A stretch of 64,000 nt of DNA from Olsenella sp. (GTDB lineage Bacteria; Actinomycetota; Coriobacteriia; Coriobacteriales; Atopobiaceae), in NCBI GenBank assembly GCA_022648325.1, contig JALCMG010000004.1, positions 1-64,000 of the forward strand. Direction: 5' to 3'. Of the stretch, positions 1 through 64,000 are shown in pieces (position 1 is the first letter of the stretch; every line of letters begins with the position of its first letter). The position numbers were made by a program, and so were the translations under genes. The notes beneath the pieces were generated by a model. It did not search any database. It worked only from the letters and a program-made list of their open reading frames with translations, and was not told the origin of the DNA.

Positions 1-427
1 GCCGGTCGAGAGCACCGTGGAGCCCCACTCGCCCTTCGCCCAGGAGCCCTCGTAGGACCAGACGTAGTTGTACCTGAGGCCGGAGGTCTGACCGACGACG
101 TTAGCGGAGAAGGTAACGGAGTCGCCCAAGACAGGTGAAGGCGTCTTGGCTTCAACGCCACTGTAGACGTGGCCTTCCTTCACCTCGACGGTGGTGGACC
201 TGGTCTCCCGCGTGCCGTCCGGGGACACCACGTCCACGTAGAGCGTGTAGGTCCCGGCCTTGGTGGGCGTGAACGATCCGGCTGTCTCGGCGGTGTCGGA
301 GCCGGTCGAGAGCACCGTGGAGCCCCACTCGCCCTTCGCCCAGGAGCCCTCGTAGGACCAGACGTAGTTGTACCTGAGGCCGGAGGTCTGACCGACGACG
401 TTAGCGGAGAAGGTAACGGAGTCGCCC
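1..427. repeat. Exact 127-bp duplication inside the amidase modules (300-bp period)
   Basis: Bases 1-127 and 301-427 are identical, a unit spacing of exactly 300 bp (100 codons). The copy may extend beyond the window start. Identity at every position, including third codon positions, points to a recent duplication or ongoing gene conversion between modules. Confidence 0.95.
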
Positions 428-1575
428 GCCACAGGCGTATCCGTGGTGACCTTAACGCCCCTATAGCCATAACCGCTCTTCACAGTTACTGCCACCATAC
501 GCGTGGTCTTTGACGTCCCGTTGGAACACACATCGACAAACAGCCAATACGTACCCGGCTCCGTTGGTGTGAAGGTGCCGGAAGCGGAAGTGATCATAGA
601 GCCCGTGCTCTTCACGGTAGAGCCCCACGAAGACCAATCTGGCTTTGCCCACACGTAGTTATAGGTGAGATTCTCGCCAACTCCCATGATTTTCGGCGAG
701 TAGGTTACAGCCTCGCCCACATAGGCTTCGGTAGTCGAGACATTGATGCCCGAGACGCTCCACCAGGTATCAGAGCTGTAGAACTGGTTGTAGATTGCAG
801 CACCGTCTGCCTTACCAAAGCTCGCGAGGTAGTAGTCGTTTGAGAGCTTTGCCGCATCAGACGTGCCATCAATGAAGCCATGCTCGATGATGACGCCAAG
901 GATGCCGGCCTTTCTCGCATAGCGGGTTATGCCATAGTAGTCTGCCACGGAACCGTCCGCGTAGAGTGAGGAGTTCTGGCCAGACGGATAGTCCCTCGTA
1001 ATGATGCCAGCGCCATGGACGGTAAGCCCGCTGGACTGGAGCCCCGAGAGCACAAGGGCCGAGAGGGACTGCCCAGCGTAGTACAGGTCCTGGTTGAAGC
1101 TCGAGGAGTTGGTGGACTCTACCTCGGCTCCCCTTCCCCCGCCGGCATTGATGTGAATGGAGATGATAGCGCAGCAGTTGTTCTCAACCGCACGATCCAC
1201 GCGGCCGGCAACCGAAACGTACTCGTACTGACCGCGCGTAAGGTAGGCCGTGACGCCGCGGGACTCGAGGTAGTCCTTGCATGCCTGGGCGATCTTCCAG
1301 GTGAGGTCAGCCTCCTTCATGCCGTTTGCATTGGCACCGGAGTCCCATCCCCCGTGACCAGGATCGATGGCAATGGGTCTCCCCGTTTGATTGGCCACCG
1401 AAAGCGCCTGAGAGATGTTCGAGTGCGTAGAGAGAGAACCATCTGAGCTTGCGGTGGTGTACGTGGTGGTTGCCGCCTTCGCAGTGGACGGAGCCAAGGC
1501 GAGGGCGAGCACCACACCCAGGACAAGTGCCAAGCCGCTTAGAAGTCCGGCAAATCGCTGCTTCGTTTTAGCCAT
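1..1575 (-). CDS. Secreted N-acetylmuramoyl-L-alanine amidase with tandem C-terminal modules (3' end outside window)
   Basis: Zinc amidase that cleaves the bond between N-acetylmuramic acid and L-alanine in peptidoglycan, acting outside the membrane. The frame is open from an ATG at 1575 (GGAG upstream) to the window edge, 525 codons. Residues 1-34 form a signal peptide (KTKQR, then a long hydrophobic run, ending STAKA). Residues 67-266 are an Amidase_3 domain: DPGHGG with H74, E88, SIHINAG with H141, and the catalytic IEHGF with E231. After the enzyme come repeated modules of about 100 residues, starting near 275, 368 and 468, each with a YNYVW core and a GTY-(T/W)L(F/Y)VDV strand. The last two are almost identical in DNA. 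Such modules are probably wall-binding or spacer domains; their family (perhaps Y_Y_Y/Ig-like) is not certain. Confidence 0.93.
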   Translation of the reverse strand, partial: MAKTKQRFAGLLSGLALVLGVVLALALAPSTAKAATTTYTTASSDGSLSTHSNISQALSVANQTGRPIAIDPGHGGWDSGANANGMKEADLTWKIAQACKDYLESRGVTAYLTRGQYEYVSVAGRVDRAVENNCCAIISIHINAGGGRGAEVESTNSSSFNQDLYYAGQSLSALVLSGLQSSGLTVHGAGIITRDYPSGQNSSLYADGSVADYYGITRYARKAGILGVIIEHGFIDGTSDAAKLSNDYYLASFGKADGAAIYNQFYSSDTWWSVSGINVSTTEAYVGEAVTYSPKIMGVGENLTYNYVWAKPDWSSWGSTVKSTGSMITSASGTFTPTEPGTYWLFVDVCSNGTSKTTRMVAVTVKSGYGYRGVKVTTDTPVAGDSVTFSANVVGQTSGLRYNYVWSYEGSWAKGEWGSTVLSTGSDTAETAGSFTPTKAGTYTLYVDVVSPDGTRETRSTTVEVKEGHVYSGVEAKTPSPVLGDSVTFSANVVGQTSGLRYNYVWSYEGSWAKGEWGSTVLSTG

Positions 1576-1669
1576 GATTCTCCAAAGACGAACAATATGA
1601 GGTTCCCAGTGTGACATAGAATCGACATTGATACAGTATTACCTCCTATTTAGTCAACGAAAGAAGTAC

Positions 1670-2359
1670 ATGAGACAAACGCACAGCGAGAACCCCCTGT
1701 GGCCGCCGAGTTTCGCGGCGGCCATCTTCGATTTTGACGACACGCTTGCCCTGACCTACGAGTTCTGGCGGCAGGTAGACATTGCTTTCCTCAGGTCACG
1801 TGGCATCTCATACACACCTGAGGTGGGACGAACGCTTACTACGCTCGGCTTTGCAGGAGGAGCGCGCTGGTGCATCGAGCGGTACGGGCTCAAAGACTCC
1901 GTGGAGGAAATCTGCGACGAGTGGAATTCCATGGGCCGCGCGCTCTACGCCTCGCAGGTTCGCCTACGGCCAGGTGCAGAGGACTACCTTACCGCGCTCA
2001 GGAGTGCAAATGTGCCCATAGCGTTGGCGACTACCAACGACCCCGATGTTCTCGCAGCCATGAAGGCACATGTGGACGTGTACGCCCTCTTCGACGCAGT
2101 GGCCTGCGCAAAGGAGGTAGGCTGCGGCAAGGACCAACCAGACATCTACCTCGAGGCTGCTAGCCGTATCTCTGCAAAACCTGAAGATTGTATGGTCTTC
2201 GAGGACCTTCTCCAAGGTATTTGCTCTGCTAAGCGAGCCGGAATGCGAGCCTGTGCCGTACTGAGCAACAACCCCCTGCAAAACGAGCAGGAGGTTGTAA
2301 GCGCAGCGGACTGTGCAATAGCGAGCTGGCGAGAAGCCCTTGAGGTAGAGAGACACTAG
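1670..2359 (+). CDS. HAD-superfamily (subfamily IA) phosphatase
   Basis: Haloacid-dehalogenase-type hydrolase of 229 residues, probably a phosphatase or phosphoglucomutase-like enzyme acting on a small phosphorylated metabolite in the cytoplasm. Motif I is FDFDDTL near the N terminus, with the nucleophilic and general-acid aspartates. Motif II is the LATTND threonine, a lysine follows in the KEVGCGKDQPD segment, and motif IV is VFEDLLQG. A helical cap lies between motifs I and II. I chose the ATG at 1670 because an earlier in-frame ATG at 1628 would add a non-conserved 14-residue extension and has no Shine-Dalgarno. It is divergent from the amidase, and the 94-bp gap must hold both promoters. 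Substrate cannot be inferred. Confidence 0.85.
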   Translation: MRQTHSENPLWPPSFAAAIFDFDDTLALTYEFWRQVDIAFLRSRGISYTPEVGRTLTTLGFAGGARWCIERYGLKDSVEEICDEWNSMGRALYASQVRLRPGAEDYLTALRSANVPIALATTNDPDVLAAMKAHVDVYALFDAVACAKEVGCGKDQPDIYLEAASRISAKPEDCMVFEDLLQGICSAKRAGMRACAVLSNNPLQNEQEVVSAADCAIASWREALEVERH

Positions 2360-2537
2360 CCACTTCTTTGTGAGCGGTGTGCATGAGGCCGGAAGCGGCC
2401 ATTGATTACCACTTGGGAATTTATGAGCTATCCGCAGAATCGTTGGGGTAATATAGCATCCGTGGCTGTTGGGGCCACAAGGTATCGCGCGAGAGCGCAG
2501 CTTTTTGTCCTGCGGGGCAAAGAAAGAAAGGCACGAC

Positions 2538-2741
2538 ATGGCAAAGGGTACTGTTAAGTGGTTCAACCCCGACAAGGGCTATGGCTTCATCTCTCGTGAG
2601 GATGGTGACGATCTGTTCGTCCACTACTCCGAGATTCAGATGGACGGCTTCAAGACCCTGGAGGAGGGCCAGGCTGTCGAGTTTGACATCACCACCGGCC
2701 AGAATGGTAAGCTCCAGGCTTCCAACGTCCGCAAGATCTAG
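2538..2741 (+). CDS. Cold-shock protein, CspA family
   Basis: Small single-stranded nucleic-acid-binding protein of 67 residues consisting of one cold-shock domain (five-stranded OB fold). The RNP1 motif KGYGFI and RNP2 motif DLFVHYS are both intact, and the protein starts GTVKWFN as usual. Family members melt mRNA secondary structure or act as antiterminators. The ATG at 2538 gives the standard family length; the frame is open further upstream but non-conserved. A long leader (2360-2537) with no coding signal precedes it, typical of csp genes, and a strong terminator follows. Confidence 0.96.
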
Positions 2742-2786
2742 CTCATAGCCCAACGCATACCCCTCCTGGGGATTTGTGGGACTTGG

Positions 2787-2816
2787 CTCCCCCGCTGCTT
2801 GCGGGGGAGTTTTTTT
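2787..2816 (+). terminator. Rho-independent terminator after the cold-shock gene
   Basis: A perfect 9-bp GC stem (CTCCCCCGC at 2787-2795 with GCGGGGGAG at 2801-2809), a 5-nt loop and seven Ts. It isolates the csp transcript from the following glycosyltransferase gene. Confidence 0.95.
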
Positions 2817-2907
2817 GAGCAGCCCCGTGGTCTGACCATGACAACGACCGGCTGCTATACCATGATATGAAATGCGTAATACGAACGTACGAGAGGAAAG
2901 GCGGCCC

Positions 2908-3588
2908 GTGAGAGTTCTCGCCATCGTCCCCGCTTTCAACGAGGAGGAGTGCCTTGCAAACACCGTGCAGGAGCTAACTGCCACCTGCCCGGACGTGGAC
3001 TACCTCATCGTCAACGACGGCTCAAGCGACGCGACACCCCGCATCTGTGACGAGCTGGCCCTAAGTCACATAGACCTTCCGGTGAACTGCGGGCTTACCG
3101 CCGCAGTCAAAGCTGGCATGAAGTATGCCCTACGCAATGGCTACGACGCCGCAGTGCAGATAGACTCAGACGGGCAGCACATGCCCGAGTACATCCCCGC
3201 TATGGCAAAGGCCATGCAGGATGAGGGCGCCGACATCGTGATAGCTTCGCGCAACCTTGCAGGCGGCGGCGCTGAGGGAGCACGCGGCGTTGGCGCCAAA
3301 CTCATCACCGCGTTCATACGCCAGACGACCGGCGCTACCATAACCGACCCAACGTCCGGGATGCGCATGTACGACCGCGCCATGATCGAGAAGCTCGCCC
3401 ACGGTTTCGACCTCGCCCCGGAGCCAGATACCATTGCCCTTCTCATCCGTAGAGGTGCTAAGGTCATCGAGATTCCCGCCAAGATGCGCGAGCGCCAAGG
3501 TGGGACAAGCTACCTTCACTTCATGTCCTCGATTGCCTACATGGCGCGCACATGCCTCTCCATCCTGCTCTTCCAATGGTTTAGATAG
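2908..3588 (+). CDS. Glycosyltransferase family 2 (dolichol-phosphate-mannose synthase type)
   Basis: A 226-residue GT-A fold glycosyltransferase of the group that transfers a sugar from a nucleotide donor to a polyprenyl phosphate or a growing surface glycan. It opens VRVLAIVPAFNEE, followed by NDGSSD (nucleotide binding) and the DSDGQH metal/donor motif. It lacks the C-terminal membrane helices of some relatives; the next gene probably supplies the membrane part. I prefer the GTG at 2908, preceded by AGGAAAGG six bases upstream, over an ATG at 2872, which would add twelve non-conserved residues. The downstream gene starts 8 bp after the stop. Confidence 0.88.
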   Translation: MRVLAIVPAFNEEECLANTVQELTATCPDVDYLIVNDGSSDATPRICDELALSHIDLPVNCGLTAAVKAGMKYALRNGYDAAVQIDSDGQHMPEYIPAMAKAMQDEGADIVIASRNLAGGGAEGARGVGAKLITAFIRQTTGATITDPTSGMRMYDRAMIEKLAHGFDLAPEPDTIALLIRRGAKVIEIPAKMRERQGGTSYLHFMSSIAYMARTCLSILLFQWFR

Positions 3589-3596
3589 GACCTGTC

Positions 3597-3941
3597 ATGT
3601 CCCCAATTCTCCGCGTTGTCCTCATTATTGGTGCCCTCCTCGCCCTTTCGGTTGTCGTTCGCAAGGTGAGGAAGTCCAAGATTCGCATCGCCGACTCGGT
3701 CTATTGGGTCTGCGCCGCGACGCTGCTGCTGGTTTTGGCAATCTTTCCGGGAATTGCGTTCTTCTTCTCGGGCCTCCTCGGCTTTCTCTCACCGAGCAAC
3801 TTTGTGTTCGTTGTGGTGATAGCCCTCATGCTGCTCAAGCTCTTCAACCTTGCCTGTGACGTCTCGCGCCTCACCGATAAGGTCGAGCAGCTCTCGCAGG
3901 AGATCGCGCTCAGCGAGAAGGAGCTTAGCGACAAGGATTAG
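3597..3941 (+). CDS. DUF2304 small membrane protein
   Basis: A 114-residue protein with three hydrophobic segments (about residues 4-21, 37-56 and 65-82) and a charged C-terminal helix (KVEQLSQEIALSEKELSDKD) that may form a coiled coil. The pattern, size and position directly behind a GT2 gene match the DUF2304 family, which regularly accompanies such transferases and probably anchors or partners them at the membrane. Its biochemical role is not established. It ends 22 bp from the convergent licD gene. Confidence 0.82.
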   Translation: MSPILRVVLIIGALLALSVVVRKVRKSKIRIADSVYWVCAATLLLVLAIFPGIAFFFSGLLGFLSPSNFVFVVVIALMLLKLFNLACDVSRLTDKVEQLSQEIALSEKELSDKD

Positions 3942-3963
3942 GGCACCGCGGGAGGCCCTGCGC

Positions 3964-4821
3964 CTACTCCCCCATCACGTTCACGCCATCCCCAAAGTCG
4001 AGCACTCGGGGAAGATGGGTGTAGCGCGCGTCCGTAGGCGGGAGTTCATGGTAATTGCCGTAGAGGGTACGCAGGTAGGTATCACAATCGTGGGGCGCTC
4101 TTAGGGTCATCCCATCGAAGGCGATGTCTCTTGTGGGGAAGAGCGTGACCGTATCGAAGACTCCAGCGATGGGATATGTTGCATTGAACCATCTCTCTGA
4201 GGGAACCGTGGGCTGGGCAGCCTCGAGGAGCTGACGAGAGAGCTCTTGCGGCTGCCATGCATGCGCAAGCGTGTGATGGACGACGGAGCACGCCGTGGCC
4301 TTGAGGCCCCGAAGCGACGTGTTTGAGGGAATCTTGGGGTGGGCAATGCCATGCAGGTAGCTCATGCGCTGAAGCCTCAGGCACGTTGCCTTCTGCGTGC
4401 GAGCTCGAGAGGGGTCTTGCTCCTCGCGAAAGTACGGGAAGACATCGAGGAAGATTGCCTGGTTGCACCCGGCCTCCCTGGAGGCCTCGTCTATGAAACG
4501 CGTGCCGTCGAGAAACACCTTGGTCCAGAGCGAGGTGAGGCCTGGTGTGGTCTCGCACGTCGCGAGCGAGTAACCCTTAGGCAGCGCCTTGGGGGCAAGC
4601 TCGAGAAAGCGCCGGTAATCCTCAAAGGGCATGCCAATGTCCGTATCGTCATCCCAGGGAATGAAGCCACCATGACGCACCGCACCAAGGCAGGTCCCCG
4701 AGTCAACAAAGTAGTCGATGCCGTTCTCGCGGCAGAGCGCGTCGACCACGGCAAGAATCTTGCGCTCCGCCTCTTGCAGGCGCTCAAGGGCACCTTCAGG
4801 ATATGGCCGAAACTCGTCCAT
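3964..4821 (-). CDS. LicD-family phosphotransferase (copy 1)
   Basis: LicD proteins transfer phosphocholine, or a related head group, from a CDP-activated donor onto cell-surface glycans. This 285-residue protein carries the family core at residues 34-66: GIDYFVDSGTCLGAVRHGG followed by IPWDDDTDIGM with the metal-binding aspartates, and PFEDYRRF after it. I set the start at 4821, preceded by GGAAGGGAAGAAG. An upstream open extension to 4956 is encoded by a palindromic repeat and is unlikely to be translated. It is in the same direction as the flippase and GT2 genes upstream, which suggests a surface-polymer operon. A second LicD is at 7190-7990. Confidence 0.9.
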   Translation of the reverse strand: MDEFRPYPEGALERLQEAERKILAVVDALCRENGIDYFVDSGTCLGAVRHGGFIPWDDDTDIGMPFEDYRRFLELAPKALPKGYSLATCETTPGLTSLWTKVFLDGTRFIDEASREAGCNQAIFLDVFPYFREEQDPSRARTQKATCLRLQRMSYLHGIAHPKIPSNTSLRGLKATACSVVHHTLAHAWQPQELSRQLLEAAQPTVPSERWFNATYPIAGVFDTVTLFPTRDIAFDGMTLRAPHDCDTYLRTLYGNYHELPPTDARYTHLPRVLDFGDGVNVMGE

Positions 4822-4836
4822 CTTCTTCCCTTCCTT

Positions 4837-4884
4837 AATGAGACAAAGGGACTGTCCCTTTGTCTCATTCCACTTTGTCTCATT
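4837..4884. repeat. Palindromic REP-like element with an extra half copy
   Basis: AATGAGACAAAGGGA at 4837-4851 is followed after three bases by its exact reverse complement at 4855-4869, a perfect 15-bp inverted repeat. A further partial copy, CTTTGTCTCATT, lies at 4873-4884. The element sits between licD and the flippase gene, and the TGA stop of the flippase (4882-4880) falls inside the partial copy. Palindromes of this shape are often dispersed REP elements mobilised by REP-associated tyrosine transposases. Only one cluster is present in this window. Confidence 0.85.
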
Positions 4885-6109
4885 CCGAGTCGAGCTTCTT
4901 GCAGTCATGCACGAAGAAGACCGCCAGTGAGAGGACTGCCGTGAGGTAGGACCCAACGCCTACCCAGCTTACGCCGTTCATGCTGAAGAGATCCACCATG
5001 GGAACGGTGATTACAAGCGAGACAACGGTAGCAATCACGTTCCCGAGGAAGCTCGCCTTATAGTCCCTGAGCGAGAGGAGCAGGTCATTCATGAACCAGG
5101 CGAAGGCAGTCACAAAGGTGCAGAGCACGGCTGGCCCAAGAAGGTAGCTGTACTCAACAATCTCCTGGCCGTAGAGCAGGCCGAGCACCCACTGCCCAAA
5201 GATGAGTAAGAGAGCCGAGAAGACCACGGTAATGCCAATAATTCCCTCAATGGTGCGCCTGAAGAGTTTGAGCGCAGAAGACTTGTCGTTCTTGAAGCGT
5301 TGGGCGAACTCACCCAGGAGGGGGCTGTAGATGTAGGTGGCGCCCATCTGGACAATAGTCGCAGGGGATGCTACGGAGGAGTAGATGCCCAGGGCCGCCG
5401 TGCTCACGCTGGCCGCAAGGTACTGCTTGGGCACGGTGAGGATGGCGCTCGAGCACACCTGGGCTATAACGAGAGGCAGGAGCGTTGCCAGCGTGCGGGC
5501 GGCAGAGCGCAGGTCGATGACTGGCTTGGTGGGCTCAAAGCCAGATGCCCGCGGCATGTCATAGGCAAAGCAGATTGCCAGAGTCGAGACAGCCATGGAG
5601 ACACAGGCGAGCACCAGTGAGTCCGAGAACCACAGCACTATCGAGAAGAGGGCGAGGTTGGAGATGCCCTGCATCATATACGAGCGACCGATGTAGTCCA
5701 TACGAAGATGGCGCTGGTCTATTGCATGAAGGCCCTCGATGAAGTTGGCGGCGAGCGATGACACGAGATAGGCAATGATCGCCGGCACAGCGTCAAATGA
5801 GCACGTGAGGATTGCATAGATGGTGCCCGCCACGAAGGCGAGAACGCTCGTAAGGAGACGAAGTCCCACATACTCGCCAGAGCTGTGCTCGCCGCGAACG
5901 TCAGTCACTTGAACCGTGCGCAGGCGAAAGTCTGCGAACGGGGCGACGAGGTTCGAGACAGACATGGCAAGCGAGAGAGCACCGGCTGCGTCAAAGCCAT
6001 GGGAAAGTCGAACCACGGCAATCGTGACGAGGTAGTTGCAGCCCAAGCGCACGATGGAACCGGCAGAGTTCCATGCGATGTTCTTCTTGAGTGAGAGACC
6101 CTCAGCCAT
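4880..6109 (-). CDS. Polysaccharide flippase, Wzx/MATE-like (MVF superfamily)
   Basis: A 409-residue integral membrane protein with about twelve hydrophobic segments spread along its length and short loops, as in polysaccharide exporters that flip lipid-linked repeat units to the outer face of the membrane. The N terminus (SLKKNIAWNSAGSIVRLGCNYL) is typical of the family, whose members begin just before the first helix. It overlaps the upstream GT2 gene by 8 bp, so translation is probably coupled. The last residues and stop codon lie in the palindromic repeat, so the C terminus may have been altered by insertion of that repeat. Confidence 0.87.
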   Translation of the reverse strand: MAEGLSLKKNIAWNSAGSIVRLGCNYLVTIAVVRLSHGFDAAGALSLAMSVSNLVAPFADFRLRTVQVTDVRGEHSSGEYVGLRLLTSVLAFVAGTIYAILTCSFDAVPAIIAYLVSSLAANFIEGLHAIDQRHLRMDYIGRSYMMQGISNLALFSIVLWFSDSLVLACVSMAVSTLAICFAYDMPRASGFEPTKPVIDLRSAARTLATLLPLVIAQVCSSAILTVPKQYLAASVSTAALGIYSSVASPATIVQMGATYIYSPLLGEFAQRFKNDKSSALKLFRRTIEGIIGITVVFSALLLIFGQWVLGLLYGQEIVEYSYLLGPAVLCTFVTAFAWFMNDLLLSLRDYKASFLGNVIATVVSLVITVPMVDLFSMNGVSWVGVGSYLTAVLSLAVFFVHDCKKLDSE

Positions 6110-6989
6110 TGACCTTCTTCCCTCCGAATACTGTGTGATAGACGAGAGACGCAGGAAACTCGCACAGTACGCCGATGACCTTGCTGGGGGCCTTCGAGAG
6201 GCCGTTCTTCTCGCCCGACATGCGACAACCTACAAGGTAGAGCGTGGTCTCCCGGAACTTCCCGACGAGCGTCTGCGAACGCTGCGCACAGTAGAGCTTG
6301 TGCTTGCGGTAGCCAATGGGGTTCTCGCGAGCGTTTTTCGCAAAGTTCTTGGTAAGTCCGTCTGGGAGGTAATGGCAGATGGTGAGGATGGTGCTATCGG
6401 TCCTCATGAGATAGTGCTCGTCGAGACGGTAGTAGACGGAGGTCTCGGCAATGAACTTCTCCCCCGGGGCAACGTCGTAGGGGTACTTCCGCAACACATC
6501 GGTCTTGTGGATGAGCGACGTGTCTCCGGCAAAGTGATACTTCTCGAACAGGTCCCAGTACTTGACCTCGGTAAGGCCATCCGGAATCCAGGTGACCATG
6601 GGGGTGTGATCGTCGGTGCCTCTCAGCGCCACGATGCCGGCGATGCGGTCGTCATCGCGAATTGGCGCATAATCCTCGACGATGCGCGCAACTGCGCCTG
6701 GGACCAGGTGGTCGTCTGAGTCTACGCAGAAAAACAACGGGCACTCGCAAAGCTCAACGCCGGTGTTGATGGCGCGCGGCTTTCCCCCGTTCTCCTTTTT
6801 GACATAGGTGATGTCCACCTTGCCCTCCTGCTTCCAGGAATCCACCAGCGAGCACGTGTCATCGGTGGAGCCGTCATCCACGATGAGCCACATGAAGTCC
6901 TGGGAGGTCTGCGAGACGAGGCTCTCATAGAGCGCCGGAAGAATGTAGGCGCGGTTGTATGTTGGCGTGAACACGCAGACTGTTTTCAT
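6102..6989 (-). CDS. Glycosyltransferase family 2
   Basis: A 295-residue GT-A fold glycosyltransferase, probably adding one sugar to the repeat unit exported by the overlapping flippase. The N terminus reads KTVCVFTPTYNRA, then VDDGSTDDT and the donor/metal motif VDSDDHL. I chose the ATG at 6989 because the conserved strand begins at once and a GGAG lies upstream; the open frame to 7091 adds 34 unrelated residues. It starts 200 bp from the divergent licD gene at 7190, so both promoters should lie in that gap. The sugar and linkage cannot be predicted. Confidence 0.9.
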   Translation of the reverse strand: MKTVCVFTPTYNRAYILPALYESLVSQTSQDFMWLIVDDGSTDDTCSLVDSWKQEGKVDITYVKKENGGKPRAINTGVELCECPLFFCVDSDDHLVPGAVARIVEDYAPIRDDDRIAGIVALRGTDDHTPMVTWIPDGLTEVKYWDLFEKYHFAGDTSLIHKTDVLRKYPYDVAPGEKFIAETSVYYRLDEHYLMRTDSTILTICHYLPDGLTKNFAKNARENPIGYRKHKLYCAQRSQTLVGKFRETTLYLVGCRMSGEKNGLSKAPSKVIGVLCEFPASLVYHTVFGGKKVNG

Positions 6990-7189
6990 GCGGATGCTCC
7001 GGTCGGGTGACGAAATGCAACGGGTAGTCAGCATGGGCGTCTGCTCATTTTTGCACTGACGGCTCCACGCCAAGGGCATGACCGCCCCCAAGCGGAAAAT
7101 AACCAGAGAGTACCCCGACGCGCCCAGTCAAACATAACCGAGAGCTTACAATCTATCAGACGCTCGCAAGTCATCCGAACGGGGACGAG

Positions 7190-7990
7190 ATGGGACAGAA
7201 GCGCATAGACATCGACGGGATGAAAGCCATTGAGCTCGACATCATGCGAGAGCTCTATCGGGTGTGCCACGAGGACGGCCTGACCTGCATAATGGCTTAC
7301 GGCACGCTCCTGGGCGCAATACGCCACCATGGCTTCATCCCATGGGACGACGACATCGATCTTCTCATGCCGCGAGATGACTACGAGCGCCTGCCCGGGG
7401 CGTTTGAGCGGTTTTCGTCTAAGCCATATTACAAGATCATCTGGTACCGCGACCGCTCCTCCATCTACCCCTTCATCAAAGTGGTTGACACGCGCACGGA
7501 AGTCATAGAGCACTACGTCGACGAGCGATGGTGCCGTACGGGCGTATGGGTTGACGTGTTTCCTGTCGACGGAATTGGATCAAGCGACAAGCCCTTCGAC
7601 GAGATAGCAAAGCTCAGGCACAAGTACGACTACCTCACAGCCAACGTCCATGAGGGTTCCTCGGCCATAAGCCTCCTCGGGAAGCGCGTGCTCAAGGCGG
7701 TGATGCCCAAGGAGGACATCTATCAGATTGCCCAACAGGTCGATGGCATCGCCTGTGCCACACCCCTTGAGGAAAGCGCTGAGGTCGCGCAGCTTGCGTG
7801 GCCCCTTGGGCCGAGCGAGCGCCTGCCTCGCTCCATAATTACGGATACCTGCCCCTACGACTTCGAGGGCGAGAAGTTTGATGGGCCACGTGACTTCGGT
7901 TTCTGCCTTACCCGCTGGTATGGCGACTACATGACGCCACCACCCGAGGACCAGAGAACGCCTCACTATGTAGACGCACGCTGGCTCTAG
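7190..7990 (+). CDS. LicD-family phosphotransferase (copy 2)
   Basis: Second LicD homologue, 266 residues, oriented opposite to the rest of the locus. The core is at residues 33-62: CIMAYGTLLGAIRHHGF followed by IPWDDDIDLLM, then PRDDYERL. It shares the family motif with copy 1, but the remaining sequence differs strongly, so it probably decorates a different acceptor or uses a different head group. The start is the ATG at 7190, preceded by a GGGGACGAG stretch. It ends 42 bp from the convergent GT4 gene, with a large hairpin between and across them. Confidence 0.9.
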   Translation: MGQKRIDIDGMKAIELDIMRELYRVCHEDGLTCIMAYGTLLGAIRHHGFIPWDDDIDLLMPRDDYERLPGAFERFSSKPYYKIIWYRDRSSIYPFIKVVDTRTEVIEHYVDERWCRTGVWVDVFPVDGIGSSDKPFDEIAKLRHKYDYLTANVHEGSSAISLLGKRVLKAVMPKEDIYQIAQQVDGIACATPLEESAEVAQLAWPLGPSERLPRSIITDTCPYDFEGEKFDGPRDFGFCLTRWYGDYMTPPPEDQRTPHYVDARWL

Positions 7991-8017
7991 GCAGCGGATG
8001 GTTTAGCGCCCAAAACA

Positions 8018-8050
8018 CTTGCCGAGAAGGGGCTAGCTCTTCTCGGCAAG
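8018..8050. terminator. Large hairpin between convergent licD and GT4 genes
   Basis: CTTGCCGAGAAG (8018-8029) and CTTCTCGGCAAG (8039-8050) form a perfect 12-bp stem with a 9-nt loop. It lies just after the plus-strand licD gene and includes the last codons and the stop of the minus-strand GT4 gene. No clear U-tract follows on either strand, so its role as a terminator is inferred. Confidence 0.6.
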
Positions 8051-9181
8051 CTCGAACGCTCGCTCGAGCGCCTGCGCAGTCCCCATCCACGAGAGGTTCT
8101 TCTCGACATGGGCGCGGAGCTCCTGGGAGCGGGCGGGAACCCATGATTCAGCGACCTGTCGAATCGCGGTGGCAATCGTCGCGGGTTCGCGGTCTGGCGT
8201 GATGCGGCCATAGGCTTCCCCGCCCCCGCAAAGCACCTCTCGTGCGCCGCCTACATCCGGCACAACGCAAGGCACGCCCCAGGCACCTGCCTCCAGAAGC
8301 GAGGTGCAGAATCCCTCCGAGCGGGTGGGAAGACAGAAGACGTTTGCCTGCGAGAGCAGAGCGGAAAGATCCGGGTGGCTCAGGTTGCCAGCCAGGTGGA
8401 CGTTAGCGGGAAGGTCTCGCTCAAGCTGGGGGCGAAGCGCTCCCTCGCCCGCCAGTACAGCCACATAATGCTCGCCAAGCTTGCGCGTTGCCTCGACGAG
8501 CCGCTCGGGGCCCTTCTCTGGGGTGAGTCTGCCCACGAAGGCCACGAGGTTCTTCTCATCGGGGATGCCAAGCTCGACGCGAAAGTTCCTTCCCGAAGCC
8601 TCGGCGCGAAACGATGCAGCATCAATGGCGTTGGGGATGACAAGTGACGCGTTGATGTCAAAGGTCGAGAGCCATGCGGCGCTCTTCTCGCTAATGCCAG
8701 CAAAGGTCGCTCCCAGGCTCACGTCGCGAGCAGTCATGTGGCGCTCCCACGCATGGGCGGCAGCATCAAGTGCGCCACTGCGGCCAAAGGTGAGCCAGGC
8801 GGAACCGTGGTCGAGAAGGACTGCGGGCAAGCCGTGCTCACTGGCAAATCGGAGGCCGGTGACAGAGGTGCCGTAAAAGCGGGTGTTCACGAGGACGCGG
8901 CCCACGCCCAAGCTGGAGACGGCTGAGAGGAGCGAGCGCTCGTGTGCACCATGGCGTGAGAGGGGAAGCCTCCCGCCCATAAGTTGAACACTGGGGAGCC
9001 GCACGACACGCACGCCATCCGCCTGGGTCTCGACCTCTGGCACTCCCCCGCGCGAAGACGTCACCACGCAGACCCGGTCCCCACCGGAGACGAGCTGGTG
9101 GGCAAGGTTTGCGGTAAACACCTCCACGCCTCCCACGTGTGGGAGGTATTGCGCAGAGAAGATGGCATACGTTAGCGACAT
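8033..9181 (-). CDS. Glycosyltransferase family 4 (GT-B fold)
   Basis: A 382-residue retaining glycosyltransferase. The N-terminal domain carries the acceptor-side glycine pair (SAQYLPHVGGVEVF). The C-terminal donor domain shows VAFVGRLTPEKGPERLVEA and the EGFCTSLLEAG signature with the glutamates that bind the nucleotide sugar. It is the last gene of a tight run that begins with the ABC importer at 13537, and starts 9 bp after the cytidylyltransferase stop. That placement suggests the sugar it adds is the site later decorated by a LicD protein, but this is inference. Donor sugar unknown. Confidence 0.9.
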   Translation of the reverse strand: MSLTYAIFSAQYLPHVGGVEVFTANLAHQLVSGGDRVCVVTSSRGGVPEVETQADGVRVVRLPSVQLMGGRLPLSRHGAHERSLLSAVSSLGVGRVLVNTRFYGTSVTGLRFASEHGLPAVLLDHGSAWLTFGRSGALDAAAHAWERHMTARDVSLGATFAGISEKSAAWLSTFDINASLVIPNAIDAASFRAEASGRNFRVELGIPDEKNLVAFVGRLTPEKGPERLVEATRKLGEHYVAVLAGEGALRPQLERDLPANVHLAGNLSHPDLSALLSQANVFCLPTRSEGFCTSLLEAGAWGVPCVVPDVGGAREVLCGGGEAYGRITPDREPATIATAIRQVAESWVPARSQELRAHVEKNLSWMGTAQALERAFELAEKS

Positions 9182-9190
9182 GGGACTAGC

Positions 9191-10078
9191 CTAGCAGTCG
9201 TAGGAGGGATCAATCGACTTAAGTTCGCGGAACGAGTCTATCTCCGTCACATCCGAGAGAGAACACTCGCGAACATGGACCTTGTACCTGTCGGCAAAAT
9301 ATGTGAGCGGTGCCTCGTCCCAGAAGCGCTCCTTGCCGCCTGGCATAGCGAAGGTAGCCGGGATGTCATCGGCGAGCTTTGCGCCATCTTCCGGCGTCCA
9401 GTACGAGATGCCCGCCATCTGCCAGACACCGCCCTCGCCGCCAATTCCCATATGCTTGATGACGCCATTCTTGACCTGGAAGCACCAGTCGTCAGAGCGC
9501 TCCATGGGAATACCGAGGTAGTTCGAACGATCCTGGTAGCGAGTGACGAGGTTAGGGTTTCTCAAGAGAAGGTCCGACTCAAATACGTAGGCGTTCTGGA
9601 GAAGGTCCTTGGCGACAACCATGCTCGAGATGTTGTTTGCCTCATTGTAGAGGGGGTTATCAATGAACTTGATGGTGGGGTACTTGTAGAGGAGCTGGTC
9701 GAACTGCTCGCCGAGATACCCGCGAACAACGTAGGCCTCGGTGATGCCAGCTGCGTAGACGGCATCGAGAATGGTATCGATGATGCGCTTCCCGCCCACA
9801 CGCACCAGTGGCTTTGGCGTATTGAGCGTAATGGGCACCATGCGAGATCCAAAGCCAGCGGCGATGAGCACCGCCCGCTTCGCACGATAGGGTTCCAGGG
9901 CTTCCAGCCCCTCGTCGGTGACACGCCTGTTGGCAATAAAGCCAAGGTCAGAGAGGTTGGAAACAGCCTCGTTCACGCTCCCCACCGACATTCTGGTCTG
10001 CGCCGCCAGGGCCCGCTGGGTAAGTGGCGAGGGCGCCGTGGCAATGGTGGAAAGGACGAGGAACTCTCTGTGTGTCAT
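9191..10078 (-). CDS. Winged-helix/LicC-like cytidylyltransferase (no kinase domain)
   Basis: Predicted CTP:phosphocholine-type nucleotidyltransferase of 295 residues. Residues 1-65 form a winged helix-turn-helix (LTQRALAAQTRMSVGSVNEA). The sugar-nucleotidyltransferase-like domain follows: LIAAGFGSRM at 71-80, TPKPLVRVGGK, NEANNISSM at 145-153, FESDLLL near 166 and a DDWCF motif near 196. It differs clearly from the LicC half of the fusion at 13683-15494. It lies between an ABC permease and a GT4 gene in one run. Its lack of a kinase partner suggests a substrate that already carries phosphate or phosphonate, such as phosphocholine, phosphoethanolamine or 2-aminoethylphosphonate (PntC-like); sequence alone does not decide. 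Confidence 0.82.
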   Translation of the reverse strand: MTHREFLVLSTIATAPSPLTQRALAAQTRMSVGSVNEAVSNLSDLGFIANRRVTDEGLEALEPYRAKRAVLIAAGFGSRMVPITLNTPKPLVRVGGKRIIDTILDAVYAAGITEAYVVRGYLGEQFDQLLYKYPTIKFIDNPLYNEANNISSMVVAKDLLQNAYVFESDLLLRNPNLVTRYQDRSNYLGIPMERSDDWCFQVKNGVIKHMGIGGEGGVWQMAGISYWTPEDGAKLADDIPATFAMPGGKERFWDEAPLTYFADRYKVHVRECSLSDVTEIDSFRELKSIDPSYDC

Positions 10079-10098
10079 AGCTTACTAACCTCCGGTCG

Positions 10099-11700
10099 CT
10101 ATTGGAGAACTGGCGTCGAAGCATGGCGGTGGCGCCTTAGGGCAGCAACAGCCACCTTCTCCACGACGTTGGTGACGAGGATGAGGACGGACACAAAAGC
10201 TGAGCACTCAACAAGACGCTGCGCATCGAGGTCGGTCACCAGGAGAGCAAGCGGCATATCGAGCGTTGTAGAGAGGAAGGATACCGCAGAGATAGTCACC
10301 ATGCAGTTGACAAAGAAGAACGAAAACATCTCGGCGATGGTGTCTGCCGTCGCTGGGACAAGGACATCCAGCACAATGCGGGCGCGTCCCACACCCATGG
10401 TCTGGCCAACTGCCTCGAGGTTTCTATTCACCTTTGAGAGAGAGTTGTATGCCATGAGATAGGGCGAGGCAATGAAGTGCACGAGGTTCACCAAGATGAG
10501 AATGAAAAACGTCCCATAGATGGGAGATCCCTTAAACGCAAGGGCAAACGATAGACCCAGAACTATGCCTGGCACGGCAAGGGTTGTGACGGAAGCCAGG
10601 TGAAGAAGACGAGCGGAGACGCCCCCGGCGCGCGCCGTAATGTAGGCCACGAGATAGGCGAGGATGGTCCCCAAGATAGACACCACGATGGCTATGAACA
10701 GCGAGTTCGCCCAGTACGACCCCGTGCCCATGGTGAAGGCACGCCCCACGTTAGCGAGGGTTGGCGTGAGGTCAAGCGGATACTTCGTCACAAACGCAAC
10801 CGTGCAGAAGGTGGCAATGGGAAGGAGCAGCGCAACCGTCACCAGCACCGCCGCAACGTAGCCCAAGGCATCTCTCGCCGTGCTTGGCTTAAGGTCGAAT
10901 CCACGCGACACGTATCGAGCATTGGCTCGGTCTCGGGCAAGCACGTCGACAAGGAAGTCGATGACAGCGGGGATGAGAAGGACAAAGCCAATGGCAGCGC
11001 CGGTATCGAAGTCGAGAAGCCCAACTGCATTCTGATACATGAGGACAGGCAGCGTCGTGACCTTGCCGCCAACCATGAGAGGCACGCCGTAATCGGTAAT
11101 GACCAGGGCAAAGGTCGCAAAGACGGCAGAGATGAGAGGCCTTCTCAAAAAGGGCAGCGTGATACGGGCAAACTGACTGGACTTGGGGATACCCAGGACG
11201 TCCGCCGCCTGGTAGGGCGTTGCGTCCTCATAGCGCATTACGTCATAGAGCATGAGAAACGCCGGTGGGAACGAGTAGAGAAAGGATCCCATCACAATTC
11301 CCGGAAACCCGTAAATTGACCACGAGCCATGCAGAAGGTTCGTTAGTATGCCATTCGACCCCAGGAGATACACTAGGCTCATGCCATGGGCAAGCGACGG
11401 GACGAGCATGGGCACCGTGAGGAGGACGGCAAACACGCCCTTCCCCCGGATGGCAGTCCTGCAGAGCACCCACGACATGAGAAGGGCAGCAAGCACCGAG
11501 ATAACCGTGGTCACGGCCGCCACCGCAAGCGAGTTGGTGCAGGCCGTCGCAAACGCCTCTGTTCCAAAGACCTCCCTGACCTCTGGGTCGGCAAGTCGAG
11601 AGAACATGCCCACAAGGGGAAGCACCACCGCAAACAAGAAGAAGAGCAGAAGCACTGCCTCAAGCGGCCTTGTTCCGCGTGAGGCATTGTTGCGAGACAT
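10099..11700 (-). CDS. ABC importer permease, two fused transmembrane domains
   Basis: A 533-residue inner-membrane permease with about twelve helices in two halves, each with its own ATPase-coupling (EAA-like) loop: YQAADVLGIPKSS in the first and LEAVGQTMGVGRAR in the second. This fused architecture is typical of iron(III)- and 2-aminoethylphosphonate-type importers (FbpB/SfuB, PhnU-like). It starts 8 bp before the ATPase stop in transcript order and is followed 20 bp later by the cytidylyltransferase gene. Family membership alone cannot decide the substrate; the neighbours favour an amine-bearing phospho- or phosphono-compound over iron. Confidence 0.88.
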   Translation of the reverse strand: MSRNNASRGTRPLEAVLLLFFLFAVVLPLVGMFSRLADPEVREVFGTEAFATACTNSLAVAAVTTVISVLAALLMSWVLCRTAIRGKGVFAVLLTVPMLVPSLAHGMSLVYLLGSNGILTNLLHGSWSIYGFPGIVMGSFLYSFPPAFLMLYDVMRYEDATPYQAADVLGIPKSSQFARITLPFLRRPLISAVFATFALVITDYGVPLMVGGKVTTLPVLMYQNAVGLLDFDTGAAIGFVLLIPAVIDFLVDVLARDRANARYVSRGFDLKPSTARDALGYVAAVLVTVALLLPIATFCTVAFVTKYPLDLTPTLANVGRAFTMGTGSYWANSLFIAIVVSILGTILAYLVAYITARAGGVSARLLHLASVTTLAVPGIVLGLSFALAFKGSPIYGTFFILILVNLVHFIASPYLMAYNSLSKVNRNLEAVGQTMGVGRARIVLDVLVPATADTIAEMFSFFFVNCMVTISAVSFLSTTLDMPLALLVTDLDAQRLVECSAFVSVLILVTNVVEKVAVAALRRHRHASTPVLQ

Positions 11701-11708
11701 GGCGCCTC

Positions 11709-12518
11709 CTACTTCAACGGCGAGGCGAACCTCGCGAGGGAGTCATACTTGGTCTTGAGGTTTGCCACCACGAAGTCGCGGACATAGTCATCGGCGGGAT
11801 TCTCGACGATCCTCAGAGGCTCGTCCATCTGGTGGATGGATCCATCTCCCATCACCATGACTCGGTCGGCAAGGGCGAATGCCTCCTCCTGGTCGTGCGT
11901 GATGAAAATCATCGTGGTCCCGTGGTCGCTTTGGATGTCCTTGAGCTGCGAGCGAAGCGCCAGCCGCGCATCGGCGTCGAGTCCGCTCGTGGGCTCGTCG
12001 AGAAGGATCACCTCGGGGCTCAGGGCAAGCGTGCGGGCAATGGAGACGCGCTGCATCTGACCGCCAGAGAGACCGGTAACGGGCTTGTTGGCATAGTCCC
12101 CCATGCCAAGGCTCGCAAGCGCGTCAAGCGCAATCTGCGCACGACGCTCGCGCCGGGCCGGGTCGAAGCGCAATGCGTACTCGACGTTCTCCAAGGCGGT
12201 CATATTCTCGAAGAGCGCATAGTCCTGGAAGACGATCCCCATGTGTCGCTTGCTGGGAGCTGCATCCGTGATGTCCTTGCCATCGAGAACCACATGACCA
12301 GCATCTGGCTGCTCAAGGCCTATGAGGATGCGGAGAATGGTCGACTTTCCGCATCCCGAGGGACCGAGTATCGAGAGGAACTCTCCGCCGCGCACGTCGA
12401 AGCTCACCCCATGAAGCACCTCGCGACCGTCGAAGGACTTCGTGATGCCATGGGCCGAGAGTTTGGCTTCCGTTTGCGAATCTGCATGCTGTTGTGTCAT
12501 GGCAATCAGTGGCTCCAT
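11709..12518 (-). CDS. ABC importer ATP-binding protein
   Basis: A 269-residue ATPase that powers the adjacent permease. Walker A is GPSGCGKST, the Q-loop is in VFQDYAL, the signature is LSGGQMQR, Walker B is VILLDEPTSGLD, and the switch histidine is in ITHDQEEA. It belongs to the iron/polyamine/2-aminoethylphosphonate group, though it is shorter than most because the usual C-terminal TOBE extension is missing. The start at 12518 overlaps the binding-protein gene by 13 bp; an in-frame ATG at 12500 is an alternative that would leave a 5-bp gap. Translational coupling is likely either way. Confidence 0.92.
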   Translation of the reverse strand: MEPLIAMTQQHADSQTEAKLSAHGITKSFDGREVLHGVSFDVRGGEFLSILGPSGCGKSTILRILIGLEQPDAGHVVLDGKDITDAAPSKRHMGIVFQDYALFENMTALENVEYALRFDPARRERRAQIALDALASLGMGDYANKPVTGLSGGQMQRVSIARTLALSPEVILLDEPTSGLDADARLALRSQLKDIQSDHGTTMIFITHDQEEAFALADRVMVMGDGSIHQMDEPLRIVENPADDYVRDFVVANLKTKYDSLARFASPLK

Positions 12519-13537
12519 CTCTCAAGCAGGCGCATCTTCTCGTCCACATCGGTGATGCCGGTCATGTCGGCATACGTAATGCCCTTGGGATAGTTGGGGA
12601 TCTCGGGCGCCACGCCTACCAGAACCTGGTCGGGAACGTATGTCTCGTTGTCGAGACGCACCCCTTCGGTGCAGAGCCACCCAAAGACGTCGTGGACGGC
12701 CTTTCGGCTTGCCCTCCCCTGGATGATTCCGGAGCCGTACACGTCCCAGGGAGAGCCTTCCTGGAAGAAGTGGACAGAAAGCGGGGCACCCTCGTTGATT
12801 TCGGAGACGGCGTGGTAGGTCATTCCAAAGCCAACCCCCGCCTCGCCTTGCACCAGAGCGTTTACGGGACCGGAGCCCGACGAGGTGAACTGGTAGACGT
12901 TGTTCGCGAGCGCATCGAAGTAGTCGAATGCGGCATCCTCGCCCCAGGCGTTCACAAGGCTCTTGAGGAAGTTGTAGCCAGTGCCCGAGGTCTTGGGGTT
13001 GGGCATGCAGACCACGCCAGCGTACGCGGGATCTAGAAGATCCTGGTACGAGGTGGGAGTAGGTATGCCATGCTCCGAGAGAACATCATCGTTCGTCGCA
13101 ATGCAGGCGCTTTCGCGCGAGAAGGGAAAGTAGCGATCCTCGGGGTCGCGTAGGTCCTCGCAGAAGATGGACTCGTCGAAGTCCGAGAGAACCTCTAGGC
13201 TGTCAGAGATCTGGTTGATGTAGCCGCCCTCGAGGTCCATCACGATGTCAGCCTCGGAAGAGGTGCCCTCCATACGGAGACGCGCCGCGCAGTTGCCCGT
13301 CGTGATGTAGTGCATGCGAATGTCGTAGCTGGGAAACACTTGGCGCAGGGCAGTCATCTGCGTTTCGTTGCGAATTCCCTCGCCGCATGAGTAGATAACG
13401 ACGGAGTTCTCTAAGGTTCCTCCTGCCCCCGCAAAGGCACCCAGCCCCAAGCAGGCGGCCGCGCCGCCGGCAAGCGTGAGGAACCCCCTCCTGGATATCC
13501 CAGGTGGTGCTGCATTGGTCTTCCTGTGTCGCGCCAT
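12506..13537 (-). CDS. ABC importer substrate-binding protein with Tat signal
   Basis: A 343-residue extracellular binding protein. The N terminus carries a twin-arginine signal (ISRRGFLTLAGG) followed by a hydrophobic run, so it is probably exported folded by the Tat system; a TatA gene is present at 48058-48306. The mature part resembles the class that binds iron(III), thiamine or 2-aminoethylphosphonate, including a PNPKTSGTGYNF loop near the domain crossover. It is the first gene of the importer-cytidylyltransferase-GT4 run, and palindromes upstream of it are candidate operators. The ligand is unknown; binding of a phosphonate or choline derivative is inferred from context only. Confidence 0.88.
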   Translation of the reverse strand: MARHRKTNAAPPGISRRGFLTLAGGAAACLGLGAFAGAGGTLENSVVIYSCGEGIRNETQMTALRQVFPSYDIRMHYITTGNCAARLRMEGTSSEADIVMDLEGGYINQISDSLEVLSDFDESIFCEDLRDPEDRYFPFSRESACIATNDDVLSEHGIPTPTSYQDLLDPAYAGVVCMPNPKTSGTGYNFLKSLVNAWGEDAAFDYFDALANNVYQFTSSGSGPVNALVQGEAGVGFGMTYHAVSEINEGAPLSVHFFQEGSPWDVYGSGIIQGRASRKAVHDVFGWLCTEGVRLDNETYVPDQVLVGVAPEIPNYPKGITYADMTGITDVDEKMRLLERWSH

Positions 13538-13600
13538 TCCACCACCGCCGAGCTTTTATGTAATGAGCAAGTCATCTGCGTGTAAGCAATGTGCGGCGTT

Positions 13601-13640
13601 CATAATACATCATTATGCGTATATCATTGAACGAATAATG
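13601..13640. promoter_or_regulatory. Two palindromes upstream of the importer operon
   Basis: CATAAT...ATTATG (13601-13617, 5-nt centre) and CATT...AATG (13625-13640) lie 64-103 bp upstream of the binding-protein start, in an AT-rich stretch unlike the flanking genes. They are plausible operators for the importer operon. The regulator is unknown; the winged helices on the two cytidylyltransferases are candidates. Confidence 0.45.
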
Positions 13641-13682
13641 CAAGAATAGATGAGGAGGACAGCGGCTGCCTAGGAAAAGTGG

Positions 13683-15494
13683 CTATGAGGCCTCGCGTTT
13701 ACCTCTCCGCCCGTCCCCCTCATACCAAGAGAGCACGCGGTCCACGTTGTCCTGGGCATAGCGGTAGTAGACGAGCAGCCACTCCCCCACGTTGTCACCC
13801 TCGGCTTCCTTCTCGAGTGACCAAATGTACCAGCACCATCCTGCAAATATCACGTAGCTCCAGAAATGGCGACGCTCGAGCGAAGTTGGCGTGCGACCAA
13901 AGTAGTATTGCAGGGCTTCTTCCGCCTCCTCGTTGGAGAGCTCACAGCACACCGTGAACGTTCCAAAGTCGCTCGCCTCATCTGACATGCCGGCATACTC
14001 CCAGTCGATGAGGCTGTATTGGTCTTGCTCGTCGATAAGGAAGTTGAGGTAGAAGAAATCGTTATGCGAGACGCAACGAGCGAACCCATCATTTTCGGCA
14101 TAGCCCTTAAGGCGGAGAACCTTTTCCTTGAGTTCGTTGTACCCCGGTATCCCAATGGGGCCTTTTTCTGCGAGGAGCTTCTCGTAACCAAGGCCTTCCT
14201 CGACGAAGTCAAAGCTTCTGTTGAGTGTGGCATTGCTCTGGTGTAGCCTGCGACACATCTGCATGGCGCGCTTGAGCTGCTCGGGGTCATGCGGATCGAG
14301 AGGGCGAGCGTTGGGGACGAAGCGCGAGATCTTCCATCCCTGCTGCTGATCCTCGTAGATAAAGGTATTGTCGAGGCCCAAGTCGCGCGCAAGACGAAGA
14401 CCTGCCTCCTCGGCGGCTCGGTCAACCAACTTCTCGGTGCCCAAGCCGGGATGCCGATACACATACTCCTGCTCGTCAGGGCCCTCGCCCACCGAAAAGT
14501 GGCACGAGAGGTTGGTTAGTCCCTGCTTGAGCGGATAGAAGCCGTGAATCTGCGACTTGTCGCAGCCAAGCACGGAAACGATGTTGTCGAAGATGTTCGA
14601 GTCGACGTTCTCGATAAATGCGGAATCGAAGCCGCTTACCTGATCGAGAGTGTCAAACTCATGGATCCCCGCTCCCGAGTACTTGCGGGCGACCATGCGC
14701 AGCTCTCCGATGTGTGACCGGAAGACATCCTCCCAGAGATAGTCCGCCATTTCTGGCTTGCGCACGGCGTCGTCGAGCAGAGGGACGAATGCGGTGGAGA
14801 AAGCCCTGTCAAAGTAAGCATGGCCGAGCATTGCCCAAGCATCGGAGCCACCCACGCTCACCTCGGTGATGCGGCCACCCGAGCCAGTCGAGACGCACCA
14901 CTCGTCAGTATGGCCACCTACATACTGCGTGGCATAGTAGGCCTCGTAGACGTAATGCTCAAAGGGATTCTCCTCGAAGTAGTCATCAGACGAGCAGACA
15001 TAGGTGTTGTCTAGGCGATCGCGCACGAGCCACAGCGTGTAGTTGTTGTTCCTCGTGGCGTACTGTGGGTTGACCTTGATGTGTACGCCAAACTTGCTGG
15101 CAAGGTAGAAGAAGTATTCCTTCTTGTGTCCCACCACCACGGTGATGTCTGTGATGCCAGCCTCTTGAAGTTGGCGAATCTGGCGCTCAATGAGGACCTC
15201 GCCGCGAACGCGAAGAAGTCCCTTGGGCTTCTCATAGGAGATGGGGGCAAGACGCGAGGAGAGCCCGGCTGCCATGATGATGGCGTTCCCAACCTCATAA
15301 GGCCTCAGGGACTTAAGGCCATCGAGCGTAAGACGCCCCTCTTCGACGAGGCCCGCATCCTCTGCGTCGTGCAGAACGGCGTTTACGGTTCCAAGGGATA
15401 GGTCAGACACAACACTAAGCTGCCGTTGCGTCATTCGAACTTCAGACTGTGCAAGCGCGACGAGCACCTTGAACATGCTTCTTGAGAGTGCCAT
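13683..15494 (-). CDS. LicC-LicA fusion: winged helix, phosphocholine cytidylyltransferase and choline kinase
   Basis: A 603-residue three-part protein. Residues 1-65 are a winged helix-turn-helix (MTQRQLSVVSDLSLGTVNAV). Residues 70-300 are a LicC-type cytidylyltransferase: IIMAAGLSSRL, EKPKGLLRVRGE, NNNYTLWLV at 149-157 and DEWCV near 197. Residues 310-595 are a choline/aminoglycoside-kinase fold: GLTNLS at 325-330, the catalytic SHNDFFYLN at 476-484 and the metal-binding IDWEYAG at 496-502. One chain could therefore phosphorylate choline and activate it as CDP-choline for LicD. It forms its own transcript, upstream of the importer operon and separated from it by about 145 bp. No LicB-type transporter is present in the window. 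Ethanolamine as substrate is also possible. Confidence 0.9.
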   Translation of the reverse strand: MALSRSMFKVLVALAQSEVRMTQRQLSVVSDLSLGTVNAVLHDAEDAGLVEEGRLTLDGLKSLRPYEVGNAIIMAAGLSSRLAPISYEKPKGLLRVRGEVLIERQIRQLQEAGITDITVVVGHKKEYFFYLASKFGVHIKVNPQYATRNNNYTLWLVRDRLDNTYVCSSDDYFEENPFEHYVYEAYYATQYVGGHTDEWCVSTGSGGRITEVSVGGSDAWAMLGHAYFDRAFSTAFVPLLDDAVRKPEMADYLWEDVFRSHIGELRMVARKYSGAGIHEFDTLDQVSGFDSAFIENVDSNIFDNIVSVLGCDKSQIHGFYPLKQGLTNLSCHFSVGEGPDEQEYVYRHPGLGTEKLVDRAAEEAGLRLARDLGLDNTFIYEDQQQGWKISRFVPNARPLDPHDPEQLKRAMQMCRRLHQSNATLNRSFDFVEEGLGYEKLLAEKGPIGIPGYNELKEKVLRLKGYAENDGFARCVSHNDFFYLNFLIDEQDQYSLIDWEYAGMSDEASDFGTFTVCCELSNEEAEEALQYYFGRTPTSLERRHFWSYVIFAGWCWYIWSLEKEAEGDNVGEWLLVYYRYAQDNVDRVLSWYEGDGRRGKREAS

Positions 15495-15546
15495 GGCACC
15501 TCCGACATACCAGAGCCCTTGTATTAGGCTTCAGTATGCCAAATGT

Positions 15547-15564
15547 AAGCTGAATGTTCAACTT
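15547..15564. promoter_or_regulatory. Imperfect palindrome upstream of licCA
   Basis: AAGCTGAA and TTCAACTT, separated by TG, match at seven of eight arm positions. The site is 53-70 bp upstream of the fusion gene, where a promoter would lie, and is a candidate operator. Confidence 0.4.
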
Positions 15565-15618
15565 AAAGCAGATGTTTACGATAATATGAACACGGTTGGA
15601 ACTTAGGTCTGCCGTAGC

Positions 15619-16032
15619 CTATTCGCCTTTGTCCGAAGAGCCAAATAGCTCGGCGTCAAGTGAAGCGAGCTCCTCCGGTGGCGTGGCGGTATCGCAGCCA
15701 AAGCTTTCCGCGACCGCCTGCGCCTGAAGGTGCCGAAGGCCTCCGAGCTCCTCTTCTCCATGTGCCTCGTACACGCGCGAGACGCGGTCTAGGGCGTAGC
15801 AGACGTAGGAAGCAACTGAGTCTCCCATGCCAGAAAGCACGAGCATCGTAACGAGCGAGTCTGGCGAGAGGGCCATGGCGGTCTGGACATCAAGATCGGC
15901 GAGGTCTGCCACCTGCTGCTCCACAGCTTGACAAGAGACCGGGTCTCCCTTTTCGACGGCAAGTCTCAGCGCTCTTGTGACGGCTTCGACAAATTGCGAG
16001 ATTAGCTCGGTGATGTAGTCCCTCTCAAGCAT
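15619..16032 (-). CDS. Small conserved protein downstream of ruvB (possibly DUF6483)
   Basis: A 137-residue, mostly helical, soluble protein of unknown function. It begins MLERDYITELISQFVEAVTR, which resembles the DUF6483 family as I recall it; that assignment needs a profile search. I chose the ATG at 16032 (AGAGGGG upstream); the open frame continues upstream through the ruvB 3' end but is not conserved in character. The gene lies 40 bp after ruvB on the same strand, so it is probably co-transcribed with ruvCAB. No catalytic motif is visible. Confidence 0.7.
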   Translation of the reverse strand: MLERDYITELISQFVEAVTRALRLAVEKGDPVSCQAVEQQVADLADLDVQTAMALSPDSLVTMLVLSGMGDSVASYVCYALDRVSRVYEAHGEEELGGLRHLQAQAVAESFGCDTATPPEELASLDAELFGSSDKGE

Positions 16033-16072
16033 GGCGTCATCCCCTCTGCGTGTGCTTGCCGCAACGAAGATT

Positions 16073-17140
16073 CTAGCGCTGCGGTGGAAGCGGTACCCCC
16101 AGGTGTTCGAATGCGGCAGGGGTTGCCTGACGTCCCTGCGGCGTACGCACGATAAGACCACGCTGCAATAGGTAGGGCTCGTATACGTCCTCAAGGGTAG
16201 ACGGATCCTCACCAACAGCCGAGGCAATGGTGGTAAGCCCCACGGGACGGCCCCTGAAGGTACCCGTGAGCGCGGTGAGAATCTTCTTGTCCATCCAGTC
16301 GAGGCCCATCTCGTCGATCTCGAAGAACGAGAGTGCCTCGGCAGCGACCTCCCACGTGATGGCGCCTCCGGCCCTCACTTGGGCGTAGTCACGCACACGC
16401 TTGAGCAGGCGGTTGGCAAGACGAGGCGTGCCACGTGAGCGCGAGGCAATCTCGGCAGCGCCCTGGTCGTCAATCTCTACCCCAAGGATTTTTGCGGAGC
16501 GCTGGACGATACGTTTAAGCTCGTCAACGGTGTAGTAGTCCAAGCGATACGAGATGCCAAATCGATCACGCAAGGGGCCGGTGAGAAGACCTGTACGGGT
16601 TGTAGCACCAATGAGCGTGAAGTGGGGGACATCAAGCCTGATGGAGCGCGCTGCCGGTCCCTTTCCTATGACGATATCGAGGAAGAAGTCCTCCATAGCA
16701 GGATAGAGGACCTCCTCGACCTGGTGGTTGAGACGGTGTATCTCGTCAACAAAGAGGACGTCACCCTCCTCGAGGTTAGTGAGAATGGCGGCGAGGTCTC
16801 CCGTGCGCGCAATGACTGGCCCCGAGGTTGTGCGAAGACGGGCGCCCATCTCATTGGCAATGACGTTTGCAAGCGTGGTCTTTCCTAAACCCGGGGGGCC
16901 GGAGAAGAGTACGTGGTCGAGGGTCTCGTGGCGATCCTTCGCAGCGGCAATGAGCACGCGGAGGTTGTCGCGCACTCGCTCCTGGCCACAGTATTCGTCA
17001 AGCGTAGTGGGACGAAGGCTGCGGTCAACCTCAAGGTCATCCGCCGTGAGTTCTCCCGTCACAGGACGAGGCGCACCATGAGTGCGCCCAGACCCCGGAA
17101 CGCCATCGAAGAGGTCCTCCTCTTGTGCCTCCCACGTCAC
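16073..17140 (-). CDS. ruvB: Holliday junction branch-migration helicase RuvB
   Basis: AAA+ motor of 355 residues that drives branch migration of Holliday junctions together with RuvA. Walker A is GPPGLGKTT (81-89), Walker B is LFVDEIHRL with DEIH at 132-135, sensor 1 is in the IGATTRTG segment, and the C-terminal winged helix contains [12 protein letters not shown]. Length and order are standard for the family. It overlaps the ruvA stop by 4 bp (ATGA), so the two are translationally coupled. Confidence 0.98.
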
Positions 17141-17769
17141 AGGTTTCCTCCAAGTCTTCTCAGCGCAAACTGGATAGCCTTCTCGACGGTGACGGCACCA
17201 GCGTCCTCGTACCCGTCAAGGGCAAGCTGAGCCTCCTGCGGCGAGAACCCCATGGACAGGAGCGCGGCGGTTGCCTCCTCGGTGACAGACTGGGCGGCAT
17301 CGGGAACTTTGGCCTGGCGCGCTGCGGGTTCGCTCATACCCACAAGGCCGCGCAGCGTGGCGTCCTTGGCAAAGACATCCTGCAGCTCGACGAGGAGCCG
17401 TTGTGCCTTCCTCCTGCCAACACCCGGCACTTGCGCCATGCGCTCCTCGTCCTGGAGGGTAACGATGCTCGCAAGGGTTGCCGGAGAAAAGGTGGAGAGT
17501 ACCGCCAGCGCAAGCTTGGGGCCTACGCCTGAGACAGCAACGAGCTTATCGAACACCGCTCGTTCCTCTCGCGTGGCAAAGCCGTAGAGTTCCACGGCGT
17601 TTTCTTTCACGAGCATGCGCGTGAGCACGGTGACGCCGGCCTCCCCAACTGCGGGAAGCGATGCCGCGGTGGTTGCGGAGACCCCAAGCTCGTAGCCAAC
17701 GCCCCCGACGTCGATGACCACGTGGGTGGGAAGTACCTCCAAAAGGGTACCTGTGAGCTGCACGATCAT
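17137..17769 (-). CDS. ruvA: Holliday junction DNA-binding protein RuvA
   Basis: A 210-residue RuvA. An N-terminal OB fold is followed by two helix-hairpin-helix motifs ([12 protein letters not shown] and [16 protein letters not shown]) and a C-terminal domain that contacts RuvB. RuvA forms tetramers that hold the Holliday junction in square-planar form. It overlaps ruvC and ruvB by 4 bp each, giving a compact ruvC-ruvA-ruvB operon. Confidence 0.97.
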
Positions 17770-18419
17770 TGGGTATTCCTCCTGCTCTGCCGTACGTGGC
17801 CAAGCGGCGAGGCCTCGCGGCGTACGCTCGCAAGCCGCGCTGCGGTGGCCGCTGCGGTAACGCTACGCGCCGTTGCGGCATCAAGCTCCTCCTGCGCGCG
17901 CGCCTGCTCGAATACCTGAACCGCCGCACCCTCACGCGTGAGCCGTTGAGTTCTCGAGAGGTTGGCATGGCAGATGGCCGCAGCCAGCGCGTCTGCGCAG
18001 TGATCTGGGCGTGGGTCGTGGTCGAGGGCAAGGATGTTTCTCACCATAAAGATGACCTGGCGCTTGTCTGCAGATCCGGTGCCCACGACAGCCTGCTTGA
18101 TTTGCATGGGGGTGTACTCCCCCAGCTCGAGGCCTGCCTCCGCCGCAGCCACAAGAGCCGCGCCCCTCGCATGCGCCGTTGCAAGCGCCGACCGTGAGTT
18201 CTCACCAAAGAAGATCTTCTCTATGGCAAGTTGACTTGGAGCATAGGTTTGGATGGCTTTGGAGATGCCTTCGTAGATTTTGCCCAGGCGGCGATCGATG
18301 GACTCGGACGACGAGGTGGAGACGCAGCCGTATGCGCGAGCCCTGCAGACAGACCCGCGCGTCTCGACCACGCCCCAGCCTGTGTTTGCAAGGCCGGGAT
18401 CAACGCCCAGAATGATCAT
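17766..18419 (-). CDS. ruvC: Holliday junction resolvase RuvC with a C-terminal extension
   Basis: Endonuclease that resolves Holliday junctions by paired nicks. The RNase-H-like core shows D7 in ILGVDPGLANTG, E67 in LAIEKIFFG, and H140 and D143 in PDHCADALAAA; a histidine at the third metal position is also used by Thermus RuvC. The protein has 217 residues against about 160-190 for most homologues; the extra tail from about residue 160 is rich in Ala and Arg and has no known function. The ATG at 18419 places the first catalytic strand at the N terminus. A LexA-like box lies just upstream. Confidence 0.95.
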   Translation of the reverse strand: MIILGVDPGLANTGWGVVETRGSVCRARAYGCVSTSSSESIDRRLGKIYEGISKAIQTYAPSQLAIEKIFFGENSRSALATAHARGAALVAAAEAGLELGEYTPMQIKQAVVGTGSADKRQVIFMVRNILALDHDPRPDHCADALAAAICHANLSRTQRLTREGAAVQVFEQARAQEELDAATARSVTAAATAARLASVRREASPLGHVRQSRRNTQ

Positions 18420-18451
18420 GAGAAGCACCCCCTCTCCGCAGGACAATGGTT

Positions 18452-18465
18452 AGAACGTTCGTTCT
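18452..18465. promoter_or_regulatory. LexA (SOS) box upstream of ruvC
   Basis: AGAACGTTCGTTCT contains GAAC-N4-GTTC, the core of the Gram-positive/actinobacterial SOS box (CGAAC-N4-GTTCG) with one mismatch on each outer side. It sits 33-46 bp upstream of the ruvC start and next to a TAGAAT hexamer on the minus strand, so LexA binding would block the promoter. Confidence 0.75.
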
Positions 18466-18502
18466 ATTCTAGCATACCGTGCACCAGCATAAAAGGGAAG
18501 GG

Positions 18503-20428
18503 CTAGTTCTCAGAGAAGGTCCTCCATATGGAACTGTCGCCGGGTGTCCCGCCCCGACCAGGTCGGCCGCCTTGGCCATGTCTGCCTGCGCGGCCCTCGG
18601 GCTGGTCGGCAGCAAGGCCTCCCGTAAGCGAGAAGTCTCGCAGGAGATTAAGCACGTCACGCATATCTCGCTCGCGGTCTTGAGGCCCCACTGGTGCGCT
18701 GGACTCTTCCCCATCCTGCTGTGCAGTGCCTACAGTGGGAGCCTCTGGCACGCCTCCCAAATCATGGACAGCAGAGGCGATGGCCTCGTCGAGGTCATCC
18801 CCAAGCGAGATGGTTCCTCCAATCCCCTCGCCTGCGCGCTCCGCCTTTGACCGTGCTCGATCGCGCCACGCCATGCCAAGCGGCCACGCAACGTCCTCGA
18901 GCGTGCGAGATGAGGCGACTATGACCGGGCCACAGGACATGCGCGCCGGCTCACACGAGGCGAGGCGGTCAAGTATGGCCGAGACCACCTGGGCGTGCCC
19001 GCCATCGTCCACGATGTCCGAGAGGGGGCGACCCCATTCGATGTGGCTCGCAAGCACGTAGTCGACGAAGTCTATGCGCGACTCTGGGGTGGGACCGCAC
19101 TCCTCGATGCCCGGAATGGCGGGGACCTCGAAGGCATGGCGAGAGGCGCGCGAGATGACGGGCGATATGGTGTTTCTCATGTGCACTAGCTCGATAACTG
19201 CATGCCGGTACACGTCACCCAGGGGTGCGACACCCGGGCGCGGCATCGAGCCAGGTGAGACCTCAAGGGCCAGCGCAGTCTTGTCGAGGTTCGAGAGCGG
19301 CATGGCACCTTCCTCGCGCGCCAATGCCACAAGGTGAGCCTGTGCAAGGTCTGCTGCCAGGGCATGGTCAGGTGAAAGCGCGGCCATGGGGAGCTCTCGG
19401 ACCGGCAACCTGAGGTTCTCGACGAGCCTGCGTGCAGAGACATCAAGATTGTCGTTGGCACCCATCACGAGCAGCGCATGGACGTTGGTGGGACCAAGGG
19501 CGTCGGTAGCCAAAGCGGCGACGGCACTGGAATCCAGCGTGCCATCCACCAGCACGGCAGCCTGGGAAAAGCCCATCTGAGGGAGGGACTCGGCAAGACC
19601 CTGCACCAGCACATTCCAGGCAACGAGCGGGCGGTCGTAGACCTCGGGGTCCAAGGGATGGTCGAGAGGGCCGCTAAGGTCTGGATCGATGTCTGCAATA
19701 AGGAGGTCCTCCTCGAACGAAGGAGACTGGGCGGCAAGCTCGCCCCACGGCGTGAGAACAAAGCTCGAGCCAGTGAACACCTGCGTTCCGTATGTACCGA
19801 GCGAGCCCACGCCGACGATCCAGGAACCCGTTGCCTCGGCATCGTCCATGAAGCGACCGTCGGAAACCGAGACGCCCATGGCAGATGATGGATCGTCCAT
19901 GGCAAACCCATAGCCATCGAGGTAGAGCACTGCGTCGACATCGAAATCATAGTCATCGAAGTCGTTGAGATCGTCGAAGGAGAAGGCGAGACCGAAGTGG
20001 ACGCCGCCCAGCTCGAAAACGGGCAGGCCTGGCGCTGGGCCATCCTCCTCAATGCTCCCCTTCGGATGCTTGTTCGCCTGTCCCGTGGCAGACGAACGCA
20101 GGAGTGCCGAGAGCTTGAGCGGGGTGAGCTCCCCGTCGTGAACGAGAATGGCCTCTGGCGCGGGGGCCCCGTCCGCGTCAGAGAGAACGGGCACGATGCA
20201 GGGGCATGGCACCTCTTCGGAAATCTTGACTAGCGCCTCAGCGAGGTCGAGAAGTAGCCCCTCTTGGCTGGGGGGGTCGACCGGCCAGACGCCCAGCAGG
20301 GCGGCCGCCGGAAACACGACGAGCTGAGCTCCCTCGCCCGCTGCCTTCTTCGCGAGCTCCACCATGCGATCAGCCGTGCGCTCGAGCTCGCCTGCCGTGG
20401 TCCTCATCTGAGCAACCGCGATCTTCAT
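18503..20428 (-). CDS. Degenerate glutamine-dependent NAD synthetase homologue (probable pseudoenzyme)
   Basis: A 641-residue protein with the layout of bacterial NadE: an N-terminal nitrilase-type amidase (1-270) and a C-terminal synthetase fold (285-520), plus a Gly/Arg-rich tail. The frame is intact, but the catalytic motifs are not. The nitrilase glutamate in FPE is alanine (FPAAALLG, A41), and the nucleophilic cysteine is replaced in GLAFSFDD (about S150). The synthetase P-loop SGGxDS reads DGTLDS, and the TGNKSE loop reads SNLDKTAL. The flanking AVAALATDALGP stretch and the later GDVYRHAVIELV stretch still align, so homology is clear. It is unlikely to make NAD; a regulatory or new role is possible. 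It lies between desulfoferrodoxin and ruvC with its own spacing on both sides. Confidence 0.85.
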   Translation of the reverse strand: MKIAVAQMRTTAGELERTADRMVELAKKAAGEGAQLVVFPAAALLGVWPVDPPSQEGLLLDLAEALVKISEEVPCPCIVPVLSDADGAPAPEAILVHDGELTPLKLSALLRSSATGQANKHPKGSIEEDGPAPGLPVFELGGVHFGLAFSFDDLNDFDDYDFDVDAVLYLDGYGFAMDDPSSAMGVSVSDGRFMDDAEATGSWIVGVGSLGTYGTQVFTGSSFVLTPWGELAAQSPSFEEDLLIADIDPDLSGPLDHPLDPEVYDRPLVAWNVLVQGLAESLPQMGFSQAAVLVDGTLDSSAVAALATDALGPTNVHALLVMGANDNLDVSARRLVENLRLPVRELPMAALSPDHALAADLAQAHLVALAREEGAMPLSNLDKTALALEVSPGSMPRPGVAPLGDVYRHAVIELVHMRNTISPVISRASRHAFEVPAIPGIEECGPTPESRIDFVDYVLASHIEWGRPLSDIVDDGGHAQVVSAILDRLASCEPARMSCGPVIVASSRTLEDVAWPLGMAWRDRARSKAERAGEGIGGTISLGDDLDEAIASAVHDLGGVPEAPTVGTAQQDGEESSAPVGPQDRERDMRDVLNLLRDFSLTGGLAADQPEGRAGRHGQGGRPGRGGTPGDSSIWRTFSEN

Positions 20429-20509
20429 GCTTGGACCTTCCCCCTGCTAGATAACACCTGCTAATGATTGTATCCCCGCCCCACTCGCGCACGCCACCCA
20501 CAGAGAAGT

Positions 20510-20538
20510 GTGCCGCCCCGGCACTGCCGGGGCGGCAC
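20510..20538. terminator. 12-bp GC hairpin between desulfoferrodoxin and the NadE-like gene
   Basis: GTGCCGCCCCGG (20510-20521) pairs perfectly with CCGGGGCGGCAC (20527-20538) around a 5-nt loop. It lies 28 bp after the desulfoferrodoxin stop on the minus strand. The U-tract is weak, so termination is likely but not certain. Confidence 0.65.
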
Positions 20539-20566
20539 GACGAGCCCTGCTTCTGGGAGTCTAGTG

Positions 20567-20947
20567 CTAGACCTCGGCCTTCCAGAGACCATGGAGGTTG
20601 CAGTAGGCGTAGACCGTTGCCTTGCCGCCCTCGCCAAGGTGGAAGCGAGCCTCGGGAGCGTCACCGGGCTTGAGGTAGCGGATGACGGTCTTGTCGCCGT
20701 CGGCAAAGAGCAGCCACTCGATGTAGTGCTCGGGAGTCATGGGGTGAGCAACGGAGCCGACGCGGGCAACGAGGCGATCGCCCTCGACGGTAAGGGCAGG
20801 AACGTGCTTCTCGACGGCGGCGTCGGTGGTGTTGGCAACGAGCTCCTCCATGGGCTCGCCGCAGCACACGGGCGTGGGTCCGCCATCAACGATCTTCACG
20901 ACAATGTTGCCGCAGTGCTTGCAGCGATAGATCTTGACGTCTGCCAT
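20567..20947 (-). CDS. dfx: Desulfoferrodoxin (superoxide reductase)
   Basis: A 126-residue two-iron superoxide reductase that reduces superoxide to peroxide without making oxygen, a common oxidative-stress defence in anaerobes. The N-terminal rubredoxin-like centre has C9, C12, C28 and C29 (CKHCGN and CCGEPM). The catalytic centre has EKH (46-48, with the loop lysine), H68, H74, C116 and H119 (CNLHGLW). I placed the start at the ATG at 20947 (GGAGAGG upstream), which gives the standard family length. The leader contains a small hairpin at 20968-20991. Confidence 0.97.
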   Translation of the reverse strand: MADVKIYRCKHCGNIVVKIVDGGPTPVCCGEPMEELVANTTDAAVEKHVPALTVEGDRLVARVGSVAHPMTPEHYIEWLLFADGDKTVIRYLKPGDAPEARFHLGEGGKATVYAYCNLHGLWKAEV

Positions 20948-21141
20948 GGGGCATCCTCTCCTATTCTGGCATCTCCCCGCAGGGCGATGCCACTGTCTGC
21001 GACCACACCCGCAGTCGCTGTCATGCGTATTCTCCCCCACCAAGTGATACTTCATGCACCCGGTAATTGCTATTTTTAAACCTACATATAAGCCACACCG
21101 GCACATGCGGGAATCGCCGGGTGTCTCCGCAAGGAGAATGC

Positions 21142-24100
21142 CTAGGCAACCTTCACGTGACCCGATCGGCCGATGAGGTCGATGACCTCGGCCATGAGGA
21201 CCATGTTGTGGGCATCGATGCGCGTGGGGAGCTCCATGCGCATGACGTCACCTGACGCGCTCTCCACGCGTAGCTCGACGCGGTCAAGGCCGGGATAGCG
21301 GCCAAGGATCTCGCCGAGGTTGTCCATCCGGCCACGCGTGAGGAGGTTGGCGGGCATGTTTATCTCGAGCACCTTGGGACGGTTGGTCTTGTCATTGAGC
21401 TCGAGGGGTTCGATGGAGGTGCAGATGAGCTGGTCCCCACGGTCCCCGCGCTCAAGACGACCCACTGCCTTGATGAAGATGTCACCCGTGCTCTCACCGG
21501 TCTCGGGGTCAACCTCTCCCGCAAGGGTGGCTGCGCACTCCTTATATGCCTTGGGGAAGACCACAAGGGTGGTCTCGGCCTCCATGTCCTCGAGCGTTAC
21601 GATGGCCATGGCGTCGCCCTTCTTGGTGGTCTTCTTCTGGACCGCAGTTGCCATACCGGCGAGGCGAATGGGCTTGTCCTCAGGGACCTTGAAGCGCTCC
21701 ATGGTCGCGCCGGTTGCGGGGTCGGTGTACTCCTCAGAGACAGAGAGGTCGGCAATGGTGTAGTCGCGCGCCTTTGCGAGGGCGTAGGCGTATGGGCGCA
21801 GCGGGTGGTCGGAGACATAGATGCCCAGGACGTCGTGCTCCTGCGCGAGCTTGATGTGGCGGTCCCACTCAACGCCGTCCGGTGCGGGAACCTCGTCCTG
21901 GAAGCCCGAACCGGCCACGGCACCAAACATGTCGAACATCGAGAACTGGCCCACCGCGCGCTCCTTCTGGCGGCGTGCCGCGGCGTCGATGATGTTCTCG
22001 GGGTTGTTCTTGTCGACAAAGTGCATGAGCTGCATTCGGGTATAGCCCGTGGAATCGAAGGCCCCTGCCTTGATGAGGGACTCGGCAACGCGTCGGTTGG
22101 CCTGTGAGCCGTCCACGCGCTCGCAGAAGTCGTGGAGGTTCTTGAAGGGGCCACGGGCGTCGCGCTCGGCCATGATGCACTCGCCCACTCCCTCGCCCAC
22201 GCCACGGATTCCCGCGAAGCCAAAGCGCACACCCTCCGCGGTTGCCGTGAAGTCCTTACCAGACTCGTTGATGTCAGGCGGGAGCACCTGGATGCCCTCG
22301 CGACGGCAGCTCGTGACGTAGTGCACGATCTTGTCGGTCTTGCCCATGTAGGACGTGAGGACCGACGCCATGTACTCGCGCGGGAAGTACGCCTTGAGCC
22401 AGGCGGTCTGCATGACGAGGATCGCGTAGCCGGCGGAGTGCGACTTGTTGAACGCGTAGGAGGCGAACTCCAGGACGTTCTCCCAGATCTCCTGCGCGAC
22501 CTCGCGTTTGTAGCCGTTTGAGACGGCGCCGTTCATCCAGTGGTCGTAGATCGTCTCGTCCGCGCCGTTGCCTTCCCAGTGGAAGACCTGGTCGGTGAGC
22601 ATCTTGATCTTCTTCTTGGCCACCGGCTTGCGCATGCGCGAGTCTGACTCGCCGGCAGTGAACCCCGACATCTTCATCGAGATCTGCATGACCTGCTCCT
22701 GGTAGACCATGGTGCCGTAGGTCTCCTCCAGGATTGGCTTCAGGCGGTCGTCGTAGTACGAGATCCTCTCCTGGCCGTGCATGCGCTTGATGTAGCTGTC
22801 GACCATGCCGGCACCCAGGGGGCCCGGGCGATACAGGGCGATAAGAGCGACGATCTGCTTGTAGGCGTTGGGTTGCATGTTCTTGATGGTGGCGGTCATG
22901 CCAGCGGACTCGACCTGGAAGACGCCTGCCGTGTGGCCCTTGCCCAGGAGCTCGTAGATCTTGGGGTCTGAGAAGTCTATCTTGTCCACGTCGATGTCCA
23001 CGCAGGTGGCGCCAGGCTTGATGCAGGCCTTGACGGCATCGGGCATGCGGTCGATGTCGGACGCGTTGGGATAGGAGTGCCGGATGTTGGCGAGCGCCTT
23101 GTTGATGACCGTGAGCGTGCGCAGGCCCAGGAAGTCCATCTTGAGCAGGCCCATGTCCGCGACCGAGTGGCCCTCGTACTGGGTGATGGTGACGTTGCCC
23201 TTGGTGTCGAGCTTGGTGGGGACGTGGTCGGTCACGGGCGTGGGGGCGATGAGCGTGGCGCAGGCGTGGACGCCCTCGCCGCGCATGAAGCCTTCGATGG
23301 AGAGCGCGGCGTCGATGATGCGGCGGGCGTCCGGGTCTTTGTTGTAGGCGTCCTCGAAGTCGGGCGAGTACTGGTCGGGTTTCTTCTCGTTCTTGTGGAG
23401 GGCGTTGGCAAGCTGGAGCTTGGGGTCGTTCGAGAGCATCTTCGAGAGCTGCTGGCCCTTGTAGACGGGAAAGCCCAGGACGCGGTTGGCGTCGTTGATG
23501 GCCTGCTTGGCCTTGATGGTCGAGTACGTGATGACCTTGCACACGTGGTCCTCGCCGTAGACGTCACGCACGTGCTGCAACACGTCCTGGAGGTGCTCGT
23601 CGTCGAAATCCATGTCGATATCGGGCATCTCGGAGCGCTGTGGAGAGAGGAACCTCTCGAACATGAGGCCGTTCTCGAGAGGGTCGAAGTTCGTGATGTT
23701 CATCGCGTACGCAACGATGGCGCCTGCGGCGGAGCCACGGCCCGGGCCCACGCCGATGCCGTTGTCCTTGGCCCACTGGACGTAGTCCTGGACGATGAGG
23801 AAGTAGTTCGCGAAGCCCTTCTCGGTGATGATCTTGTACTCGTGCTCGAAGCGGTCCTTGACGTTCCAGCCGCCGATCGTGAGGTCGCGCCAGTTCTTGC
23901 CGTAGCGCTTGGCCAGGCCCTTCTCGCACTCCTCGCGGAAGCGCTCGTCCGCCGTCTCGCCCGGGCGGAGCCCAGGGTACTCGGGCAGGTACATGTGGGT
24001 CCAGTCGAGCTCGTAGTTGCACTTGTCGGCTATCTCGAGCGTGGTGTCGCATGCCTCGGGGCACCAGGAGAAGAGCTGGCGCATCTCGTCCTCGGACTTC

Positions 24101-25041
24101 ATGTAGAACTCCGAGCCCTCCATGCGCATGCGGTTGGGGTCGTCGAGCGTGGTTGCCTTGCCAATGCAGGAGAGGATGTCCTGGGTGGAGGCATCGTCGC
24201 GCGTGAGGTAGTGGAAGTCGTTGGTCGCCACGACCTTCACGCCCATCTCGTGCGCCATCTTGACCAGGTACTCGTCGAGCTTGCGGTCGTTCCACCCATT
24301 GCGGAAGGTAAGGCCGTGGTCCTGGATCTCGATGTAGAAGTCGTCGCCAAAGACGTCTTTGAAGGTCTCCGCCCACCTGCGGGCGACACCGAAGTCGCCA
24401 TCGAGGATGCACTGGGGAATGATGCCCTGGACGCAGGCGCTCTGGCAGATGATGCCTTCGTGATACTCCTTGAGCATGTCGAGCGTGGTGCGCGGGCGGT
24501 AGTACATCATCTCGTGGCCGGCGGCCTTGGACATGCACTTTACGAGGTTGTGGTAGCCCGTCTCGTTCTTGGCGAGAAGGATGAGGTGGTAGCGGCGCTG
24601 CTTGGTGCCACGCTCGACGCAGTCATCGGTGATGAAGTAGGCCTCGCAGCCAAAGATGGGCTTTACCTTGAGGCGCGGCCGGTTTGCCTGGACCGCCGCA
24701 AGGTCGTGGCCGGAGGACTCCCACACCGTGACGTCGCTCGCCCACTGGTCGTGGACGCGATCGAAGTAGTTTGCGTCGTCCGCGTCTGGCGAGGGCTCCT
24801 CGAGGTCCCAGCTCTTCTTGAAGCACTCGACGTCGTGGCACCACTGCTTCATGTTTGCCTGGCCGTCGTTGTACTTGCGGCACTCCAGGTCAAGGTTGGG
24901 GATGCCAAACATGTAGCCGTGGTCTGTGAGGGCGACGGCAGGCATGCCCTCGTCAACGGCGCGCTTGACCATGCTTGGGATGGGCGTGGCTCCGTCGAGA
25001 ATCGAGAAGTCGGAGTGGTTATGTAGGTGAACGAATGCCAT
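21142..25041 (-). CDS. dnaE: DNA polymerase III alpha subunit
   Basis: Replicative DNA polymerase of 1299 residues, the catalytic subunit of the holoenzyme. The N-terminal PHP domain starts FVHLHNHSDFSILDG and contains VALTDHG. The C-family polymerase core shows GPGRGSAAGAIVAY and the catalytic aspartates in PDIDMDFDDEH. Helix-hairpin-helix and OB domains follow; the OB region (about 1110-1230) includes RLAGMATAVQ. I chose the ATG at 25041 because the PHP domain starts there; a 51-codon upstream extension has no support. The gene is not overlapped by any credible gene on the other strand, although high GC leaves long antisense frames open. Confidence 0.98.
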   Translation of the reverse strand: MAFVHLHNHSDFSILDGATPIPSMVKRAVDEGMPAVALTDHGYMFGIPNLDLECRKYNDGQANMKQWCHDVECFKKSWDLEEPSPDADDANYFDRVHDQWASDVTVWESSGHDLAAVQANRPRLKVKPIFGCEAYFITDDCVERGTKQRRYHLILLAKNETGYHNLVKCMSKAAGHEMMYYRPRTTLDMLKEYHEGIICQSACVQGIIPQCILDGDFGVARRWAETFKDVFGDDFYIEIQDHGLTFRNGWNDRKLDEYLVKMAHEMGVKVVATNDFHYLTRDDASTQDILSCIGKATTLDDPNRMRMEGSEFYMKSEDEMRQLFSWCPEACDTTLEIADKCNYELDWTHMYLPEYPGLRPGETADERFREECEKGLAKRYGKNWRDLTIGGWNVKDRFEHEYKIITEKGFANYFLIVQDYVQWAKDNGIGVGPGRGSAAGAIVAYAMNITNFDPLENGLMFERFLSPQRSEMPDIDMDFDDEHLQDVLQHVRDVYGEDHVCKVITYSTIKAKQAINDANRVLGFPVYKGQQLSKMLSNDPKLQLANALHKNEKKPDQYSPDFEDAYNKDPDARRIIDAALSIEGFMRGEGVHACATLIAPTPVTDHVPTKLDTKGNVTITQYEGHSVADMGLLKMDFLGLRTLTVINKALANIRHSYPNASDIDRMPDAVKACIKPGATCVDIDVDKIDFSDPKIYELLGKGHTAGVFQVESAGMTATIKNMQPNAYKQIVALIALYRPGPLGAGMVDSYIKRMHGQERISYYDDRLKPILEETYGTMVYQEQVMQISMKMSGFTAGESDSRMRKPVAKKKIKMLTDQVFHWEGNGADETIYDHWMNGAVSNGYKREVAQEIWENVLEFASYAFNKSHSAGYAILVMQTAWLKAYFPREYMASVLTSYMGKTDKIVHYVTSCRREGIQVLPPDINESGKDFTATAEGVRFGFAGIRGVGEGVGECIMAERDARGPFKNLHDFCERVDGSQANRRVAESLIKAGAFDSTGYTRMQLMHFVDKNNPENIIDAAARRQKERAVGQFSMFDMFGAVAGSGFQDEVPAPDGVEWDRHIKLAQEHDVLGIYVSDHPLRPYAYALAKARDYTIADLSVSEEYTDPATGATMERFKVPEDKPIRLAGMATAVQKKTTKKGDAMAIVTLEDMEAETTLVVFPKAYKECAATLAGEVDPETGESTGDIFIKAVGRLERGDRGDQLICTSIEPLELNDKTNRPKVLEINMPANLLTRGRMDNLGEILGRYPGLDRVELRVESASGDVMRMELPTRIDAHNMVLMAEVIDLIGRSGHVKVA

Positions 25042-25209
25042 GTGTTCTCCATGCCGGATGAAGCGGTGTTGGGGCAAAGCATAGCAGAAGGCTCGGTGGG
25101 CGCGTTTTGGCCTACACCCCACCCTACCTGCGGATACAGCATTGTCGCAGATAGAAATCGAGCAGAGGCTCCACACGTTGTTCTCATCGACCACGCCGGT
25201 GCGCGGGCG

Positions 25210-28200
25210 CTACCCCATGCGCGGCTGACGTGCAGCGTCAAACTCGTACGGCACGACAACGGGCTGGCCAGGGACATCCGCACGATTCAGCTCCACACAC
25301 ACAAAGCGGCAGCTCACCGAAGAGAAGCCCAGACCCATGAGGACGTATGCGTAGAAGTTGGCCTGCATCTCATGGCGCGCGCGGAGGGCATGGGCGTCCA
25401 AGCCGCGGTCGCCCGTCTTGTAGTCCACGAGAAACGCATGGTCGGAGTCTGGATCTGTGGCAAGGAGGTCGATGGCGCCCTCCACGTAGCCACCGTAGGC
25501 GGATTCCACGCGTTGGAAGAACGGAACCTCCGAGCGAACGAGCGCGTGCGAGAGGGCCTCCTGGCGCACGTCCGAATCCCACCAGCGTGCCAAGGCCTCG
25601 TCGAGCCTCGCTCCCGCGCGCTCGGAGAGATGCCAGAAGCGCTTGGTAGCTGCGATGCGTTTGGGCTCGGGAAAGCGCTGGCCGCTCTCGACCATGGCCT
25701 GGGCAAGCTCGTGGAAGGCCGAGCCCAGTCCCGTCGCCTTGTCGGCGTCGCCCACCACGGGGGCACCCTCCTGCATGGCATCGCGCTCGGCGCGCGTAGG
25801 AAGGGCTGCCACGCCGGAAGCCGGACCGGCATCATCCAGCGCCGTCGAATCTGCCGCCGAGAAATCCCCGAGCATCTGTGCATGGGCGCTCGAGTAGCTG
25901 AAGACCCCCGCCCGTGGGCGCCATATGGTGACAGCGGGAGCCGCCGGGTCCGGGTCTGGCACGACGAGGGCAAAACCCGCCGGCTTGAGCGCCTCGACTG
26001 TGGCGCCTATGCCTGTGACCTCGTCGGGGCTGTCAACGGTACCGTCATAGAAGCTACCCGCGGAGTCTATCGTGGCACCCTTCCCAGCGGCCGTCATGCG
26101 AGGCTCGAGCGACACGCAGCGCAGGCGTCCCGGCTCGCTGCCGCCGTAGTCGAAGGAGCTTGTACCCGATGCAGGGCTATATGTTCCAAGAAGGGCTTCG
26201 AGAACATTAGCGGCGAGTGCCGGGGAGGCGCCGGTCGAGGAAAGCGTCATCCCCACCCCAAGGACCAACGCCTCGCGCGCTCGAGTGAGCGCCACGTAGA
26301 GGAGGCGGGTCTTCTCGGCGGCTTCTTCCTCGGCGCCATCCTCGGCAAGCGAGAGGAGCCACTCGGCGCAACTGCGAGGGCTCTCGTCAGCGCTCAGCTC
26401 CTTGGGAACCTTGAGTCCCTTGGGCTTCACAATGATGCCGCGGCGACGGGCGTCAACGCGACCGGTAACCACCGCACCGTTGTGGCGCGGAGCCGCCCAG
26501 CACTCAGCAATTGCCACGATGGGGAACTCAAGGCCCTTCGAGGCATGTACGGTCATGATCTGCACCTGATTGGAGGAGCCGCCTGCAAGGGACGCGGGGG
26601 GTACCTTGGCAGACTCGAGCCAGAGGTCAAACTCAGTGGCGGCACGTGCCGGGCCAAGGCCCAGATCCTGAGTGAGTTCGCGGATATAGCGGACCGCGGC
26701 GAGGATGTTGGCCTCCTGCGCAAGGCCATCGGTGCCTGCGGCCTCAAGGCGGCTCAGCCATCCAGACTCGCGTACAACCTGGAGGCATACGTCTGCCACA
26801 GGGTGCTTTCGCAACGCGAGGCGTGCTCTGGAGAGGACCTCATGCGCTGCCTGGAGTCTGGGCGAGGGCTGGGCTCCGCCATAGAACGACATGGTCTGGA
26901 TGCCTCGGTCGATGGCACGCTTGGTTGGGGCATCAACAAGGTCCTGCCGGCGCGTGCCAAGCTGTACGAAATCGTTGGCATCCAGCTCGAACATGGGCGA
27001 GGCGAGGAGCGGAAAGAGCCCCGATTGTGTGTCGTGGGGATTGGCCAGGCTATGGAGGAGAGCAGCCATGACCTTGGCCTCGGGCGTCCGCGTGAACGTA
27101 GAGCCACCCGTAACCACACACTCGAGCCCGTGAGAGCGCAGGGCGTCAATGTAGAAACCCGCCTTTCCAGTGGCACCAAGGAGCAGCGCCATGTCGGAGG
27201 GGCTCTGGCCAGCGGCAGCATACGCGGCAAGACGATCCGCTATCTGAGTCGCACACGTGGCAGAGGTCACGGCCGCCATGCTCCGCTTGGCGAGTGTCAC
27301 CTCGACGTCCACTCGAGGCAGAGAGCGCGCCTTGTAACCGTCCTTGCGTTTGGGGTTTGGGTCGAGGTGCATAAAGCCGTCGACCACGCCTTGAGGGCCA
27401 CCACACACGGCGTCGACAAAAGAGAGCACGTCGGCATGGCTGCGATAGTTGACGTCCAGGCGCACGTGGTCTTCTTGCGGGACTTCCGTGCCTCGTGCGC
27501 GGAACACGCCCACATCCGCGCCACGGAAGCGATAGATGCTCTGCTGGGCATCGCCAACGGTGGTGAGATGGCTCGCACCGTCGCCGGAAAGAAGCCGGAT
27601 GAGTTCGAGCTGCCTGGCGTCGGTGTCCTGCGACTCGTCGACCATCACAAGCTTGAAGCGGCCACGGTAGTCTGCGGCAACCACGGGATTGTCGCGCACT
27701 GCGTGCAGGGCAAGGGAGACGAGGTCGTCGTTGTCGAGGACCGATTTTTCGCGCTTGAGCTCAAAGTTTCTCGCGTCGACCTTGCGTGCCAGGTCGATGA
27801 GGCCATCAGTCAGCGGCGCGTTCGAGGAAAGGGCCGCCTCGAGCTTGGCTTCTCCCAAGGCCCTCTTTGCCTCGGGAACAAGCTCCTTTATCGCCTTCGC
27901 GCGGGCATTGGGGAGCTTTACCCCTTCGAGTGCAACGGCAGCCGCCTCTGGCGTACGTGCTCCAGGTGGGGCCGAGAGGAACGCGTCAAGGGAGTCAAGG
28001 CTCCCCATGACCGCCTGGCGTGCCGCCGGAGTGATGCCAGCCTGGGCGCCAAGCGCGCCGATTGCCCCCCTAAGCCGTGCGACCGCCCCATCGACGTCCG
28101 GCTCCCCCGCGGCGACCAGCGAATCGAAGCCATCTGGCGAGGAGTGCGCGGCATTTACAACGTCAAAGACCATGGACACCATGCCGAAGGGCGTCGGCCC

Positions 28201-28713
28201 GCCGAGCGTGCCGTATCCATACTCATCAAAGGCGGAAGAGAGCACCGGGGCCGTGCGATTGTGGCTCGCGGCACCCACAACCTCCTCCGTCGCCTGCTCC
28301 ATGAGAGCACGGGCCTCATTGGTGCCCGCAACCTTGAAGGAGGGGTCGATTCCCAGGTCGAGCGCATGGCGTCTAAGGATGCGAGAACACATGCCGTGTA
28401 TGGTGCTTATCCAGGCAGAATCCACCTTGAGGGCCTGGTCGCGCATACCCGCCTCACGAAGCGTGGAGCGCACGCGCTCCTTGATCTCGCGAGCCGCAGC
28501 ATTGGTGAAGGTGATGACCAGGACCTGACTCAGGTCTTCCACGAAAGGCTCGCCATTCTCGCCAGAGCCAGGAGAGAGGGCCCACGCGATCCTGCGTGTG
28601 AGGGTGAAGGTCTTGCCCGAACCCGCACCAGCCTCGACAAAGACTGGCCTATCGAGCGTCGAGACAATCTGACGCTGGCTATTGTTCAGGGTGGAGAGGT
28701 CGATGCCTGCCAT
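25210..28713 (-). CDS. addA: UvrD/RecB-type helicase-nuclease, AddA-like
   Basis: A 1167-residue superfamily 1A helicase with a C-terminal nuclease, the motor subunit of an AddAB-type double-strand-break repair complex. Walker A is EAGAGSGKTFTLTRR near residue 28, motif II is in LVMVDESQDTD, motif IV-VI elements include TVHASKGLEFPIV and RLLYVALTRARE, and the nuclease metal site is LVDYKTGD near the C terminus. It overlaps the upstream addB-like gene by one base (TAATG), so the two products are made together. Confidence 0.93.
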   Translation of the reverse strand: MAGIDLSTLNNSQRQIVSTLDRPVFVEAGAGSGKTFTLTRRIAWALSPGSGENGEPFVEDLSQVLVITFTNAAAREIKERVRSTLREAGMRDQALKVDSAWISTIHGMCSRILRRHALDLGIDPSFKVAGTNEARALMEQATEEVVGAASHNRTAPVLSSAFDEYGYGTLGGPTPFGMVSMVFDVVNAAHSSPDGFDSLVAAGEPDVDGAVARLRGAIGALGAQAGITPAARQAVMGSLDSLDAFLSAPPGARTPEAAAVALEGVKLPNARAKAIKELVPEAKRALGEAKLEAALSSNAPLTDGLIDLARKVDARNFELKREKSVLDNDDLVSLALHAVRDNPVVAADYRGRFKLVMVDESQDTDARQLELIRLLSGDGASHLTTVGDAQQSIYRFRGADVGVFRARGTEVPQEDHVRLDVNYRSHADVLSFVDAVCGGPQGVVDGFMHLDPNPKRKDGYKARSLPRVDVEVTLAKRSMAAVTSATCATQIADRLAAYAAAGQSPSDMALLLGATGKAGFYIDALRSHGLECVVTGGSTFTRTPEAKVMAALLHSLANPHDTQSGLFPLLASPMFELDANDFVQLGTRRQDLVDAPTKRAIDRGIQTMSFYGGAQPSPRLQAAHEVLSRARLALRKHPVADVCLQVVRESGWLSRLEAAGTDGLAQEANILAAVRYIRELTQDLGLGPARAATEFDLWLESAKVPPASLAGGSSNQVQIMTVHASKGLEFPIVAIAECWAAPRHNGAVVTGRVDARRRGIIVKPKGLKVPKELSADESPRSCAEWLLSLAEDGAEEEAAEKTRLLYVALTRAREALVLGVGMTLSSTGASPALAANVLEALLGTYSPASGTSSFDYGGSEPGRLRCVSLEPRMTAAGKGATIDSAGSFYDGTVDSPDEVTGIGATVEALKPAGFALVVPDPDPAAPAVTIWRPRAGVFSYSSAHAQMLGDFSAADSTALDDAGPASGVAALPTRAERDAMQEGAPVVGDADKATGLGSAFHELAQAMVESGQRFPEPKRIAATKRFWHLSERAGARLDEALARWWDSDVRQEALSHALVRSEVPFFQRVESAYGGYVEGAIDLLATDPDSDHAFLVDYKTGDRGLDAHALRARHEMQANFYAYVLMGLGFSSVSCRFVCVELNRADVPGQPVVVPYEFDAARQPRMG

Positions 28714-31700
28714 TAGGAGAGCCTCCTCTCGCAGTTCATGACCGGGCAGAAGGAACAGGCAGCAGCATCGAGCGGGTGAGCCTCGACGTTGCCCGCAAGA
28801 AGTTGGGCAACCTTATCGGCAATCGCCGCCTCGGTGGCGTCGAGGTAGGCATCCATGCCGCTCTCGCCATCGATGCCGTAGGAATCATCGTCGCTCACGG
28901 TGTAGGCGGAAAGGGAGCCCTCTCTCAGGGGAGTGTGCTTACCAAGCACGCGGTCGATGGAGTCTTCCGCAATGGCGCCACCGACGGCATGGCTCCCCCG
29001 TGTCCCAAGGTAGACCGCTGCACGAACCTTGAGCTCCGGGTGCATGCGACGAACCACCTGCCCATAGATGAGCGACTGGACGCGACGGGGCAGACCATAG
29101 GGAAGAGCTTGCTGCTCGTCCGCCTCATTAGCGACGGCGTCTCCCACCTCATGGACCGGAGTCACACCGTATTCCTTGGCAAAGCCATTGGGCCCCTTGT
29201 GCTTGTAGTCGATGACCACGGCCTGCTGGTGGGCATCAACATCCACACGGTCGATGGTGCCGCAGATCCAGGCGCCAGCGTACTCCACGGGCTCGCCCTG
29301 CGTGCCAAAGTCCCACTCGAAGAAACGCGGCTCATAGCCAAGGAAGAGGCCCGCCTCGTAGTCGAGCACGGCCTCGAGATCGCGCCTGAGTTGTGCGAGC
29401 TGTGCCTCGTCTGCTGCGTCGTGGGGAACAAATGCCTGGTAGCGGCTGCGCTTTCCCGGTCTTAGGCTCTGGTGGCGCAGGTGCTCGTCGAACTCGGCGA
29501 GAAGGACCTCATGCGCATGGGCTAGGCCTTCCTCGTCATCCTCGCTCACACGGGAGCCGGGCAGCATCACCCAGGGGTCGAGGCGCTCGCCCTCGACTAC
29601 CCCGGCGCGCTCGCGGGCCTCCGCAAGCAAGCGCGAATGGGTCACTTCGAGCACGCGGTGCGCAAAGGTGCCCATCTCCATGGGGCCAAAGCCGGCATCG
29701 GAGTCCTGCAGGCGAAGGCGCCGCAGGCTAAACCACTTGTATGGGCACTCGAGGTAGGACTCGATTTGAGACGCCGAGAGGAGCGGCTTTCCCTCGACAA
29801 GGTCTACCCTGCCTGTAGGCGGCACAACAACGAGCGCGGCGTTGGCGCCAGAGATGCTGCCGGCAGGTGACGGGTCATCTGTGGCAAGCACGTCCATGCC
29901 GCGCCCACTTGTGCTCAGGTTGGCGTCCGCCTGGTCCTCTCCGAGAGAGCGCGCGGGAACCGAGGAGTCAGCGCTATAGCAGGACAGAAGTTCCGTGAGC
30001 ATAACAGCCGGATAGCAGGGGCTGCCGCTGGCGTCTACCCCACATCTCTCAACCACGAGGCTCTCGCGCGGAACACGCAGCATCCGCCAGAAGATAGAAC
30101 GCTCTCGTGCGGCAGGATCTGCCTTGGGCTCTATCCCCAGTCGCTCGAGAAGCGCCGAGAGAACATCGTCCCCCGTGTCCGCTGGCCACTCAGCCGATGT
30201 CATCGAACAGGAGACTAGGGCGTCAGCCGAGAGGGGCACAAGGCCTGCCGCCCGGGAACGGCCGTATATCCTGCAGCGGCAGGCACCGTCCCCTGCCCAG
30301 GCCCCGGGTCGCATAATCACGCTTGTCTGGGACATGGCCTGGGCACACAGCTCGACAAGCGTCGAGAGAGACACGTGGTTTGGAACCGCAGGGTCTGCCG
30401 TTACCCCCAGGTCTTTGAGCGTGCCCGCTATGCCCAGCACCGCGTCCAAGACGCCGATGGCCCTCTCGTCCTCTAGGCGGTTGCGCTCGGGAGCAACGGG
30501 GAGGAGCTCAAGTCCGGCCTCATCGGGAACGAGGTCGGCAGGCGCCTCTCCCCCGGCCTGAAGATATGGTGCCAACAGCCTAGACGCCGCGGAACCCACG
30601 CGTCCGCGCAGGAGCTCTCTCGTGGCCGCTGCAACGGAGGAGCTCGTGGCCTTGGGGTTCTGGAGCATGTCAAGGACATCTGTGGGGGTGAGCAGGCGGT
30701 CTGCGCGCCACGACCTGTCAAGGGAGACGGCACGTTCGGTTGGTACGTGTGCGATGTCCTGACGCAGGAAGTCCGCAAGCGCACGCGGGGGCCACCAGGC
30801 CATGTCACCCAGCACGACAAGCTCGCCCTCTGGGCTCGTCTGCGAGGCAGGCCACGTAGCTGCCAGCTCCGAGAGCTGCGCAACCGAGCTTGCAAACTCA
30901 AGGAAGGCCCTTCCAGCCTCAAGCTGGTCCACGCGAGAGACAAGCTCCGCCTCGCAGGTCACACCACGCGAGAAGAGCTTAGGCGAGAGTTCGCGCCACG
31001 CCCGCTCGGCGTCTGCGGCAACCACGACCACCTCACGCGCTCCGGCTTTGGCGAGTTCGGCAACGCGAGATGCCACGAGCTCGGCCTCGGCCAAGGGGCC
31101 TGCGGGCTCGAGCACCTCAACGGCACCAGTGGACTTGGCGCTACCCTCGATGCCGAATATCGACTGGACGACCTGTTGGAGCTCTGAGGCACGGCGAGGG
31201 GGAGCCGTCGGCGAACAGGCGCCCTTCTCTTCTCGGGAGATGCTGCCGCCCCGCGCGGCAACAACTTCTTCGACAAGCTCGACGGCAGCACGCTGCCCCT
31301 CGAGAGCAGCGTCGTTTCCCGCCTGCGTCACGATGGTGAGCTCGCCCGCGCAGGCAAGGCTGGCCAGAAGGTCGCGCGTAGGGCGGTTTGTCTCGCCAAA
31401 ACCCGCAGCAACAACGCACCCCGGACCCACCAACCCATCTGCCATGGCATCGACAACCCGCACCATGGCCTCTGACTCCTCGATGTAGCCAGCTCCATGT
31501 GTGATGCGGGCGTACTCTCCCGCAAGAGCCACAACGCCCATTTCGGCATCTGTGAGGCCAGCAGCATGGCACACCAGCTCGTTTGGCTCGCCCGCAGGAT
31601 CGAGCGGAAGCCAGGGCAGAGCATTGCCCACAAGGGAGGAGAGGAGTTGCACCGTACCCGCGTTGAGGGCGACGCCTCGACCGATCTCCCGCGGCGCTTG

Positions 31701-31985
31701 AGCGATGGCGCGCTGGACGGCTATGGTCCTCACGAGGGGATCGACCACATGGGTACCGTCTCCCCAGACCTCCCAGCGCTCCTTTGCCCACGCGGATGGA
31801 GTTGACACGGTCACGCCAAGGGAGAGCGAGGGGTACGCGGAGAGCTCCTTCTGGGCAACGAGCTGGTCGGCAAAGCTTGGAACCAGAAGTGTAGCCGCGC
31901 CGTGAGCGCGAAGCCCCTCCTCCAGACAAGCGCGGACCTCTGCGCTAGCCAAGCGCTCCTCGGTAGTTGTCGCAACATGAAGCAT
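28713..31985 (-). CDS. addB: AddB-like PD-(D/E)XK nuclease subunit
   Basis: A 1090-residue partner of AddA. The N-terminal region resembles an inactive helicase: no Walker A motif is present where one would be expected. The C-terminal nuclease domain has the VVIDYKHKGP motif. Four cysteines (SYLECPYKWF, then CSFCPVMNC near the C terminus) match the pattern that holds a 4Fe-4S cluster in AddB-type nucleases. This arrangement of fused recombination genes replaces RecBCD in many Gram-positive bacteria. The start at 31985 follows the yerC-like stop by two bases. Confidence 0.87.
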   Translation of the reverse strand: MLHVATTTEERLASAEVRACLEEGLRAHGAATLLVPSFADQLVAQKELSAYPSLSLGVTVSTPSAWAKERWEVWGDGTHVVDPLVRTIAVQRAIAQAPREIGRGVALNAGTVQLLSSLVGNALPWLPLDPAGEPNELVCHAAGLTDAEMGVVALAGEYARITHGAGYIEESEAMVRVVDAMADGLVGPGCVVAAGFGETNRPTRDLLASLACAGELTIVTQAGNDAALEGQRAAVELVEEVVAARGGSISREEKGACSPTAPPRRASELQQVVQSIFGIEGSAKSTGAVEVLEPAGPLAEAELVASRVAELAKAGAREVVVVAADAERAWRELSPKLFSRGVTCEAELVSRVDQLEAGRAFLEFASSVAQLSELAATWPASQTSPEGELVVLGDMAWWPPRALADFLRQDIAHVPTERAVSLDRSWRADRLLTPTDVLDMLQNPKATSSSVAAATRELLRGRVGSAASRLLAPYLQAGGEAPADLVPDEAGLELLPVAPERNRLEDERAIGVLDAVLGIAGTLKDLGVTADPAVPNHVSLSTLVELCAQAMSQTSVIMRPGAWAGDGACRCRIYGRSRAAGLVPLSADALVSCSMTSAEWPADTGDDVLSALLERLGIEPKADPAARERSIFWRMLRVPRESLVVERCGVDASGSPCYPAVMLTELLSCYSADSSVPARSLGEDQADANLSTSGRGMDVLATDDPSPAGSISGANAALVVVPPTGRVDLVEGKPLLSASQIESYLECPYKWFSLRRLRLQDSDAGFGPMEMGTFAHRVLEVTHSRLLAEARERAGVVEGERLDPWVMLPGSRVSEDDEEGLAHAHEVLLAEFDEHLRHQSLRPGKRSRYQAFVPHDAADEAQLAQLRRDLEAVLDYEAGLFLGYEPRFFEWDFGTQGEPVEYAGAWICGTIDRVDVDAHQQAVVIDYKHKGPNGFAKEYGVTPVHEVGDAVANEADEQQALPYGLPRRVQSLIYGQVVRRMHPELKVRAAVYLGTRGSHAVGGAIAEDSIDRVLGKHTPLREGSLSAYTVSDDDSYGIDGESGMDAYLDATEAAIADKVAQLLAGNVEAHPLDAAACSFCPVMNCERRLS

Positions 31986-31987
31986 CG

Positions 31988-32365
31988 CTAGCCCTGTCTC
32001 CCTTGTATCTCCGAGTCCTCGTTCTCCTCGGCTTTTCCGCGTTCAGCGACGCTCACAGCGCCGTCGAGGCGCTCGAGCACCAGGCGATAGCCGCCCCGCT
32101 CGCCTCGCAGGCATTTCGAGACGCGACTCACCGTTGTGGACGACGCGCCGGTGGCGCTGGAGACATCAACATAAGACCTTCCGGACCGCAGGAGTGTGGC
32201 GACCTCAAGACGTTGCGCAAGGTCGCTCATCTCGCGGGGGCTCAGCAGGTCCGAGAGAAACGCCCACGCCTCCTCTGGCGTCTCGACAAGGCAGGCGGCC
32301 TCGCAGAGGCGCCGCGCCTCCTCAGAGTCAGCCGCATTGTCATGCGCCATATTGTCGCGCCTCAT
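31988..32365 (-). CDS. TrpR-related protein, YerC/YecD family
   Basis: A 125-residue DNA-binding protein of the YerC/YecD branch of the Trp-repressor superfamily. The helix-turn-helix is in the stretch SPREMSDLAQRLEVATLLRSG and SYVDVSSATGASSTTVSRV. Family members are small and often lie near DNA-repair or recombination genes, but few have been characterised. Start choice is uncertain: ATG at 32365 or an in-frame ATG at 32350 (MAHDNAAD), which gives 120 residues. It is tightly spaced ahead of addB. Confidence 0.85.
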   Translation of the reverse strand: MRRDNMAHDNAADSEEARRLCEAACLVETPEEAWAFLSDLLSPREMSDLAQRLEVATLLRSGRSYVDVSSATGASSTTVSRVSKCLRGERGGYRLVLERLDGAVSVAERGKAEENEDSEIQGRQG

Positions 32366-32459
32366 TTACAGCCTCCCGCGCCGATTAGTGCCAACATGTA
32401 GCGACACGTGCGTGGGAACCACTTTAGCGTATCAAAGTGAAAAGAGAGGAAAGCACCGC

Positions 32460-32788
32460 CTACCGAGCATCCGTGACATAGATGCCCACTCGCACCTGCT
32501 TCCAGGGGTCCGCATCCTCTTTCACCTGCTGTACTCGCACCTCGAAGACGTCCGCGTAACCGTAATGGCACATAAGCGATACCAGGCCATTCTCGCCCCC
32601 GGGACAAAGCCCATCTTGTGGCTGCCAAAGTAGATAGCAACGGCATCAGGGTCATGCGGATTGTCCGGCTCGGGAACAAGCGCGAGGCCGGACTCTCCGG
32701 ACTTGAGCCTCGAGAGAACAAGCGCGCCATCGTAGTACTGAAACCCCGCGATGAAGAACGAGAGGATGAGACGAGAGGGTTCGCACAT
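32460..32788 (-). pseudogene. HIRAN-domain gene with a one-base frameshift
   Basis: Start ATG at 32788 (GGAGGAAACC upstream). The first about 64 codons encode a clear HIRAN domain: SFFIAGFQYYDGALVL, then LVPEPDNPHDPDAVAIYFG and KMGFVP. The frame then leaves the family at a run of five Cs on the plus strand (32596-32600). With one base fewer, the sequence continues PGRENGLVSLMCHYGYADV to a stop at 32460, as expected for HIRAN proteins. As given, the frame ends early at 32522 with unrelated residues. HIRAN domains bind DNA ends. This may be a true pseudogene, a phase-variable run, or a homopolymer sequencing error. Confidence 0.8.
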
Positions 32789-32873
32789 GGTTTCCTCCAC
32801 TCCGAGCGTCCCTTGCGGACCGTACTCCGTGTTGCTCATAGTATGGAATGGGGGCGCGACACAAATAGGGGTC

Positions 32874-34133
32874 TCAGTGGGAGGCGTCGTTCTGGGCAGC
32901 CCCTGGCACGGAATCGGCAGGCTCCGAGCCTTCTGGAAGCGCGGGCTTCTCGCCTTGGTCGCCCTCGCCAGCAAGCCTGTGCTGTGGAAGTATGGCGCCA
33001 ACTGCGCTGAGCGCAGCACGCGTGGCGCTTGCCACCGCTGCCACCGTGGCATCCCAGGTCTTGCCTGCGGCAACCTGGACCAGCTCGCCGATGAGCTCCT
33101 TGGTGCGGGGGTCGGCATCCCTTAGTGCAGCAAGAACGCGCTGGGTACTGGCGGGGTTGGCCATAACCTCGTCGAAGGTTGTCGCTCCCCCGGCCTCGAA
33201 GGCATCAAACACCTGGCGGGTGAAGAGCTCTCGATCCGCGAGGTTGGCCCCTCGCATCCACTTGTCGAAGATTGCGTTCACGAGCTTGCTCTGGGGAAGA
33301 AGGTCCTCGGCCTCGTCCAGGCAGTCCGCATGGACCTGCCAGGTGGTTGGGTCATGCTGGAGGGTGCCGTCTCCGGTACTCTTCACGATGATCTTGGGCT
33401 CGGTGGAATCGTCAAAGAGCATGCCCACGACGCTGTAGGTGGGGACGATGCGTACGAAGCGCTCTCCATACACCTCGTGGCAGTTCAGGGGCACCACCTC
33501 GGGAGCCATGAGGGGGCCGTCGTTTGAGTAGACGCGCTCAATCACGTGGCGCAGCTCGTCAGGCAGCAGGACCGCCGAGAAGCTCGCGAGGTTACCACCC
33601 TTGGAGTGACCGCCCACCATGAGGCGCATGCCGTCAGCTTCGGCACGACGCGCTTGTCTCAGCAGGCACTCCGCGGCCAGCCGCTGGGCCTCCGTGACCT
33701 CGAAGCTCAGCATGAAGTCCTCGCGCCAGCCAACGAGGGAGTTATCGGTGCCCCTAAAAGAGACAAAGCGCAGCCCGCCAGGAAGCTCCACCGTAAGCGC
33801 AGCAAACTGCAGGCCGCGGTCGTGGTCGAAGACATCCACGTAGTCTTGAACACGCGCCTGTCCAAAGCGCTTGGACGCCCCAAGCAGCCGCAGGTAGCGC
33901 CCGTCAATCTTCGCGAGGGATCGCACGTAGGGGGTAACGTCGTCGCCGGCGCGGTCGAGCAGCGCACCGCATGCGTACGAGACGGTGACCGGCCCCTCCC
34001 CCTCCCCGGGGACGATCCCCGTGAAGTCTACGTACGAGAGCACCGAGAGAATCAGCCCGTCGACCACGTTGAACGGCCTCTCGTCAAAAGTGATGTCACC
34101 GCGCAGGTCGAGATAGTCGTGGATGTTTGCCAT
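32874..34133 (-). CDS. Mbeg1-like alpha/beta-hydrolase (DUF2974)
   Basis: A 419-residue cytoplasmic serine hydrolase of the Mbeg1-like group. The lipase-type nucleophile elbow is GGHSKGG near residue 170, preceded by LRFVSFRGTDNS. There is no signal peptide. The C-terminal stretch after about residue 385 is low-complexity and charged. I chose the ATG at 34133 (GAAGGACCC upstream). It is separated from the HIRAN gene by 85 bp and from the alcohol dehydrogenase upstream by a terminator. The substrate in bacteria is unknown. Confidence 0.84.
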   Translation of the reverse strand: MANIHDYLDLRGDITFDERPFNVVDGLILSVLSYVDFTGIVPGEGEGPVTVSYACGALLDRAGDDVTPYVRSLAKIDGRYLRLLGASKRFGQARVQDYVDVFDHDRGLQFAALTVELPGGLRFVSFRGTDNSLVGWREDFMLSFEVTEAQRLAAECLLRQARRAEADGMRLMVGGHSKGGNLASFSAVLLPDELRHVIERVYSNDGPLMAPEVVPLNCHEVYGERFVRIVPTYSVVGMLFDDSTEPKIIVKSTGDGTLQHDPTTWQVHADCLDEAEDLLPQSKLVNAIFDKWMRGANLADRELFTRQVFDAFEAGGATTFDEVMANPASTQRVLAALRDADPRTKELIGELVQVAAGKTWDATVAAVASATRAALSAVGAILPQHRLAGEGDQGEKPALPEGSEPADSVPGAAQNDASH

Positions 34134-34177
34134 GGAGGGTCCTTCGCGTGAGATGGCCAGCCGATTACCAGACACTA

Positions 34178-34213
34178 CAACAAGAAGCCCGGCCGGGGAA
34201 ACCTCGACCGGGC
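34178..34213 (-). terminator. Terminator after the iron alcohol dehydrogenase
   Basis: On the minus strand, GCCCGG and CCGGGC (34208-34213 and 34188-34193) flank a loop, followed by TTCTTGTTGT. It lies 22 bp downstream of the dehydrogenase stop. Confidence 0.75.
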
Positions 34214-34235
34214 CTCTGCTCGTTGCTCTTCTCGC

Positions 34236-35399
34236 CTACTCCATGACCTTGCGGAACAGAGCCTTGATCGTCTCGTGGTCGGCAGGCTTGGGCGTGCCGG
34301 GGAAGCAGGCGTCGGCAGCCGCGTCATCCGCGAGCTGGTCGAGGTCGGCCTCCACCAGACCCTTGCAGGTCTTGGGGATGCCCACGTCCTCGCCGAGCTT
34401 TGCGACGGCAGCAACCACGTTCTTGTTGACAACGTCGATGGGATCGGTGTCCCAGCCGGCAACGTCCATCACGCGGCCAATCTGGCGGTAGCGCTCGCCG
34501 CATGCGTCGGCGTTGTACTCCATGCACACGGGCAGGAGCATGGCGCAGGCAACACCGTGCGGGGTATCGTAGTGCGCCGAGAGCGTGTGCGCCATGGAGT
34601 GCACGATGCCCAGGCCAACGTTGGAGAAGCCCATGCCAGCGATGTACTGGCCAAGCGCCATCTCCTTGCGACCCTCGCCCGGCTCCTTGGACTTGGCCTC
34701 GGCCACAGCCTCGCGCAGGTTGTGCGAGATGATGCGGATGGCCTCGAGGTGGAGCATGTCAGAGAGCTCCCAGGCACCCTTGGTAGTGTAGCCCTCGATG
34801 GCATGCGTGAGGGCATCCATGCCGGTGGCGGCGGTGAGGCCAACGGGCATCGAGGCCATCATATCCGGGTCGACAACGGCGACTTCGGGGATGTCGTTGG
34901 TGTCCACGCACACGAACTTGCGGACCTTCTCGGAATCGGTGATTACGTAGTTGATGGTTACCTCGGCTGCGGTGCCTGCGGTGGTGGGCACGGCAATGGT
35001 GAAGGTGGCGTGGTTCTTGGTGTCTGCAACGCCCTCGAGCGAGCGTACGTCCGCGAACTCGGGGTTCTCGTGTATGACGCCTATGGCCTTGGCGGTGTCC
35101 ATCGAGGAGCCGCCACCGATGGCGATGATGCAGTCCGCACCGGAGTCCGCCATGGCAGCCACGCCGTCCTTGACGTTCTGGATGGTGGGGTTGGGCTTGA
35201 TCTCGGAGTAGACCACGTAGGGGAAGCCGGCCTCGTCGAGGAGGTCAGTAACCTTTGCGGTGACGCCAAACTTCACGAGGTCGGGGTCGGAGCACACGAA
35301 GGCCTTGGTGAGGCTGCGGCGGCTCAGCTCGCCGGGAATCTCCTTGATGGCTCCAGATCCGTGGTACGAGATGGTATTGAGGACAAGGCGATTAACCAT
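34236..35399 (-). CDS. Iron-dependent alcohol dehydrogenase (FucO/AdhB class)
   Basis: NAD(P)-dependent alcohol or aldehyde oxidoreductase of 387 residues. The nucleotide-binding loop is AIGGGSSMDTAKAIG near residue 95. The metal-binding histidines appear as DALTHAIEGY and HSMAHTLSAHYDTPHG. Related enzymes interconvert 1,2-propanediol and lactaldehyde or act on butanol or ethanol; substrate cannot be fixed from sequence. I set the start at 35399 (GAAGAGCTC upstream). A near-perfect inverted repeat (35511-35592) lies upstream and may be an operator. Confidence 0.92.
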   Translation of the reverse strand: MVNRLVLNTISYHGSGAIKEIPGELSRRSLTKAFVCSDPDLVKFGVTAKVTDLLDEAGFPYVVYSEIKPNPTIQNVKDGVAAMADSGADCIIAIGGGSSMDTAKAIGVIHENPEFADVRSLEGVADTKNHATFTIAVPTTAGTAAEVTINYVITDSEKVRKFVCVDTNDIPEVAVVDPDMMASMPVGLTAATGMDALTHAIEGYTTKGAWELSDMLHLEAIRIISHNLREAVAEAKSKEPGEGRKEMALGQYIAGMGFSNVGLGIVHSMAHTLSAHYDTPHGVACAMLLPVCMEYNADACGERYRQIGRVMDVAGWDTDPIDVVNKNVVAAVAKLGEDVGIPKTCKGLVEADLDQLADDAAADACFPGTPKPADHETIKALFRKVME

Positions 35400-35510
35400 A
35401 GAGCTCTTCCTTCCCGTTGGATCACGACGGCACCATTGCTGCCGGACACACACCACGTGTTTTTCTACCCAACGAGGGGGATGCCAGACTGTTGAGTCTC
35501 CCCCGCCACC

Positions 35511-35592
35511 CTTCTTTATCGGTATTTGGGAATTGTTCTGCTCCTCAACTGGCCAAATGCAACATCCGATTATCAGAAACCGATAAAGAAAG
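35511..35592. promoter_or_regulatory. Separated inverted repeat upstream of the alcohol dehydrogenase
   Basis: CTTCTTTATCGGT at 35511-35523 and ACCGATAAAGAAAG at 35579-35592 are inverted copies (twelve matched bases), 55 bp apart. They lie 112-193 bp upstream of the dehydrogenase start in an AT-rich gap. A second ATCGG-containing word, TAATCGG on the minus strand, lies inside one flank. This may be a pair of regulator sites. Confidence 0.4.
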
Positions 35593-35619
35593 GGGTATTG
35601 TCGGGCAGCTGTTCACACC

Positions 35620-36729
35620 CTACCCCTGCATCGCCGCTACCACGGACGCGATGCAGATGACTGCCAACCCAAGCACAATGACCCAGCTCAGCGGTCTACC
35701 AAGGTTGAGCGTCCAGCCAATCCCAAAACGCTTGGGAACCACGACCGCAGGGTCTTCTCGATTGGCGTAGAACACGCCGCCGTACCAGCGGTCATCCTCG
35801 TCCGCGGGAAGCGTGAGGTCCTCCGGCAGACGCGCGAGGAGTCTGGTTCCGTTTTGCCCGTAGCGAACGGCCAGAACTATGCAGGAAACGAGAATGGCAA
35901 GCGTGACGGCGGTGATCGCCGTGGATGCAATGTCCAGTGAGACCCACCCCACCTGCGCCGCCTCCAAAACCACGCCCGTCGCGTTCAGCGCCAGGCCCAT
36001 CCACACACAACACACGCTCCAGGCATGCACGTAGGCACCGTAGGCGAAGGCGCTTGACGCGGGGCGTCGTGGGTCGATGGGCCGCTTCGACCTTAGGATC
36101 ATGGCGTGGGCGATGGCCATTGTGCCTGCCATTGCCAGCTGGAAGACAATTGGCAGGAGCATCGTGGGCACGGACTTCTCGGCCCAGCCATTGACAACGC
36201 CGTCAATGCTCTCGTGGATGGGAATGAGGTCCGGCGCGTCGTCGTAGCCCAGCACCGCAACAAGAATCGACGCTGCAATAGGCAGCAGATTGAGAAGCTC
36301 CCAGCGAAGCGACACCGGCTTGGGAATGCCCACGCCGCCTAGCATGGCCGCTTTCTCCTGCGCCGTAGCCACCCAACCCCGAACCTGCTTGAGATCCCGT
36401 GCCTTGTCACGATAGTGCAGCATGAGAAGGTAGCCAAAGAGCACCAGCACGATTGTTGCCACGCAGGCAGCAAGGGCTGCCATGTTGGGGTGGGCCGCAA
36501 TGAGCACGTAGGCGATCCATCCAGTGAGGGCAGCGGTAAGCCCGAGCATCCACAGAGAGTAGCCACGCTTTAGTGAACGCGCCTCTGGGTCGCTCGCCGC
36601 TGCGGTGGGAACGCTCACCGTGAAAAGCTCGCCCTTCGGCGTAACCCAGGGAGTTAGGGCAAAGATCGCACCACATATCGGCACTAGGACAAGAATCGTA
36701 ACCACGGCAAGGGCAGACTCAACGCTCAT
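35620..36729 (-). CDS. DUF1648/DUF5808 multi-pass membrane protein, partner of GntR
   Basis: A 369-residue membrane protein with about eight to nine hydrophobic segments. The middle region includes a DUF1648-like PDLIPIHESIDG segment; the C terminus (DDRWYGGVFYANREDPAVVV, then FGIGWTLNLG) fits DUF5808. Proteins like this are related to SdpI-type immunity proteins and are often encoded with a YtrA-type GntR repressor, as here. The ATG at 36729 overlaps the gntR stop by 11 bp, with AGGAG nine bases upstream inside gntR. The physiological role is unknown; a cell-envelope stress function is a guess. Confidence 0.82.
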   Translation of the reverse strand: MSVESALAVVTILVLVPICGAIFALTPWVTPKGELFTVSVPTAAASDPEARSLKRGYSLWMLGLTAALTGWIAYVLIAAHPNMAALAACVATIVLVLFGYLLMLHYRDKARDLKQVRGWVATAQEKAAMLGGVGIPKPVSLRWELLNLLPIAASILVAVLGYDDAPDLIPIHESIDGVVNGWAEKSVPTMLLPIVFQLAMAGTMAIAHAMILRSKRPIDPRRPASSAFAYGAYVHAWSVCCVWMGLALNATGVVLEAAQVGWVSLDIASTAITAVTLAILVSCIVLAVRYGQNGTRLLARLPEDLTLPADEDDRWYGGVFYANREDPAVVVPKRFGIGWTLNLGRPLSWVIVLGLAVICIASVVAAMQG

Positions 36730-37150
36730 TCGTACCATCTCCTTTACCCGAGGGCTCCCCCGCCAAGAACGCAATGCGCGCCTGCCGGGCGGCCTCCTCC
36801 ACAAAGCCGGACTCCAAGCCCCCACGAGCTCTGTACGCAACTGCAAGCCGCAGCAGCTCGCGAGCCATGAGCTGATTCTGCTCGGCCGAGAAGCGCCGCG
36901 AGGAAGCGCCCCCAGTGTTGGCAACAAAGGCACCGGAACGTCCACGCATGATGACATAACCCTCGTCGCGCAGGACTGCGTACGCCTTGTTTACAGTATG
37001 CAGGTTCACGCCAAGGTCTCGCGCGAGTGAGCGTACCGAAGGGAGGGGGTCGCCAACAGAGAGCTCCCCCGTTGCGATGTCTTCGATCACCTGGGAGCCA
37101 ATTTGCCGGTAGATAGGCTCTTCTGACATCTGGTCAATCACGACGGGCAT
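36719..37150 (-). CDS. GntR-family transcriptional regulator, YtrA subfamily
   Basis: A 143-residue repressor with an N-terminal winged helix (EPIYRQIGSQVIEDIATGEL, then LPSVRSLARDLGVNLHTVNKAY) and a short C-terminal dimerisation part, as in YtrA regulators, which control the membrane-protein genes next to them. I chose the ATG at 37150 (GGGG eight bases upstream) over a TTG at 37156. Its promoter contains an 8-bp inverted repeat between the -35 and -10 boxes, so it very probably represses its own operon. The following membrane-protein gene overlaps its end. Confidence 0.92.
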   Translation of the reverse strand: MPVVIDQMSEEPIYRQIGSQVIEDIATGELSVGDPLPSVRSLARDLGVNLHTVNKAYAVLRDEGYVIMRGRSGAFVANTGGASSRRFSAEQNQLMARELLRLAVAYRARGGLESGFVEEAARQARIAFLAGEPSGKGDGTNER

Positions 37151-37178
37151 GGTCAAGCCCCTTTCGCGGTGACAGAGT

Positions 37179-37219
37179 TTGTTCTACTTGAACTATAACA
37201 GATAGAACAAGGCTGTCAA
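37179..37219 (-). promoter_or_regulatory. Promoter and inverted-repeat operator of the gntR operon
   Basis: On the minus strand TTGACA (37219-37214) and TATAGT (37197-37192) are 16 bp apart, a near-consensus promoter. TTGTTCTA (37179-37186) and TAGAACAA (37203-37210) form a perfect 8-bp inverted repeat with 16-bp spacing that overlaps the -10 box and the spacer. Two half-sites in this arrangement fit a dimeric GntR repressor. Confidence 0.8.
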
Positions 37220-37263
37220 CCATACGAAGGGGGCTCGACAACAATCGCCAGGAAAGACGCGAC

Positions 37264-38365
37264 CTACTGCTTCGAAATCCTGAGCACGGCCTTGATCGCC
37301 TTGCCGCTGGAAGTGTCTGCAAGCGCCTTGTCAATCTCGGAGAAGTCGTAGAACGAGAGGATCTTGTCCACGGGGAAGCGACCCTCTTTGTACCAGCGGA
37401 CCATCTGCGGAACGAAGGTCTTGGGGTCTGACTCTCCCTCGCAAGTGCCCTTCATGGCGCGCATGGGCATCATGATGTCACCGCCCACGTCAAAGTGGTC
37501 GATGCAACCCGCCGCCGCAACAGGCAGGAACATGCCGTGGAACTTGAGGCTGCGGATGGCGTTTACCATCATGTACTGGTTGCCCGAGGCATCCACCGTG
37601 GCATCGACGCCGGCAGGACAGATCCTGTGGACCGCCGCCGGGACGTCGTCCACCTCCTTGCGGTTTATGGTGTGGGTCGCGCCGAGCTCGCGGGCAAGGG
37701 CCAGGCTCTTGGGATTGCCGCCCACCGCGATGATGACCTTGGCTCTCGCAACAGCTGCGCCCATGATGGCCGACATGCCCACGGCACCGCAGCCAAATAC
37801 GGCGACGGCGCTTGTCTCGTCCACGTGAGCCACGTTAATCATGGCACCGGCTCCCGTCTGCACGCCACAGCCCAGGGGTGCAACAATGCCAAGGTCAACG
37901 TCATCGTCCACCTTACAGACCGAGGCAGCGCTCGCCACCGAGTAGGTCGCGAACGAGGACTGCCCGAAGAACATGCTCACGTCGTGGCCGTCTTGGTGCA
38001 GGCGCGTGGTGCCGTCGGCTGCAACGCCGCCAAAGTTGATCTGGTTGAAGTTCTTGCAGTAGTAGGGCTCGTGCGCACGGCATGCGGGACAAGTGTTGTC
38101 AAAGCGTAGGTTATGCCCACGTGGTCTCCAGGTTTGAGGTCGTCCACGTTAGCGCCCACGCGCTCGACGATGCCGGCGCCCTCATGGCCAAGAACCAGCG
38201 GCAGCGCGTGGGCACACCCTGAGAGCGGCCAAACTCGTCGGTGTGGCAGATACCCGAGGCCACGTTTCGCACGAGCACCTCGTTGTCCCTCGGCTCGTCC
38301 AGCTCGACGGCCTCCATGCAATAGGGGCCGTTCTTCTCGTGCACGACCAAAGCCTTGACTCTCAT
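37264..38365 (-). pseudogene. Zinc-dependent alcohol dehydrogenase broken by two one-base shifts
   Basis: Medium-chain zinc alcohol dehydrogenase split over three frames. Frame 1 (from ATG 38365) encodes [18 protein letters not shown] through [15 protein letters not shown]. Frame 2 continues [20 protein letters not shown] to VGITYA after one missing base near 38204-38212. Frame 3 continues [17 protein letters not shown], then FGGVAADG, to the end after one missing T (only three As at 38101-38103 on the plus strand). All expected parts are there, including catalytic Cys/His zinc ligands, the structural-zinc cysteines and VAVFGCGAVGMSA for NAD(P) binding. Total coding length would match aryl-alcohol-type enzymes, about 365 residues. 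The intact third part argues for recent decay or sequencing error. Confidence 0.88.
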
Positions 38366-38538
38366 GCGTGCCCTCCCAACATCATTTGACCTGCGGGCGC
38401 CTCTCCCGCTTGCCTAACGACTGTATGTCACGGAGCAGCCGCATGCCGCGTCATTCCTGCCAGTGGAGCAGTGGGACCACTCGTTGAGATAGGCTTCCTT
38501 CTAGGAACAATCCTTGTGAGCTAGCAACGGGAGACATC

Positions 38539-39162
38539 ATGGAACACGCCGAGAACAACCAGCTGTCTGCAGGCCAGACACCCAAGCGACTCTTTGTTGC
38601 TCTGCGCTTCTCGGCGGAGGAACAAGCAGCGCTTGCGCGGTCACGCGATGCGGTGCTCAAGAGGCTTCGGGCGGGGCGCCCAACCGACGCAGCGAACATC
38701 CACCTGACGCTGGCGTTTCTCGGGATGCTGGATAGCGCGGGCGAGAAGCGCGCGGCCGACGCCCTGCGAGCTGCCGCAAACGCTTGTGGTCCGGTGGCGC
38801 TCTCGCTTGGTGGTCTTGGCGTGTTTGAGCATAGGCGCGGGGACATCGTTTGGCGCGGCGTCTCTCAGCAGGAGGGGCTTCTCGCCCTGCAGCACACGCT
38901 GGTCCGGGAGTTGGCAACTCGCGACCTGCCTGTGGACGAGAAGCCCTTCATGCCGCACGTGACCCTTGTGCGCGGCGCGCGACCGGCAGGCAGCGCGCAT
39001 GCCAACGGTGAGCCTGACCTGCAACGCATTTGTGAGGAAGTCTCTTCTACGTTGCCTTCGCTCGAGACGCGCCGCACGGAGGCGGCGCTCATGTGGAGCC
39101 ATCACCCAGAAGGAGACCGGCTTACCTACACGCCAATCCTCACCGCCCCGCTGCGCGGCTGA
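38539..39162 (+). CDS. thpR: RNA 2',3'-cyclic phosphodiesterase (ThpR/LigT)
   Basis: A 207-residue 2H phosphoesterase. The two HxTx motifs are HLTLAFLG (H55) and HVTLVRGA (H140), and the chain starts KRLFVALRF as usual for the family. Members hydrolyse 2',3'-cyclic phosphates on RNA; the in vivo substrate is unclear. The start follows CGGGAGAC. It is convergent with dapH, and three hairpin repeats lie between the two stops. Confidence 0.92.
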   Translation: MEHAENNQLSAGQTPKRLFVALRFSAEEQAALARSRDAVLKRLRAGRPTDAANIHLTLAFLGMLDSAGEKRAADALRAAANACGPVALSLGGLGVFEHRRGDIVWRGVSQQEGLLALQHTLVRELATRDLPVDEKPFMPHVTLVRGARPAGSAHANGEPDLQRICEEVSSTLPSLETRRTEAALMWSHHPEGDRLTYTPILTAPLRG

Positions 39163-39200
39163 TATAGGATTCTCCCCACGCAAGAACTGACTGCAAAAAG

Positions 39201-39350
39201 CGATTGGTCAGACACCCCTAACCAATCGAAATTCTCAGAAAGATTGCCGCCCTGCAGATTCCGAGCGTTTAGACACCCCTAATCGATCGGAAAATGCAGG
39301 GCGGCCATAAACCAGCAAATTTCGATTGGTTAACCAGCCCTAACCGATCG
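39201..39350. repeat. Three 28-bp hairpin repeats at exact 61-bp period
   Basis: Repeats occupy 39201-39228, 39262-39289 and 39323-39350, each starting exactly 61 bp after the previous one. They align without gaps. The arms are CGATTGGT and ACC(A/G)ATCG in copies 1 and 3, and the centre is a directional AGACACCCCTAA-like stretch. The middle copy has a mutated left arm. The two 33-bp intervals are diverged reverse complements of each other, including an exact 11-bp inverted pair (GCCGCCCTGCA at 39246-39256 and its complement at 39295-39305). This lies between the convergent thpR and dapH stops. Confidence 0.9.
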
Positions 39351-39392
39351 AATTCTGCAGGACAATCCATGCGACCGTGCTGCAGCCAGAAC

Positions 39393-40094
39393 CTACAGCG
39401 TGCGCAGTGCGTCTACCAATGCGGTCTTGGCCTCGGTCTTCTCGTCTTTCATCTTGATCACGCGCGCGGGGCACCCAGCGACAACGGCCTCCGCCGGCAC
39501 GTCCTCAGTCACCACGGCACCCGCCGCGACCACGGCACCCTTGCCCACGCGGCACCCCTCGATCACCACGGAGTTGGCACCGAGAAGCACGTCATCCTCG
39601 ATCACGACGGGCGTTGCGCTCGCGGGCTCAACGACACCGGCAAGCACGCAGCCGGCGCCCACGTGGCAGCGCGCGCCAACCATCGCGCGCCCACCCAGTA
39701 CCGCCCCCATGTCGATCATCGTGCCCGGGCCGACGACCGCGCCAATGTTGACGATCGCACCCATCATGACCACGGCATTATCACCAATCTCCACCTGGTC
39801 GCGGATAATGGCGCCGGGCTCGATGCGAGCGTTCACCCCGCGCACGTCAAGCAAGGGTACGCCAGAGTTGCGCCGGTCGCTCTCGACGATGACGTCGAGA
39901 ACGTCGTCGCCTGCCGCCTCGAGGGCGGGCCCCACCTCGGACCAATCGCCAAAGACGACGAGGTCACCCGTTCCAAAGACGTGAGAGTTGGGCCCAAAGT
40001 CCACACTCGCCCCGGGGACAAGCTTGACGTATGCCTTGACCGGCGTCTTCTTTGGTGCGCCTGCAATGAAGTCGATGATTTCCTGGGCGTCCAT
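39393..40094 (-). CDS. dapH: 2,3,4,5-tetrahydropyridine-2,6-dicarboxylate N-acetyltransferase
   Basis: Acetyl-CoA-dependent enzyme of the acetylase branch of diaminopimelate synthesis, 233 residues. An N-terminal helical domain ([20 protein letters not shown]) is followed by a left-handed parallel beta-helix of hexapeptide repeats from about residue 85 to 210 ([20 protein letters not shown], then [20 protein letters not shown]). The N-terminal domain separates it from succinylating DapD. It ends the lysA-dapA-dapB-dapH run, starting 54 bp after dapB. Confidence 0.94.
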
Positions 40095-40148
40095 GGGGTC
40101 CCCTCTCGTAGTCGCCTTGCTGCGCGTTGCTCAGCCTATCCCAACCAA

Positions 40149-40871
40149 CTATCCAAACATGAGCGTGTCGAAGTCGTAGAAACCAGGCTCGCGCGCGAGC
40201 AGGCGCCTTGCCGCGGCAATGGCGCCGTTCACGAAGATCTGGCGGCTCGTCGCGCGGTGCGTGAGCACGACCTCCTCGTCATCGCCGAAGAAGAGCACCT
40301 CGTGCGTCCCGGCCACAGTGCCGCCGCGCAGGCTGTGCATGCCGATCTCGCTGGCGGGTCGCGGCCCCACGATGCCCTCGCGCCCGTGAGCCACGGACTT
40401 CTCGCCTGCGGGGTCCACGGCCTGGAGCAGCATCCTTGCCGTGCCCGAGGGGGCGTCGGCCTTGCGGTTGTGGTGGCACTCTACAATCTCCACGTCCCAG
40501 CCGGGAAGCGATGCCGCCGCCTCGCGCGCAAGGTGACGTAGCACCGCCACGCCGAGCGAGTAGTTGCCGCTCCAGATGACGGGCGCTGCCTCCCCCAAAG
40601 CCCGCAGGCGCGAGAGGTCGTCTTCCGTAAGGCCCGTCGTCCCCGAGACCAGGGCGGCATGCGTGCGCCGCACGTAGGCCTCCACATGGGGAAGGGAGGC
40701 GGGTGCCGAGAAGTCAATCACGAGGTCTGCCGCCGGCGAGTCCGAGTCCAGCTCGGAGATGTTATCCACGTCGTAGCCATCCGCAAGCGAGAGCTCCGCA
40801 TCCGCCTCGACAGCCGCGCAAATCAAAGACCCCATGCGCCCTCTGGCACCAACCACAACTACGCTAGCCAA
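40149..40871 (-). CDS. dapB: 4-hydroxy-tetrahydrodipicolinate reductase
   Basis: NAD(P)H-dependent reductase, 240 residues, second committed step of lysine/diaminopimelate synthesis. The Rossmann loop is VVVGARGRMG and the active site is ECHHNRKADAPSGTA. It overlaps dapA by 8 bp, so the two are translationally coupled, and precedes dapH. Confidence 0.97.
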   Translation of the reverse strand: MASVVVVGARGRMGSLICAAVEADAELSLADGYDVDNISELDSDSPAADLVIDFSAPASLPHVEAYVRRTHAALVSGTTGLTEDDLSRLRALGEAAPVIWSGNYSLGVAVLRHLAREAAASLPGWDVEIVECHHNRKADAPSGTARMLLQAVDPAGEKSVAHGREGIVGPRPASEIGMHSLRGGTVAGTHEVLFFGDDEEVVLTHRATSRQIFVNGAIAAARRLLAREPGFYDFDTLMFG

Positions 40872-41754
40872 GCAGACCAGCCCCCCTCATGGCAGCCTCG
40901 AGGCGGGCATCCGCCTCGGGCGAGAGCTGCCAGAGCGGCAGGCGCACCGTAGGCCCGGTGAGCCCCATCTTGGCAAGCGCCGCCTTCACGGGGATGGGGT
41001 TGACCTCGCCAAAGAGCGCATGGATCAGGTCGAGGTTCTCGAGCTGGACCTTAAGCGCGCCGACAGTGTCACCAGAGAGCCACCTTGCGCACATGTCGTG
41101 CACCGCATGTGGGGCGACGTCTGCCCACACCGAGACAACGCCCACGCCACCCAGGGAGAGAATCGGCACCACCATGTCATCGTTGCCGCTCATCATGCGG
41201 AAGTCGTCCGTGAGGTAGCGCGCCACCATCGTCGCATAGGAAATGCTTCCCGAGGCCTCCTTGATGCCCCACGCGTTGGGGTGCGTGGCCAGGCGCGCGA
41301 CGTTCCCCTCCGAGATGGAGCAGCCCGTGCGACCGGGGATGTTATAGAGCAGGCAGGGCACGTCGACCTGGTCGAGGACCGTCGTGAAGTGGCGGTAGAT
41401 GCCCTCCTCGTTGGACTTGTTGTAGTACGGCGTGATGAGGAGCAGGCCGTCAGCACCAAGCTTCTCGAGGCCCTTTGCCTTGCGCAGCGACTCGGCCGTG
41501 GAGTTGGAGCCGGCGCCACCGATGACGGGCACGCGACCCGCCACGCGGGCGATGACCGTGCTCGCGACTTCGAGGTCCTCCTCGTCGGTCATCGTGGACG
41601 ACTCGCCTGTGGTTCCCAGCACGAGGATACCGTCGGTCCCGTTCTCCAGGTGAAAGTCGACCAGGCGCTCAAGCGACCCAAAGTCGATGGAGCCATCCTC
41701 CAGAAACGGCGTGACCAGTGCCACGACAGAACCAGTGAGCCCCTGCATGTCCAT
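40864..41754 (-). CDS. dapA: 4-hydroxy-tetrahydrodipicolinate synthase
   Basis: Class I aldolase, 296 residues, that condenses pyruvate with aspartate semialdehyde. The Schiff-base lysine is in WGIKEASGS, the catalytic tyrosine in LLYNIPGRTG, and GTTGESSTMTDEE carries the threonine of the proton relay. I chose the ATG at 41754 (GAGAGGGG upstream). It lies 67 bp after lysA in the same direction. Confidence 0.97.
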   Translation of the reverse strand: MDMQGLTGSVVALVTPFLEDGSIDFGSLERLVDFHLENGTDGILVLGTTGESSTMTDEEDLEVASTVIARVAGRVPVIGGAGSNSTAESLRKAKGLEKLGADGLLLITPYYNKSNEEGIYRHFTTVLDQVDVPCLLYNIPGRTGCSISEGNVARLATHPNAWGIKEASGSISYATMVARYLTDDFRMMSGNDDMVVPILSLGGVGVVSVWADVAPHAVHDMCARWLSGDTVGALKVQLENLDLIHALFGEVNPIPVKAALAKMGLTGPTVRLPLWQLSPEADARLEAAMRGAGLLG

Positions 41755-41821
41755 AGTGTGTCCCCTCTCCTGTGAGCGCCCGGCGGGCGCCTTGCGTGTA
41801 AGTCTCCAGGTACCCCGACGT

Positions 41822-43111
41822 CTACTCCTCTGGATGAGCAAGCGCCGAGAAGCGCGACCCTGGGAAGTCGAGCGTGGCAAAGTAGTCCGCGGGGGTCTCT
41901 GCCCGCCGTATGAGCTCGAACGTGCCGTCCTCACGGAGGAGCAGCTCCGCCGAGCGGAGCGTGCCGTTGTAGTTGTAGCCCATCGAGTACCCATGGGCAC
42001 CGGCGTCATGAATGAAGAGCAGGTCACCAATGTGAGTCTCGGGCAGCATGCGGTCGCGCGCAAACTGGTCGGAGTTCTCGCAGAGCCTGCCCACAACGTT
42101 GTAGCGCCTGGTCGCAGGCTCGCCCTCGTGACCCATCACGGTGATGTGGTGGTAGGCGCCGTAGACGGCGGGCCGCATGAGGTTGGAGGCGCAGGCGTCA
42201 ACGCCCAGGTAGTCGCGGTAGGTGACCTTCTCGTGGATAACGCGGGTCACCAGACCGCCCGCAGGTGCCAGCATCCAGCGGCCGAGTTCGGCGGCGAGGG
42301 TCACGTCTCCCAAGCCGGCGGGCACGAGGACCTCCTCGTACACGCTGTGCACTCCCGCACCAACGGCGGCGATGTCCACGGGCACGTCCTCGGGGCGGTA
42401 GCCCACGCCAATGCCGCCCGAGAGGTCGACCAGCCGCACCCGGACGCCAAGCTCGCGCTCGAGACGCACGGCAAGCTCGAAGAGCACTCGCGCGAGGCGC
42501 GGATAGTAGTCCTCAACCTGTGTGTTCGAGGCGAGGAAAGCGTGGAGGCCAAACTCGGTGATACCCATGGCAGAGAGCCTTCGCGCGGCCTCAAAGACCT
42601 GCTCGACCGTCATCCCAAACTTGGAGTCCTCGGGCTCGCCGATGATCCCATTTGATGCCGTGAAGTTCCCGCCCGGGTTCACGCGTAGGCAGACCATGGA
42701 GGGAAGCCTGCCTTCGAGCGCGCGAGAGAGGCAGTCGGCCATGTCAAGGGAGTCTAGGTTGATGATGGCACCCAGCTCGTGGGCTCGGCGGTAGTCCACG
42801 TCGGGCGTGTCGTTCGAGGAGAGCATGATGCGCTCGCCTCGCACGCCGCAGGCATCGGCGAGCGCAAGCTCTGTGCCGGTCGCGCAGTCGCAGCCACAGC
42901 CCTCTTCGGCGAGAATCGAGATGACCGTGGGATTTGGGGTGGCCTTTACGGCAAAGTACTCACAGAAGCCCGGATTCCACGAGAAGGCAGCCTTGAGGGC
43001 CCGTGCTCGCTCGCGGATGACCTTCTCGCTGTAGACGTAGAAGGGCGTGGGCCATTGCGCAGCGGCACGCTCGAGCTGGTCCTTTGTGGCAAACGGTTGC
43101 TTCTCCCCCAT
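41822..43111 (-). CDS. lysA: Diaminopimelate decarboxylase
   Basis: PLP enzyme, 429 residues, that decarboxylates meso-diaminopimelate to L-lysine. PLP lysine is in YFAVKATPNP, the glycine-rich phosphate loop is in DLSGGIGVGY, and the C-terminal catalytic cysteine region carries the metal-free substrate pocket (GRLCENSDQFARD). The start is ATG 43111 with TGGGGGAGCC upstream. A lysine riboswitch precedes it, and its Shine-Dalgarno can be closed by a hairpin. First gene of lysA-dapA-dapB-dapH. Confidence 0.96.
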   Translation of the reverse strand: MGEKQPFATKDQLERAAAQWPTPFYVYSEKVIRERARALKAAFSWNPGFCEYFAVKATPNPTVISILAEEGCGCDCATGTELALADACGVRGERIMLSSNDTPDVDYRRAHELGAIINLDSLDMADCLSRALEGRLPSMVCLRVNPGGNFTASNGIIGEPEDSKFGMTVEQVFEAARRLSAMGITEFGLHAFLASNTQVEDYYPRLARVLFELAVRLERELGVRVRLVDLSGGIGVGYRPEDVPVDIAAVGAGVHSVYEEVLVPAGLGDVTLAAELGRWMLAPAGGLVTRVIHEKVTYRDYLGVDACASNLMRPAVYGAYHHITVMGHEGEPATRRYNVVGRLCENSDQFARDRMLPETHIGDLLFIHDAGAHGYSMGYNYNGTLRSAELLLREDGTFELIRRAETPADYFATLDFPGSRFSALAHPEE

Positions 43112-43115
43112 GGCT

Positions 43116-43137
43116 CCCCCAGACGCGTCTGCAGGGG
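43116..43137 (-). promoter_or_regulatory. Hairpin that can sequester the lysA Shine-Dalgarno
   Basis: On the minus strand CCCC...AGAC pairs with GTCT...GGGG, covering the GGGGG of the lysA ribosome-binding site. It lies between the riboswitch aptamer and the start codon and is the likely expression platform, acting on translation rather than on transcription. Confidence 0.6.
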
Positions 43138-43170
43138 CGCCGCCGGGACCCACGCAGTCGCATGGCCGGG

Positions 43171-43328
43171 GATAGCGCTCCCGCAGAGATACTCTACGGA
43201 CAGTCCCGGCAGTGTTCCCGCCGAGCCCACCGCCGCGCCATGCTTGGCGCGGAAGTTCGGCGGACATCGCCTCTCCTGGAATCCCTGCCCGCCGGCTCCT
43301 CCAGGACCATCGTGCCCGCTCCTCTATC
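43171..43328 (-). promoter_or_regulatory. Lysine riboswitch (L box) upstream of lysA
   Basis: About 158 nt of minus-strand leader match the lysine aptamer in order: GATAGAGGAGCGGG at the 5' end, then AGGAGAGGCGATG and CGCCGAA, then a GCGCC/GGCGC hairpin, GGCGGTGGG, the conserved ACTGTC, and GGGAGCGCTATC at the 3' end, whose CTATC closes the P1 helix with the initial GATAG. Lysine binding would reduce expression of lysA and probably of the downstream dap genes. Confidence 0.85.
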
Positions 43329-43337
43329 GTGCCGACA

Positions 43338-43366
43338 ACGCTAGCATCCACGCCGCGCCGGCGCAA
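43338..43366 (-). promoter_or_regulatory. Putative promoter of the lysA operon
   Basis: On the minus strand TTGCGC (43366-43361) and TAGCGT (43343-43338) are 17 bp apart and lie just upstream of the riboswitch 5' end, so the transcript would start almost exactly at the aptamer. Confidence 0.5.
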
Positions 43367-43597
43367 GGTCGCACCGCATGCCGACGGAGAAAAACTTCTT
43401 CCCGCAGGCAGTCGATTGACGCTCACCCGGCCCCCGGCCCCAATTACGTTCGGGCAACCAGTTTTCAGGACCTAGAATCGTCAAGGCAGCCCCTCAGGGC
43501 ACCCCGCCCGCAAGCCCGCCAACACGCAGCGGTGCTTTGAGTATGCTTTGGCTAACGCCGACACCCGCAAAACACAGCTACGCCTACGGAGGACCAC

Positions 43598-44749
43598 ATG
43601 GACGTGAAGGAGACCTGCACAGCACTGGAGTTCGCTCGCGAGGTGCGCGAGGAGTCGCTCGAGCTTCTGCGCGCAATCGGCCGCATAGGGGCGCCCACGG
43701 GCGACGAGGGCCGGCGCGCCGAGTTCATAGCCCAATGGCTACGCGACCAGGGCGCAACCGACGTCACCGTAGACGAGGCAAGAAACGTGGTATGCGTCCT
43801 AGGCGATCGCGCGGCACCAGGGCGTGCGGTCTTCTCGGCACACACCGACGTGGTCTTTCCCGACACGGGCGAGCTCCCGCTCACCGAGGACGAGGAGAAC
43901 ATGTATGCCCCGGGAATCGGCGACGATACTGCCTGCCTGGTGACGCTGCTCATGGCAACCAAGTGGTTCTTGCGGCACCAGCCAAAGCTCGACACCTGCG
44001 TCGTTGTCGTGGCTAACTCCGGTGAGGAGGGCTTGGGCAACCTCAAGGGCACCAAGCAGCTCATGCGCGAGGCCACGGCACCGGTGACGGAGCTCACGGC
44101 CCTTGACGCACACTTCCCCGAGGTGGTCACCGAGGCAGTAGGCTCAATGCGCTATCGCATCAGCGTCCACACGCAGGGCGGCCACAGCTGGAAGAACTGG
44201 GGCGCTCCCAACGCAATCGAGCGCCTCGCCCGCATCGTATGCGCGATGTACGACCTTCCGCGCCCTACGGATGCACGCACTACCTGCAACGTTGGACTCA
44301 TTGAGGGGGGCACGACCGTAAACAGCATTGCGAGCGAGGCGTCGTGCCTCTGCGAGTTTCGCTCCACCAGCGAAGCGTGCCTCCAGGAGATGGACGAGAA
44401 GCTCCGCGACCTCGTCGCCCGCGCGGACGCCCGTGACGACATGGATGTCCAGATAAGCGTCATTGGCCGTCGCCCAGCTGCCGGCGACGTGAGCGAGAGC
44501 GCCGAGCGACGTCTCACGCGCCGCTGCGACGAGGCAATCCAGGCAATTCTCGGCATGCGCTCCCGCCATGTGAGCTCCTCGACCGACGCGAACGTGCCGC
44601 TTTCGCTCGGCGTTCCCGCCGTGTGCGTGGGCACCATCGCCGGAGGCCTTCCCCACACGCGTGACGAGTGGATACGCAAGGCGTCCCTCGAGCAGGGCGT
44701 CGCCGTGGCGCTCCTGCTCATGATGGCGCACGTGTTGGAGGAAGGGTAG
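43598..44749 (+). CDS. M20-family metallopeptidase, possible N-acetyl-diaminopimelate deacetylase
   Basis: A 383-residue co-catalytic zinc amidohydrolase. Metal-ligand and catalytic motifs are SAHTDVVFPD, GIGDDTA and NSGEEGLGN with the paired glutamates. The smaller dimerisation domain occupies about residues 185-295. It is divergent from lysA and next to a PatA-like aminotransferase. The acetylase route needs an N-acetyl-LL-diaminopimelate deacetylase of the M20 clan, so that is the contextual candidate; a PepT-like di- or tripeptidase is the alternative. Confidence 0.83.
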   Translation: MDVKETCTALEFAREVREESLELLRAIGRIGAPTGDEGRRAEFIAQWLRDQGATDVTVDEARNVVCVLGDRAAPGRAVFSAHTDVVFPDTGELPLTEDEENMYAPGIGDDTACLVTLLMATKWFLRHQPKLDTCVVVVANSGEEGLGNLKGTKQLMREATAPVTELTALDAHFPEVVTEAVGSMRYRISVHTQGGHSWKNWGAPNAIERLARIVCAMYDLPRPTDARTTCNVGLIEGGTTVNSIASEASCLCEFRSTSEACLQEMDEKLRDLVARADARDDMDVQISVIGRRPAAGDVSESAERRLTRRCDEAIQAILGMRSRHVSSSTDANVPLSLGVPAVCVGTIAGGLPHTRDEWIRKASLEQGVAVALLLMMAHVLEEG

Positions 44750-44784
44750 CGTCCTCGCGGGTCCACGCCGCGCGGTGAGGACGG

Positions 44785-45927
44785 CTACGCCCGAAGCGCG
44801 TCCACAAACCCCGCCAGGCGCTCAAGACCTGTGACGAGGGTCTTCTCGTCCGTGGCGTAGCTCAGCCGCACGTGACCCTCCCCGCCAAAGCACGAACCGG
44901 GCACCAGCGCAACGCCCGCCTCGGTGATGGCACGCTCGCAGAACTCCTCGCTGGAAAGGCCAAGCCCCTCGATGCTGGGAAAGGCGTAGAAGGCCCCGCC
45001 AGGCGTGACGTTGGGAAGGCCCATGCCAGCAAGTGCGCCAAGGGTGATGTCGCGCCGCTTCCTGTAGGAGTCGCGCATGGGCGTCGTGTCCGTCCCCAGG
45101 GCCTCGACGGCGGCATGCTGGAGAAACGCCGGCACCGAGGAGACCGCGTACTGGTGGACCTTGGACATAGCGGCAGCGACCTTCTCGCCAGCGCCAACCC
45201 AGCCAAGGCGCCATCCGGTCATGGCCCAGGGCTTTGAGAAGCTGTTGACAACAACAACCTGCTCAGCAAGCTCGGGATAGAGCGCCGAGAAGCGCCGGCA
45301 GTCGGGCTCGTAGCAAAGCTCGCCGTAGACGTCGTCGCAAATAACGTAGAAGCTGTGCATGCGTGCAGCCTCGGCCACGGCGTCCATGCTCTGACGGCTA
45401 AGCACACACCCCGTTGGGTTGTTTGGGGAGGTGATCACGATGGCCTTGGTGCGTGGCGTGATTGCGCGCAAAAGCGCGCTGGGATCAGTCTGGAAGTCGC
45501 TCGGCGTGGTGTCGAGCTCCACTGGAATGCCGCGCGAGAGCCTCACCAGAGAGTCATAGAGGAGAAACGCTGGAGCGGGGATGATTACCTCGTCACCGGG
45601 ATTGAGGAGCGTGGTCATGGCGCAGAAGAGCGCCTCGGTGGCTCCGTCGGTAACAATTACGTTGCCGGGCGAAAGGGTAACTCCGCGCTTGGCCTCCCAT
45701 GCGCATATGGCCTCGCGTAGCCAGGGGAAGCCGTTGTTGGGAGGGTAGTGCGTAAGGCCGTGATCAAGGTCCTCCCCCACCCTCACTCGTACGTTTGCGG
45801 GGGTCTCCTCACCAGGCTCTCCAAGCGTAAGCGATATGCAGCCGGGAGTTTGCGCGGCAAGCGACGAGAAGCGTCTGATGCCAGAGAGCTTTAGGTCGTC
45901 GAGGGCAGAGTTGAGCGAGAGGGGCAT
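44785..45927 (-). CDS. Class I aminotransferase, PatA-like
   Basis: PLP-dependent aminotransferase of 380 residues, fold type I. It shows the N-terminal SLTLGEPGEETP, the SPNNPTGCV motif with the Asn, DDVYGELCYE, and the PLP lysine in VNSFSKPWAMTGWRLGW. It resembles PatA, which makes N-acetyl-LL-2,6-diaminopimelate or acts on aspartate. Position beside the M20 gene and close to dapH supports a role in the acetylase branch of lysine synthesis. I set the start at 45927 (GGAGGAAACC upstream). Confidence 0.86.
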   Translation of the reverse strand: MPLSLNSALDDLKLSGIRRFSSLAAQTPGCISLTLGEPGEETPANVRVRVGEDLDHGLTHYPPNNGFPWLREAICAWEAKRGVTLSPGNVIVTDGATEALFCAMTTLLNPGDEVIIPAPAFLLYDSLVRLSRGIPVELDTTPSDFQTDPSALLRAITPRTKAIVITSPNNPTGCVLSRQSMDAVAEAARMHSFYVICDDVYGELCYEPDCRRFSALYPELAEQVVVVNSFSKPWAMTGWRLGWVGAGEKVAAAMSKVHQYAVSSVPAFLQHAAVEALGTDTTPMRDSYRKRRDITLGALAGMGLPNVTPGGAFYAFPSIEGLGLSSEEFCERAITEAGVALVPGSCFGGEGHVRLSYATDEKTLVTGLERLAGFVDALRA

Positions 45928-46000
45928 GGTTTCCTCCAAAGGTACGAGGCTGCCCCAAGGGGTTCCGGGGGCGACGCGATGGCGCGACCCTCAGAAGCCT

Positions 46001-46024
46001 AACAAAAAAGGCCCCGAAGGGTCC
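46001..46024 (-). terminator. Terminator after the 74-residue gene
   Basis: On the minus strand GGACCC-TTCG-GGGCC forms a stem with a UUCG tetraloop followed by TTTTTTGTT. It is 63 bp beyond the stop at 46087. A second GC palindrome (CACCGGGGTGCCGGGG near 46060-46076) lies between. Confidence 0.85.
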
Positions 46025-46086
46025 TGCTTGCGAGAAGTGCGATGTCTCTGTCCCTTACAGCACCGGGGTGCCGGGGCGCGTGGCCC

Positions 46087-46311
46087 CTAACCGACCCTGG
46101 TGCACTTGACGAGCAGGTGGGAATCCCCGTGGTTGGCGGCATGGCTCGCGTACCAGCGCTCGATGTCGCGGTAGAGCCACTGAGGGCTATCGGCCTCGAA
46201 GCTACGACGGTGATTGTCAAACGAGGCGGTATACTCGCCGCTCATGAACCAGCCATTCATGCAGGCGTCAAGGACCTTCTTCTGCAACCTGCTTAGGTTC
46301 TTAATCTTCAT
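46087..46311 (-). CDS. Small hypothetical protein, 74 residues
   Basis: I do not recognise this gene. It has an excellent Shine-Dalgarno (AAAGGAGGACTCA before ATG 46311), a terminator and a single small soluble product beginning MKIKNLSRLQKKVLDACMNG. Aromatic residues are frequent in the middle (WLYRDIERWYASHA). The length and the initial two helices suggest a small adaptor or regulator. A perfect 20-bp palindrome lies about 95 bp upstream. Confidence 0.75.
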   Translation of the reverse strand: MKIKNLSRLQKKVLDACMNGWFMSGEYTASFDNHRRSFEADSPQWLYRDIERWYASHAANHGDSHLLVKCTRVG

Positions 46312-46405
46312 TGAGTCCTCCTTTCCTAGCGGTGGTCCAGGTAGATACGGTACCCACCAAAGGAAAGCGGTATGTTGCTGCATAGGAAACTACACATAAC
46401 GACTA

Positions 46406-46425
46406 CAACTTGTTTGAACAAGTTG
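46406..46425. promoter_or_regulatory. Perfect 20-bp palindrome upstream of the small gene
   Basis: CAACTTGTT-TG-AACAAGTTG is an exact inverted repeat (9-bp arms). It lies 95-114 bp upstream of the gene at 46311 and 44-63 bp downstream of the stop of the gene at 46469, in a short AT-rich gap. A dimeric repressor site is the simplest reading. Confidence 0.5.
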
Positions 46426-46468
46426 TTAGCCCAGCGTAAGCGGGTTGTATCGGTAATGAAAAGACACC

Positions 46469-46933
46469 TTAGCGAAGCCTCTCAAGCCGGTCGAGCGCCT
46501 CTCGCACGGCGTCGCGCGCGGCATCAACGCGATTGTGGGCGTCTTCAATCTTCCCCTGGACGACGATGTCCGAGATCGCACCGTCAAAGACGAAGTCCGC
46601 AAACGTCCAGCCACGGCCAATGTCGACCTTGAGCCCCGAGACCTCCCGAACGTCCGAGAGCTCGCGTGAGAAGGCCGCGAGCGACGACTGCGCCTCGCGC
46701 AGCGCATCCTGTGCCTCGCCAATACGCTGGTGCTTTGCCAAGCCCGAGATGAGACCGCCGCCAAAGATATCAAGCATTCCCCACCCGGAGGCGCTGCTCA
46801 GGCACTTTGCCGCCCTATCGAGGCACGAGAGGGCCTTCCTTCCTGCAGTGATTGCCTCCTCGACCTCACGCTGGGGGTCGAAGTCCTCCCCTGGTACCTC
46901 GTAGCTGGGGTAGTTCTCGCTGTCTCGACCCAT
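46469..46933 (-). CDS. Hypothetical protein with alanine-rich helices
   Basis: Unrecognised 154-residue protein. The N-terminal third is acidic (DSENYPSYEVPGEDFDPQRE). A glycine-rich turn, WGMLDIFGGGLISGL, separates two long amphipathic helices (about 24-48 and 70-100), and the C-terminal helix (AHNRVDAARDAVREALDRLE) may form a coiled coil. No signal peptide or clear transmembrane segment is seen. It is divergent from the LysR gene. Possible relatives include uncharacterised Gram-positive proteins near envelope genes; I make no functional claim. Confidence 0.7.
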   Translation of the reverse strand: MGRDSENYPSYEVPGEDFDPQREVEEAITAGRKALSCLDRAAKCLSSASGWGMLDIFGGGLISGLAKHQRIGEAQDALREAQSSLAAFSRELSDVREVSGLKVDIGRGWTFADFVFDGAISDIVVQGKIEDAHNRVDAARDAVREALDRLERLR

Positions 46934-47137
46934 GCTGACCTCATTCTCCGTATATGCCGACCATGTGCGTTGGGTGCCTCTATCGTCCTCATTCTACCCG
47001 GCCCATAGCGCCAGGGCCCATCGATGTCATCTTGTGCGTACATGTCTAACCAAGACGCCATACAATTCTCGTATGAACGACTGCACGAAGCGCTGCTTCG
47101 GAAGCGGTTCGCGCGCGGCACAAAGCGGGAGGAACAC

Positions 47138-48004
47138 GTGAATCTCAAGCAGCTGGAGTACTTCGTCGCCATTGCCGAGGAACATCAGATAACAGCGGCC
47201 GCACGCCGCCTGCACATATCGCAGCCGCCGCTCTCCTACGAGCTGGCGCAGCTTGAGCGCGAGCTTGGAACCACACTCGTGCGGAGAGGTCCGCGCTCAG
47301 CCACACTCACAGACGCCGGGAAGCTCCTCTATGAGCGGGCCATGCGCATTCTTGCGCTTACGCAGGCTACGAAACGTGACGTCGAAGGCGTGGGCAAGGG
47401 CATGACGGGCGTGCTCACGCTGGGGGTCGACTCGTCGTGCGCGGGGTCGGTCCTGGGGTCTAGGCTCTCCGAGCTGGCATCGGCGCCAGACGTCTCGGTG
47501 GAGCTTCGCGAGGGCACCACGCCGCAGGTGCTCGAGATGCTCGAGGGTGGCGTGGTTGATATCGGCGTTGTGCGTACGCCGTTCGCCAGCGGTGGCCTGC
47601 GCTGCCGCTACGCAAAGAACGAGCGTATGCTTGCCATCATGCCACCGGCGCTCGAGGTGGGGGACGAGGTGGAGGTCACCTGTGCGCAGCTCTCTAGTGT
47701 CCCCATAGTGCTCGCTCGTTGCCTCGAGCCGCTGGTACATACCGCATTTAGCGAGGCAAAGGCTGATCTCTCAAAAAGATGCATGGTCGATGACGAGCGA
47801 ACCGCCTGTACCTGGGCCCGCGGCGGTATGGGAGTCGCCATCATCTCCGAGACGTTGCTGTCGGTCACCGACACGGGAGACTGCTACATAAAGGCGATTG
47901 CCGAGAAGAGCCTCTCCACGCGACAGGCGGTGGTCTGGAAGGCAGACCGATACATGTCACCGCTTGCGCAAAGGTGCTTGGCTCTTCTCGGCGATCTGGG
48001 ATAG
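47138..48004 (+). CDS. LysR-family transcriptional regulator
   Basis: A 288-residue LysR-type regulator: an N-terminal winged helix (LKQLEYFVAIAEEHQITAAA, then RRLHISQPPLSYELAQLERE) and a C-terminal two-domain effector-binding fold (about 90-288). I chose the GTG at 47138 because GGGAGG lies just upstream and the HTH begins at once; the frame is open to 47024. It is convergent with tatA. The genes it controls are not evident; it is divergent from the unknown gene at 46469-46933, a common arrangement for LysR targets. Confidence 0.92.
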   Translation: MNLKQLEYFVAIAEEHQITAAARRLHISQPPLSYELAQLERELGTTLVRRGPRSATLTDAGKLLYERAMRILALTQATKRDVEGVGKGMTGVLTLGVDSSCAGSVLGSRLSELASAPDVSVELREGTTPQVLEMLEGGVVDIGVVRTPFASGGLRCRYAKNERMLAIMPPALEVGDEVEVTCAQLSSVPIVLARCLEPLVHTAFSEAKADLSKRCMVDDERTACTWARGGMGVAIISETLLSVTDTGDCYIKAIAEKSLSTRQAVVWKADRYMSPLAQRCLALLGDLG

Positions 48005-48057
48005 GGAGCCGGGCGGAGGAAGGAGGCCGTCCGGCTGGGGAAGCTGGTTTCGCTAGC

Positions 48058-48306
48058 TTACTTGGCGTCCGTTGCGATGTCTGCGTCGCCGGGGTCGGCG
48101 ACGACCTCCTCGACGTTCTCGGAGGAGCTAGCCTTCTCGGCCTCGGCGACGGGCTTGTCATCATCGCCCTCCTCCATGCCCTCGCGGACATTCTTTACGG
48201 TCTTACCAATGGCGGAACCGAGCTTGGGGAGGTTCTTGGGCCCAAAGATAACCAGGACAACCAAGAGGATGACGAGAAGCTCGGGAACTCCCATACCAAG
48301 AATCAT
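48058..48306 (-). CDS. tatA: Twin-arginine translocase subunit TatA/E
   Basis: An 82-residue membrane protein: a short N-terminal helix with GVPELLVILLVVLVIFGP, the hinge KNLPKLGSAIGK, an amphipathic helix and an acidic tail. These are the defining parts of TatA, which forms the protein-conducting part of the Tat pathway. The ATG at 48306 has AGGAGG upstream. No tatC is present in the window. A Tat-type signal occurs on the binding protein at 12506-13537. Confidence 0.93.
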   Translation of the reverse strand: MILGMGVPELLVILLVVLVIFGPKNLPKLGSAIGKTVKNVREGMEEGDDDKPVAEAEKASSSENVEEVVADPGDADIATDAK

Positions 48307-48568
48307 TGCGTGCCTCCTAGTGCAACGTGCGATTGGGCACGGCTCCTGCCGCAGCCCTCTTGCAGCACGTCGTGGGGCGCGCCGCCTTGCAGGTATGATG
48401 GTAGGCTTGCCGGATGGATAGGTAAAATACATTTTGGTTGGCAGTCCCATACAGAGCTTGTATATGGCAATGGGATGACCACTCTTGGCACCACGGGTGC
48501 GTGACGTCTCGTCGCGCCCACCCTACAATGTTTGAGGGCATTTGCACCGTACACGAAAGGAGCCACGT

Positions 48569-49381
48569 ATGGCAGAGCTTCCGCAGGCCGAAATCGGCAT
48601 CTTTGGCGGGTCTGGGTTCTACAGCCTCTTCGAGGGCGATTACGAGGAGGTCTCCCTCGACACGCGTTGGGGCCAGCCCTCCGATGTCTACACCGTGGGC
48701 ACCATTGGCGGCCGCAGGGTCGCGTTTCTCCCCCGCCACGGCCACAAGCATACCTTCGCGCCCGGCGAGGTCAACTACCGCGCCAACCTCTGGGGCATGC
48801 GTGAGCTGGGCGTGAAGCAGGTCATCGGGCCCTGCTCGGTGGGCTCGCTCTCACTCGACATCCATCCCGGCGACTTCGTGATCTGCGACCAGTTCGTCGA
48901 CAGGACAAAGGGCCGCGCTGACACGTTCTTCACGCACGACCTGGGCCTGGGAGTGCAGCACCTCTCCGCAGCCCACCCCTACTGCGAGACCATGCGCAAG
49001 GTCGCTGTCGAGAAGTGCCGCGAGCTGGGCATCCCCGTCCACGACGGCGGCACCGTGGTCACCGTCCAGGGGCCGCGCTTCTCGACCACCGCAGAGAGCG
49101 AGTGGTTCCAGAAGATGGGCTGGTCGGTTGTAAACATGACGCAGTACCCCGAGGCGTGGCTCGCGCGCGAGCTTGGCATGCACTACGTTAACGTGAGCCT
49201 TGTCACCGACTACGACTCCGGCCTGGGCAAGTACGCCGCAGTCACCAACGATGGCGTGCTGCGCGTCTTCAACGAGAACCTCCACCTGCTGCGCAAGCTC
49301 ATCGAGGCCATGGTCCCGGCGCTGCCCGCGACCATCGACGACGACTGCACGGGAAGCGCGGCACTCTTCGAGCGCCTGTAG
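48569..49381 (+). CDS. mtnP: 5'-methylthioadenosine phosphorylase family
   Basis: A 270-residue purine-nucleoside-phosphorylase-type enzyme that splits 5'-methylthioadenosine (or the inosine analogue) with phosphate in methionine salvage. It starts IGIFGGSGFYSLF, with the phosphate-binding PRHGHKHTFAPGEVNYRAN, and the substrate loop VVNMTQYPEAWLARE with the MT..PE pattern. The ATG at 48569 follows GAAAGGAGCC. A strong bidirectional terminator follows. The exact base specificity (adenine or hypoxanthine) is not settled by sequence. Confidence 0.92.
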   Translation: MAELPQAEIGIFGGSGFYSLFEGDYEEVSLDTRWGQPSDVYTVGTIGGRRVAFLPRHGHKHTFAPGEVNYRANLWGMRELGVKQVIGPCSVGSLSLDIHPGDFVICDQFVDRTKGRADTFFTHDLGLGVQHLSAAHPYCETMRKVAVEKCRELGIPVHDGGTVVTVQGPRFSTTAESEWFQKMGWSVVNMTQYPEAWLARELGMHYVNVSLVTDYDSGLGKYAAVTNDGVLRVFNENLHLLRKLIEAMVPALPATIDDDCTGSAALFERL

Positions 49382-49445
49382 AGACCTGCCCGGCAACGTG
49401 CTGTGCGCCGCATGTCGCCGGAAAGCCCCAAATGATACAGATTGC

Positions 49446-49490
49446 AACAAAAATGGCCCTCCGGCGACCAAATGCCGGAGGGCTTGTTTT
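49446..49490. terminator. Bidirectional terminator between mtnP and the ACT gene
   Basis: GCCCTCCGGC (49456-49465) pairs perfectly with GCCGGAGGGC (49474-49483). TTGTTTT follows on the plus strand, and the minus strand runs into CATTTTTGTTG, so it can stop both convergent transcripts. Confidence 0.9.
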
Positions 49491-49567
49491 GAACGAAATT
49501 GCAACATATCCCGCTCTTCGGCGAGCAGATCTCCGACGAGCGGTGCCACCAAATGCGGAGTTCGAGG

Positions 49568-49996
49568 CTAGTCCAGCTCGCCCTCTTCGAGGATCTGGAA
49601 GCCCGCCCGCTCGATGGCGAAGACCGCCTCGGCGGCCTGCGCCGGATCCGTAACCTTGAGGGCAAAGATGGCGTTGCCGTCCTGGTGCGAGAAGCAGTAC
49701 CCGTACCCCACCGAGATGTCCGCCTCGTCGAGCGTCTCGAGGAGCTCTGCCAAGCCGCCGGGGCGGTTTGGCACTGCGACGGCGGTGACCTTGGTCACGC
49801 GAGCCCGGTAGCCAGCCGCATCGAGTGCGGCCTTGGCCTTGTCGGCCTCGTTGCACACGATGCGTACCAGGCCATACTCCGGTGTGTCGGCGATCGAGAG
49901 GGCGCTCATGTTGACGCCCGCGTCCGCGAGGCAGCGGCAGAGCGCCGCCAGACGTCCCTTGTCGTTCTCGAGAAAGACCGAGATCTGCTTGATCAT
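49568..49996 (-). CDS. Tandem ACT-domain protein
   Basis: A 142-residue regulatory protein made of two ACT domains (about 1-65 and 68-138), each with a beta-alpha-beta-beta-alpha-beta pattern: KQISVFLENDKGRLAALCRC and TAVAVPNRPGGLAELLETL. Such proteins bind amino acids or aromatic acids. It directly follows the PaaK-type ligase (TGATG overlap). Tandem ACT proteins are regular partners of phenylacetate-CoA-ligase homologues in anaerobes and presumably sense the aryl acid, though this has not been shown here. Confidence 0.9.
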   Translation of the reverse strand: MIKQISVFLENDKGRLAALCRCLADAGVNMSALSIADTPEYGLVRIVCNEADKAKAALDAAGYRARVTKVTAVAVPNRPGGLAELLETLDEADISVGYGYCFSHQDGNAIFALKVTDPAQAAEAVFAIERAGFQILEEGELD

Positions 49997-51339
49997 CACT
50001 TAATCCCCTTCCTCGTGTCGATGACGCGCTTGGCCTTGCCGGTGCTGCGCGAGATGGACTTGGGCTCGACGATGCGAACCTTGATGCCTACAGAGAGGTC
50101 GGTCTTGAGACGTGCGGAGATCTGGCGCTGCAGGGACTCGATTGCGCCCGTCTGGTCGAAGTCGAAGTCGGGGTTGGCCTCGGCCTTGAGGGTGACCACG
50201 TCGAGCGAGCGCTCGTCGGTCCCGACCTCAATCTGGTACCAGCTCGAGACCTGGTCGAAGGTCTTCATGACGTCCTCTATCTGCGACGGGAAGACGTTCA
50301 CGCCGCGGATGATGAGCATGTCGTCGGTACGGCCGTGCAGGCGGTCAATCCGCTTGTGGGTGCAGCCGCAGGGGCACTCGCCGGGCAGGATGCGCGTGAT
50401 GTCGCGCGTGCGGTAGCGCACGACGGGCGACGCTTCGCGGTCGAGCGTGGTGAGGACGAGCTCTCCCCACTCGCCGTCGGGCAGGCGCTTGCCGGTGGCA
50501 GGGTCGATGATCTCGGCGAAGAAGTGGTCCTCGGCAAGGTGAAGGCCATCCTGCTCGAGGCATTCGCACGCGACACCGGGTCCCATGGTCTCGGTAAGGC
50601 CGTAGATGTCGAGTACCTTGTAGTTGAGCTTGCGCTCGAGCTCTGCATGGAAGTTGTCGGAGAAGGGCTCGGCGCCATGGATTCCGGCTTTGAGGTGGAA
50701 GTCACGGGAGGGGTCAAGCCCCATCTCGAGCGCCGTGTCGGCGATGTGCATGGCATAGCTGGGCGTGCAGCAGAGGATGGTAGTGCCCATCTCGCGCAGG
50801 ATGCGAATCTGGCGCTCGGTGTTACCGGCAGAGGCGGGGATGACCGTGGCGCCAGAGGAGAGCGCGCCATAGTGGGCGCCCAGGCCGCCCGTAAAGAGGC
50901 CGTAGCCATAGGCAACCTGCACCACGTCTTCTGCGCCGCCACCCGCGAAGCGGATGCCGCGCGCAAAGCAGTCGGACCAGAAGTCAAGGTCGTGCTGGGT
51001 GTAGGCACCAAGTGTAGCCACGCCCGTGGTGCCGGAGGACATGTGGATCTCGCGCACGTCAGAGAGGGGTACGGCAAGCATGCCGTAGGGAGCGGCGTCG
51101 CGAAGATCCTGCTTGGTTACGAAGGGCGCAGAAGCAAGGTCATCAAGGGACGCAAGGTGATATGGGTCGAAGCCCGCCTCGTCAAAGGAGCGCTTGTAAA
51201 AAGGGATGCGCTCATAGCAGTTGGCTAGTGTGCGCCGCACGCCTTCGAGCTGCATCTCTTCAAGCTTCTCGTGCGGGAGGTGCGTAACATCCACCCCCGA
51301 GTCATCGGTAGCCGCTGCGCCGTCGTGCTCGCCCGCCAT
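49996..51339 (-). CDS. Phenylacetate-CoA ligase family protein (PaaK-type)
   Basis: AMP-forming acyl-CoA synthetase, 447 residues. The adenylation motif is SSGTTGVATLGAYT, followed by YGLTETMGPG and GELVLTTLDREASPVVRYRT, with the C-terminal domain hinge at TDDMLIIRGVNVFPSQIE. Homologues activate phenylacetate, indoleacetate or related aryl acids with CoA. Start ATG 51339 (AAGGCGG upstream). It is paired with a tandem ACT protein. No downstream ring-degradation genes are in the window, so the CoA ester may serve biosynthesis, detoxification or amino-acid fermentation. Confidence 0.92.
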   Translation of the reverse strand: MAGEHDGAAATDDSGVDVTHLPHEKLEEMQLEGVRRTLANCYERIPFYKRSFDEAGFDPYHLASLDDLASAPFVTKQDLRDAAPYGMLAVPLSDVREIHMSSGTTGVATLGAYTQHDLDFWSDCFARGIRFAGGGAEDVVQVAYGYGLFTGGLGAHYGALSSGATVIPASAGNTERQIRILREMGTTILCCTPSYAMHIADTALEMGLDPSRDFHLKAGIHGAEPFSDNFHAELERKLNYKVLDIYGLTETMGPGVACECLEQDGLHLAEDHFFAEIIDPATGKRLPDGEWGELVLTTLDREASPVVRYRTRDITRILPGECPCGCTHKRIDRLHGRTDDMLIIRGVNVFPSQIEDVMKTFDQVSSWYQIEVGTDERSLDVVTLKAEANPDFDFDQTGAIESLQRQISARLKTDLSVGIKVRIVEPKSISRSTGKAKRVIDTRKGIK

Positions 51340-51898
51340 GCCAAACCGCCTTTCTGGCCAGCCTACGCTGGTCAAGACACCCAGCGTTTGCATCTATTGT
51401 CACTCAGGTCCCGCCCTCTGTAGAGAGGGCGTCCGTGAGCGCACTTTATCACAGGAGAGCATTACCGCGAGAGCTGGGGGAACGCGCTGGGGCAAAGTTC
51501 GTCGCCGCCTCCGCATGCCTCTGTTTGCACAAAATGCCTTTATCTAACAGAAAAAGCGGAGTCGACGCATAAAAGCGCGATATCTAGCATGACCTTCGGG
51601 CAATTGAAATCAATTATTTAACCATAGTTGCGCCGAGATGCATATTCGCTACATAATACGCAATCTTCTGCAAGTTTGATTGAATCATTGATATTGTTCT
51701 GCGATAACCCTTGTTAGATAGGGCGTTCTTGTGCACCCGAGTCCCAAATCCTTGTTAGATAGAGCGATTTTGTGCATTGGCAGCCAGTCGTGAGACGCCG
51801 AGCGAGGTCTTTCGACGCAATGTCGGCTTTGAACCTCAGCGGCCCCTACCGCCGCGCGTCACCGCTATAGTGGATTCCGAGAACACGGGGAGGAACTC
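51340..51898. other. AT-rich intergenic region with four copies of a 25-bp motif
   Basis: No supported gene lies in this 559-bp gap. Bases 51340-51520 look like ordinary leader of the PaaK gene. From 51521 to 51780 the composition turns AT-rich and contains the repeats listed separately. 51781-51898 is the leader of the GNAT gene. Confidence 0.8.
51526..51776. repeat. Four copies of a 25-bp motif in a mirrored arrangement
   Basis: Copies at 51526-51550 and 51566-51590 (minus orientation) and at 51711-51735 and 51752-51776 (plus orientation). Reading outward the plus copies start TTGTTAGATAG and end TGTGCA; the minus copies are the reverse complement with a few changes. Spacing is 40-41 bp within each pair. 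The two pairs face away from an AT-rich centre (51591-51710). Confidence 0.85.
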
Positions 51899-52483
51899 AT
51901 GGACGAGCTTCATGTTGCCGCAGCCACCAGCGCAGACGCAGCTGATATAGCTGCTATTTACGCATCATACGTCCGAGACACCGCAATCACCTTCGAATAC
52001 GAAGCGCCCAGTGCCCAGGAGATGTCCTCGCGCATCAAGCGAGTCACTGCCACGCATCCCTGGCTAATTGCGCGCAACTCCAAGGGCGTTGCCCTGGGCT
52101 ACGCCTACGCAAGTCCGTACTATGGACGCGCTGCGTACGCCTGGTGCGCTAAGACCTCAATCTACGTTGCCAGCAGGGAACGTGGCCACAGCATTGGCTC
52201 GACGCTCTACAAAGAGCTCGAGCGCACGCTCTCCGCACAGGGCGTGCTCAACCTCTATGCGTGCATTGCCACAACACGCACGCCAGACTCCCACCTCGAC
52301 AACGCCAGCGTCGACTTCCATACGCGTCGCGGGTATCACGAGATCGGCCGCTTCCCAAACTGCGGCTACAAGTTTGGACGCTGGTACGACACGGTATGGA
52401 TGGAACGCGATCTTGGAGAGCACAGGGCAAATCAGCCCCCTGTAAGGACGTTTTCCCAGGTAAAGGCAACACTTGGTCTATAG
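51899..52483 (+). CDS. GNAT N-acetyltransferase (Pat/MnaT-like)
   Basis: A 194-residue acetyltransferase of the phosphinothricin/methionine-sulfone acetyltransferase type. The N-terminal TSADAADIAAIYASYVRDTA and YEAPSAQEMSSRI segments match the family, as do SIYVASRERGHSIGSTLYKE (CoA-binding motif A) and the GYHEIGRFPNCGYKFGRWYD signature. It would acetylate an amino acid or amine toxin. It overlaps the end of the convergent MocR gene by 6 bp. Confidence 0.92.
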   Translation: MDELHVAAATSADAADIAAIYASYVRDTAITFEYEAPSAQEMSSRIKRVTATHPWLIARNSKGVALGYAYASPYYGRAAYAWCAKTSIYVASRERGHSIGSTLYKELERTLSAQGVLNLYACIATTRTPDSHLDNASVDFHTRRGYHEIGRFPNCGYKFGRWYDTVWMERDLGEHRANQPPVRTFSQVKATLGL

Positions 52484-53917
52484 CACCGATTCAAGCGCCC
52501 GCGCCGCCGCACGGGCGCTTTCTTCAGACAGTCCGTCGTACTGCACAACAAACCTGGCGCGGCCATCGCTTCCCGCCGCATGCTCTGGAACGTGCGCGAA
52601 CGAGGAGAGCGGGGCAAGCCCCACTCCCGCCCCGCGTGCCGCAGAGGCTATCCCGCGCTCTCCTCGGCCGTCGTCATCGACCGCAAGCACAAAGTGAATC
52701 CCGGAATCCGCCTCCTCGATGCGCACGCGACTCCCCGCAGGACCATCGAGAATCCCCTCTACTAACGCGTCGCGAACCTCCCTCATGTCACGCCGATAGC
52801 GGGCCACGTGCCTCTCGTACGCGCCAGACTCGAGTGCCCTCGCCAGCGCCACCTGGTCAATCGCTGGAACGGTAGTCGAGAGGAACCCCAGACGCTCGTC
52901 GAAGGCAGCATCGAGAGATGCAGGCAGCACAAGGTAGGCAATGCGAAGCGCTGACGAGAGACTCTTTGAGAATGTATTGAGATAGACCACGCTACCTGCG
53001 GCATCTATGCTCGCAAGCGCCGGGATTGGCCGGCCGGCGAGCCTCAGCTCGCAGTCGTAGTCATCCTCGACAATGAATCGCCCTGGCTTCTCGGCGGCCC
53101 ACCCAAGGAGCTCGTAGCGTCGTGCGACGCTCATGACTCGACCCGTTGGAAACTGGTGGGACGGCATGACGTGCGCCACGGCAACCCCCGACGTTCGCAG
53201 CGCGTGAGACGAGACCCCCTCAAGGTCAAGCGGAAGATACCGCACGTCAAGCCCATGGGCTCGATAGGTCTCGCTCGCCCGAGCGTAGCCTGGGTCTTCC
53301 ACGCCCACGCTACCCGCCTCGCGCAGGAGCTGCGCAACAAGGCCGTAAAGCACCTGCGCCCCCGCGCCAATGACTATTCGCTCTGGATTTACGGACATCC
53401 CACGCGAGCGCGCCAGGTGAGCAGCAATTGCCTCGCGAAGACGCGGAACACCACGCGCCGTGGGCATGCGATACAGGACGTCATCAGGCTCGTGAGCTAT
53501 CACGTCACGGAGGGAGCGCTCCCAGAGCCTAGCCGCTCCGGACGAGGCGACGCTTGCTCCATGCGCAAGGTCGTACTTTACGGCACCCGTGGCAGGCCTG
53601 TCCTCTGCCAACAGCCCCTCACCTGGGCACTTGTCAGAAGCAACGGGAACCGCGCAGGCCATATCTGGAGGCGAGGGCAGACTTGCCGCGTAGTAGCCGC
53701 GACGAGGCCGAGCGACAACGTACCCTTCGGCGACAAGCTGCGCGTATGCACCCTCCACGGTAACCACGCTCACGCCAAGACGCTCCGCAAGCGCTCGTCG
53801 CGAGGGCAGTCGCTCCTCCGAGGCAATCCGGCCGTCAACCACCTGGTCTCGAATGCTGCGATAGAGGTACTCGTAGAGGGGCAGCTCTCCGCGTTTATCA
53901 AGATCGATGCCCTGCAT
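52478..53917 (-). CDS. pdxR: MocR-family PLP-binding regulator, probable PdxR
   Basis: A 479-residue GntR-type regulator fused to an aminotransferase-like domain. The N-terminal winged helix ([21 protein letters not shown]) is at about 40-62. The C-terminal fold-type-I domain retains the PLP lysine ([16 protein letters not shown]). MocR proteins next to pdxST sense PLP and regulate its synthesis. The ATG at 53917 has GGAGG upstream. It is divergent from pdxS, with three direct repeats in between. Confidence 0.9.
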
Positions 53918-53936
53918 TCGATGGTCCTCCCAGAAT

Positions 53937-53980
53937 CTGGTCTTATCCAAACTAAAGAACTGGCCTTATTTTGGTCATAT
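53937..53980. promoter_or_regulatory. Direct repeats in the pdxR-pdxS intergenic region
   Basis: CTGGTCTTAT (53937-53946), CTGGCCTTAT (53960-53969) and TTGGTCATAT (53971-53980) are direct copies with 23- and 11-bp steps, whole helical turns. They lie between the divergent pdxR and pdxS genes. The words loosely resemble the AAAGTGG(A/T)CTA site reported for PdxR. Confidence 0.55.
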
Positions 53981-54068
53981 CAATCTATCACGTTCTGGGC
54001 ATTTCAATATTGCCAAACTCCTCCTAGTCTACGTAGCCACACAACCGCAACGCGCAAGGAGGAACGCA

Positions 54069-54986
54069 ATGGCAAAGGACGAGAGAACCTCAAAGGCCAC
54101 GATTCCTGCACCCGAACCAGAGCGAGCAAAGCTCAACCGCGAGCTGGCACAGATGCTCAAGGGCGGCGTCATCATGGACGTCACCACCCCCGAGCAGGCG
54201 CGCATCGCCGAGGAGGCGGGAGCGTGCGCCGTCATGGCACTAGAGCGCATCCCTGCAGACATCCGCGCAGCAGGCGGCGTGAGTCGCATGAGCGACCCCC
54301 ACATGATCAAGGGAATCCAGGCAGCAGTCTCGATTCCCGTCATGGCCAAGTGCAGGATCGGGCACTTCGTCGAGGCGCAGGTGCTCCAGGCCATCGACAT
54401 CGACTACATAGACGAGTCCGAGGTCCTCTCCCCTGCCGACGACGTCTACCACATCGACAAGACCCAGTTCGCGGTGCCCTTCGTATGCGGCGCGCGCGAC
54501 CTGGGAGAGGCACTTCGCCGCATCGCCGAGGGCGCCTCGATGATCCGCACCAAGGGCGAGCCAGGCACGGGAGACGTGGTTCAGGCCGTAAGCCACATGC
54601 GCCTCATCGACGCGCAGATCCGTCACGTGGTAAGCCTGCGCGCGGACGAGCTCTTCGAGGAGGCCAAGCGGCTGCAGGTCCCCATCGAGCTTGTGCGCTC
54701 TGTCCACGAGAGCGGCCGCCTGCCGGTTGTCAACTTTGCCGCAGGAGGCGTTGCCACCCCAGCAGACGCCGCGCTCATGATGCAACTGGGGGCAGAGGGC
54801 GTATTCGTTGGCTCGGGCATCTTCAAGAGCGGCGACCCCGCCAAGCGAGCGCGCGCCATCGTGGGCGCCGTCACCGACTTCAACGACCCCGAGAAGATCG
54901 CCTCGCTCTCCGAAGACCTCGGCGAGGCCATGGTGGGCATCAACAAAGACGAGATGGACCTGCTCATGGCGGAGAGGGGCAAGTGA
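54069..54986 (+). CDS. pdxS: Pyridoxal 5'-phosphate synthase lyase subunit
   Basis: TIM-barrel enzyme, 305 residues, that builds PLP from ribose 5-phosphate, glyceraldehyde 3-phosphate and ammonia. Typical motifs are [53 protein letters not shown] and [27 protein letters not shown] lies upstream of ATG 54069. The pdxT start overlaps its stop (TGATG). Confidence 0.98.
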
Positions 54987-55555
54987 TGGCCACCGCGGTT
55001 CTCGCCCTGCAGGGAGCCTTTGCAGAGCATGAGGCCCGCCTTGCGGAACTTGGCGAGAAGACCTTCGAGCTGCGCAGCCCGGAGGACCTCGCTCGCTCGT
55101 TTGACCGCCTGGTACTCCCCGGCGGAGAGTCCACGGTCCAAGGCAGGCTCCACGAGGAGCTTGGCATGCTGGGGCCGCTACGCGAGCGTATTGTGGACGG
55201 TATGCCGGTGCTCGCAACCTGCGCCGGGCTTATCCTCCTTGCGCAGAGGCTCGCCGCCCATGACGACAAGGGCACGCCCCGTCTGGCCACGATGGACGTG
55301 ACCGTCGAGCGAAATGCCTATGGGCGCCAGCTGGGGAGCTTCCATGCGGTTGCCGAGGTCGCCGGCGTTGGCCGAGACGTGCCCATGACCTTCATCCGCG
55401 CCCCGCGCGTGGTGGATGCGGGACCAAAAGCACAAGTGCTTGCACGCGTGAACGGAGACGCGGTGGCGGTGCGGCAGGGTGTCCAGCTGGGGCTCGCGTT
55501 CCATCCCGAGCTAGACCAGGACCTCAGGCTTCACCAGCTGTTCCTCTCGCTGTAG
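54986..55555 (+). CDS. pdxT: Pyridoxal 5'-phosphate synthase glutaminase subunit
   Basis: Class I glutamine amidotransferase, 189 residues, that supplies ammonia to PdxS. The catalytic triad is C79 (LATCAGLILLA), H173 and E175 (AFHPELDQD); PGGESTVQGR is the GGES loop. It overlaps pdxS by one base, so the two are coupled. The open frame extends far upstream of 54986 but only this part is the gene. Confidence 0.97.
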   Translation: MATAVLALQGAFAEHEARLAELGEKTFELRSPEDLARSFDRLVLPGGESTVQGRLHEELGMLGPLRERIVDGMPVLATCAGLILLAQRLAAHDDKGTPRLATMDVTVERNAYGRQLGSFHAVAEVAGVGRDVPMTFIRAPRVVDAGPKAQVLARVNGDAVAVRQGVQLGLAFHPELDQDLRLHQLFLSL

Positions 55556-55562
55556 CGCATGC

Positions 55563-55603
55563 CAGCCCGGCCGCACCCGCCGCCCTACGGTCACGCCGGG
55601 CTG
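55563..55603 (+). terminator. Possible terminator after pdxT
   Basis: CAGCCCGGC (55563-55571) and GCCGGGCTG (55595-55603) form a 9-bp stem with a 23-nt loop just after pdxT. The following ACATCCCTTTG is only weakly T-rich. Confidence 0.45.
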
Positions 55604-55701
55604 ACATCCCTTTGACGGGTGGCCGCGCCCGCAGGCGCAACTTGTGCCACACTCTCCTCAGACGTCCGTCAGGGGCGACGGACCACAGGAGAGGATGAAA
55701 C

Positions 55702-56781
55702 ATGCTAAGGATTGGCCTTCTCACCAGCGGTGGCGACTGCCAGGCGCTCAACGCCACCATGCGCGCAATCGTAAAGACCATCATGCACAACTCCAAGCAG
55801 GATGTGGAGATCTATGGCTTCCTCGACGGCTACCAGGGCCTCATCCACAACCGCTACATCCAGATGACCCCGGGCGACTTCTCTGGCCTGCTCTCCCAGG
55901 GCGGCACCGTCCTGGGCACCAGCCGCACCCCCTTCAAGCTGCTCGATGTCCCCGAGGCCGACGGCACCGTCAAGGTGCCCGCCATGAAGCGCACCTACAA
56001 GAACCTCAAGCTCGACTGTCTCTTCGTCCTAGGCGGCAACGGGTCCACCAAGACGGCCAACCGTCTCTCGCAGGAGGGCCTGCACGTGATCGCGCTTCCC
56101 AAGACCATCGACAACGACACCTGGGGAACCGACATCACCTTTGGCTTCACCTCGGCCACCGACGTCGCCACCCGCTGCATCGATGACATCCACACCACCG
56201 CAAGCTCTCACGGGCGCGTCTTCGTCATCGAGATCATGGGCCACAAGGTTGGCTGGATCCCCCTCTACGCTGGCGTTGCCGGCGGTGCCGACGTCATTCT
56301 CATCCCCGAGATTCCCTACGACATGGACAACGTGGTCAAGGCCATCGACAGGCGCGAGGAGAACGGCGGACGCTTTGCGATCATCGTCTGCGCGGAGGGT
56401 GCCATCTCCAAGGAGCAGGCAGCAATGAAGAAGAAGGACTACAAGAAGCTCGTCGCGCAGCGCGTAAAGCCCTCGGTTGTCTATGACATCGCAGAGGAGA
56501 TCGCCCGCAGGACCGACCGCGAGGTCCGCGTGGCAGTGCCCGGCCACACCCAGCGCGGTGGCCAGCCCGACTCCCAGGACCGCATCTTTGCAACCCAGTG
56601 CGGCGTGGAAGCGGCGCGCGGTTGCCTCGAGGGCAAATACGGCTACATGATCGCAAAGGTCGGCGGCAAGATGTGCCGCGTGCCCCTCGAGGACGTAGCC
56701 GGCAAGCTCAAGTACGTCGACCCCAACTGCGATCTCGTGCGCGAGGCCAAGCTTCTGGGCATCAGCTTTGGCGACGAGTAG
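55702..56781 (+). CDS. pfkA: Phosphofructokinase, GGNG/PKTIDND subfamily
   Basis: A 359-residue phosphofructokinase. LLTSGGDCQALNATM binds the phosphoryl donor, GGNGSTKTANRL has N113 where ATP enzymes have Asp, and PKTIDND has K134, the residue found in PPi-dependent and mixed enzymes. GHTQRGGQPDSQDR and EIMGHKVGWI are also intact. The key residues (Gly at the 104-equivalent, Lys at the 124-equivalent) are mixed, so donor use (ATP or PPi) is not predictable with confidence. It is followed 18 bp later by an MgtC gene. Confidence 0.9.
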   Translation: MLRIGLLTSGGDCQALNATMRAIVKTIMHNSKQDVEIYGFLDGYQGLIHNRYIQMTPGDFSGLLSQGGTVLGTSRTPFKLLDVPEADGTVKVPAMKRTYKNLKLDCLFVLGGNGSTKTANRLSQEGLHVIALPKTIDNDTWGTDITFGFTSATDVATRCIDDIHTTASSHGRVFVIEIMGHKVGWIPLYAGVAGGADVILIPEIPYDMDNVVKAIDRREENGGRFAIIVCAEGAISKEQAAMKKKDYKKLVAQRVKPSVVYDIAEEIARRTDREVRVAVPGHTQRGGQPDSQDRIFATQCGVEAARGCLEGKYGYMIAKVGGKMCRVPLEDVAGKLKYVDPNCDLVREAKLLGISFGDE

Positions 56782-56799
56782 TACGGGGCGCACGGCAAG

Positions 56800-57507
56800 A
56801 TGATCGGTGAGGCTTGGCAGAGTTTCGTAGCAGAAACGGCGGCATGGGGTGCCCATGCCGTCTTTCTGCGGCTGCTCATCGCGACCCTCGTTGGCATGGC
56901 CATTGGCATAGACCGCGAGTTCCACAACAAGGGCGCGGGCATCAAGACCCACGTGCTCGTGTGCATTGGCGCCGCCATGGCCATGATCGTGAGCGAATAC
57001 GTGCTCCACCAGTTCCCCGACGCCCGAGGCGACATCAACCGCATTGGCGCGCAGGTCATCTCGGGCGTGGGCTTTCTCGGCGTTGGCACCATCCTCGTGA
57101 CCGGCAAGAACGAGGTCCGCGGACTCACCACGGCAGCCGGCCTCTGGGCGTGTACATGCATAGGCCTGGCAGCCGGCATCGGCTTTGCGGAGGGCGCGAT
57201 CATCGGCCTCTTCTTTGTCATCCTCACCTTTGAGGGCCTGAACCGCCTCGACCGCGTGATTCGGCGGGTATCCAAGACCTTCGACGTCTACGTGGAGTTC
57301 GACGAGCCCTCGGGCGTGCGAGAGCTTCTCCGCAAACTCCACTCGTGGGACTGCACGTACGAGAACTTCGAGGTCATTCGCGGCCAGGACGGTAGGAAGG
57401 GCACTGCGGCGACCTTCTCCGTGGAGCTCTCGTCAATGGGCCGCAAGAGCCTCTTCATAGAGTCCATTGGCAATCTCGACCTCGTCACCTTCGCCGACGA
57501 AATCTAG
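56800..57507 (+). CDS. MgtC/SapB family membrane protein
   Basis: A 235-residue protein with an N-terminal membrane domain of four to five helices and a C-terminal ACT-like cytoplasmic domain (from about 160). The signature is LRLLIATLVGMAIGIDREF, then GAGIKTHVLVCIGAAMAMI and ISGVGFLGVGTILV. MgtC homologues affect Mg2+ homeostasis, ATP synthase activity or growth under stress. It starts 18 bp after pfkA. Confidence 0.92.
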   Translation: MIGEAWQSFVAETAAWGAHAVFLRLLIATLVGMAIGIDREFHNKGAGIKTHVLVCIGAAMAMIVSEYVLHQFPDARGDINRIGAQVISGVGFLGVGTILVTGKNEVRGLTTAAGLWACTCIGLAAGIGFAEGAIIGLFFVILTFEGLNRLDRVIRRVSKTFDVYVEFDEPSGVRELLRKLHSWDCTYENFEVIRGQDGRKGTAATFSVELSSMGRKSLFIESIGNLDLVTFADEI

Positions 57508-58317
57508 GTGACTTGGCCGATAGTGTTGGAGGCTACAGGCATACCTACGTCCCTCAACCAGAGCCCCGTCTTTGGGCCAGTTATCAGCAGGCGCTTTGGC
57601 GTCTCTCTCGGCGTAAACCTCATGCCCGAAACGGGCAAAATCTGCACCTTCGACTGCCTGTACTGCGAGAACGGCTTCAATGACCAGCGCAAAACGCACG
57701 ACGGCTACGTAACGCTTGAGCAGGTGACATCTGCCCTCGAGAAGGCCCTGGCGGCGATGGCCGAGAAGCGCGAGCGCCTCGATGACATCTGCTTTGCCGG
57801 CAATGGCGAGCCCACCGCAAGCCCCGTCTTCCCGGCTGCCGTGGACGCGGCGCTCTCCCTTCGCGACCGCTACACCCCCGAGGCGCGTGTGACCGTGCTC
57901 TCGAACGGCACGCAGGCCGCGCGTCCAGCGGTACACGACGCGCTTCTCCGCGTGGACAGAAACGTCCTCAAGCTGGACACCGTTGACGCTGCCTACATAG
58001 CCGCGCTGGACCGTCCTCGCGTCCCCTACGACGTGGAACACCAGGTGGAAACGTTCGCGTCCTTCAACGGCCACGTTATCGTGCAGACCATCTTCCTGTG
58101 CGGCAGCTACGCTGGCCGCTCGCTCGGCAACATGGACGAGGCCCACGTAGGCGCGTGGCTCTCGGCGCTTGAGCGCATTAAGCCAGAGGGCGTGACCATC
58201 TACACCGTAGACCGCGACACCCCAGCACCGGGACTTATGAAGGCGCCGAGAGAAGCCCTCGATGCCATCGCCCAGCGCGTCCGCGACCTTGGCTTGCCCT
58301 GCATCGTGGGGTACTAG
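57508..58317 (+). CDS. Radical SAM protein
   Basis: A 269-residue iron-sulfur enzyme. The 4Fe-4S-binding motif is CTFDCLYCE (C-x3-C-x2-C), preceded by FGVSLGVNLMP, and the glycine-rich SAM loop is FAGNGEPTASP. Its relatives are short radical SAM proteins of unknown specific function often found beside metabolic genes. The GTG at 57508 directly follows the MgtC stop; the ribosome-binding site is weak and an internal GTG or TTG a few codons later is possible. Confidence 0.88.
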   Translation: MTWPIVLEATGIPTSLNQSPVFGPVISRRFGVSLGVNLMPETGKICTFDCLYCENGFNDQRKTHDGYVTLEQVTSALEKALAAMAEKRERLDDICFAGNGEPTASPVFPAAVDAALSLRDRYTPEARVTVLSNGTQAARPAVHDALLRVDRNVLKLDTVDAAYIAALDRPRVPYDVEHQVETFASFNGHVIVQTIFLCGSYAGRSLGNMDEAHVGAWLSALERIKPEGVTIYTVDRDTPAPGLMKAPREALDAIAQRVRDLGLPCIVGY

Positions 58318-58399
58318 CAAGAACCCGGAAACATCGCCGTCACACGAGACGCGCTATCATCGTCTTGTACCTGCACCCACTCGAGATCGGACGTCCCGC

Positions 58400-59227
58400 A
58401 TGTGCGAGCTCTTCGCGATCAACTCGGGAAGGCCGGTCTTGGCCAACGCCTACCTGAGGGAGTTCTACACGCACAGCCATGACAACCCGCATGGCTGGGG
58501 CCTCTCATGGCGAGACGACCATGGAAAGCCCGGCGACCCCGAGGCAGACGTCGTGCTCTGGCGTGAGCCCATCCCGGCCTACGAGTCCGCCCTTCTACCC
58601 AAGATACTGGACCAGCCCGTCGAGGCCTGCCGCCTGGAGGCGCACATCCGCTTCTCCACCTGCGGCACACAGAGCGTCGAGAACTGCCATCCCTTCCTGG
58701 GCTCTGACATCTCCGGGCGCGAGTGGACCCTCATCCACAACGGCATCCTCTTCAACGAGGAGCTGCTCGCAGGCTACGAACGCATCGAGTGCGGCGAGAC
58801 GGACAGCGAGCGCGCGATGCTCTTCCTCCTCGACGTCCTGGACGAGGCGACCATGCGCACCGACGGGGCACTCGACTTCAACGGCACCTTCGACGCGCTG
58901 GCCAGCGCGCTGTCACAGATCTCCAACCTCAACCGCCTGAACCTCATCATGGACGACGGCACCTACACCTACGTGCACACCAACACGTCGGAGGACACGC
59001 TCAACTTCCGCCAGCTCTCTGATGACGCCATCGTCTTCTCGACAAAGCCGCTCGGCGGAGACGCCGAGAAGGACCTCTGGAAACCGGTTCCCCGAAACCG
59101 CCTCATCGCCTACCGTGACGGACGCCTGGTACGCGCCTCCGCACCGCACGGGTACACGTTCTGCGAGGCAATTCTCGACCTTCGAAAGAAGTTTGGGGAC
59201 GCCTGGCCAGAGGTCATCGCGTCGTAG
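58400..59227 (+). CDS. Class II glutamine amidotransferase, YafJ-like
   Basis: A 275-residue N-terminal-nucleophile amidohydrolase. After removal of Met, C2 (MCELFAINSG) is the expected nucleophile. The region NPHGWGLSW, then RFSTCGTQSVENCHPF and WTLIHNGILFN shows the class II glutaminase pattern. The synthase partner normally fused to such domains is absent, so substrate is unknown. I set the start at 58400 because Cys2 must be N-terminal; the frame is open upstream. It is followed by 506 bp without a supported gene. Confidence 0.87.
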   Translation: MCELFAINSGRPVLANAYLREFYTHSHDNPHGWGLSWRDDHGKPGDPEADVVLWREPIPAYESALLPKILDQPVEACRLEAHIRFSTCGTQSVENCHPFLGSDISGREWTLIHNGILFNEELLAGYERIECGETDSERAMLFLLDVLDEATMRTDGALDFNGTFDALASALSQISNLNRLNLIMDDGTYTYVHTNTSEDTLNFRQLSDDAIVFSTKPLGGDAEKDLWKPVPRNRLIAYRDGRLVRASAPHGYTFCEAILDLRKKFGDAWPEVIAS

Positions 59228-59733
59228 GCCTAGGGCGTGCGGAACCCGCATTGTGCTTACCGAGGCAACGGGCAAGCTCCTCGTCGCCATTGCGGCCATG
59301 CGCCCACTCCCCTCACCAAGGGGCTTCCCGTTACCGAGAACCTCAAGCAGAAGGGTTGCTACCGCACAGACGGCACCTCCAAGCCCTGCGACAAGGCCCA
59401 GCCTCTGGGCCCTGTCGGCAGAGATTCCGCGCCCGTACTCGTCCTCTGTCCTTCTCTGCGTGCGCATCATGGCGACCACCCCTCGATACCGGAGCCAGCC
59501 ATCCAACCTCAAAACCCGCTCTTGCTGGAAGCGTGCCCATTTTGTGTTTTGGAAGTGTAAGCTGCAGGTCAGGCGTCGGAAACGGTGCCTTCGGGCACCC
59601 AAGCGGCAAAACCTAGGGCAAAGGCGAGTCCCTGTGCCACATTCGTGACACGTGCCTCTGCTAGGCTAGACTGCTCTGAGCACAAGGCAGGCAGCGCGCG
59701 GGAAGACCCCCGCCACAAGCGAAAGCGGCAAGC
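59228..59733. other. Gap without a supported gene
   Basis: No reading frame has a family match, a good ribosome-binding site or a codon bias like its neighbours. A minus-strand open stretch (59247-59475) encodes one possible hydrophobic segment (LGLVAGLGGAVCAVATLLLE) but its third-position composition is weak. The last about 60 bases before 59734 probably hold the promoter of the exonuclease gene. Confidence 0.6.
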
Positions 59734-60717
59734 ATGGACCTCTCCCAGGCAATCGAACAGGCAAACGCCTTCGTCTTTCCGGGCTTTCTCACGGATGACG
59801 ACTCTCTCACCCAGGAGCGCTCGAAGAACGAGGAGGCCATCAAGGTCTTGACCGATGCCTGGAAGGCAGCGCCCCTTGGCCGCGAACCCTTCTCGTTTGA
59901 CCTGGTACGCGGCCTTGCCGACAGAAACCGCGACATCTGCGACCGCTACGGCATCGAGCGGCTGAGAAACACGCCGGGCATGAACCTCGCGCGCCGTCTC
60001 TCGGACGCGGACCTCATCCATGGTGTGGCCACGCTCCAGCATCGCTCCGACGAGGAGGTCGCGCGCATCTCTGGGCCCACGGCAGCCGACCTCGGCATTG
60101 CCTATGTCGACGCACCTGTTTGGGGAGCCGTGGTAGGCATCGACCTCGAAACCTCAGACCGCGAGCCGGATCGCGGCTACGTGATCAACGTTGGCCTCGA
60201 GTTCATGAACCTCACACCCACGGCCAAGCCCACCAACCCCTACTCGGCCTACTGTGGCATGCCAGAGATGTACGCCGAGAAGGGCGTGCCCCTCTCGGAG
60301 ATTCACCACATCACCTGGAAGGACCTTGACGGCGTGACTCCCCTGCGCCAGAACGCCAAGATGCAGAAGGCCATTCTCGCCGCCCTCACGGCATTCCCCT
60401 ACATGGCCCACAACGCCGCATTCGAGGACTCCTGGTTCATGCTCAACGTAGACGGCTACGCAGAGGCCCGCAAGGCCGGAAAGGTCGTGCCCATCGACAC
60501 TCGCGACATCTGCCGTCGCGTCGACCCCGAGGTGAGGTTGCTTCCCAGGGAGACGCACCCCGCCACGCTTGAGAACTGGGCACGTCGCCATGGTACCCTG
60601 AGCAAGAACGAGAAGGAACGCCACCTCGGCCTCGAGGACGTCGACCTCATGCTCGCGACCGTCCAGGCGGAGTTCTCCGAGCGAAAGATGTTCCCCGGCC
60701 AGCGCGAGGAGGACTAG
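59734..60717 (+). CDS. DEDDh 3'-5' exonuclease family protein
   Basis: A 327-residue protein with an N-terminal helical part (1-125) of unknown role and a DnaQ-like exonuclease domain from about 130. Motifs are GIDLETSD, HNAAFEDSWFM and HLGLEDVDLM, which supply the DEDD acidic residues and the DEDDh histidine. Substrate could be DNA or RNA ends. The start is weakly marked. It is one base before the LysR gene. Confidence 0.82.
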   Translation: MDLSQAIEQANAFVFPGFLTDDDSLTQERSKNEEAIKVLTDAWKAAPLGREPFSFDLVRGLADRNRDICDRYGIERLRNTPGMNLARRLSDADLIHGVATLQHRSDEEVARISGPTAADLGIAYVDAPVWGAVVGIDLETSDREPDRGYVINVGLEFMNLTPTAKPTNPYSAYCGMPEMYAEKGVPLSEIHHITWKDLDGVTPLRQNAKMQKAILAALTAFPYMAHNAAFEDSWFMLNVDGYAEARKAGKVVPIDTRDICRRVDPEVRLLPRETHPATLENWARRHGTLSKNEKERHLGLEDVDLMLATVQAEFSERKMFPGQREED

Positions 60718-60718
60718 C

Positions 60719-61729
60719 ATGCGCCTGCAGCAGCTGCGCTACCTCATTGCCGTCGCGGAGAGCGGGTCGATCAACTCCGTTGCCCACAGCCACTACATCT
60801 CGCAGTCGGCCCTCTCGACCTCGATCCGCGAGCTCGAGGAGGAGATGGGCGTCAAGATCTTCAACCGCACCAACAAGGGAATCACGCTCACGTCGGAGGG
60901 CGTTGAGCTTCTCGCCTATGCGCGCCAGGTGGTCGAGCAGGCCGACCTCATGATTAGACACTACTCGAACAACCAAGAGGACACCTACCACAAGTTCTCG
61001 GTCTCCTCTCAGCACTACGCCTTTGTAGTGAATGCCTTCACGGAGTTCGTGGCCAAACGCCACGACGAGTCCTGCGACTTCACGCTACGTGAGACCCGCA
61101 CGGCCGACGTGATAGACGACGTACGCACCTTTAGGAGCGACATCGGCGTGCTCTACATCTCGACCTACAACGAGCGCGTGCTAAGGCGTCGAATGGACGA
61201 GGCTAACCTACGCTTTGTATCGCTGTTCCGGGCGCACCCCCACGTCTTCCTGCGCGAGGGGCACCCCCTCGCGTGCTACAAGAGCCTGCGCGTGCAGGAC
61301 CTCGAGGAGTATCCGCGCTACACCTTCGAGCAGGGACCCGAGGGGTCTCTCTACTACTCGGAGGAGCCCCTCTCGTCGCTCCCCCACCGCCAGCGCATCA
61401 CCGTGAGCGACCGAGCGACCATGACGAGTCTTCTGCGCTGCTACGATGGGTTTCTCGTCTCCACGGGCGTGCGCTCGGACGAGATGCTCGACGGCATCGT
61501 GGCAATTCCGCTCGACGTCGACGAGGTCATGAACGTGGGCTACGTGGTGCACCGCGAGAGGAAGCTCTCCAGCCTGGCACAGGAGTACATCGCCGAGCTC
61601 AACCAGCTCATCATGGGCTGCGCAGACAAGAACGCCCTCGTTCCCTCCAAGGAGGTCACGAGGGCGAATGCCGCCAGCAGCGACGATGGCGCCGATAACC
61701 AGGCTGAGGGCGCCACGGCCGCCAAATAG
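60719..61729 (+). CDS. LysR-family transcriptional regulator
   Basis: A 336-residue LysR-type regulator: N-terminal winged helix (LQQLRYLIAVAESGSINSVA, then HYISQSALSTSIRELEEEMG) and a two-lobe effector domain. A low-complexity tail of about 25 residues follows. AGGAGG lies seven bases upstream of ATG 60719, inside the end of the exonuclease gene, so the two are probably co-transcribed. Target genes are unknown. Confidence 0.92.
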   Translation: MRLQQLRYLIAVAESGSINSVAHSHYISQSALSTSIRELEEEMGVKIFNRTNKGITLTSEGVELLAYARQVVEQADLMIRHYSNNQEDTYHKFSVSSQHYAFVVNAFTEFVAKRHDESCDFTLRETRTADVIDDVRTFRSDIGVLYISTYNERVLRRRMDEANLRFVSLFRAHPHVFLREGHPLACYKSLRVQDLEEYPRYTFEQGPEGSLYYSEEPLSSLPHRQRITVSDRATMTSLLRCYDGFLVSTGVRSDEMLDGIVAIPLDVDEVMNVGYVVHRERKLSSLAQEYIAELNQLIMGCADKNALVPSKEVTRANAASSDDGADNQAEGATAAK

Positions 61730-61755
61730 CGGCACATGGCACCCTTCGCAGGCGA

Positions 61756-63726
61756 CTACATGAGTTCGGTCACGTTCTTCGCGAACTCCACCGGGTCGTC
61801 GATGGGAAGGCCCTCAACCAGAAGCGCCTGGTCGTAGAGGATGGATCCCATGAGTTTGAGGCGGTCCTTCTCGCCTGCCTCCTTAGCGGCTACGAGCTTG
61901 CCAAAGACGGGATGGGCGGCGTTGAGCTGCAACACGCGCTGGGCCTTGGGGGCAGAGGCCGCCTCGGAACCCTGGGAAATCACGCGCTCCATCTCAAGCG
62001 AGACCGGGCCCTCCGAGGCAATCGTCGCAGGGGCGTCGCCCAGGCCGGCCGCCACGCGCACGTCGGTGACCTTGTCGCCCAGGTCGCCCTTGAGCTCGTC
62101 GATGAGGTCCTTGTGCTCGGTGGTTGCCTCGTCGGCCGCCTTCTTCTCGTCCTCGGTCGCGAGGTTGAGGTCCGCAGAGGAGACGTTGGCAAACTCGAGG
62201 TCGCGAGCGTCAGTGCCTTTGTGCTCGGAGTCGCCCGCCACGGCGTCCACGTGGTAGGTGCGCATGAACTGGAACATGAACTCGTCGACGTCCTGCGTGC
62301 AGAGAAGCACGTCGAATCCGTGGTTCACGGCCGAGGTCACCACGGGCATCTTCTCCAGGCGGTCGCGGGAGTCGCCGGCGGCGTAGTAGATCTTGTTCTG
62401 CTCGGCGGGCATGGCGGCCACGTACTCCTTGAGCGTGACCTGCTTGCCCTCCTTCGCAGACCAGAACAGCAAAAGGTCGGCGAGGTCTGCGGCCTTCGAG
62501 CCATAGGAGTTGTAGATGCCAAACTTGAGGCCACGGCCAAAGTTGCCAAAGAACTTCTCGTAGCCCTCGCGGTCATTGTCGCGCATGTCCTCGAGCTCGG
62601 AGTGGATCTTCTTCTCGATGCGGCGGGCAATGGCCCTGAGCTGGGAGTTCTGCTGCAGCGTCTCACGGGAGATGTTGAGCGTCACGTCGGGCGAGTCAAC
62701 GATGCCGCGTACGAAGTTGTAGTAGTCGGGCAGAAAGTCGGCGCACTTCTCCTGGATGAGGACGTTTGACGAGTAGAGCGCGAGGCCCTTCTCGTAGTCC
62801 TTGCTGTAGAGGTCGAAGGGCTGCTCGGACGGGATGAAGAGCAGCGCGTCGTACGAGAGCGCGCCCTCGGCGTGGAAGCTGATCGTGCGCTGTGGCTTCT
62901 CCCAGTCATGGAAGGTCGACTTGTAGAACTCGTCGTAGTCCTCCTGCTTGACCTCGCTCGGGCGCTTCTTCCAGATGGGCGTCATGGAGTTGAGGGTCTC
63001 CAGCTCCTGGTAGTCCTCGTACTCGGGCTTGTAGTCGTCACCGGCATTCTCGGGCTTTGGCTTCTCGCGGCTCTTCGTGACCATCATCTGGATGGGATGG
63101 CGCACGTAGTTGGAGTAGCGCGTCACGAGGTCGCGCAGGCCCCACTCGGAGAGGAAGCGGTCGGTGTTGTCCTCCTCGGTCGAGGGGCGCAGGAAGAGCG
63201 TCACGTCGGTGCCGTGGTCGTTCTCGCCAGAGCGCTCGCCCTCGGCGGCGGGCTCGATGGTGTAGCCGCTCCTGCCGTCAGACTCCCACGCAAAGGCTTC
63301 GTCCGAACCGTACGCGCGGCTCACCACGCGAACCTTGTCGGCAACCATGAAGGCGGAGTAGAAGCCCACGCCAAACTGGCCGATGATGTCCATGCCCTGG
63401 CCCTGGTGCTCGGCGTTTGCCTCCTTGAAGGCCTCGGAGCCCGAGTGGGCAATGGTGCCCAGGTTCTTGTCCAGCTCGTCCTTGGTCATGCCGATGCCGT
63501 TGTCGCTCACCGTGATGGTGCGCGCGTCCTTGTCGAAGGCGAGGTGGATGGCAAGCGAGTCCTGGTCAACGTGGACGTCCGGGTTGGTGAGGCTCTCGAA
63601 GCTCAGCTTGTCGATGGCGTCCGACGCATTGGAGATGAGCTCGCGCAGGAAGATCTCCTTGTTGGTGTAGACCGAGTTGATCATGAGATCCAAGAGCTTC
63701 TTGGATTCTGTCTTGAATTGCTTCAT
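61756..63726 (-). CDS. htpG: Molecular chaperone HtpG (Hsp90 family)
   Basis: A 656-residue Hsp90-type ATPase. The GHKL ATP-binding domain carries the ISNASDAIDKL helix, VSDNGIGMTKDEL, and GQFGVGFYSAFMVAD. The middle domain includes the ATP-arginine region LNISRETLQQNSQLRAI. The C-terminal dimer domain follows to residue 656. I placed the start at 63726 (AAGAAGCGC upstream). No CIRCE or HAIR element is apparent in the 274 bp upstream. It ends 27 bp from the convergent LysR gene. Confidence 0.97.
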   Translation of the reverse strand: MKQFKTESKKLLDLMINSVYTNKEIFLRELISNASDAIDKLSFESLTNPDVHVDQDSLAIHLAFDKDARTITVSDNGIGMTKDELDKNLGTIAHSGSEAFKEANAEHQGQGMDIIGQFGVGFYSAFMVADKVRVVSRAYGSDEAFAWESDGRSGYTIEPAAEGERSGENDHGTDVTLFLRPSTEEDNTDRFLSEWGLRDLVTRYSNYVRHPIQMMVTKSREKPKPENAGDDYKPEYEDYQELETLNSMTPIWKKRPSEVKQEDYDEFYKSTFHDWEKPQRTISFHAEGALSYDALLFIPSEQPFDLYSKDYEKGLALYSSNVLIQEKCADFLPDYYNFVRGIVDSPDVTLNISRETLQQNSQLRAIARRIEKKIHSELEDMRDNDREGYEKFFGNFGRGLKFGIYNSYGSKAADLADLLLFWSAKEGKQVTLKEYVAAMPAEQNKIYYAAGDSRDRLEKMPVVTSAVNHGFDVLLCTQDVDEFMFQFMRTYHVDAVAGDSEHKGTDARDLEFANVSSADLNLATEDEKKAADEATTEHKDLIDELKGDLGDKVTDVRVAAGLGDAPATIASEGPVSLEMERVISQGSEAASAPKAQRVLQLNAAHPVFGKLVAAKEAGEKDRLKLMGSILYDQALLVEGLPIDDPVEFAKNVTELM

Positions 63727-64000
63727 GTGCGCTTCTTTCCCTTGAGGCAAGCCAACGTCTATCTAGTTACCCAGGGCTGAGGGCGGTAAACCTTGAAGCA
63801 GCAAGAATCTACTATATACGCGCTGAGATTTTCTCTGTGTGCGGGTTGATAGGCGAGAGGGGCGGGGGCTTCTCGGCCTCGGCGGTCTTCTCGGCCCAGC
63901 GGTCTTCTCGGTCCCAACCGCCTTCCCGGCCCCGGTCAAATCGCATCTGGAATGCCTTCGGGCGCTGAGAATTACGCACGGTCGCGTTTAAGCTTTGTGG
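63727..64000. other. Leader of htpG and start of the next region
   Basis: No gene is supported here. The first about 80 bases form the htpG leader. Further on, the stretch 63870-63950 is GC-rich with repeated GG(C/T)CTTCTCGG words, and could belong to a gene running off the window, but no start or motif identifies it. Confidence 0.5.

Follow-up and report, generated by a model that had tools for sequence, protein, structure and literature searches.

NadEps, a probable pseudoenzyme derived from NAD synthetase with an invariant C-terminal tip in Atopobiaceae and Coriobacteriaceae

The NadEps gene and its locus

The window analysed is a stretch of 64,000 nucleotides from Olsenella sp. (contig JALCMG010000004.1, positions 1 to 64,000), in which a nadE-derived pseudoenzyme gene, here termed NadEps, lies between dfx and ruvC. 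The features of the locus, by window position and strand, are:

20567..21106, minus strand: ORF with desulfoferrodoxin (dfx), the upstream neighbour by synteny; the listed start is probably too far upstream
20510..20538, minus strand: terminator-like hairpin between dfx and NadEps
18503..20428, minus strand: NadEps, 641 aa (ORF, Pfam, curated-family score, phmmer, orthologues)
19664..20428, minus strand: N-terminal nitrilase-like (former glutaminase) domain, aa 1-255 (Pfam CN_hydrolase, AlphaFold model, PDB alignments)
18839..19663, minus strand: former NAD synthetase (N-type ATP pyrophosphatase) domain, aa 256-530 (Pfam NAD_synthase, structure alignments)
18527..18838, minus strand: variable linker, aa 531-634, mostly of low confidence, with one predicted helix at aa 582-602 (pLDDT, low conservation)
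18506..18526, minus strand: extreme C-terminus, WRTFSEN, in which F638, S639 and N641 are invariant in Atopobiaceae (alignments)
18453..18464, minus strand: LexA/SOS-type box, GAACN4GTTC, between NadEps and ruvC (57/57 orthologous gaps, Atopobiaceae and Coriobacteriaceae)
17766..18446, minus strand: ruvC, the downstream neighbour (ORF list, synteny)
17137..17769 and 16073..17140: ruvA and ruvB, respectively, following ruvC

The NadEps frame opens with ATG; it continues for 641 codons without disruption, as the first-pass annotation had reported for this position. That annotation had also read the product as a relative of two-domain NadE and had proposed a structural alignment as a check. Pfam domains CN_hydrolase (2.5e-14) and NAD_synthase (2.5e-7) both scored above their cut-offs, and a phmmer comparison with A. 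baumannii NadE (5kha) gave 5e-19 with residues 2-506 covered, which indicates that the kinship with NadE is not due to chance. The AlphaFold model (pLDDT 84, pTM 0.83) has the full-length two-domain NadE fold: the alignment of residues 1-525 with the structure of Streptomyces avermitilis NadE (3n05) spans 467 residues (Z 30.5, rmsd 3.3), and the former synthetase domain aligned to single-domain NadE structures with Z about 22-24. Sequence and structure comparisons thus agree on the likeness. In one C. aerofaciens record the NadEps orthologue is annotated 'hypothetical protein'.

NadEps lies upstream of ruvCAB in nearly all loci examined from Atopobiaceae (f1) and from Collinsella and allies (Coriobacteriaceae, f3), usually with dfx just before it; the dfx counterpart in C. 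aerofaciens is labelled 'desulfoferrodoxin family protein', and in some other species the gap between dfx and NadEps is 3-9 bp. In G394, NadEps and ruvC are on different contigs and dfx adjoins NadEps, and in G034 NadEps and ruvC have opposite orientation. The LexA-type box recurs in every one of the orthologous gaps (57/57), which makes a separate SOS promoter for ruvCAB probable, and an operon of NadEps with ruvCAB was judged unlikely given this box before ruvC. A PADLOC search for defence systems gave no match. The C. aerofaciens sequence L237 (NZ_OY725717.1) is labelled 'plasmid 6', yet at 0.9 Mb and carrying dnaE and ruvCAB it is probably chromosomal; it has an SNF2-related gene between dnaE and dfx (L237:4893-8357) that is absent from the window locus.

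Active-site motifs and a second NadE

To locate the former catalytic positions, NadEps was aligned to eight outgroups from the class Coriobacteriia with intact sites. The segments identified are:

20297..20317, minus strand: VFPAAAL, former FPE motif, catalytic Glu replaced by Ala (A41)
20090..20116, minus strand: KLSALLRSS, in the alignment at the place of the former catalytic-Lys segment, without the Lys
19967..19993, minus strand: GLAFSFDDL, former VCED segment, without its nucleophilic Cys
19526..19552, minus strand: LVDGTLDSS, remodelled SGGxDS P-loop
19271..19297, minus strand: LSNLDKTAL, remodelled GNKSE motif

All three residues of the glutaminase Glu-Lys-Cys triad are replaced. FPE reads FPA and the VCED cysteine is replaced (by serine, in AFSFD), both of which changes had been proposed from the sequence. 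The replacement of the lysine segment is a further loss, beyond those named in the first-pass annotation: where the outgroups have YHKRRLPNYGVFDE, NadEps has a helix that is unrelated to it, together with a loop predicted to be disordered. In the synthetase domain, DGTLDS stands where the outgroups have SGGIDS, again as first read. The claim that TGNKSE is absent holds for the motif itself; the segment, however, has been remodelled (LDKTA) rather than deleted, and its lysine, K383, is invariant in the family. By this alignment, the residues that NadEps lacks are the catalytic ones of both active sites, and we infer that the activity of NadEps is absent.

Compared with the glutamine-dependent NAD+ synthetases of the PRK13981/NF010588 family (3n05, 5kha), NadEps is alike in domain order, full-length fold and vertical descent, but it lacks all glutaminase and synthetase motifs, scores 93.6 bits on the curated NF010588 model where 479 are required, and adds a linker and an FSxN tail.

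A search for a second, intact nadE, proposed along with the original reading, led to contig C18 of the same genome (G000:C18), which encodes a 655-aa NadE of PRK02628/NF002730 type with a score of 870 bits. Both of its active sites are present. It has two domains, as NadEps does, but belongs to another subfamily, and NadEps scores only 25 bits against that model; the gene is on another contig than NadEps, with no operon link. Among the listed Atopobiaceae and Coriobacteriaceae genomes with completeness of 90% or more, all but G072 have a PRK02628-type NadE that exceeds the cut-off of the family, and the catalytic motifs were intact in those sequences examined. As far as the motifs indicate, NAD synthesis in this genome is the task of the PRK02628-type NadE, not of NadEps.

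Conservation, order of decay and the C-terminal tip

Orthologues of NadEps were found by BLAST in 99 of 101 good Atopobiaceae genomes, and a profile search added that of G017, giving 100/101; they also occur in Collinsella and allies. Tractidigestivibacter scatoligenes SK9K4 is the closest named relative (90% identity). The remaining Atopobiaceae genome, G026, yielded no NadEps and likewise no RuvC, RuvB or DnaE. This genome is a single contig rated 99% complete, yet the stretch with these genes seems to be missing, so that it provides no evidence of real loss, which was rejected. The G017 orthologue (L230:3163-6399) is unusual: it has grown to 1078 aa through a long insert, acidic and of low complexity, and its identity is down to 22%; it still lies between dnaE and ruvC and ends NPFSIN.

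Within the genus, dN/dS of NadEps was 0.06-0.14, as found by a simple counting method with dS near saturation for several pairs, and that of RuvC and RuvA was 0.00-0.08. The two closest NadEps pairs (dS 0.12 and 0.19) gave 0.085 and 0.13, in agreement with the rest. The frame is open in nearly all orthologues, so neither the disrupted frame nor the neutral evolution of a pseudogene was found; instead, NadEps is homologous to an enzyme family without its catalytic motifs, intact, and under selection. Together with the second NadE and the near-universal orthologues, these data bear out the earlier proposal that the gene is a pseudoenzyme kept by selection for another role, for which complex formation, metabolite binding and NAD sensing had been named as examples.

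Comparison across the Coriobacteriia indicates the order in which the sites were lost. Both sites are intact in 8/8 class outgroups. In the Coriobacteriales families f2, f4 (G322 only) and f6-f9 the glutaminase is dead and the synthetase motifs are intact, and in every aligned Atopobiaceae and Coriobacteriaceae homologue of NadEps both sites are lost. The tree follows the same order, with the class outgroups first, then the grade of f2, f4 and f6-f9, and then a clade of f10, f1 and f3 (100/100), within which G394 branches before Atopobiaceae and Coriobacteriaceae. The NadE proteins of f2 and f6-f9 share with NadEps their clade and the loss of the Glu-Lys-Cys triad, but differ from it in their intact synthetase motifs and in having no FSxN tail.

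Two f10 genomes are informative here. G394 has intact synthetase motifs and the FSxN tail, and no other NadE, PRK02628 type included, was seen in it. G393 has a dead P-loop (AGDLDSS), the tail, and in addition a single-domain NadE that reads SGGKDS; two contigs each carry a part of its NadEps gene, and the tree, which took only the N-terminal part, places it beside f1 and f3 with moderate support (85/79). Because of this moderate support, the synthetase site may have been lost either once or twice. Since G394 combines intact motifs with the tail, the tail predates the loss of catalysis. A general rule by which a further NadE always entails loss of the synthetase site does not hold outside the tail clade: G322 and G198 are intact beside another NadE, which indicates that a second NadE does not always bring decay.

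The body of NadEps evolves fast, unlike its C-terminal tip. The F, S and N of the F-S-x-N-COOH end were invariant in 79/79 sequences, and the tip is kept in the hyperdivergent G017 protein as well as in G393 and G394. The corresponding codons vary synonymously (TTC/TTT, TCN/AGC, AAC/AAT) while the residues are fixed, so selection acts on the protein, and a nucleotide-level cause of the conserved end was rejected. An exact PFSEN-stop pattern was matched in 94 of 140 genomes of the Atopobiaceae family. No second PFSEN end occurred in the 140 genomes, the sole extra match reading TGG in place of a stop; a C-terminal tag common to other proteins was rejected accordingly. All FSxN ends found in ORFs of at least 150 codons within 1.67 Mb resemble NadEps by their last residues.

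Possible roles of NadEps

The reading that best accounts for these data is that NadEps is a former NAD synthetase kept as a non-catalytic, tail-dependent interaction protein, to which we assign a probability of about 0.6. It would descend vertically from an ancestral two-domain (PRK13981-type) NadE of Coriobacteriia, whose glutaminase site would have been lost in the Coriobacteriales ancestor, the protein going on as an ammonia-dependent NAD synthetase. In the lineage of f10, Coriobacteriaceae and Atopobiaceae, a flexible tail with F-S-x-N-COOH at its end would then have been added, bringing a second function. Once another NadE took over (PRK02628 type, or the single-domain NadE in G393), the synthetase site would have decayed, and NadEps would have been kept for the second function only, its folded, doubly dead body acting as a scaffold from which the FSxN tip, on a disordered linker, docks into a conserved putative partner. 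This full course, in which an active enzyme gained a tail-dependent job, lost both activities stepwise after its replacement and is now a core adaptor with a putative receptor reading F-S-x-N, is more tentative than the reading itself, and we place it somewhat below even odds.

Loss of catalytic motifs with conservation of fold under selection is characteristic of pseudoenzymes as a class (PMC5106787, PMC10211241). NadEps differs from the class in that both of its domains are dead and in its invariant C-terminal tip. No NadE pseudoenzyme was found in the literature searched; PMC3376133 treats domain gain and loss, and a term search of it yielded no double-dead form. The protein is near-universal in two major gut-bacterial families, comprising Collinsella and the relatives of Olsenella and Atopobium. 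Each of the stages through which it descended from an essential enzyme survives in living relatives, which makes the order of gain and loss directly testable, and the invariant tip provides a short handle for finding a partner.

NadEps might instead be a metabolite sensor, in which the remodelled synthetase pocket (DG[TS]L, DKT, P[LF]GDV) would take up a nucleotide or a ligand related to NAD, with no catalysis, and the tail would pass on the signal. Of the alternatives this survives best, but we consider it unlikely. Conservation extends to the rebuilt motifs of the pocket: across Atopobiaceae and Coriobacteriaceae, G296, K383, T384, P402 and D405 are near-invariant, with K383 and D405 found in all sequences and T384 in all but one. 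Ligand sensing would also explain the conserved body residues, which include G220, S222, E240, K383 and D405, as well as interaction does. However, K383, G296, P402 and D405 are equally conserved once active homologues join the alignment, and the role of K383 and D405 may therefore be structural. In addition, the aspartate of the P-loop 'LDS' is missing in most other genera, and the glutamate of NKSE is gone in nearly all genera. That the tail arose before catalysis was lost speaks for complex formation rather than sensing.

More doubtful is a role as regulatory or structural subunit of the active PRK02628-type NadE, in a hetero-oligomer. The two proteins occur together in nearly all Atopobiaceae and Coriobacteriaceae genomes, and the regulation of active relatives by pseudoenzymes is a known theme (PMC11266112). 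The proposal is weakened because G394 has NadEps, with its tail, and no other NadE that could be seen; neither this genome nor G393, which also has NadEps and the tail, is among the listed PRK02628 positives, and the separate contig of the active gene offers no operon link.

The strong selection and the conserved K, T and D of the old pocket might also reflect a different reaction catalysed in the rebuilt site, but the acidic P-loop and NKSE residues are not conserved and the P-loop region differs between genera, and we regard a new enzyme as improbable. Membership of NadEps in a RuvCAB recombination/SOS module, to which its adjacent and codirectional position points, is less probable still in view of the separate SOS promoter predicted for ruvCAB and the arrangements in G394 and G034. 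Finally, NadEps might still work as a NAD synthase through residues that have moved elsewhere, or be a pseudogene in decay. The retained overall fold would fit this reading, but it is largely refuted by the loss of all catalytic motifs, the intact replacement NadE, dN/dS well below 1 and a frame open in nearly all orthologues.

The favoured role as an interaction protein would be exerted through the tail. AlphaFold left the tail disordered in models of both the window protein and a Collinsella protein, with pLDDT below 50 at residues 558-581 and 602-641 of the former. In neither case was the tail predicted to dock into the body of the protein itself, and its docking into a partner is something that we infer. 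Alternatively, the tip might serve as a signal for stability or processing. In family f9 (L199-L203), the glutaminase-dead, synthetase-intact proteins end [FIY]L-x-N, similar to the FSxN tip; the two ends are possibly related, though the tree does not resolve f9 as sister of the tail clade.
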